A stretch of DNA of 21,397 nucleotides, from IMG/VR virus record IMGVR_UViG_3300031957_001582, positions 1 to 21,397 of that record; one strand, given 5' to 3'. The notes below the pieces were generated by a model. The model saw only the letters and a program-made list of their open reading frames with translations, ran no database searches and was not told the DNA's origin. Positions 1 through 21,397 of the stretch are shown piece by piece. How positions within the stretch are numbered: position 1 is the stretch's first letter; each line of letters begins with the position of its first letter. The DNA comes from a virus. The position numbers and the translations under genes were made by a program.

Positions 1-2711
1 CCCGGTAAACCAATAAATGGAAATGCAATTCTTGATAACTGTAACCTTGCAGAAAACAATAATCTATTTGCTCCTGCTAAAACTTCAGGTGGTATTTCGC
101 CTAATGGCGTATTTGTGGGTCCTCTTCCAGTTGTCCAGTTTACATATTTTGAGATATCAGAAAGTATTTCTGGTGTCATATCCGTGCCTAAACCTTCTAA
201 TTGTCTATATAAAGTTAATCCTGCATCAGCTCTTACAGTATTTAAAAAAGTAGAATGAAACCTTGATGAGCCTCTTACAATAGGTCCAAGTAATGTAAAA
301 GCTGGAAGTTTTTCTATAATACTTGGCATAAAAGATTCTTCTCTTTTGCTAAGAACTGGGCTTAATCTATCTGTTGATTCAAGACCGGCATCAATTAAGT
401 CTTGTACTCTTTTGTCGGCAAATAACTCTTGTTGTTTTCTGTAATTAAAGTCAGGACTAAAAACAGCTTCTGTTATAGGTCTAAACATATCTTTAAGACC
501 TTCACCTAATGCTCTTGCAGCAACTTTTGGTCTTATTAAAACTTGAAAACCTGCTTGTAAAAAAAGTGCTGAAATGTCAAAAGTTGCTTTTAAAACTCTA
601 GGAATATTCCAAATTGCATCAAATATTTGAGCACCTCTACTTGGTTGATTTGGGTCTCTTTTAAATTGATTTATTGTATCTACAAATTCTTTTCCAAATA
701 CTTTTTTGAGTAATTGCAAATCTCTACCTGTAGGTAATTGTCCTTCAAGTGTTAACCTAGGTATGCCTATTGTAGTATCTTCAACAGGCACATCTCTTCC
801 TGAAGGTGTTTTCTTTGTTGTTTTAAAAGTTTTAGTAGCAAACCTTTTTTGTCCTTCAGTATAAGTTGGGTCACCCATTAATTTAATAAGTGCTTTTATT
901 GCATCCATTTTATCAGTATTATTTAATAAATTTTCATTTATTGCTTTTTGTAATTGCCAAACTTCGTCTTCATTAAAAATACTTGTTTCTTGAACATCAA
1001 ATTTTGTACTTTTAGCATTTATTGTTGCTATAAATTCAGGTATACCTGTTTTTGGTATTATTGTTTTATAAGTAGGTATACCTGCTGATTTAGGTCTGTA
1101 TTCTATTTTTGTTGTAACACCTTTTCCATCTATATTTATTCTTTTTATTTCATCTACTTCAGCTTTTTTTGCATCATTTAGAGCTTGCTTTACACTGCCA
1201 GTTCTTTCAATTGTTTCAGAATAAGCTGCATCTCTAACTTTTTTAATTCTTCTTGTACGTTCTTTTCCTGCTTGTTCAATACTTGTTGCAGTTTGCACAT
1301 TACCAGTTCTCACTGCAGTAATTAATCTATCAAGAATACCTTGCTGAGTATCATTAAGAATTGCATCGCCTTTTTTTGCATCAGGGTCCCATTTATATGA
1401 AGCTTTAAATATTTTTATAACTTTACCATTACTGGTAACAACATCATGCACTTTGCCTTTTAAATTTGGATTAATAGTTTCTTCGTAATCTGCAGCAGGA
1501 TTTTTTCTAGGTTTTAATTTTAACTCTTCTACTGTTTTTAAAACTTCATTTAATTCTAATTTTGAAGGGTCAGTATCTGGCAAAGCATCAGCTACTTTTT
1601 GCAAGCGATTAGTATTATAGGTAGTAAGAAGTTTTTTATACAAAAAATCTTTTTGTGATTGAGTAATTGCACTAGACTTAGTTGTTTGTTTTATGTAGTT
1701 ATCAATAAATCTTTTTTGATTTGAAGTAACTGCTTTATAATGTGCATTAAAAACTGGGTCATCAAGTATTTCTTTTGCATAATTAGGGTTGCTACCATCT
1801 AAACTTGAAGCAGCCAGTGCAACATCCTCACTCTTGAAAGCATTTTTTATTCTTGGAACATTAACTTTTGATATTAGTGCACTACCACCTACAGTGCCTG
1901 TTAATCCAACAGCAATTGCTGCTGCTGCATTTTCAAATCCGTATGCAATGCCTTCTTCTTTTCTTTTTTCAGTCCCTGCAAGTGTCGTCAAAGTTGGCGT
2001 AGTTAATGCAACTTCGCCAGCAAGTCTTTTGCCCACTCCACCTTTAGCAACAGGTTCAACAAGTAATTCTGCTGGTTTTAATAAAGCCTTAGTACCCTTA
2101 CCTAATGTAGTTGCAGGTAATGCTGCTCTAGTAGCTTTAATACCAGCACTTGCTGCAGGTCCTAATCCTACTGTTCCTGCTGTTATTGCTGCATCTAACG
2201 GTGATGTCAAATACGCAGCACCTCCTGCTAATGTTTCTGCAGGTGTCATGCCACCAAGAAAAGGTACAGCTTCTGGTATTTCAGGACCACCAGCTCTTGC
2301 AGCAAACTCCATAGCAACCTGTGGGTCAATTAAAGGTTGTTGTACTTGACCTACTTCATATAAAGGTTGACCATCAATATCTATATTTCTAAACTGTTCA
2401 CCTGCTTGCCCAAAACCATAACTACCAAGTTCTGCTAAACCTAAACCAAATTCTTTTACTCTTTGTGGGTCAATCAAACCACCTTTGCCTATAAATTGAG
2501 ATGGTTCTTGTGTTACTGGTGCTTCAGGTTCTGGTTGAGGTTGAGGTAATTGAGGGTTACTGTCTTGTATAAATTGAGTAAAAACTTGTGGGTCTTTTAC
2601 TTTAACAGTAGGAATCCCGGTTACTTCTTTAGCAATGTTATCTAGTTCTTGTTTATTATTGCCTTGATTTAACCAGTTGTTCAAATCTTCTTGAAATCTT
2701 TGAAATACCAT
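1..2711 (-). CDS. Very large phage protein, C-terminus cut by window edge (polyvalent/LPD38-like candidate)
   Basis: An open minus-strand frame runs from ATG at 2711-2709 to the left edge without a stop, giving at least 903 codons; the C-terminus lies outside the window. The start follows the previous stop by two bases and has GGAAGA six bases upstream. The N-terminus reads MVFQRFQEDLNNWLNQG, followed by a Pro/Gln/Glu-rich linker (PQPQPEPEAP) near residue 60. Next come Ala/Gly-rich, partly hydrophobic stretches and a long mixed Lys-rich region. The last visible part contains NRLLFSARLQLSRIAFPF, which resembles the FSxRxxxSR signature of large polyvalent-protein domains (LPD38 type) found in phages and conjugative elements. 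Such proteins are often packaged in the virion and may enter the cell with the DNA. The domain name is from memory of the motif only; the gene itself is certain from frame integrity and operon position. Confidence 0.8.
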   Translation of the reverse strand, partial: MVFQRFQEDLNNWLNQGNNKQELDNIAKEVTGIPTVKVKDPQVFTQFIQDSNPQLPQPQPEPEAPVTQEPSQFIGKGGLIDPQRVKEFGLGLAELGSYGFGQAGEQFRNIDIDGQPLYEVGQVQQPLIDPQVAMEFAARAGGPEIPEAVPFLGGMTPAETLAGGAAYLTSPLDAAITAGTVGLGPAASAGIKATRAALPATTLGKGTKALLKPAELLVEPVAKGGVGKRLAGEVALTTPTLTTLAGTEKRKEEGIAYGFENAAAAIAVGLTGTVGGSALISKVNVPRIKNAFKSEDVALAASSLDGSNPNYAKEILDDPVFNAHYKAVTSNQKRFIDNYIKQTTKSSAITQSQKDFLYKKLLTTYNTNRLQKVADALPDTDPSKLELNEVLKTVEELKLKPRKNPAADYEETINPNLKGKVHDVVTSNGKVIKIFKASYKWDPDAKKGDAILNDTQQGILDRLITAVRTGNVQTATSIEQAGKERTRRIKKVRDAAYSETIERTGSVKQALNDAKKAEVDEIKRINIDGKGVTTKIEYRPKSAGIPTYKTIIPKTGIPEFIATINAKSTKFDVQETSIFNEDEVWQLQKAINENLLNNTDKMDAIKALIKLMGDPTYTEGQKRFATKTFKTTKKTPSGRDVPVEDTTIGIPRLTLEGQLPTGRDLQLLKKVFGKEFVDTINQFKRDPNQPSRGAQIFDAIWNIPRVLKATFDISALFLQAGFQVLIRPKVAARALGEGLKDMFRPITEAVFSPDFNYRKQQELFADKRVQDLIDAGLESTDRLSPVLSKREESFMPSIIEKLPAFTLLGPIVRGSSRFHSTFLNTVRADAGLTLYRQLEGLGTDMTPEILSDISKYVNWTTGRGPTNTPLGEIPPEVLAGANRLLFSARLQLSRIAFPFIGLP

Positions 2712-2713
2712 TA

Positions 2714-3043
2714 TTATCTTCCATAAAAGAATCTACCAGTAGAAGTAATACCTCTTTCGCCCATGCCTGTTTGGCTCATTGGTGCATCTTTTTGCATTTT
2801 GTTTACATCTAATCCTGCCATGTAATCTAAAAAAGGCATTGCATCTTGACCACTTGCAGTTCTTCTTACATTTTGCCCAAGAAAATCTGAAAATATAGGT
2901 TGGTATTGGTTTTCAAAAAACCTTCTTTGATTAAAAGATAAGTTTTGTGGAAGACCAGCAAAGAATACATCTCTAGGTGCAGCATCATATAATTGTCTTT
3001 GATAGCTTGATAGACCACCAGTGTCAAAATTTGGCATTACCAT
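2714..3043 (-). CDS. Small virion-associated protein, unknown function
   Basis: 109 residues. The ATG follows directly on the TAA of the upstream 304-residue gene with no spacer, so the two are probably translationally coupled. No named domain is recognised. It carries the motif RRFFENQYQPIFSDFLG (about residues 40-56), Asp/Met-rich surroundings and a Gly/Arg-rich tail (TGRFFYGR). An RRFF-x-N motif also occurs in the upstream neighbour, hinting that both bind the same partner or share ancestry. Its position between portal and the giant protein gene suggests a head, neck or injected component; this is inference from context. Confidence 0.75.
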   Translation of the reverse strand: MVMPNFDTGGLSSYQRQLYDAAPRDVFFAGLPQNLSFNQRRFFENQYQPIFSDFLGQNVRRTASGQDAMPFLDYMAGLDVNKMQKDAPMSQTGMGERGITSTGRFFYGR

Positions 3044-3958
3044 TTAAGTTAATCCTAACCTGTTACCTAAGAATTCTAAGAAACCTGCTTCTCTTTCTGG
3101 TGCAGCAGCAGTTGCAAATTGTGATGTCAAACTATTAGCAGTAGGAATTATTCTGCTTCCTAAAAATGAACCATATCTATCTTGTGCTGCTCCTGATGCA
3201 AGATTAAGTAAATCATTAACTGCTTGACTGTTGTTCATGCTAGGATTAGTCAATTCTCGCAATGCAGTTAGTTGTGCTGGATTTGTTCTTAGAGAACCAT
3301 CATTTGCATTACTAAAATTAGTATTGCTGCCTGCTAAAAGATTTCTAAATGTATCTCTTGCGTTTTGGAAAATATCTACACCTTGTGCTCCAAGGTTTTT
3401 TGCAGCTTCAGCTAGCCTAAATTGTGATGCTCTTTGTGCTTCAAGTTTTTGAGCATCAGTTGCGTCTGCATTCACAAATGCATTATTTGTTTGGTCGAAA
3501 ATTATTTTTTTATCTCTAGCATCTAAATCACTAACTCCTGTAGAAGCAAGATAATCTTGGAAAGTTTTTGGGTCTTGTAAAGCATTAAATAATATTGAAG
3601 AAAGCCCTGCACCTTGCCTGTTTTGAAAAAATCTTCTTTCTGCTCCACCTAATTGTTCATCAGGGTCACGACCTAAACCTGATGTAAAACCTCTTTGAAA
3701 TTGAGCAAATGGTGCTCTTTCTTGTTCAAGTTGTTCTCTAGTTAAATTTAAAGGTGCTGTTGAAGCTACATCTTCAGCTTCACCTGATGTAAGTGTATCA
3801 TCCTCACCAATAAGTCTTGGGCTTGTAAATTCTACTGACTCTCCTTCTGGTAAACCTGCATTTGCCTTACTTTCTGCATCTCGTTGCGATGTTCCCGGAA
3901 CCTTAATTGTTCTTTTTCTACCATCTCTACCAATAACTATTACATCATATTCATTCAT
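3044..3958 (-). CDS. Virion-associated protein downstream of portal, unknown function
   Basis: 304 residues, starting in a TAATG overlap with the portal stop. The first 45 residues (DVIVIGRDGRKRTIKVPGTS, then DAESKA..GLPEGESVEF) look like a small beta-rich domain. The rest is rich in Ala, Asn, Gln and Leu and appears helical, with an AERRFFQNRQ segment near residue 107 resembling a motif in the next gene. No signal peptide or membrane segment is visible. Placement right after the portal suggests an adaptor, scaffold or internal head protein, but the sequence does not decide among these. Confidence 0.75.
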   Translation of the reverse strand: MNEYDVIVIGRDGRKRTIKVPGTSQRDAESKANAGLPEGESVEFTSPRLIGEDDTLTSGEAEDVASTAPLNLTREQLEQERAPFAQFQRGFTSGLGRDPDEQLGGAERRFFQNRQGAGLSSILFNALQDPKTFQDYLASTGVSDLDARDKKIIFDQTNNAFVNADATDAQKLEAQRASQFRLAEAAKNLGAQGVDIFQNARDTFRNLLAGSNTNFSNANDGSLRTNPAQLTALRELTNPSMNNSQAVNDLLNLASGAAQDRYGSFLGSRIIPTANSLTSQFATAAAPEREAGFLEFLGNRLGLT

Positions 3959-5883
3959 TATTCTTCAAGTCCTATACTTCTAAGTAATTGAGTTCTATCA
4001 CTTTGAGCTCCGGGTCGGGGACCTGCCGTGTTATTGCCTTGGTTTGGTGATGGAGTGTTGGGTATGCCACCCATGGCTGCATTAGGCATTACCTCTGGTC
4101 TTACTCCATCCGATGTAGGGGCTCCCTGTTGTTGGGGTGCCGTTGGCTGCTGCATCTGTCCATATTGTTGCATAAACGTCATGCGTTGTGCAAGTTCTTG
4201 CATCTGCTTTTGTTCCTCAGCAACTTTTATTTCTTGCAAGTAATGTTGAGCCATCTGCTCATCACCACTCTTCATTGCTGCAGTGTAAAGCTGAACTAAC
4301 TGCATAATAGGTGATGATGTTCTTGCAATTTGTTCAAATATTCTTTGTCTTTCTAAATCTGCATCCTGCATTCTAAGTATTTTATCTCTAGCAAAGTCCA
4401 TCGAGACTAATGACTCACCACTTGCTGTAGGTTGAGTTGCCATCTGTGCAATAGAATATCTTTGCATATCGTCTTCTGGTAATGCTGGAAGTAATGTAAA
4501 CGTTAAATCGCCATGATTTTTAATATCATCAGGTGCAATCGGTCCATTAAAAGGCATTTTAGCGTAAGTTTTCCCAGAAACATTTAATGGTTTGTACGAT
4601 TTAGTTTCATACATCATAACTAAATGCTCAAAAGACATCTCTAATAAATTCTGTACTGCTGTTAATCTTGGGATAACTTTCTGTTCGATGTTAGTTCCAA
4701 GCTGCCTCATTGCATAACCAGAAATAGGTGCCTGCAATATTCCAAAAGCTTGAGGTGGCAATCCACCGTCTACTTCATCATCATTAATTGCACCAAGTAA
4801 TACGTCTGCATCTCTTGGTGATTGTGACAATGGCATAGGTTGCACATCTTCTTGGTTCTGAGTTGACACATTTATCTGTGACCCCTTCTTAGATGGGTTG
4901 TCTTCTAACGCCTTAGTTCCGTCTAATGAAGAAACTTTATAAGCTTGGTCTACTGCTCTTGCAGCAAGTGCCATCCTGTAAGAGAAAACTCTATTTTTAA
5001 ATTTAATTATATCCCTGTTAGCAGCGAAAATGGACTCAGAGAAGTCTCGAATTGGGTCTTCGATGTCAGCCATACTGTCAATCTGTCTCATTCCTGTATC
5101 AGATGTGGCAAGTAATGGTACGCTACCAACAGGAACAGAACATATCGGGAACATCATTGAGAATGTATCTGCAGGTTTCTTTGCGTACTTGTCATCAATA
5201 ATGACGTAATTCATATATTTAACTTTGCCATTTACAATCTGTCTTTCATAGCAATCGTAAATAAACTCAACCTCATGTCCGTCATCAAGCGTGACATCGT
5301 TGAATTTAAAATTTTTATAGGTGTCCCTAATTTCAATTCTTGTTTTAGTCATTCTGTATGCTGCAAATACTGGCTCATCTTCTCCGTACTGAACAACCAA
5401 ATGCCTAGGGTCTAAAGGTTTTATCTCAGCATAAGTCTCACCGTTTGCCTGTTTTCTAAGCAATGACCTTGCTGCTATCCTACCACCCCGTACCGTAGAG
5501 TACCAAGCTAGTTGTGATACAAGTAAAGGCTCACCTTTTCTTTGCAATCTCTTGTTTATTTGCCTGTGCATACCGATAACTAATCTTTCTAAATTATCGT
5601 TTGCAGCACGCTTCTGTTCGTCTGCTGCATCATTGTGCACTCTTACAACTTGCTCAGAACCAGAAATAAAACTTTCTATCTTGTCTGCTAATGTTCTAAG
5701 TGAGTTAGTTGTGTAAGCATCTTCTGGGTCGACACCTTCCTCTTCGTCTGGAACAAATTGAGTTAATCTCCATGAGGAATAATCCATATCCATTCTGTCA
5801 TGTAAAGGTTGGTCTTCGTCAAATAGAGTTTCTATTTTATTTAAAATTCCATTTACTACTTCGTCTTGAGTTTTTCTAGCCAT
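3958..5883 (-). CDS. Phage portal (head-tail connector) protein
   Basis: 641 residues. Portal proteins form the dodecameric ring at the head vertex through which DNA is packaged and ejected. The evidence is the size, the position immediately after terL with a one-base TAATG overlap, and a portal-like layout. The N-terminal part is acidic and helical (ETLFDEDQPLHDRMDMDYSSW). The middle is beta-rich with a clip/wing-like region (DPRHLVVQYGEDEPVFAAYR near residues 159-178). A helical stretch follows (MRQIDSMADIEDPIRDFSES), and the tail is disordered and Gln/Pro-rich (QQPTAPQQQGAP), as in podovirus-type connectors. The start has no clear Shine-Dalgarno of its own, consistent with translational coupling to terL. 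Confidence 0.85.
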   Translation of the reverse strand: MARKTQDEVVNGILNKIETLFDEDQPLHDRMDMDYSSWRLTQFVPDEEEGVDPEDAYTTNSLRTLADKIESFISGSEQVVRVHNDAADEQKRAANDNLERLVIGMHRQINKRLQRKGEPLLVSQLAWYSTVRGGRIAARSLLRKQANGETYAEIKPLDPRHLVVQYGEDEPVFAAYRMTKTRIEIRDTYKNFKFNDVTLDDGHEVEFIYDCYERQIVNGKVKYMNYVIIDDKYAKKPADTFSMMFPICSVPVGSVPLLATSDTGMRQIDSMADIEDPIRDFSESIFAANRDIIKFKNRVFSYRMALAARAVDQAYKVSSLDGTKALEDNPSKKGSQINVSTQNQEDVQPMPLSQSPRDADVLLGAINDDEVDGGLPPQAFGILQAPISGYAMRQLGTNIEQKVIPRLTAVQNLLEMSFEHLVMMYETKSYKPLNVSGKTYAKMPFNGPIAPDDIKNHGDLTFTLLPALPEDDMQRYSIAQMATQPTASGESLVSMDFARDKILRMQDADLERQRIFEQIARTSSPIMQLVQLYTAAMKSGDEQMAQHYLQEIKVAEEQKQMQELAQRMTFMQQYGQMQQPTAPQQQGAPTSDGVRPEVMPNAAMGGIPNTPSPNQGNNTAGPRPGAQSDRTQLLRSIGLEE

Positions 5884-7292
5884 TATCTAAACCTTGTTAC
5901 TGGGATTGTTTCCCTCTGATAGTTTTCATTGCCGGCATAACCAAACTGATTAACCATCAGGTAAGTCAATGCCTTTATAGCATGATTATACTTGTCTCTT
6001 GGAACATTTCCAACTACCCCACCTTCTCTATTCATCTGCCAACTGTAAACTCTAACCTGTCCATCAAAGGGATTTGGTGCTCCACCAAGCTCAGAAATTA
6101 GTCCTCTACACTTGGGGTCAATAATTAATCCGGGCTCCATCTCCAAAGGGTCAGGTTTTAACATGCTATTCATTCTTTCAATCCCGTCAATTATCTTTAC
6201 GGGCTGACTTTGCATAATAATATTTCCTTGTTTAAACCATATCTCAGTATTTGATGGCATTGCTCCGGCATGTGCATTCCCTGCAACGTCAATTACTCCA
6301 AACTTATTAGAATTATTCCACCAGAATCTTCTTTTAGCCAAATCAATTATGTCTGACACAACTAATTCTCTCTCATAAATTTCATCAAACACTTGAACTT
6401 GACCATCAATTATATGGCAAACCTCAACGGCATACGCACTCTCTGTCATCCTAGAATATCCGGGGTCTAAAGCTAAATAAACAATCTCATCGGGGTCATA
6501 TTCTACTTCCCTCACATGAATATTTACATTAAATGACGGATGAACTAATCCACTTGGAGGACTTGGTATTCCGGCGACACGTTCATTAAACCATTCATCG
6601 GAATGCTCAACCTTCATCTTTTCAATTTCGGGGTCATCCTCTCCCAACGGAAATATATGTGTATTAGTCCATGTCGGTAAAGAAAAACTTTTCGCACTCT
6701 CTAAATTTTGGATACCCGGAGACTGCCATGACGTAAATTGTTGGGGGTACCATCCCAGACTTCCCTCGAATGTTCCCTCTAAAAATACCCAACCACGCTT
6801 TTCTGCCACTCTCTCCATCAATCGCCAGTAACTTTCTTGGTCCAACTGCGAAGCCTCACATGCAACGATGCCCATTGGAGCTTCCATCGCAAGTTTCCTG
6901 TAGTCAGTCGCAGACTTAGTCTTTATTATCAACGGTTTTAAGTTCTTAGAGCCAACTGACACCTCAATATAACCGGGGTCTACTTGTCGTGTGGCACGTT
7001 TAATAATCCCTAACCTGTTAAATGCATCGCCCAGATAGTCAAACTCCCCTCTAGTCCTCTCATAATCTGCAGCAACTAGCCAATAGACACTGCCCGAAGC
7101 ATTATCAGGGTCCTCAACTATCTTAGCCATTATCTTTTCAAACATATACATAGCCCCAAGGTTAGACTTTCCTGCTCTTACGCCACCTGCGACTAATTTG
7201 AATCTAGCATCATCGTTAAGAATATCAAGCTGTGCTGAAGTAGGCTTGTATCCGATGGCTTGGAACAATGCATCTCGTTGTGTTTCTATCAT
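5883..7292 (-). CDS. terL: Terminase large subunit (packaging ATPase/nuclease)
   Basis: 469 residues, normal for the family. The N-terminal ATPase domain has Walker A GGVRAGKS at 36-43, a Walker-B-like strand GIVACEASQLD at 141-151 and the coupling segment EGTFEG at 172-177. The C-terminal RNase-H-like nuclease has the expected acidic residues in LALDPG (D276), GVIDVAG (D335) and PRDKYNHAIKAL (D433). The enzyme cuts concatemeric DNA and pumps it into the head through the portal. The ATG at 7292 fits the usual short lead before Walker A, but no Shine-Dalgarno precedes it on this strand. It follows the terS-like gene across a 410-base gap and overlaps the portal start by one base. Confidence 0.95.
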   Translation of the reverse strand: MIETQRDALFQAIGYKPTSAQLDILNDDARFKLVAGGVRAGKSNLGAMYMFEKIMAKIVEDPDNASGSVYWLVAADYERTRGEFDYLGDAFNRLGIIKRATRQVDPGYIEVSVGSKNLKPLIIKTKSATDYRKLAMEAPMGIVACEASQLDQESYWRLMERVAEKRGWVFLEGTFEGSLGWYPQQFTSWQSPGIQNLESAKSFSLPTWTNTHIFPLGEDDPEIEKMKVEHSDEWFNERVAGIPSPPSGLVHPSFNVNIHVREVEYDPDEIVYLALDPGYSRMTESAYAVEVCHIIDGQVQVFDEIYERELVVSDIIDLAKRRFWWNNSNKFGVIDVAGNAHAGAMPSNTEIWFKQGNIIMQSQPVKIIDGIERMNSMLKPDPLEMEPGLIIDPKCRGLISELGGAPNPFDGQVRVYSWQMNREGGVVGNVPRDKYNHAIKALTYLMVNQFGYAGNENYQRETIPVTRFR

Positions 7293-7360
7293 GAGTCACA
7301 TTCTAGCATAAAATTTACAGGAGGTAGTACCACATAGATACACAGACATTGACGACTAAG

Positions 7361-7447
7361 AACCACCCCCCCATCACCAAGTACCACCCAACACCCACCA
7401 CAACCACCACCACCACATCACCACCACCACCACCACCCAACCACCCC
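7361..7447. repeat. CCA/ACC-rich low-complexity tract
   Basis: About 87 bases are almost free of G on the plus strand and built from CCA/ACC units, with a seven-C run near the left end. The minus strand is therefore a GGT/GGTG run with many short G-tracts, which could favour a G-quadruplex or R-loop. It contrasts sharply with the low-GC surroundings. It lies 70 bases upstream of terL on the coding side, so it would be in the terL leader RNA if transcription starts at terS. Confidence 0.8.
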
Positions 7448-7616
7448 AAGCTCGAAATTTTTCTTGGCTGGGAAGGGTCAAGGAATGAGGCTGAGAGTCC
7501 CTAGAATCCCCGTAGCCGTGCCCTACTGTGTTAGGGGGTACTTTGGGGTCATTGGGTCTGTCTTCGGGTTACTTCCAAATAGGGGCATATTAACATTGTT
7601 TGGAATGTCCTAGGTC

Positions 7617-7679
7617 AGTTTAGAATAGTTCGTAATAGTTGGACACTTTGTCCTTCATTCTACTTTATTAGTTTAGAAT
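7617..7679. repeat. Direct repeat AGTTTAGAAT, two copies
   Basis: Exact ten-base copies lie at 7617-7626 and 7670-7679 (53-base period). Between them are a GGACA-CTT-TGTCC inverted repeat and an ATTCTA/TAGAAT pair. They sit just downstream of the terS-like gene. They could be protein-binding sites, but chance in AT-rich DNA is not excluded. Confidence 0.4.
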
Positions 7680-7694
7680 GTCTTACGGCGTTTT

Positions 7695-7713
7695 AAACGG
7701 CGTTACTCCGTTT
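7695..7713 (-). terminator. Hairpin over the terS-like stop codon
   Basis: AAACGG/CCGTTT arms (7695-7700 with 7708-7713) enclose a seven-base loop containing the TAA stop of the minus-strand terS-like gene. There is no U-run after it, so it is a weak or non-classical terminator. The stop-in-loop layout mirrors the hairpins of the plus-strand gene array. An ACGGCGT direct repeat (7685-7691, 7697-7703) overlaps it. Confidence 0.35.
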
Positions 7714-8215
7714 TATCTATTGGGGTTTTTGGCTCAGGGTTAGGAAGGTTAATATTAATTAAAGCCTGAATAAGGCTGTTAGCTTGCTCGTCTATGGTTG
7801 TTTGGTTCTTATGGTCTCCGTACCTATCAGGATATTTTTTAGACAGTAGCCATTGGCTATTTTTACTCTTAACAGCTTCATTGTCAGCAGTCGTTAATTC
7901 CGTTAATTGCATAGCCTCAAACTCTGTTACAGCCCCTGTAACAGTATCATGTAGCTTCAAGGTAAGTTGCTTGTATCTGTCACTAGGGTTCAGGTTCTTA
8001 GTATCTGTTACAGTAACAGTATCTATAGTATCAGTATCAGTATCAGAATCTAGGGTTACTCGGACTTTCTCGCCGAAACGTAACCAACCCATAGCCACAG
8101 ACTCAGAAACCCCACAGTGTCGAATTATGGCTGATGTAGGGTGTAGCCCTAGGCGTTCAATATCTTTCTTTATTAACTCAATCTTTTTATTATCTAACTG
8201 TATTTTTCTGCTCAT
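7703..8215 (-). CDS. terS: Probable terminase small subunit
   Basis: 170 residues. Small terminases bind the packaging start site and load the large subunit. The N-terminal 50 residues are a helix-turn-helix-like region (HPTSAIIRHCGVSESVAMGWLRFG). Near residue 122 is WLLSKKYPDRYGDHKNQTT, a segment typical of small terminases (a W-L-L-x-x-x-x-P-x-R-[WY]-G pattern). Between them lies a low-complexity Asp/Thr/Val repeat (DSDTDTDTIDTVTVTDT), encoded by repeated AGTATC units and palindromes. It is first in the left-going operon, diverging from the RNA and early genes. No strong Shine-Dalgarno is seen. The assignment rests on the HTH, the YPDRYG motif and synteny. Confidence 0.7.
   Translation of the reverse strand: MSRKIQLDNKKIELIKKDIERLGLHPTSAIIRHCGVSESVAMGWLRFGEKVRVTLDSDTDTDTIDTVTVTDTKNLNPSDRYKQLTLKLHDTVTGAVTEFEAMQLTELTTADNEAVKSKNSQWLLSKKYPDRYGDHKNQTTIDEQANSLIQALININLPNPEPKTPIDKTE
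7924..8052. repeat. Palindromes and AGTATC repeats inside terS-like gene
   Basis: Two palindromic sites share CTGTTAC/GTAACAG arms: 7924-7944 (CTGTTACAG, three-base spacer, CTGTAACAG) and 8005-8019 (CTGTTAC-A-GTAACAG). Between and beyond them TATC/AGTATC units recur, especially 8019-8045. In several headful phages such as P22 the pac site lies inside the small-terminase gene, so this is a candidate packaging-recognition region. Simple-repeat expansion in a linker is the alternative. Confidence 0.5.
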
Positions 8216-8288
8216 AGTCTTTTTTATTTTATCAGGTTGTATTTATATTTAAATGAAGGTGCCACATTATCCCTTATTATTTTATATG

Positions 8289-8316
8289 TTGACATAATGA
8301 TTTAAACCATGATAAG
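8289..8316 (+). promoter_or_regulatory. Sigma-70-like promoter for the large RNA and rightward genes
   Basis: A perfect TTGACA (8289-8294) is followed after 16 bases by GATAAG (8311-8316), a four-of-six match to TATAAT. It points right, into the gene-free region and the early genes. The expected start of transcription is about 8322-8324. It is the best consensus promoter noticed in the window. Confidence 0.5.
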
Positions 8317-8319
8317 CTC

Positions 8320-9108
8320 TAATCAGTGGTTGATGTTGGTAGGTTGTTAGACCCTCAGGGACTAAGCAAACTTAGAAGGCTTAGAAGTCAGGCTTGAACC
8401 CTGACAATTGGGGGCAACGTGAAACGGCAGGGGGGGGAAGTCATAGAAACCGAGTAATTCGGTCAAGTCGAATGAACTTCCTAGACTGTAGTGAATGCAA
8501 ACGTTTCCAAATAGTGGAGGAACTGAAAAGCTGAAAAAGTCAGGCTCATACTAGAGTTTGAAACAGGAAGCATTAAACAGGTTGTTATGGTTCGAGGTAG
8601 TCAAAAAATTGTCCGATACTTTAGGGCAATCATGCACAAGACACTTTGGAGAAAATAAAGCAAATCCCCTTGGGGAGCTTCAAAGCCCATAATCTCAGGT
8701 TAAGTAAACTTATTTTCTGAGTTTGCTAAATGTTACCAGATAGTTTTTTTTCAAATCCATTTACTAAATCACAAATTGTGTTGAATGAAAAAAAGCACTC
8801 TTATCAATAACTGAAAGTTAAAAAGAAATTACAACAATATTTAATCAATTGAGGTTGACTATTAATGTAATGGTTGCGAGATTGTCAAGACGCTATGAAT
8901 CCAAGGGTTCAGGCGTGGAGGTTTTCTAGCCTAAGTTATTGAAAAAAAATTACTAATTGAAAAACTGTGAAAGTCAGGAATGAAGCCGAAACTGTGGGAG
9001 GTGTATGGTTCTAAGTCGCAAGGCTTAGATTAAATTCAAAGTTTAATAAACCGAAACGAAAGAACCCACGACAACGCCAAGCAACCCCTCCAAAATTGGT
9101 TGCTTGGC
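8320..9108 (+). ncRNA. Large structured non-coding RNA candidate (about 0.8 kb, GOLLD/ROOL-like class possible)
   Basis: Nearly 800 bases lack a credible reading frame and sit behind a consensus-like promoter. The base composition differs from nearby genes, with GC-rich patches and conserved-looking purine tracts. Visible stems include CTAAG/CTTAG closed by CAAA (8362-8375); GTCAGG/CCTGAC (8387-8405); a two-level helix GGAAGT/ACTTCC (8436-8441 with 8476-8481) enclosing ACCGA/TCGGT (8449-8463); a seven-pair stem with a GCAA tetraloop of the GNRA type (9011-9028); and a perfect 11-pair hairpin at the 3' end (9076-9086 with 9098-9108). AAGTCAGG occurs three times (8385, 8537, 8971). GOLLD and ROOL RNAs are 0.5-0.9 kb phage-associated RNAs of this style; membership is a guess from size, context and structure, not from a match. 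A run of seven or eight G near 8430 is notable. Confidence 0.6.
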
Positions 9109-9124
9109 TTCGTCTTAGTAATAA
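9076..9124 (+). repeat. Boundary element copy 1 (hairpin + CGTCTTAGTAATAA)
   Basis: A perfect 11-pair stem GCCAAGCAACC/GGTTGCTTGGC (9076-9086, 9098-9108) also ends the large RNA. The core motif TTCGTCTTAGTAATAA follows at 9109-9124, then AAGGAGG and the ATG at 9153. Confidence 0.85.
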
Positions 9125-9152
9125 ATAAATTCATAATAAGGAGGAAATAATT

Positions 9153-9602
9153 ATGGGTTACACAATAAAAAACAATAACAGTAAAATTGAAATTGTTGAC
9201 GGCATTCACTATCAAAAGAATGTAATCAAGGATTGGATTTTAGAACTAGTTAATGATGACTTTTATTCTGACTTTAACACTGATAGTTTATTAGGTGAAA
9301 AAGAAATAAAAGATAACTTTTTAGAATTAATTAACACTTGGACTAATCAAAATTCTTGGGGTTCTGGAATGGTTTATAACAGTAACATTCTTAAATTTTA
9401 TGATGAAAATCAAAAGTTTATTGATGATTATGTTTATGAACAAGCAGAGGAACAAGGTTTAAATTACATAGATTTAATTGCAAGTTTTGGAACTGCAAAT
9501 ACTATGTGTGACATTGAGGACATCAAAATTCAATGCACTGTTTACGCTATTGAGTCTAATGCCTTCATGTTACATGAAGAGATTTACTCAGCAAAATTGT
9601 AA
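9153..9602 (+). CDS. Hypothetical acidic phage protein, first gene of the early array
   Basis: 149 residues, ATG eight bases after a full AGGAGG. No catalytic motif, signal peptide or membrane span is recognised. The sequence is acidic and aromatic, with a central NSWGSGMVYNSNILKFYDE segment and a C-terminal stretch (YIDLIASFGTANTMCDIEDI) that looks like a compact alpha/beta fold. Small acidic early phage proteins are often host-takeover or anti-defence factors, some of them DNA mimics; here that is speculation. It is flanked by boundary elements 1 and 2. Confidence 0.85.
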   Translation: MGYTIKNNNSKIEIVDGIHYQKNVIKDWILELVNDDFYSDFNTDSLLGEKEIKDNFLELINTWTNQNSWGSGMVYNSNILKFYDENQKFIDDYVYEQAEEQGLNYIDLIASFGTANTMCDIEDIKIQCTVYAIESNAFMLHEEIYSAKL

Positions 9603-9609
9603 TATATGA

Positions 9610-9646
9610 GGGGGGCAACTAAGCCCCCCCATCGTTTTAGTAATAA
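9610..9646 (+). repeat. Boundary element copy 2
   Basis: Seven-pair stem GGGGGGC/GCCCCCC (9610-9616, 9623-9629), then ATCGTTTTAGTAATAA at 9631-9646, then AAGGAGGT ahead of the ATG at 9668. Confidence 0.85.
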
Positions 9647-9667
9647 CAACAATCAAGGAGGTAAACA

Positions 9668-9751
9668 ATGATTGACGTTTATATAGATAATACAGGAAAT
9701 CCAATAATTACGGATTTTTCTACTGCAGAATCAATAATAAACAACGGTTAG
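9668..9751 (+). CDS. Very small protein, 27 residues
   Basis: The frame from ATG 9668 to TAG 9751 encodes 27 residues (begins MIDVYIDNTGNPIITDFSTA). It has the standard array architecture upstream: core motif, AAGGAGG and a six-base spacer. Its stop codon is built into the Shine-Dalgarno of the next gene (TAGGAGG), so the two are probably coupled. No function can be assigned. The strong start signals are the main support; it could also act as a leader peptide. Confidence 0.6.
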   Translation: MIDVYIDNTGNPIITDFSTAESIINNG

Positions 9752-9761
9752 GAGGTCAAAT

Positions 9762-9896
9762 ATGTCACACGATGGCAATACTGAACTTTACGAAAAACTC
9801 TGGGAAGAGGAAGACTCAAACCCTGATAACAAAAATAAATCTTACAAAGAAAAGATGGAGATTGTTAATAAAAGGTTTGAGGATATGCAGGGCTAA
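9762..9896 (+). CDS. Very small charged protein, 44 residues
   Basis: ATG 9762 to TAA 9896, 44 residues. It is rich in Glu, Asp, Lys and Asn and probably helical (LYEKLWEEEDS, then KEKMEIVNKRFEDM). AGGAGG is provided by the end of the previous small gene. Its last codons form the left arm of the hairpin of boundary element 3, and the stop codon lies in the loop. Function unknown. Confidence 0.7.
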   Translation: MSHDGNTELYEKLWEEEDSNPDNKNKSYKEKMEIVNKRFEDMQG

Positions 9897-9923
9897 CCCC
9901 CTGCATCATCGTCTTAGTAATAA
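9885..9923 (+). repeat. Boundary element copy 3
   Basis: Eight-pair stem ATGCAGGG/CCCTGCAT (9885-9892, 9899-9906) with the upstream gene's TAA in the six-base loop. The core ATCGTCTTAGTAATAA is at 9908-9923, then AAGGAGG and the ATG at 9948. Confidence 0.85.
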
Positions 9924-9947
9924 AAAATTATTCATAAGGAGGAAATT

Positions 9948-10283
9948 ATGAAATTAACAGAAAAAATTAGAAACCAAAAACTCGGCGAAGCTGTAACAAT
10001 TGGGCTTGAAGAAGAAAACATACAAGATATGTTATTTATCTTCGATGATGATGGCTATGTTACTGACAGTGACATAATGGCATGGTTATACAACAATGAT
10101 GAGGACACTTGGACTGATGAACAGGGCGACACTATGCAAGAAACTTGGGCTAATGGCGTGAGGGTTAGAGTCAATGATGAATGGGTAAAATACAAATTCA
10201 AAGGGGACATAAAAATTTATGGCTCAGAGTTTGGGAGTTCAGGAATTCATGAAATTTCTACAGTATCCCTAAAGCAGGGCTAA
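9948..10283 (+). CDS. Hypothetical acidic phage protein
   Basis: 111 residues, ATG five bases after AAGGAGG. Strongly acidic in the middle (FDDDGYVTDSDIMAWLYNNDEDTWTDE in two parts around residues 32-58), with a more basic, beta-rich C-terminal half (GVRVRVNDEWVKYKFKGDIKIYG). No known motif recognised. It ends LKQG with the stop in the loop of boundary hairpin 4. An EF-hand-like Asp spacing is not convincing. Confidence 0.8.
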   Translation: MKLTEKIRNQKLGEAVTIGLEEENIQDMLFIFDDDGYVTDSDIMAWLYNNDEDTWTDEQGDTMQETWANGVRVRVNDEWVKYKFKGDIKIYGSEFGSSGIHEISTVSLKQG

Positions 10284-10314
10284 CCCCCCTGCTTTTCTAT
10301 CGTTTTAGTAATAA
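10272..10314 (+). repeat. Boundary element copy 4
   Basis: Eight-pair stem AAGCAGGG/CCCTGCTT (10272-10279, 10287-10294) with the upstream stop codon in the loop. The core ATCGTTTTAGTAATAA is at 10299-10314, followed by AAGGAGG and the ATG at 10338. Confidence 0.85.
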
Positions 10315-10337
10315 ACCAATGACACAAGGAGGAATTT

Positions 10338-10700
10338 ATGTCATTAATAATTGAAAGCCCAAACAAAACTAAACAAGGAATTTCAGCACTAGAAAAAGTG
10401 CTTGGTTTTAATGCTATGTTTGGAGGTTACCAAGAAATTACCAAAGATAATTACCATGATGTTTACTTAAGAAATAAAATTCTTATTGAAACTAAAATGG
10501 CATTTATGTTTCTTGGTTCAGCTGAAAAGCCTGAATACCCAACTTTAAAAATGGTTAAAAGTTGCATCGGTATGAAGGTCAATGAAATACCAAAGACAAA
10601 GCGACAGTTCAAGGCAGAAATTAAAAGACTGTTCATAGAAACGGCTAAGAATGAGGCTAGAAGAGTCATTCAGCAATATGATGAACAGATACAACCCTAA
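10338..10700 (+). CDS. Hypothetical phage protein, Lys/Arg-rich C-terminus
   Basis: 120 residues with an ideal ribosome site. The C-terminal 45 residues are basic and helical (KTKRQFKAEIKRLFIETAKNEARRVIQQY), unlike the acidic neighbours, so nucleic-acid or protein binding is possible. The N-terminal half includes ISALEKVLGFNAMFGGYQEI. No family recognised. The gene ends before the hairpin of element 5 rather than in its loop. Confidence 0.8.
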   Translation: MSLIIESPNKTKQGISALEKVLGFNAMFGGYQEITKDNYHDVYLRNKILIETKMAFMFLGSAEKPEYPTLKMVKSCIGMKVNEIPKTKRQFKAEIKRLFIETAKNEARRVIQQYDEQIQP

Positions 10701-10706
10701 TAATAT

Positions 10707-10743
10707 GAGGGGCTGAAAAGCCCCTCAATCGTTTTAGTAATAA
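10707..10743 (+). repeat. Boundary element copy 5 (GAAA tetraloop)
   Basis: Eight-pair stem GAGGGGCT/AGCCCCTC (10707-10714, 10719-10726) closed by a GAAA loop of the GNRA type. The core ATCGTTTTAGTAATAA is at 10728-10743, followed by AGGAGG and the ATG at 10772. Confidence 0.85.
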
Positions 10744-10771
10744 ACAAATTCATAATTAGGAGGATAATATT

Positions 10772-11002
10772 ATGAAAGTTAAAATACAAAACAGAAACGT
10801 TATTGTTGATGAAAATAATGTTGAAGTAAGCCACGAACAAACACTTTTATATAAATTATTTATATCTGTGATTAATTCATCAGGGGTGTTGGGAAGAAGT
10901 GTAGACGTATCTGATGAACAATGTTTGAGGCTCATCGAATTCATAAAAGAAAGAGAATGGGAAAGAGAACCATGGAAATTAAACATCGATGCTTTACATT
11001 GA
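10772..11002 (+). CDS. Hypothetical small phage protein
   Basis: 76 residues, ATG eight bases after AGGAGG. Starts MKVKIQNRNVIVDENNVEVS, a short beta-hairpin-like lead, followed by helical segments (EQTLLYKLFISVINSSG, then DEQCLRLIEFIKEREWERE). No known domain; no signal peptide. The stop overlaps the left base of hairpin 6. An antisense frame over the same bases looks hydrophobic only because it is the complement of this gene. Confidence 0.75.
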   Translation: MKVKIQNRNVIVDENNVEVSHEQTLLYKLFISVINSSGVLGRSVDVSDEQCLRLIEFIKEREWEREPWKLNIDALH

Positions 11003-11042
11003 GGGGCATTTTAGCCCCTCAATTGTATCGTCTTAGTAATAA
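10999..11042 (+). repeat. Boundary element copy 6
   Basis: Nine-pair stem TTGAGGGGC/GCCCCTCAA (10999-11007, 11014-11022). The upstream TGA overlaps the left arm. The core ATCGTCTTAGTAATAA is at 11027-11042, then AAGGAGG and the ATG at 11073. Confidence 0.85.
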
Positions 11043-11072
11043 ATAAAAATTCATAATAAGGAGGTAAATATT

Positions 11073-11432
11073 ATGGAATCAACAATCACAATAAAACCAA
11101 CTAATCTTGGAATAGGTACAAGTTTACAAGGATTTGTAATCATATCTTATGCTGACTTAGTTTCAGTCTTCGGAACGGAACATAGTGGAGCATCAGCAGA
11201 TGACAAAGTGTTGGCTGAATGGGAGTTTGAATTTCCTGACGGGACAATTGCAACGATTTACAATTGGAAAGACGGAAAGAATTATGACCCTGTTGATGGT
11301 TTAGATAAAGAAGATATTCTTAAATGGCACGTTGGAGGCGTAAACAATAAAGCAGTCGATTTAGTGGCTCTATTGTTGTCAAGCAAATCCATTGATTCAG
11401 GCTACGGATATCCTAATATGAGGGGCAATTAA
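11073..11432 (+). CDS. Conserved phage protein of unknown function
   Basis: 119 residues. The pattern SLQGFVIISYADLVSVFG, then EWEFEFPDGTIATIYNWKDG and KWHVGGVNNKAVDLV, recurs in small proteins of unrelated phages (from memory of the pattern; no name or function known to me). It looks like a compact beta-rich domain. ATG is eight bases after AGGAGG. The C-terminal codons for MRGN form the left arm of hairpin 7, with the TAA in the loop. Confidence 0.8.
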   Translation: MESTITIKPTNLGIGTSLQGFVIISYADLVSVFGTEHSGASADDKVLAEWEFEFPDGTIATIYNWKDGKNYDPVDGLDKEDILKWHVGGVNNKAVDLVALLLSSKSIDSGYGYPNMRGN

Positions 11433-11456
11433 GCCCCTCAATCGTCTTAGTAATAA
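11419..11456 (+). repeat. Boundary element copy 7
   Basis: Eight-pair stem TGAGGGGC/GCCCCTCA (11419-11426, 11433-11440), with the upstream TAA in the loop. The core ATCGTCTTAGTAATAA is at 11441-11456, followed by AGGAGG and the ATG at 11483. Confidence 0.85.
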
Positions 11457-11482
11457 CTAGATTTATCATAGGAGGATTAAAG

Positions 11483-11671
11483 ATGGATAAGGCTCAGGAT
11501 TATTACGGCAATGATGAAAAATGCATGTGGTGTGACAAGCAATTGTATTGGGATTATGAAGGCGAAGATAGAATGGTTGTAGGAATTAATGGCGATTCAA
11601 TAACTGCTGTGCCAATTACAATTTGCATTAATAAAGATTGTGAAGACGGACTACCTGAATTCAAAGTATAG
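11483..11671 (+). CDS. Small zinc-ribbon-like protein
   Basis: 62 residues. Cysteines form CMWC (residues 15-18) and CINKDC (about 52-57), a C-x2-C...C-x4-C layout compatible with one zinc site. Acidic overall. ATG is seven bases after AGGAGG. Small phage zinc ribbons often bind host RNA polymerase or nucleic acid, but nothing here selects a partner. It is followed by the 11-pair hairpin of element 8. Confidence 0.75.
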   Translation: MDKAQDYYGNDEKCMWCDKQLYWDYEGEDRMVVGINGDSITAVPITICINKDCEDGLPEFKV

Positions 11672-11714
11672 GTAAGGCTAAAACTAGCCTTACCTGATAT
11701 CGTCTTAGTAATTA
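11670..11714 (+). repeat. Boundary element copy 8
   Basis: Perfect 11-pair stem AGGTAAGGCTA/TAGCCTTACCT (11670-11680, 11685-11695) with an AAAC loop. The core ATCGTCTTAGTAATTA is at 11699-11714 with one late change, followed by AAGGAGG and the ATG at 11730. Confidence 0.85.
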
Positions 11715-11729
11715 AGTATAAGGAGGATT

Positions 11730-11942
11730 ATGGCTAAATACAAAGAAAGCGACTTAGATAAGTACATTAGAACCGTCATGGCAGATACGATAATTGATAA
11801 CTACAAAGGTGCATGGGCATACGCAACCACTGACCAACTGATTGAAGAATTAGAAATTGTTTACAGATTGGGTGTCAAAGGCTTAGACAATATGTACTAC
11901 GAAGAATTAGAAAGAGAACTTGAAGAGCAAAAGCAGGAGTAA
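11730..11942 (+). CDS. Hypothetical small helical protein
   Basis: 70 residues, almost entirely predicted helical by eye (DLDKYIRTVMADTIIDNY, then DQLIEELEIVYRLGVKGL and a Glu-rich C-terminus). ATG lies only three bases after AGGAGG, the shortest spacing in the array. No known family. The terminal codons form the left arm of hairpin 9 with the stop in the loop. Confidence 0.75.
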   Translation: MAKYKESDLDKYIRTVMADTIIDNYKGAWAYATTDQLIEELEIVYRLGVKGLDNMYYEELERELEEQKQE

Positions 11943-11972
11943 ATCTCCTGCTCGATATCGTCTTAGTAATAA
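11932..11972 (+). repeat. Boundary element copy 9
   Basis: Eight-pair stem AGCAGGAG/CTCCTGCT (11932-11939, 11945-11952), upstream TAA in the loop. The core ATCGTCTTAGTAATAA is at 11957-11972, followed by AGGAGG and the ATG at 11996. Confidence 0.85.
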
Positions 11973-11995
11973 AAATTCATATAGGAGGAATAAAT

Positions 11996-12301
11996 ATGAG
12001 CGAAGAAAAAGAAGTAAAAAAATATTGGGTTGAAGAATGGTCTCAAGATACAAGGCATTATGCTATTGACTCTAACTATCCTTTAAACTCAGAAATCCTT
12101 GAGGCAACATATTATCATGTTGACATGGATAATACAGAGGGTGAAGACATCACAGAGGAAGTAAGACAAGAGATGGAAGACCAAGGTTATGACAGCCTTC
12201 CAAAGGATTTAAAAGTTACTGTTAAATTTACAAGCACAGAGTATGGTGATGATAGTCAGATTTGTAGTGGTGAATTTGCAGTTCCAAAGGAAGAGGCATA
12301 A
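11996..12301 (+). CDS. Acidic hypothetical protein, paralogue A
   Basis: 101 residues, strongly acidic. It aligns by eye with the protein at 12734-13021. YWVEEWSQDTRHYAI matches YKLEEYKQQTRCYEI, followed by similar NxxLxxEIxE stretches, and LKVTVKFTSTEYGDD matches LEVKLQFIESGAGDF, with the spacing kept over nearly the whole length. No function recognised. ATG is seven bases after AGGAGG. It ends EEA with the stop in the loop of hairpin 10. Confidence 0.8.
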   Translation: MSEEKEVKKYWVEEWSQDTRHYAIDSNYPLNSEILEATYYHVDMDNTEGEDITEEVRQEMEDQGYDSLPKDLKVTVKFTSTEYGDDSQICSGEFAVPKEEA

Positions 12302-12331
12302 GCCTCTTCCTGTATATCGTTTTAGTAATAA
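12288..12331 (+). repeat. Boundary element copy 10
   Basis: Ten-pair stem AGGAAGAGGC/GCCTCTTCCT (12288-12297, 12302-12311) with the upstream TAA in the four-base loop. The core ATCGTTTTAGTAATAA is at 12316-12331, followed by AAGGAGGT and the TTG start at 12354. Confidence 0.85.
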
Positions 12332-12353
12332 CAAATAATAATAAGGAGGTAAA

Positions 12354-12503
12354 TTGGCTAATGTTAAAAGAAAATTGGAAAAGATTATTCAAAACTCGGA
12401 AGACTTTGATGTTTTCAATCTTCACAGTCTCATCAATACTCATGGTGTTGTTTGGGTTGAGGAAAAAATAAAAGAACTCAACAAGCAACTGAAGGAGGGA
12501 TGA
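12354..12503 (+). CDS. Hypothetical small protein with TTG start
   Basis: 49 residues from TTG 12354 to TGA 12503. The TTG lies four bases after AGGAGG, inside the three-to-eight-base range of the array, and starts (M)ANVKRKLEK like its neighbour's MAK. The stop overlaps the next ATG as TGATG, and the last codons supply the next gene's AAGGAGG, a coupled pair. It is helical and charged, of unknown function. A second frame, ATG 12361 to TAA 12471, reads as a 36-residue membrane peptide, but its spacing of 11 bases is outside the array range. Confidence 0.6.
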   Translation: MANVKRKLEKIIQNSEDFDVFNLHSLINTHGVVWVEEKIKELNKQLKEG

Positions 12504-12682
12504 TGAGTAGAGTATTGACAGATAAAGAATGTGAGGTTTTAGCCGAGATTGGAAAGAAAATACGCAAGAGTTTGGAATGCGACATAAATAGTACAGGGCT
12601 ACCTTGTCGCACCGACAGGCTTGAAAGCGTAAAACTAATGTCGCAATACCTAGCAATTCATGACATAAAAGAGGAGGCTTAA
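12503..12682 (+). CDS. Hypothetical small protein
   Basis: 59 residues if started at ATG 12503 (MSRVLTDKECEVLAEIGKKI). An ATG three bases earlier is too close to the AAGGAGG, and 12503 gives the usual TGATG overlap with the preceding stop. It has two Cys, is charged and probably helical. It ends DIKEEA with the stop codon in the loop of hairpin 11. Unknown function. Confidence 0.7.
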   Translation: MSRVLTDKECEVLAEIGKKIRKSLECDINSTGLPCRTDRLESVKLMSQYLAIHDIKEEA

Positions 12683-12711
12683 ACGCCTCCTCAATATCGT
12701 TTTAGTAAAAC
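12671..12711 (+). repeat. Boundary element copy 11
   Basis: Eight-pair stem GAGGAGGC/GCCTCCTC (12671-12678, 12685-12692), upstream TAA in the loop. The core ATCGTTTTAGTAAAAC is at 12696-12711 with late changes, followed by AAGGAGG and the ATG at 12734. Confidence 0.85.
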
Positions 12712-12733
12712 AACCTATAAAGGAGGAATAAAT

Positions 12734-13021
12734 ATGGGTAAAACAACATACAAACTTGAAGAGTACAAGCAACAAACTAGGTGCTATGAGATTGTAACAA
12801 ACAAAGAACTTCCCAAAGAAATAATAGAAGAAGTATTTTATTGGGGAGATGGTGATGAATTTCAAGGTCAGGAAATTGACATGACAAGATGTGCATTGCT
12901 TGAAATCAAAAAAGACAAAACTCTTGATGTAAAAGACTATGAGGGTCTTGAGGTAAAACTTCAATTCATCGAGTCAGGTGCAGGAGACTTTACTGAACTT
13001 GACGTAGAGGAGGTGAAGTGA
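12734..13021 (+). CDS. Acidic hypothetical protein, paralogue B
   Basis: 95 residues, a diverged duplicate of the protein at 11996-12301 (shared EE-x4-TR-x-Y near the N-terminus, L-x3-EI-x-E, and a V-x-[FV]-x-F...GD segment near the C-terminus). Acidic and beta-rich by eye. ATG is seven bases after AGGAGG. Unlike most array genes it has no boundary hairpin after it: its stop overlaps the next start as TGATG, and the GAGGAGGTGA inside its end serves that gene. Confidence 0.8.
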   Translation: MGKTTYKLEEYKQQTRCYEIVTNKELPKEIIEEVFYWGDGDEFQGQEIDMTRCALLEIKKDKTLDVKDYEGLEVKLQFIESGAGDFTELDVEEVK

Positions 13022-13206
13022 TGATTAGCACTTGTACAGATTGTAAGACAGATATGGATATAGATTGTCTTAGAGGTGGGCTTGATGATATTGATTATGA
13101 CAAAATTAATCCATTCACTGATGATGATTTTTTATGTGATGAATGTATAGAAAAAAGATTTAAAAAGGAGAAAAACCGATGTGGAAATTCACACAGGAAG
13201 AAATAG
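13021..13206 (+). CDS. Small zinc-ribbon-like protein
   Basis: 61 residues from ATG 13021, chosen over GTG 13018 because of the TGATG overlap and better spacing from GAGGAGG. CTDC near residues 5-8 and CDEC near 41-44 form a C-x2-C...C-x2-C zinc site, with a very acidic centre (LDDIDYDKINPFTDDDF) and a Lys/Arg-rich tail. Role unknown; it may bind a host protein or nucleic acid. It overlaps the next small gene by 28 bases. Confidence 0.75.
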   Translation: MISTCTDCKTDMDIDCLRGGLDDIDYDKINPFTDDDFLCDECIEKRFKKEKNRCGNSHRKK

Positions 13207-13265
13207 ATGATGAGTATGAGAAAGCTTTAAAGTGGAAGAAAGAGTTAATGTGGGAGCAGGGATAA
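13179..13265 (+). CDS. Very small charged protein, 28 residues
   Basis: ATG 13179 to TAA 13265 encodes 28 residues (MWKFTQEEIDDEYEKALKWK, then KELMWEQG). It begins inside the previous gene in another frame and is preceded by AAAAAGGAG. One amphipathic helix is likely. Its last codons make the left arm of hairpin 12 and its stop lies in the loop, the signature of genuine array genes, which supports it despite its size. Confidence 0.6.
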   Translation: MWKFTQEEIDDEYEKALKWKKELMWEQG

Positions 13266-13297
13266 ACCCCTGCTTCTCAATATCGTTTTAGTAGAGG
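13255..13297 (+). repeat. Boundary element copy 12
   Basis: Seven-pair stem AGCAGGG/CCCTGCT (13255-13261, 13268-13274), upstream TAA in the loop. The core ATCGTTTTAGTAGAGG is at 13282-13297 with a diverged end, followed by AAGGAGG and the ATG at 13317. Confidence 0.8.
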
Positions 13298-13316
13298 GCA
13301 TAATAAGGAGGAAATT

Positions 13317-14513
13317 ATGACTAAGAAAGTAAGTAATACAACTAAATCTACCTTTGAAGTAGACGTTAATGGACTTAAAGAATTGTTTGGTTCAACTCCT
13401 GCATGGAGACATGCAGTAGAACTTGTAACCAACGTGTTCGATGAGTTCTTAGGCTACGAAGAAGGCATGGTGTCGCCAACTTCTTGTGTGGTAACTCTCA
13501 CAAAAGATGGCAACAGACCTGCACAACTTACAGTTAAAGATGATGGTGGTGGTTTTAAAGACCCAACCGATATCTACACACTGTTCAGAACTACTGAAAA
13601 GAGGAAAGACCCTAATGTTTCAGGGAGGTTTAATGCAGGTGAGAAACAACTCATTGCTGTATCAAGGGAGGCTGTGATTAAGACTAGAAATTACACTGTT
13701 AAATTTAATAATGGTGCAAAGAAAGTTACAAAGCACAAAGACCCTTATCACCACAAAGGAACTACGATTGAGGCAGTATTGCCTATGGTCAAAGGTGACT
13801 TTGAAATTGCTTTAGAAATGTTGAGTAATGTGATACCACCAGAAGGCATAAACTATATTGTCAATGGTGAGATAATTACAAGACCTATAGCAAAACATCA
13901 AGTAGAAGTAACACTACCAACAGTAGTATTGCAAGAATTTGATGGGATGGGAATTACTGCGATGAAAAAGACCAACAGAAAAACTAAAGTTGAGGTTTTT
14001 CGACAAGACAAACCATGGCTGTATGAATTAGGTATCCCTGTAATGCCTTTAGAAGAAACTGCTTACAGTTTTTCTCTAAATGTTAATCAGAAAATACCTA
14101 TGTCTATGAGTAGAGACCTCGTAAAAAGAGAATACATTATGAGGTTAATTGGTTTGGTAAATGAAGCATCTGCTTTAGATGATGTCATTCTTGTTAGTGA
14201 AGAAGACCAAGGTGCAAACTTTGAAAAAGAAAGTATGTCTTACGTTAAAGACGGTGAGGCACTTTCTAAACTCCACAACACGGTAAGACCTAACTCACTG
14301 CTATATTCATCCAATATTAGTGCAAATATACAAGCACAAGAAAATGGATTGAACATAACACAGCGAGGCACTTACGACCAAGATACTTTAGATAGATTAA
14401 AGAAGAATGAAATTACCCAGTCAACTGATGTGGCTTACGGTAATTTTGTTCCGACAAGACCCCAACCATCTTCATTTAGGCAAAGTTGTCCTAAATGTGG
14501 ATTTGTTGGATAA
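13317..14513 (+). CDS. GHKL-family ATPase (Hsp90/histidine-kinase-like fold)
   Basis: 398 residues, the largest array gene. It has the Bergerat ATP-binding fold: N-box ELVTNVFDE (residues 35-43), G1 box KDDGGGF (74-80) and G2-type loop GRFNAGEK (103-110). There is no DHp domain or response-regulator partner, so it is not a classical sensor kinase. The layout is nearer to MutL, Hsp90, MORC or T4 rIIA-type GHKL proteins. The middle and C-terminal parts are unassigned, and it ends with a lone CPKC (391-394). Possible roles are DNA handling, chaperone activity or counter-defence; the sequence does not choose. ATG is five bases after AAGGAGG. Confidence 0.85.
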   Translation: MTKKVSNTTKSTFEVDVNGLKELFGSTPAWRHAVELVTNVFDEFLGYEEGMVSPTSCVVTLTKDGNRPAQLTVKDDGGGFKDPTDIYTLFRTTEKRKDPNVSGRFNAGEKQLIAVSREAVIKTRNYTVKFNNGAKKVTKHKDPYHHKGTTIEAVLPMVKGDFEIALEMLSNVIPPEGINYIVNGEIITRPIAKHQVEVTLPTVVLQEFDGMGITAMKKTNRKTKVEVFRQDKPWLYELGIPVMPLEETAYSFSLNVNQKIPMSMSRDLVKREYIMRLIGLVNEASALDDVILVSEEDQGANFEKESMSYVKDGEALSKLHNTVRPNSLLYSSNISANIQAQENGLNITQRGTYDQDTLDRLKKNEITQSTDVAYGNFVPTRPQPSSFRQSCPKCGFVG

Positions 14514-14548
14514 ATAACTAATAATTAAATATGCCCTCTTCTATGTTC

Positions 14549-14603
14549 CATTCCCATTCCCGTTCCTAGGGTGGGAATAGGGAATGAAACGTATTAGTAA
14601 TAA
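14549..14603 (+). repeat. Boundary element copy 13
   Basis: Long interrupted stem: CATTCCC (14549-14555) pairs with GGGAATG (14580-14586), and TTCCC (14557-14561) with GGGAA (14573-14577). The core ACGTATTAGTAATAA is at 14589-14603 with A at the usually C/T position, followed by AGGAGG and the ATG at 14623. Confidence 0.8.
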
Positions 14604-14622
14604 CAAGTCATAGGAGGAAATT

Positions 14623-14802
14623 ATGACAATCAATAAATTAGGATTAGCAGAAGCAATCACTGGTGCAATTAGTGATAGAGGTTTTGATAGTTACGATGAT
14701 ACAGAAATGCTCGTAAATCAAGGGCTAGAAGGGTGGGATGAAGACAGCCTCATTGAGAAAGCTGTTGAGTTTAATATTGACGTAGATGAGTTCAAAGAAT
14801 AA
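14623..14802 (+). CDS. Hypothetical small acidic protein
   Basis: 59 residues, ATG 14623 to TAA 14802, five bases after AGGAGG. Begins MTINKLGLAEAITGAISDRG and continues with a strongly acidic, helical half (DTEMLVNQGLEGWDEDSLIE). No known domain. Boundary elements 13 and 14 flank it. Confidence 0.75.
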   Translation: MTINKLGLAEAITGAISDRGFDSYDDTEMLVNQGLEGWDEDSLIEKAVEFNIDVDEFKE

Positions 14803-14843
14803 TATGAATTTGTGACTTTCTAGTCAACCTCAACCTAGACATC

Positions 14844-14880
14844 CGGTGACCTGTAACAAGGTCACCGTGTCTTAGTAAAC
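14844..14880 (+). repeat. Boundary element copy 14 (no Shine-Dalgarno after it)
   Basis: Nine-pair stem CGGTGACCT/AGGTCACCG (14844-14852, 14859-14867), then GTGTCTTAGTAAAC. The ATG at 14887 follows within nine bases of TTAGTAA, with no AGGAGG between, unlike all other copies. Confidence 0.75.
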
Positions 14881-14886
14881 AATAAT

Positions 14887-15111
14887 ATGAAACAAGTTTC
14901 TATATATAAAACTGAAGAAATTGTAACTTTAGTATCTCAAAGCCCAGAAGCTAGAAATTTTATAGCAAATAATGTAGACAAAAAACATTGGGCATATCAA
15001 GACCCAAGCGATGAATATAACTCGCCTATAATTGTGAATCCTGATTTCTATATACCAATCATTGGAATTTTAAAAAGTAATAACTTTGATGTTGCAGTCA
15101 ATGGTAAATAA
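14887..15111 (+). CDS. Hypothetical small protein lacking a ribosome binding site
   Basis: 74 residues (MKQVSIYKTEEIVTLVSQSP...). The frame is clean and sits between two boundary elements, but no purine-rich site precedes the ATG. If the core motif starts or processes RNA at its 3' edge, the message would be nearly leaderless. No domain recognised; mixed alpha/beta look with a C-terminal PIIGILKSNNFDVAVNGK. A later start is unlikely because no internal Met lies in frame. Confidence 0.6.
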   Translation: MKQVSIYKTEEIVTLVSQSPEARNFIANNVDKKHWAYQDPSDEYNSPIIVNPDFYIPIIGILKSNNFDVAVNGK

Positions 15112-15124
15112 TGGTATATTAAAA

Positions 15125-15141
15125 AACGTTTTAGTAAATAA
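15125..15141 (+). repeat. Boundary element copy 15 (no clear hairpin)
   Basis: The core appears as AACGTTTTAGTAAATAA ahead of AAAGGAG and the ATG at 15163. No stable stem is visible just upstream, so this copy shows the linear motif can occur without the hairpin. It is the last copy, at the border between the small-gene array and the replication genes. Confidence 0.7.
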
Positions 15142-15162
15142 TAATCAGTTAAAGGAGTAAAT

Positions 15163-15717
15163 ATGACAACTGAAAACACGACTACACCAAACCCTTATGC
15201 TCATGAGAGTGACACTATTGAATTGTCAGTTTCTGAGATGCAAAATGCACGAGCAATCTATAATCGTGTAGAGGTTACAGTTAAATCGTTAGGGCAATAC
15301 AATGTTAGAGGTCAGGAATTCAAACAAGTTTCTCTTCAAGAAGTTAATGGTTTCTGGAATCCTCCTCATGCACTGTCAGTGGGAGCCAAAGGTATTGCTA
15401 TTCTTTCTATTAATAAGAGTGCAACAGGAACGCTTTACCATGACATACAGGATTGGGAACAGACTGAGGGTGGAGTTGCAGTAGCACCTGCTCAAAAAGT
15501 TTCTGTACCCGTTGCTACATCAGGTAACAGTATGGATGGTAGGAATAGGTCTATTGAAAAGCAAGTTGGTGTTAAAGCTCTTATTGAGTTAGCACCTCAT
15601 TGTGAAGCTTTAGTATCAGCAGGTTTCATGAAGAGTGAAACTGCAGCCAGAGTAATTAGACAGGCAGTTTTAGGTGCTGAAGAATTACTAGGGGAGCTAA
15701 GTGAAAACGATGGATAA
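15163..15717 (+). CDS. Probable single-stranded-DNA-binding / OB-fold replication protein
   Basis: 184 residues. The middle (VEVTVKSLGQYNVRGQEFKQ, then VSLQEVNGFWNPPHALSV) has the strand pattern of an OB-fold. The C-terminal part (DGRNRSIEKQVGVKALIELA) resembles the helix found after the OB domain in some phage ssDNA-binding proteins. It ends acidic (LLGELSENDG), as SSB tails often do, though without the classic DDDIPF. Position at the head of the replication module supports the call. The start is ATG 15163 after AAAGGAG. It overlaps the next gene by 17 bases. Confidence 0.5.
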   Translation: MTTENTTTPNPYAHESDTIELSVSEMQNARAIYNRVEVTVKSLGQYNVRGQEFKQVSLQEVNGFWNPPHALSVGAKGIAILSINKSATGTLYHDIQDWEQTEGGVAVAPAQKVSVPVATSGNSMDGRNRSIEKQVGVKALIELAPHCEALVSAGFMKSETAARVIRQAVLGAEELLGELSENDG

Positions 15718-15913
15718 AATGCTTTACACAGTCCTTGAGGCTAAAGAGATGTTAGGCATTGGTAGAAACAGACTTTATGGTTTAGTTAAAGAAAACAAAA
15801 TAAAGACTGTTAAAGTTGGCACACACATTAAGATTACTAAAGAGTCTATTGATGACTTCATGAGTAGACTTGAACGTGCCGGCTCAATCGATGACCTGCA
15901 AGCAATTAATTAA
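15701..15913 (+). CDS. Excisionase/MerR-type helix-turn-helix DNA-binding protein
   Basis: 70 residues. YTVLEAKEMLGIGRNRLYGLV followed by a short wing (IKTVKVGTHIKITKESIDDFM) is the standard excisionase-family winged helix-turn-helix. GTG 15701 is five bases after GGGGAG and gives the full length; ATG 15710 would remove three residues. It overlaps the SSB-like gene. In replication modules such proteins act as regulators or help architectural DNA bending. With no integrase in view, a role in excision cannot be claimed. A strong terminator follows immediately. Confidence 0.85.
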   Translation: MKTMDKMLYTVLEAKEMLGIGRNRLYGLVKENKIKTVKVGTHIKITKESIDDFMSRLERAGSIDDLQAIN

Positions 15914-15915
15914 TC

Positions 15916-15978
15916 GTAACGAGGGAAGTTAAAAAGGTCTTCATAAACCTCTCTCTGCAACCCTCGTTACATTTTTTT
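15916..15978 (+). terminator. Rho-independent terminator
   Basis: Ten-pair stem GTAACGAGGG/CCCTCGTTAC (15916-15925, 15961-15970) followed by A and seven T (15972-15978). The 35-base loop has its own AGGT/ACCT pairing. It is the only classical U-tract terminator noticed in the window and would end transcription after the HTH gene. Confidence 0.75.
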
Positions 15979-16045
15979 CGGACACAGGTCCCTCCAAGAA
16001 GCGATAAGTATTCCTTGTAATTAAGGCTACTCATCCCTGTGTCCG
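15979..16045 (+). ncRNA. 67-base structured element, possible small RNA
   Basis: Perfect ten-pair outer stem CGGACACAGG/CCTGTGTCCG (15979-15988, 16036-16045) encloses an inner hairpin with CCTT/AAGG (16013-16016, 16023-16026) flanked by AGTA/TACT. It starts directly after the terminator T-run and carries no frame. It could be a small RNA, a leader control element of the replication genes, or a protein-binding DNA cruciform; strand is assumed. Confidence 0.45.
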
Positions 16046-16058
16046 GTTACTAACACAT

Positions 16059-16088
16059 TGAGAGGTTGGGGAATTTCCCAGCCTCTCA
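16059..16088 (+). promoter_or_regulatory. Hairpin ahead of replication initiator gene
   Basis: TGAGAGG/CCTCTCA (16059-16065, 16082-16088) continues inward through a T-G pair to TGGG/CCCA. It is followed by TTAGAAAGGAAA and the ATG at 16104. The position just before the ribosome site resembles the boundary elements, but the core motif is reduced to TTAG, so it may be a decayed or distant relative. Confidence 0.5.
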
Positions 16089-16103
16089 TTAGAAAGGAAA
16101 TTT

Positions 16104-16691
16104 ATGATTGAAAAGAGGATTATAAGATTACTAAAAGACAAGTCTGAGATATCTATTGTAGGTATATCAGGGCAACTCGGAGTGTCAAAGAGGTCAGTAC
16201 AGAGAAAGTTAAAAGTAATGATGGCTGATGGGTTAGTTGATAGAATAAGTAATAAAACAGGAAGAGGTAATATTCAAGTGTATGAAATAAAGGGTGACAA
16301 AAGGGTGACAGAAAGGGTGACAGAAAGGGTGACAGAAGAAACATGGATAGACAGATTCAATAGTTTCTGTAACAAGTTACTAGATACTAAAGATACTAAG
16401 TATCTAACAGAGAGACAGTTACTATTAGTCGAAAAAGAATTTGAAAATAAGAACATAGAATACAATGTTGAGGAGTTTTGTTCTTATTGGGGTGTGGTAA
16501 ATAAACCAAAAACATTTGTCCCGTACTTGAGGTTAAGGACATGGCTAAGGAAGGCAAAAGATTATGAAAGAAACGAAATTCAAAAAGTTAATAGAAAGTC
16601 GAAAGGAACAAGACTTATCGATAATAAGGGGGACAAGTTTAAAGATTCCAAGCTCAATGAACTCGCAAGAAGAAGTCAAAGCATTCAGTGA
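16104..16691 (+). CDS. Probable replication initiator with winged-helix N-terminus
   Basis: 195 residues. The first 65 form a winged helix-turn-helix (ISIVGISGQLGVSKRSVQRK, then a wing at VDRISNKTGRGNIQVYEI). The C-terminal half has an EEFCSYWG...FVPYLRLRTWLRKAK pattern seen in phage O/DnaD/DnaT-type replication proteins. Four iterons lie in the linker (KGDKRVTERVTERVTEE), and a DnaC-like loader gene follows, as in the lambda O-P pair. It would bind its own gene, melt the origin and recruit the host helicase. ATG is five bases after AAAGGAAA. It overlaps the next gene by up to 128 bases. Confidence 0.65.
   Translation: MIEKRIIRLLKDKSEISIVGISGQLGVSKRSVQRKLKVMMADGLVDRISNKTGRGNIQVYEIKGDKRVTERVTERVTEETWIDRFNSFCNKLLDTKDTKYLTERQLLLVEKEFENKNIEYNVEEFCSYWGVVNKPKTFVPYLRLRTWLRKAKDYERNEIQKVNRKSKGTRLIDNKGDKFKDSKLNELARRSQSIQ
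16291..16334 (+). repeat. Four iterons AGGGTGACA, candidate replication origin
   Basis: Identical nine-base copies start at 16291, 16302, 16314 and 16326, at steps of 11, 12 and 12 bases. The first copy is read as GGT-GAC (Gly-Asp), but the others as GTG-ACA (Val-Thr), so the DNA word rather than the peptide is kept. AT-rich DNA and a GATACTAAGTATC palindrome follow downstream. Near-helical spacing inside an initiator gene is the lambda-type origin layout. Confidence 0.65.
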
Positions 16692-17583
16692 GGAATTAAT
16701 TAAAGTATGTCTACCTGATAAGTTAACACCTATTGATTCAGTGGAAGCAGGGAATCCTGCAATACCATGGAACAGATTACCAAAAGATGTTAAAAAAATT
16801 GTAGACATTGAGGTAGCTAAAAGACATAGGGAGAATTTGCATGCTCTTAGTGAGAAGGCTAGGGACAATGCAAACAAGCCATTTATAACACCAACAGTGT
16901 GTATTTGTAGTGGCATGGGGTGGATAAGTGGATTGTATCCGGTTGGAGATAAGAACTTTGGAAAGGCTTTCCCTTGTGTATGCAAGGTTAATGAGACTGA
17001 CTACAGTAAATATCTATGGGAGGTATCAACTTTATCTGACTCAACATTCCAAAGATTTAAGAATTACGAAATTAGAAACAACGAATGCAAGATTGCGAAA
17101 GAATCTACATTTACTTGGGCAAGTGGTGAGAATAGTCCATGGATGGTGATGCTTGGTAATGTTGGTGTAGGAAAGACTCACCTAGCAAAAGCATCAGTAT
17201 CTTGGATAATTGGAAGAAGCGAGATGGTTGTCTATATGACATCAGCAGAACTTGCATCTAAGGTAAAATCTTACATGGATACCAATAAGTATGATGAGTA
17301 TGTTAAACATCTTAAAAATGTGAAGCATTTAATAATTGATGACTTAGGTAGAGAATATTCTACTGATTACGTTAGGTCGTTATTTTATGAGATACTAGAC
17401 TATAGATACTCAAGAAGGATGAGGACCATGATTACATCTAACTTTTCATTAGACGAGCTAGAGCAAGTGTTTGACTTTGCTGTTGTTGATAGGTTTAAAG
17501 ATGTAATGGTTAGCACTCTTGTGGTTCTTGGTGAGACTCAGAGTATGAGGCAAGAAAAAAGGAATGAATTGCCATGGGATTAA
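16564..17583 (+). CDS. DnaC-like helicase loader (AAA+ ATPase)
   Basis: 339 residues if begun at ATG 16564. Walker A GNVGVGKT (198-205), Walker B LIIDDLGRE (256-264), sensor TSN (291-293) and an arginine in VVDRF (R310) mark the DnaC/IstB class. N-terminal to this is a Cys pair-of-pairs, CIC (113-115) and CVC (138-140), a possible zinc site. It would load the host DnaB helicase at the phage origin. The start is uncertain: 16564 overlaps the initiator gene by 128 bases with a weak AAGG upstream; ATG 16657 (MNSQEEVKAF) is an alternative with a 35-base overlap. Confidence 0.85.
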   Translation: MKETKFKKLIESRKEQDLSIIRGTSLKIPSSMNSQEEVKAFSEELIKVCLPDKLTPIDSVEAGNPAIPWNRLPKDVKKIVDIEVAKRHRENLHALSEKARDNANKPFITPTVCICSGMGWISGLYPVGDKNFGKAFPCVCKVNETDYSKYLWEVSTLSDSTFQRFKNYEIRNNECKIAKESTFTWASGENSPWMVMLGNVGVGKTHLAKASVSWIIGRSEMVVYMTSAELASKVKSYMDTNKYDEYVKHLKNVKHLIIDDLGREYSTDYVRSLFYEILDYRYSRRMRTMITSNFSLDELEQVFDFAVVDRFKDVMVSTLVVLGETQSMRQEKRNELPWD

Positions 17584-18191
17584 TCAATGATGACTGCATG
17601 AATATACTACCCAAGTACGAAGATAACTATTTTGACTTAGCTATTGTAGACCCACCTTATGGGATTAAAAGATTTGGGGATAGAGTAGAAATAGAGGTAA
17701 TTGAAACTAAAATTAATGAATGGGATATCAAACCAAGCCCTGAATATTTTAAGGAACTGTTTAGAGTTAGTAAAAATCAAATAATATGGGGAGCAAACAA
17801 TTTTACTTTGCCTAATACAGAATATTTTATTATATGGGATAAGCAACAAACAGTAGATAATTTTGCATCTGCCGAATTTGCGTGGACTAATATTAAAAAA
17901 CCTGCAAAAGTATTCAGACATTCAATACATAAAGTAATGGCTAGCAGAAAACAAGAAAAAGGAAAGATACACCCTACGCAAAAACCTGTAGAGTTATACA
18001 GATGGCTGTTAGAAAACTACGCACAACCAACCGACATGATATTAGACACACACTTGGGTAGTGGTAGCAGTGCGATTGCTTGTCATTACTTTGGGATTGA
18101 GGAGTTTGTGGGCATAGAGATAGATAAGGAATATTTTGACAATGCAAAAACAAGAATTGAAAAAGAAACTAGACAGATAAAATTACTATGA
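17574..18191 (+). CDS. Orphan DNA methyltransferase, beta class (N6-adenine or N4-cytosine)
   Basis: 205 residues. DPPY (26-29, motif IV) comes before the AdoMet motif LDTHLGSGSS (157-166, motif I), with HPTQKPVELYRWLL (133-146) between. This order defines the beta class. DPPY favours adenine methylation. No cognate endonuclease is adjacent, so self-protection against host restriction or a regulatory role is more likely than a full restriction system. It overlaps the loader by ten bases and the next gene by four (ATGA). Confidence 0.9.
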   Translation: MGLINDDCMNILPKYEDNYFDLAIVDPPYGIKRFGDRVEIEVIETKINEWDIKPSPEYFKELFRVSKNQIIWGANNFTLPNTEYFIIWDKQQTVDNFASAEFAWTNIKKPAKVFRHSIHKVMASRKQEKGKIHPTQKPVELYRWLLENYAQPTDMILDTHLGSGSSAIACHYFGIEEFVGIEIDKEYFDNAKTRIEKETRQIKLL

Positions 18192-18370
18192 TTGAACTTA
18201 AATTTAAAATAAATCAAAAAACATTTGAGAGATTTAAAAAAAATAAATGTTTAGTACCACAAGATTATCAATTAAGGGAACAAGAATGGAACTCATTAAT
18301 TCAAACACATTGTGAAAAGATATTTATTGAATCAATAAAAAAACACGAACAGGAGTTATTGTGTCAGTAG
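18188..18370 (+). CDS. Hypothetical small basic protein
   Basis: 60 residues, starting in an ATGA overlap with the methyltransferase stop. Lys-rich and helical (LKFKINQKTFERFKKNKC...). Two Cys apart from each other give no clear metal site. Its position between methyltransferase and nuclease suggests a part in DNA metabolism, without direct evidence. The tail contains the AGGAG for the next gene. Confidence 0.65.
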   Translation: MIELKFKINQKTFERFKKNKCLVPQDYQLREQEWNSLIQTHCEKIFIESIKKHEQELLCQ

Positions 18371-18654
18371 ACTTTAAAGATAAAGATAAATCGGTTGCTC
18401 AATTAAAAGCCGGTCTTGCATGGTGCAGAGATGAGTTTAAAGAACTTTATTGGCAAAAAGAAATTTTAGATGATGATGAGCGTTGGGTAAAGTTCTGGGA
18501 TAAAATGTCAATGCTACAGCACATGGAAGAATGGTTAAGAAGCATTCATGATTTTAAAGGTTGTGTGTGGGGTTCAGAAGGCAAGTGTCAATATGAACAA
18601 CCCTTGACCTGTGATTATTGCGTTAAGCAAGTAGATAAATTAAACATAGTATAA
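18361..18654 (+). CDS. Hypothetical protein with Cys-rich C-terminus
   Basis: 97 residues from GTG 18361, five bases after AGGAG in the preceding gene. The helical first half is rich in Trp, Glu and Lys (LAWCRDEFKELYWQKEILDD). The C-terminus has four cysteines (CVWGSEGKCQYEQPLTCDYC) that could hold zinc. Function unknown. It precedes the RecB-like nuclease by 12 bases including its AGGAGG. Confidence 0.75.
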   Translation: MSVDFKDKDKSVAQLKAGLAWCRDEFKELYWQKEILDDDERWVKFWDKMSMLQHMEEWLRSIHDFKGCVWGSEGKCQYEQPLTCDYCVKQVDKLNIV

Positions 18655-18666
18655 CTAGGAGGTTAC

Positions 18667-19419
18667 ATGAAAGGAACAACAAGAAGCTATCTATCTGTAT
18701 CTCAGATACGAAAGTACATGAATTGTGGTATGCAATATTACTACAGGTATGTAGAAGGTATGTCTGAGAAAATGGGTAGTGCTGTGCTAAGAGGAAGTAG
18801 CGTTGACAATGCTGCTAATGAACATTTTCTTAAACAAGCAGTAACAAATCAAGGTCTTACTGAAGTACAATTTGTAGACTTTGCTGTTAACGTTCACGAA
18901 AAAGAACAAGACAGCGAGACTTTTGATTGGACTAAAGATGATGTCACTAAAAATAAAAGCAAGGACAGGACTTCTAAACTTGCTGCAACTTACCACAAAG
19001 AATTTGGTGGTATGTTTAAGGCTAAAGATGTCCAAGTAGAACTTGTATCAGTAGATGATGACGGTGAAGAGTTTAAAGGTTTTGCTGACTTCATTACTGT
19101 TGATGGAATAGTAGTGGATAATAAAGTTAAGAAAAGGAATGTTACTCCTGACTTAACCAGAGATGTTCAGCTTGTAAAGTATGCAGATATGGCTAATGTA
19201 AATAAAGTAGGCATGGCTGTAGTTCAAGATTTAGATTCACCAAAGACTTTTTATCACCAAGCTAACGTTACACAAGACCATAAAGACAGGGTTAACAAGC
19301 GTATTCAGCATGTTAAGTCTGGAATAAAGAATAAAGTATTTATGCCTGCAGCAGAAGGTAGTTGGATATGCACTCAGAAATGGTGCTCATTCTGGGACAT
19401 TTGCGAGTTTGGAAAATAA
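18667..19419 (+). CDS. Cas4/RecB-type PD-(D/E)XK nuclease with Fe-S cysteines
   Basis: 250 residues. The core has FKGFAD (D141), VDNKVKK (D151-x-K153) and QLVKYAD (Q168, Y172), the motif II-III-QxxxY series of the RecB nuclease family. Cys20, Cys235, Cys240 and Cys246 match the one-plus-three cysteine layout that holds a 4Fe-4S cluster in Cas4 and AddB. Probable 5'-3' exonuclease or end-processing enzyme for recombination or replication. ATG is six bases after TAGGAGG. Confidence 0.8.
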   Translation: MKGTTRSYLSVSQIRKYMNCGMQYYYRYVEGMSEKMGSAVLRGSSVDNAANEHFLKQAVTNQGLTEVQFVDFAVNVHEKEQDSETFDWTKDDVTKNKSKDRTSKLAATYHKEFGGMFKAKDVQVELVSVDDDGEEFKGFADFITVDGIVVDNKVKKRNVTPDLTRDVQLVKYADMANVNKVGMAVVQDLDSPKTFYHQANVTQDHKDRVNKRIQHVKSGIKNKVFMPAAEGSWICTQKWCSFWDICEFGK

Positions 19420-19828
19420 CTTTAAACAGAATAATGACTTTAGACATGACTTGGAATTTGGACAAGAATCAGAGCATTGGTTTTCTCAATTGTTTAGTAA
19501 CGTTGTTGAGATAAAAACTGAGCGTGATATATGGTCTCACACAAAGAAAATTGCTGTGGAACTATACGATGAACGTAGAGGTAAAACTACCGGATTAAAT
19601 ACTACTGAAGCAGATTACCAAGTCCATGTCTTTGCAGATAAGAAAGGCAACAAGTTTGGAGCCATGATTATACCAACACAGATACTTCAAGAGCTTACAT
19701 GGGGTAAAGATAAAGTGCCTATGGGTGATGCTGATATTAACGGTAAAAGAAGTTATGGTGTATTATTGGAGGTCAAAGAAGTATTTATAGCAATGGTAAA
19801 CAAGTGCAGGAGTTTAAAAGATGGGTAA
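19409..19828 (+). CDS. Putative PD-(D/E)XK-like nuclease
   Basis: 139 residues if begun at TTG 19409, which overlaps the upstream stop by 11 bases; no in-frame ATG lies near. FGQESEHWF, VEIKTERD (E34-x-K36), IAVELYDERRGKTTGLNTTE and ADYQVHVFAD follow the order of phage PD-(D/E)XK endonucleases, in which a later E-G-x-TG-x-TxAD block is typical. The catalytic aspartate is not obvious, so activity is uncertain. The Shine-Dalgarno is weak, and translation is probably coupled. Confidence 0.6.
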   Translation: MENNFKQNNDFRHDLEFGQESEHWFSQLFSNVVEIKTERDIWSHTKKIAVELYDERRGKTTGLNTTEADYQVHVFADKKGNKFGAMIIPTQILQELTWGKDKVPMGDADINGKRSYGVLLEVKEVFIAMVNKCRSLKDG

Positions 19829-19970
19829 GTTTAGACCTCAGATATTTTTAAGCATATTAGTTTTAGGTGCATTAGCAGTTATAGGCTTGATGGAAGGTGT
19901 GCCGGAAGTAAGTACAGGAACCATTGGAGGCATTATAGCCTTGGGTATGAAAATACTAGAGGATGAATAA
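19821..19970 (+). CDS. Small membrane protein with two hydrophobic segments
   Basis: 49 residues, ATG 19821 to TAA 19970, preceded by AGGAG at eight bases. Segment IFLSILVLGALAVIGLM (8-24) spans a membrane; GTIGGIIALGMKIL (33-46) is a shorter second one; both ends are polar. Topology and size fit a holin-like or other phage membrane peptide, but location among replication genes rather than a lysis cassette weakens a holin call. It overlaps the nuclease by eight bases and the next gene by one (TAATG). Confidence 0.75.
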   Translation: MGKFRPQIFLSILVLGALAVIGLMEGVPEVSTGTIGGIIALGMKILEDE

Positions 19971-20254
19971 TGGAAAGACCTTTAACACTAAATGAATCTA
20001 TTATAAGAGATAACCCTGACATTGAAATAATGTTGGCTGACGGCTTTGAAGAAGCATTTATAGGCATTGGGTACCAATTTAACAAAACAGTCGCTGTATA
20101 CGACAAAGAGAGGTGCTTACAAGTGTTAATGGACAGAGATGGTATGACTGACGATGAAGCTATAGAATACTTTGACTACAATGTGACCGGTGCTTACGTA
20201 GGTCCACTCACACCAATATTTATGGACAATGTTCAAATACATTCTAAAAATTAA
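19970..20254 (+). CDS. Conserved phage protein of unknown function
   Basis: 94 residues. DGFEEAFIGIGYQFNKTVAVYD followed by LMDRDGMTDDEAIEYFDYNV and GAYVGPLTPIF is a pattern I recognise from small proteins of many unrelated phages, without an assigned function. Acidic, alpha/beta by eye. It starts in a TAATG overlap with the membrane protein, so the two are translated together. Confidence 0.8.
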   Translation: MERPLTLNESIIRDNPDIEIMLADGFEEAFIGIGYQFNKTVAVYDKERCLQVLMDRDGMTDDEAIEYFDYNVTGAYVGPLTPIFMDNVQIHSKN

Positions 20255-20340
20255 TTATTCTAAATTCATCTAATTTATATTGTCCATGTTGTTAATTCAC
20301 ACATTCTTAAAAAAAATTCTAATTGTCCAAGGAGGATAAA

Positions 20341-20724
20341 ATGCATAGTAGTGTATGGAAAAACTGGGAGAGAAAGTGGGCAGAGTTCCTTGGTGGGGAC
20401 AAAGTAAATGCCAAAAGAATACCTGTAACCGGAAGACACTCAGGTGATGTACCTGACGTTGAAACTATTAAGTTCGCAGTAGAAGTTAAAGCTGGTAAGG
20501 TGGTTAGTTCTAGGACATTAAAAGCTGTAGAGCAAGCACGAAAGGCTGCAATTGCTACCAGAAAGATACCTATAGTTGCACAGACTCATAAGAAAAACGA
20601 TAAGACTGCAATTCATTTAGTAACTATGGAACTAGATGTGTTTTTAGAATTGACTAAACATATTAGAGCAGAAGAAAAACGTATAAGAGCAGGCATGGAA
20701 GACGTTCACAAATTATCTATTTAG
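20341..20724 (+). CDS. PD-(D/E)XK / Holliday-junction-resolvase-like nuclease
   Basis: 127 residues from ATG 20341, which lies five bases after AAGGAGG; a TTG further upstream would overlap that site and is rejected. WERKWAEFLGG (helix with E10), GDVPDVE (D36/D39) and FAVEVKAG (E48-x-K50) give the catalytic series, with a following basic helix (LKAVEQARKAA). It likely resolves branched DNA or trims recombination intermediates. Its end overlaps the tail of a minus-strand gene by eight bases, with no terminator between. Confidence 0.7.
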   Translation: MHSSVWKNWERKWAEFLGGDKVNAKRIPVTGRHSGDVPDVETIKFAVEVKAGKVVSSRTLKAVEQARKAAIATRKIPIVAQTHKKNDKTAIHLVTMELDVFLELTKHIRAEEKRIRAGMEDVHKLSI

Positions 20725-20869
20725 AATTCTTTTGCCAAGAACTGTTTGTTCTATGATAGTTTCTGTGTAATTGTTTTTTATTGCACTTTAAACATTTAAC
20801 TGTAAATTCATCACCTACAGACTTGCTTGGTTCAGGTAGTTTGTATAAATGGATACAATCTTTTTTCAC
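20717..20869 (-). CDS. Small Cys/His protein, zinc-ribbon candidate
   Basis: 50 residues from GTG 20869 to TAG 20717, starting in a GTGA overlap with the upstream small gene. CIH near residue 5-7 and CLKC at 26-29, then H36 and H39, could form one zinc site. Basic C-terminus (KKQLHRNYHRTNSSWQKNSK). Operon position behind another zinc-ribbon gene and convergent contact with the nuclease gene support a real gene. Function unknown. Confidence 0.6.
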   Translation of the reverse strand: MKKDCIHLYKLPEPSKSVGDEFTVKCLKCNKKQLHRNYHRTNSSWQKNSK

Positions 20870-21024
20870 ATTCTAAAATCGAATTGATAAACTTTTTTTC
20901 TGTCTTCGCTTCTCTCTTTACATTGAGGGCATATTGCTTTTTTTTGTTCTTCGTAACTGTTAAGAAAGTCAAAGGATTTAACTTGACAGTCATTATTGTT
21001 GCAAATGTATTCGTACAATGGCAT
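20866..21024 (-). CDS. FmdB-like small zinc-ribbon protein
   Basis: 52 residues from ATG 21024 to TGA 20866. The opening MPLYEYIC is the hallmark start of FmdB-type zinc ribbons (MPxYEYxC), followed by C13 and CPQC at 32-35, giving two cysteine pairs. It starts in a TAATG overlap with the structural gene upstream, and its stop overlaps the next start. Role in phages unknown; possible DNA, RNA or protein binding. Confidence 0.7.
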   Translation of the reverse strand: MPLYEYICNNNDCQVKSFDFLNSYEEQKKAICPQCKERSEDRKKVYQFDFRM

Positions 21025-21397
21025 TAGTCTGGCTTTCTTGCTACTTCACCCATTAACACTTCAATGTTCCCAGAAACATCCCAATTTGCACTTAAAACTG
21101 TGGAAGATATAGTTAACGCTTTTGTAATCAAGCTACTATCCCCTGCTATTCGTGAAAAAGATAGCTCCAATTCGCCGACATCTAAGCCTTTGAACGTACA
21201 TGCACCCCCACTTGAAACAATGTTAGTAAGGTTAAGTTCGTTAACATAAACCTTAGAGGAAGTAATGCTGTCTAAGGGTGCGATATGCAATCTGTCATAT
21301 AAACCTCCAGAAGTCTGCAATAAATCAGCCATGTAGTTGCCCCCACTAATTCGTAAGTTAGGTATTGTAGAAGTTGCAGCCTGATAGATAGATAAAC
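21024..21397 (-). CDS. Structural-type phage protein, N-terminus outside window
   Basis: The minus frame is open from the right edge to TAA at 21024. A Met at 21332 is internal: the preceding codons (LSIYQAATSTIPNLRISGGNY) continue without a stop, so the start lies beyond 21397. The visible part is rich in Ser, Thr, Asn and short hydrophobic alternations (SKVYVNELNLTNIVSSGG, then LDVGELELSFSRIAG), which suggests stacked beta-strands as in tail fibre or baseplate proteins. It heads a minus-strand group with two zinc-ribbon genes. Confidence 0.7.
   Translation of the reverse strand, partial: LSIYQAATSTIPNLRISGGNYMADLLQTSGGLYDRLHIAPLDSITSSKVYVNELNLTNIVSSGGACTFKGLDVGELELSFSRIAGDSSLITKALTISSTVLSANWDVSGNIEVLMGEVARKPD

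Follow-up and report, generated by a model that had tools for sequence, protein, structure and literature searches.

A conserved giant RNA with a hammerhead-like 3′ domain at the head of a phage early operon

Positions 8326-9114 of the phage DNA described here are occupied by a conserved, structured, non-coding RNA whose 5′ part is mosaic and whose 3′ part is conserved. As no Rfam family matches it, it represents a new class of giant phage RNA. At its 3′ end are the core, the arms and the site of a hammerhead-like element, all of them conserved, and sites resembling this terminus recur through the neighboring operon and co-occur with the RNA. From the arrangement of these features, we consider it rather probable that the RNA is made from its own promoter and that its 3′ domain acts as a hammerhead-like ribozyme, cutting after C9114 and thereby freeing the RNA from the early mRNA.

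The locus, its promoter, and its relatives

The window, by which we mean the whole stretch of DNA that was analyzed, is an IMG/VR record of 21,397 bases consisting of a leftward packaging arm and a rightward arm. The former carries the large terminase (5883-7292; PHROG match) and an ORF at 7703-8215 that, judged by position only, is probably the small terminase. The region between these two genes (7300-7600) is C/A-rich and of low complexity, with a GC skew of -0.68, and translates as a Thr/Pro repeat. The rightward arm, from 9153, consists of small genes followed by a DnaC-like helicase loader, and it is on account of this content that we label it "early." The giant RNA lies between the divergent terminase genes and this early operon, in the longest gap of the whole window. 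A preliminary description of the DNA had remarked on some 0.8 kb without a gene here, and indeed 8216-9152 is free of plausible genes, the longest stop-to-stop frames being 49 codons on the + strand and 62 on the - strand.

The promoter claimed ahead of the RNA is equally apparent from direct inspection of the + strand at 8289-8318, and it is present in all aligned relatives. It is composed of TTGACA (8289-8294), an 18-nt spacer, an extended -10 TG (8310-8311), and TAAGCT (8313-8318). This -10 matches TATAAT poorly, and a generic promoter scan of the window missed the element; the pattern TTGAC[AT]-N18-TG-N-TANNNT is nevertheless conserved across the relatives, and in one of them, L024, the promoter is TTGACA-N17-TATAAT, the -10 itself being TATAAT. 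With the conserved block beginning at 8326, we infer a transcription start at ~8325-8326 and an end at the candidate cleavage site C9114, giving a predicted + strand transcript of ~789 nt.

A homologue search with the large terminase as query returned 42 loci. The carriers are uncultivated marine-type phages, with 8326-9121 conserved at the same locus in ~15 related IMG/VR contigs. Among relatives with terminase identity of at least 88% and enough upstream DNA, the junction consists of 0.7-1.1 kb without a conserved open frame; replacement by coding sequence, which had been named among the observations that would speak against an RNA, was not found in the homologues, which are non-coding at the locus. 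All relatives that extend far enough share the promoter and the 3′ domain (AAGTCAGGAATG ... CCGAAA ... terminal hairpin). The 5′ domains (8326-8940 on the + strand of the window), delimited by alignments and mosaic identity, come in at least four versions: type A in the window, L003, L004, L007, L013, and L014; type B in L011, L021, L043, L010, and L018; type C in L028, L009, L041, L025, L022, and L012; and type D in L024. Because L014 joins a type A 5′ end to a middle near type B, modules are exchanged, and the swapping of the 5′ domains suggests an interaction partner that differs from host to host or from phage to phage.

The L024 RNA has almost no blastn similarity to the others. When L018 and L024 were left out of its construction, a covariance model recovered L018 at E 8e-12; it also placed L024 as expected, although with an E of just 0.18. 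A broader search, for AAGTCAGGAATG...CAAAG, yielded 47 stretches, from which L018/L062 emerged as new family members; beyond family members, the stretches are coding sequence. Terminases of isolated phages are only 25-28% identical, a portal-sized protein search gave none, and a prophage/host search of genome contigs produced no matches. Distant terminase relatives have repeat-rich gaps of 0.5-1.4 kb at the same junction, in which the 3′-domain model finds nothing. Upstream of the large terminase in L145, L156, L149, L141, L157, and L153, the DNA is rich in repeats (TGTACATAA, GTTACA, and CTAGCTAG) and is possibly an origin.

The RNA reads from the + strand of the window. Its folding-energy z-score is -3.4 to -3.7 on that strand versus -1.9 on the other, and in most relatives only -0.5 to -2.4; since the values for the relatives are modest, it is covariation, not stability, that carries the case for a structured RNA. 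For the 3′ domain, RNAalifold predicts 39 pairs, of which 13 show double-sided changes. None of 500 shuffles reaches the observed covariation, and slid pairings drop to 22-47% paired. The hammerhead-like model discussed below has changes on both sides in 15 of its 47 pairs (0/500 shuffles), and 13/64 pairs of the middle domain are so changed in types A and B. The perfect 11-pair hairpin reported at the 3′ end is present at 9076-9086/9098-9108 and has undergone a compensatory A-U to G-C change in relatives. The GCAA hairpin also stands, with eight pairs, one of them G-U (9010-9017/9022-9029), in place of the seven that were described. The idea of a giant structured phage RNA is thus supported by a shared locus, a promoter, non-coding homologues, and helices that vary in compensatory fashion.

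The hammerhead-like 3′ domain

The candidate catalytic strand comprises AUUACUAA-UUGAAAA at 8949 and GAAACGA at 9053, and the 3′ end of the RNA, from 9110, is UCGU-C^UUAGUAA. On the + strand, the 5′ strand of stem I, AUUACUAA (8949-8956), is complementary to UUAGUAAU at 9115-9122. It is followed by a hammerhead-like core, U3-UGA-A7-A8-A9 (8957-8963), whose 3-8 pair covaries, and by an elaborate domain (8964-9052) that replaces stem II and contains covarying helices, including the GCAA hairpin at 9010-9029. G12-A13-A14-A15.1 and the 5′ strand of stem III, ACGAA, occupy 9053-9060; the 11-pair hairpin (9076-9108) lies inside the stem III region; and 9109-9122 contains the 3′ strand of stem III, UUCGU, the predicted cleavage after C9114 (H17), and the 3′ strand of stem I. 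Neither this domain nor the matching sites of the early operon figured in the preliminary description.

In the core, X3-UGA-N-X8-A, residues U4, G5, A6, and A9 are invariant. The 3-8 pair is GC in five of 10 distinct rows, CG in three, UA in one, and UG in one, and is never unpaired; the canonical CUGANGA core occurs in type C and L024. Natural U3-A8 covariation has been reported for hammerheads (PMC3088659). GAAA stands directly 5′ of the stem III arm in all of the RNAs, and A15.1-U16.1 is kept in the main clade and retained in L024 and L018 despite their altered arms. Stems I and III have 7-8 and 4-6 pairs, respectively, in the main clade and 5 each in L024. Both are nearly invariant, varying only in L024 and, for stem III, L018; as they hardly vary within the main clade, they give no covariation there. 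A descriptor scan finds one match in 15 of 16 RNAs, L024 included, and invariably at the 3′ end, the same descriptor matching anywhere in 4-15% of shuffles. The L024 match (TACTA/CUGAAGA..GAA/AACAA..UUGUU/A^UAGUA) has the layout of the window, but its arms differ and its register is offset by one position. L018 retains the core (U3-G8) and, in a register that we chose, a matching stem III, without a contiguous stem I.

The resemblance to hammerheads of type I (RF00163) and type III (RF00008) extends to the NUGANNA core with its 3-8 pair, GAAA, A15.1-U16.1, NUH, and stems I and III. Hammerheads with a stem II of a single pair, and core variants that are tolerated, have been reported (PMC3088659). 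In the present RNA, stem II beside the core amounts to one G-C pair at most, with no contiguous helix, and a conserved hairpin of ~13 nt separates A9 from the sole candidate G10.1-C11.1 pair. We know of no precedent for such an insertion between A9 and stem II. The Rfam hammerhead models give no match to the giant RNA at gathering score or at E<=5, and because of this, together with the intervening hairpin and the minimal stem II, we cannot classify the element as a hammerhead. It differs further from hammerheads in the multi-hairpin, covarying domain that stands in for stem II, in its position within a giant RNA, and in the many sites that come without a catalytic strand of their own. Single-sequence minimum-energy folds do not always favor the hammerhead-like structure. 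An alternative hammerhead (CUGAUGA-A-CUG..CAG-GAA-U, with a UGCA/UGCA stem III) was rejected, its stem I failing and its position 17 being G in L024; the UGCA/UGCA pairing covaries and is retained as a helix of the 3′ domain.

The mechanism that we propose would run as follows. A σ70-type promoter would drive the ~789-nt RNA, which would form the leading unit of the early (rightward) transcript. Stem I (8949-8956/9115-9122), the core (8957-8963), the elaborate domain that replaces stem II, GAAA (9053-9056), and stem III (9056-9060/9109-9113), which carries the 11-pair hairpin, would then form the ribozyme. Cutting after C9114 would detach the giant RNA from the early mRNA that follows it, and the latter would thereby gain a new 5′ end just ahead of its ribosome-binding site.

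Repeated sites in the early operon

The terminus of the RNA, a hairpin followed by UUCGUCUUAGUAA, is repeated along the operon. The window contains 11 exact copies of TCGTYTTAGTAA, each of them on the + strand and between 9110 and 12708; at up to two mismatches, the end motif has 21 matches where 5 are expected, and the early strand has 13-14 occurrences of the form GUH^UUAGUAA. Almost every early gene is followed by the motif, which in nearly all cases lies between a G/C-rich hairpin and a ribosome-binding site; its placement in relatives is the same. The intergenic sites, all on the + strand, are at 9632-9643 (TCGTTTTAGTAA, after a G/C hairpin), 9909-9920 (TCGTCTTAGTAA), 10300-10311, 10729-10740, 11028-11039, 11442-11453, 11700-11711, 11958-11969, 12317-12328, 12697-12708, 13283-13294 (TCGTTTTAGTAG), 14589-14600 (ACGTATTAGTAA, where position 17 is A), and 15126-15137 (ACGTTTTAGTAA), with a possible site at 14867-14878 (GTGTCTTAGTAA). 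Position 17 fits the hammerhead NUH rule (T71, C42, A10, G0 over 123 sites in 12 records, many of which are homologous and hence not 123 independent events).

Hammerheads are present in the early arms of two distant relatives with 48% terminase identity, L153 and L154. Those just upstream of the first early gene are of type III (Rfam E 1.6e-6 and 0.006, respectively), and a type I hammerhead, CUCUAA-CUGAUGAG-UCC-GUAA-GGA-CGAAA-CA...UGUC^UUAGAG, lies between genes (E 3.7e-4). Most of the intergenic examples terminate in GUC^UUAGAG; among the hammerheads of both types, most have a G/C hairpin within the stem III region. On the - strand these hammerheads are located at 1392-1469 and 2468-2522 in L153, with further cores near 340, 1130, and 2044, and at 2086-2141 in L154, which has three more cores; possibly there is one hammerhead per early junction. 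Such placement, shared with the giant RNA, is also reported for haloviruses HF1 and HF2, which have hammerheads at early-gene junctions (PMC3088659). L153 also has a leader of ~300-400 nt between a TTGACA promoter and the type III hammerhead that precedes its first early gene, and this may be another non-coding RNA.

Each intergenic motif of the window resembles the second half of a hammerhead, having the hairpin, GUH, and UUAGUAA. The first half (the UUAGUAA-complementary arm, NUGANNA, GAAA, and the UCGU-complementary arm) is absent from every one of them. A scan of the window and of the 37.7-kb L007 contig, each on both strands, revealed no second strand with arm, core, and GAAACGA beyond that of the giant RNA. 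Eight records each have one catalytic strand and 9-14 sites, which share a strand and never lie upstream of the RNA end, and among 2.9 million viral contigs the pattern of site plus ribosome-binding site is restricted to those carrying the giant RNA. Together with the cis hammerheads at such junctions in relatives, these observations raise the possibility, which we advance tentatively, that the giant RNA works in trans as a natural hammerhead. Having freed itself, it would process about a dozen early junctions (12-13 further sites) into separate mRNAs, taking the place of the cis hammerheads of the relatives. This extends the self-cleavage explanation and is not exclusive of it. Against it, the intergenic sites of L024 have shifted in concert to AUAGU[U/C]UUAGUAA, but the ribozyme arms follow the RNA's own 3′ end instead; since the sites match the arms less closely than that end does, trans cutting in L024 is not supported. 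Furthermore, the fifth base of arm III differs between types A/B and type C with no matching site change visible, arm III provides just 4-5 pairs, and no natural example was found in the literature searched. Between the giant RNA and the first conserved early gene, L024 has a short ORF, MICAFCKLLRSIKPEIIDADCVLCNTAD, which contains two CxxC pairs and is followed by a hairpin of its own and a site-like motif (UCGUACUAGUAA).

The concerted change of the L024 sites suggests some trans factor, as would be expected if the hairpin-UCGUYUUAGUAA modules, the one terminating the giant RNA among them, were protein endonuclease sites or terminators and the giant RNA a leader or antiterminator. The modules do combine a hairpin with a U-rich tail, and terminator-like sites number 11 versus 3.6 by chance. 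However, the fixed CG and UUAGUAA are not features of terminators, the U run is short and offset, and neither the absence of G at position 17 nor the matching core would be explained, so that we regard this account as unlikely.

Relation to known RNAs and significance

The preliminary description had left the choice between a known family (GOLLD, ROOL, OLE, or HEARO) and a new class. Membership in the former is not borne out. None of the four appears in a cmscan of all 4227 Rfam families at E<=5; a direct search with GOLLD (RF02032) gave no match in the window, L024, L018, or L022, and, in the L007 record, 7.9 bits spanning 19 positions against a gathering score of 150; and ROOL (RF03087) found nothing in the window, in a search that matched none of its controls either. 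The best weak Rfam matches (RAGATH-25, snoRNAs, caiA, and FuFi-1) fall far under cut-offs, and AGAUAGUCC as a group I intron element has no support from cmscan of L018. It is the option of a new class, without an Rfam match and with covarying helices, that has held.

GOLLD RNAs are often, although not always, found near tRNA genes. The GOLLD RNA is described as having a conserved 3′ and a variable 5′ domain (PMC12286853), and the two RNAs are alike in their size of ~800 nt, their phage home, and their conserved 3′ and swapped 5′ parts; ROOL shares with the window RNA its character as a large, ornate phage RNA. One might accordingly suppose an ornate RNA of the GOLLD/ROOL kind, built for RNA-only assembly, in which the likeness to a hammerhead is accidental or vestigial. 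We doubt this. Neither model matches significantly, the sequence is unlike that of GOLLD, a search of the 21-kb window found no tRNA, let alone a tRNA island, and the hammerhead-like 3′ domain, with its core covariation, the GUH rule, and the hammerheads of relatives, would be left unexplained. The theta ribozymes of gut phages (PMC10879173) are HDV-like and are comparable as phage ribozymes tied to phage RNA processing, but have another fold and are tied to tRNAs, not to early mRNA junctions. That the locus is a DNA element, such as a replication origin or regulatory region, is very improbable: it lies at a divergent junction where distant relatives have repeat-rich intergenic DNA, but its compensatory changes are strand-specific, its promoter is conserved, and it ends in a 3′ hairpin.

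The new class joins a handful of giant phage RNAs. Unlike GOLLD or ROOL, the RNA described here offers a predicted activity that can be tested, namely a cut after C9114. Were the repeated sites to serve as substrates as well, the RNA would represent a naturally occurring RNA enzyme with many mRNAs as targets, something that we have found described only for engineered hammerheads. Comparison with the relatives that possess cis hammerheads would then trace the transition from numerous self-cutting RNAs to a single, shared RNA enzyme.
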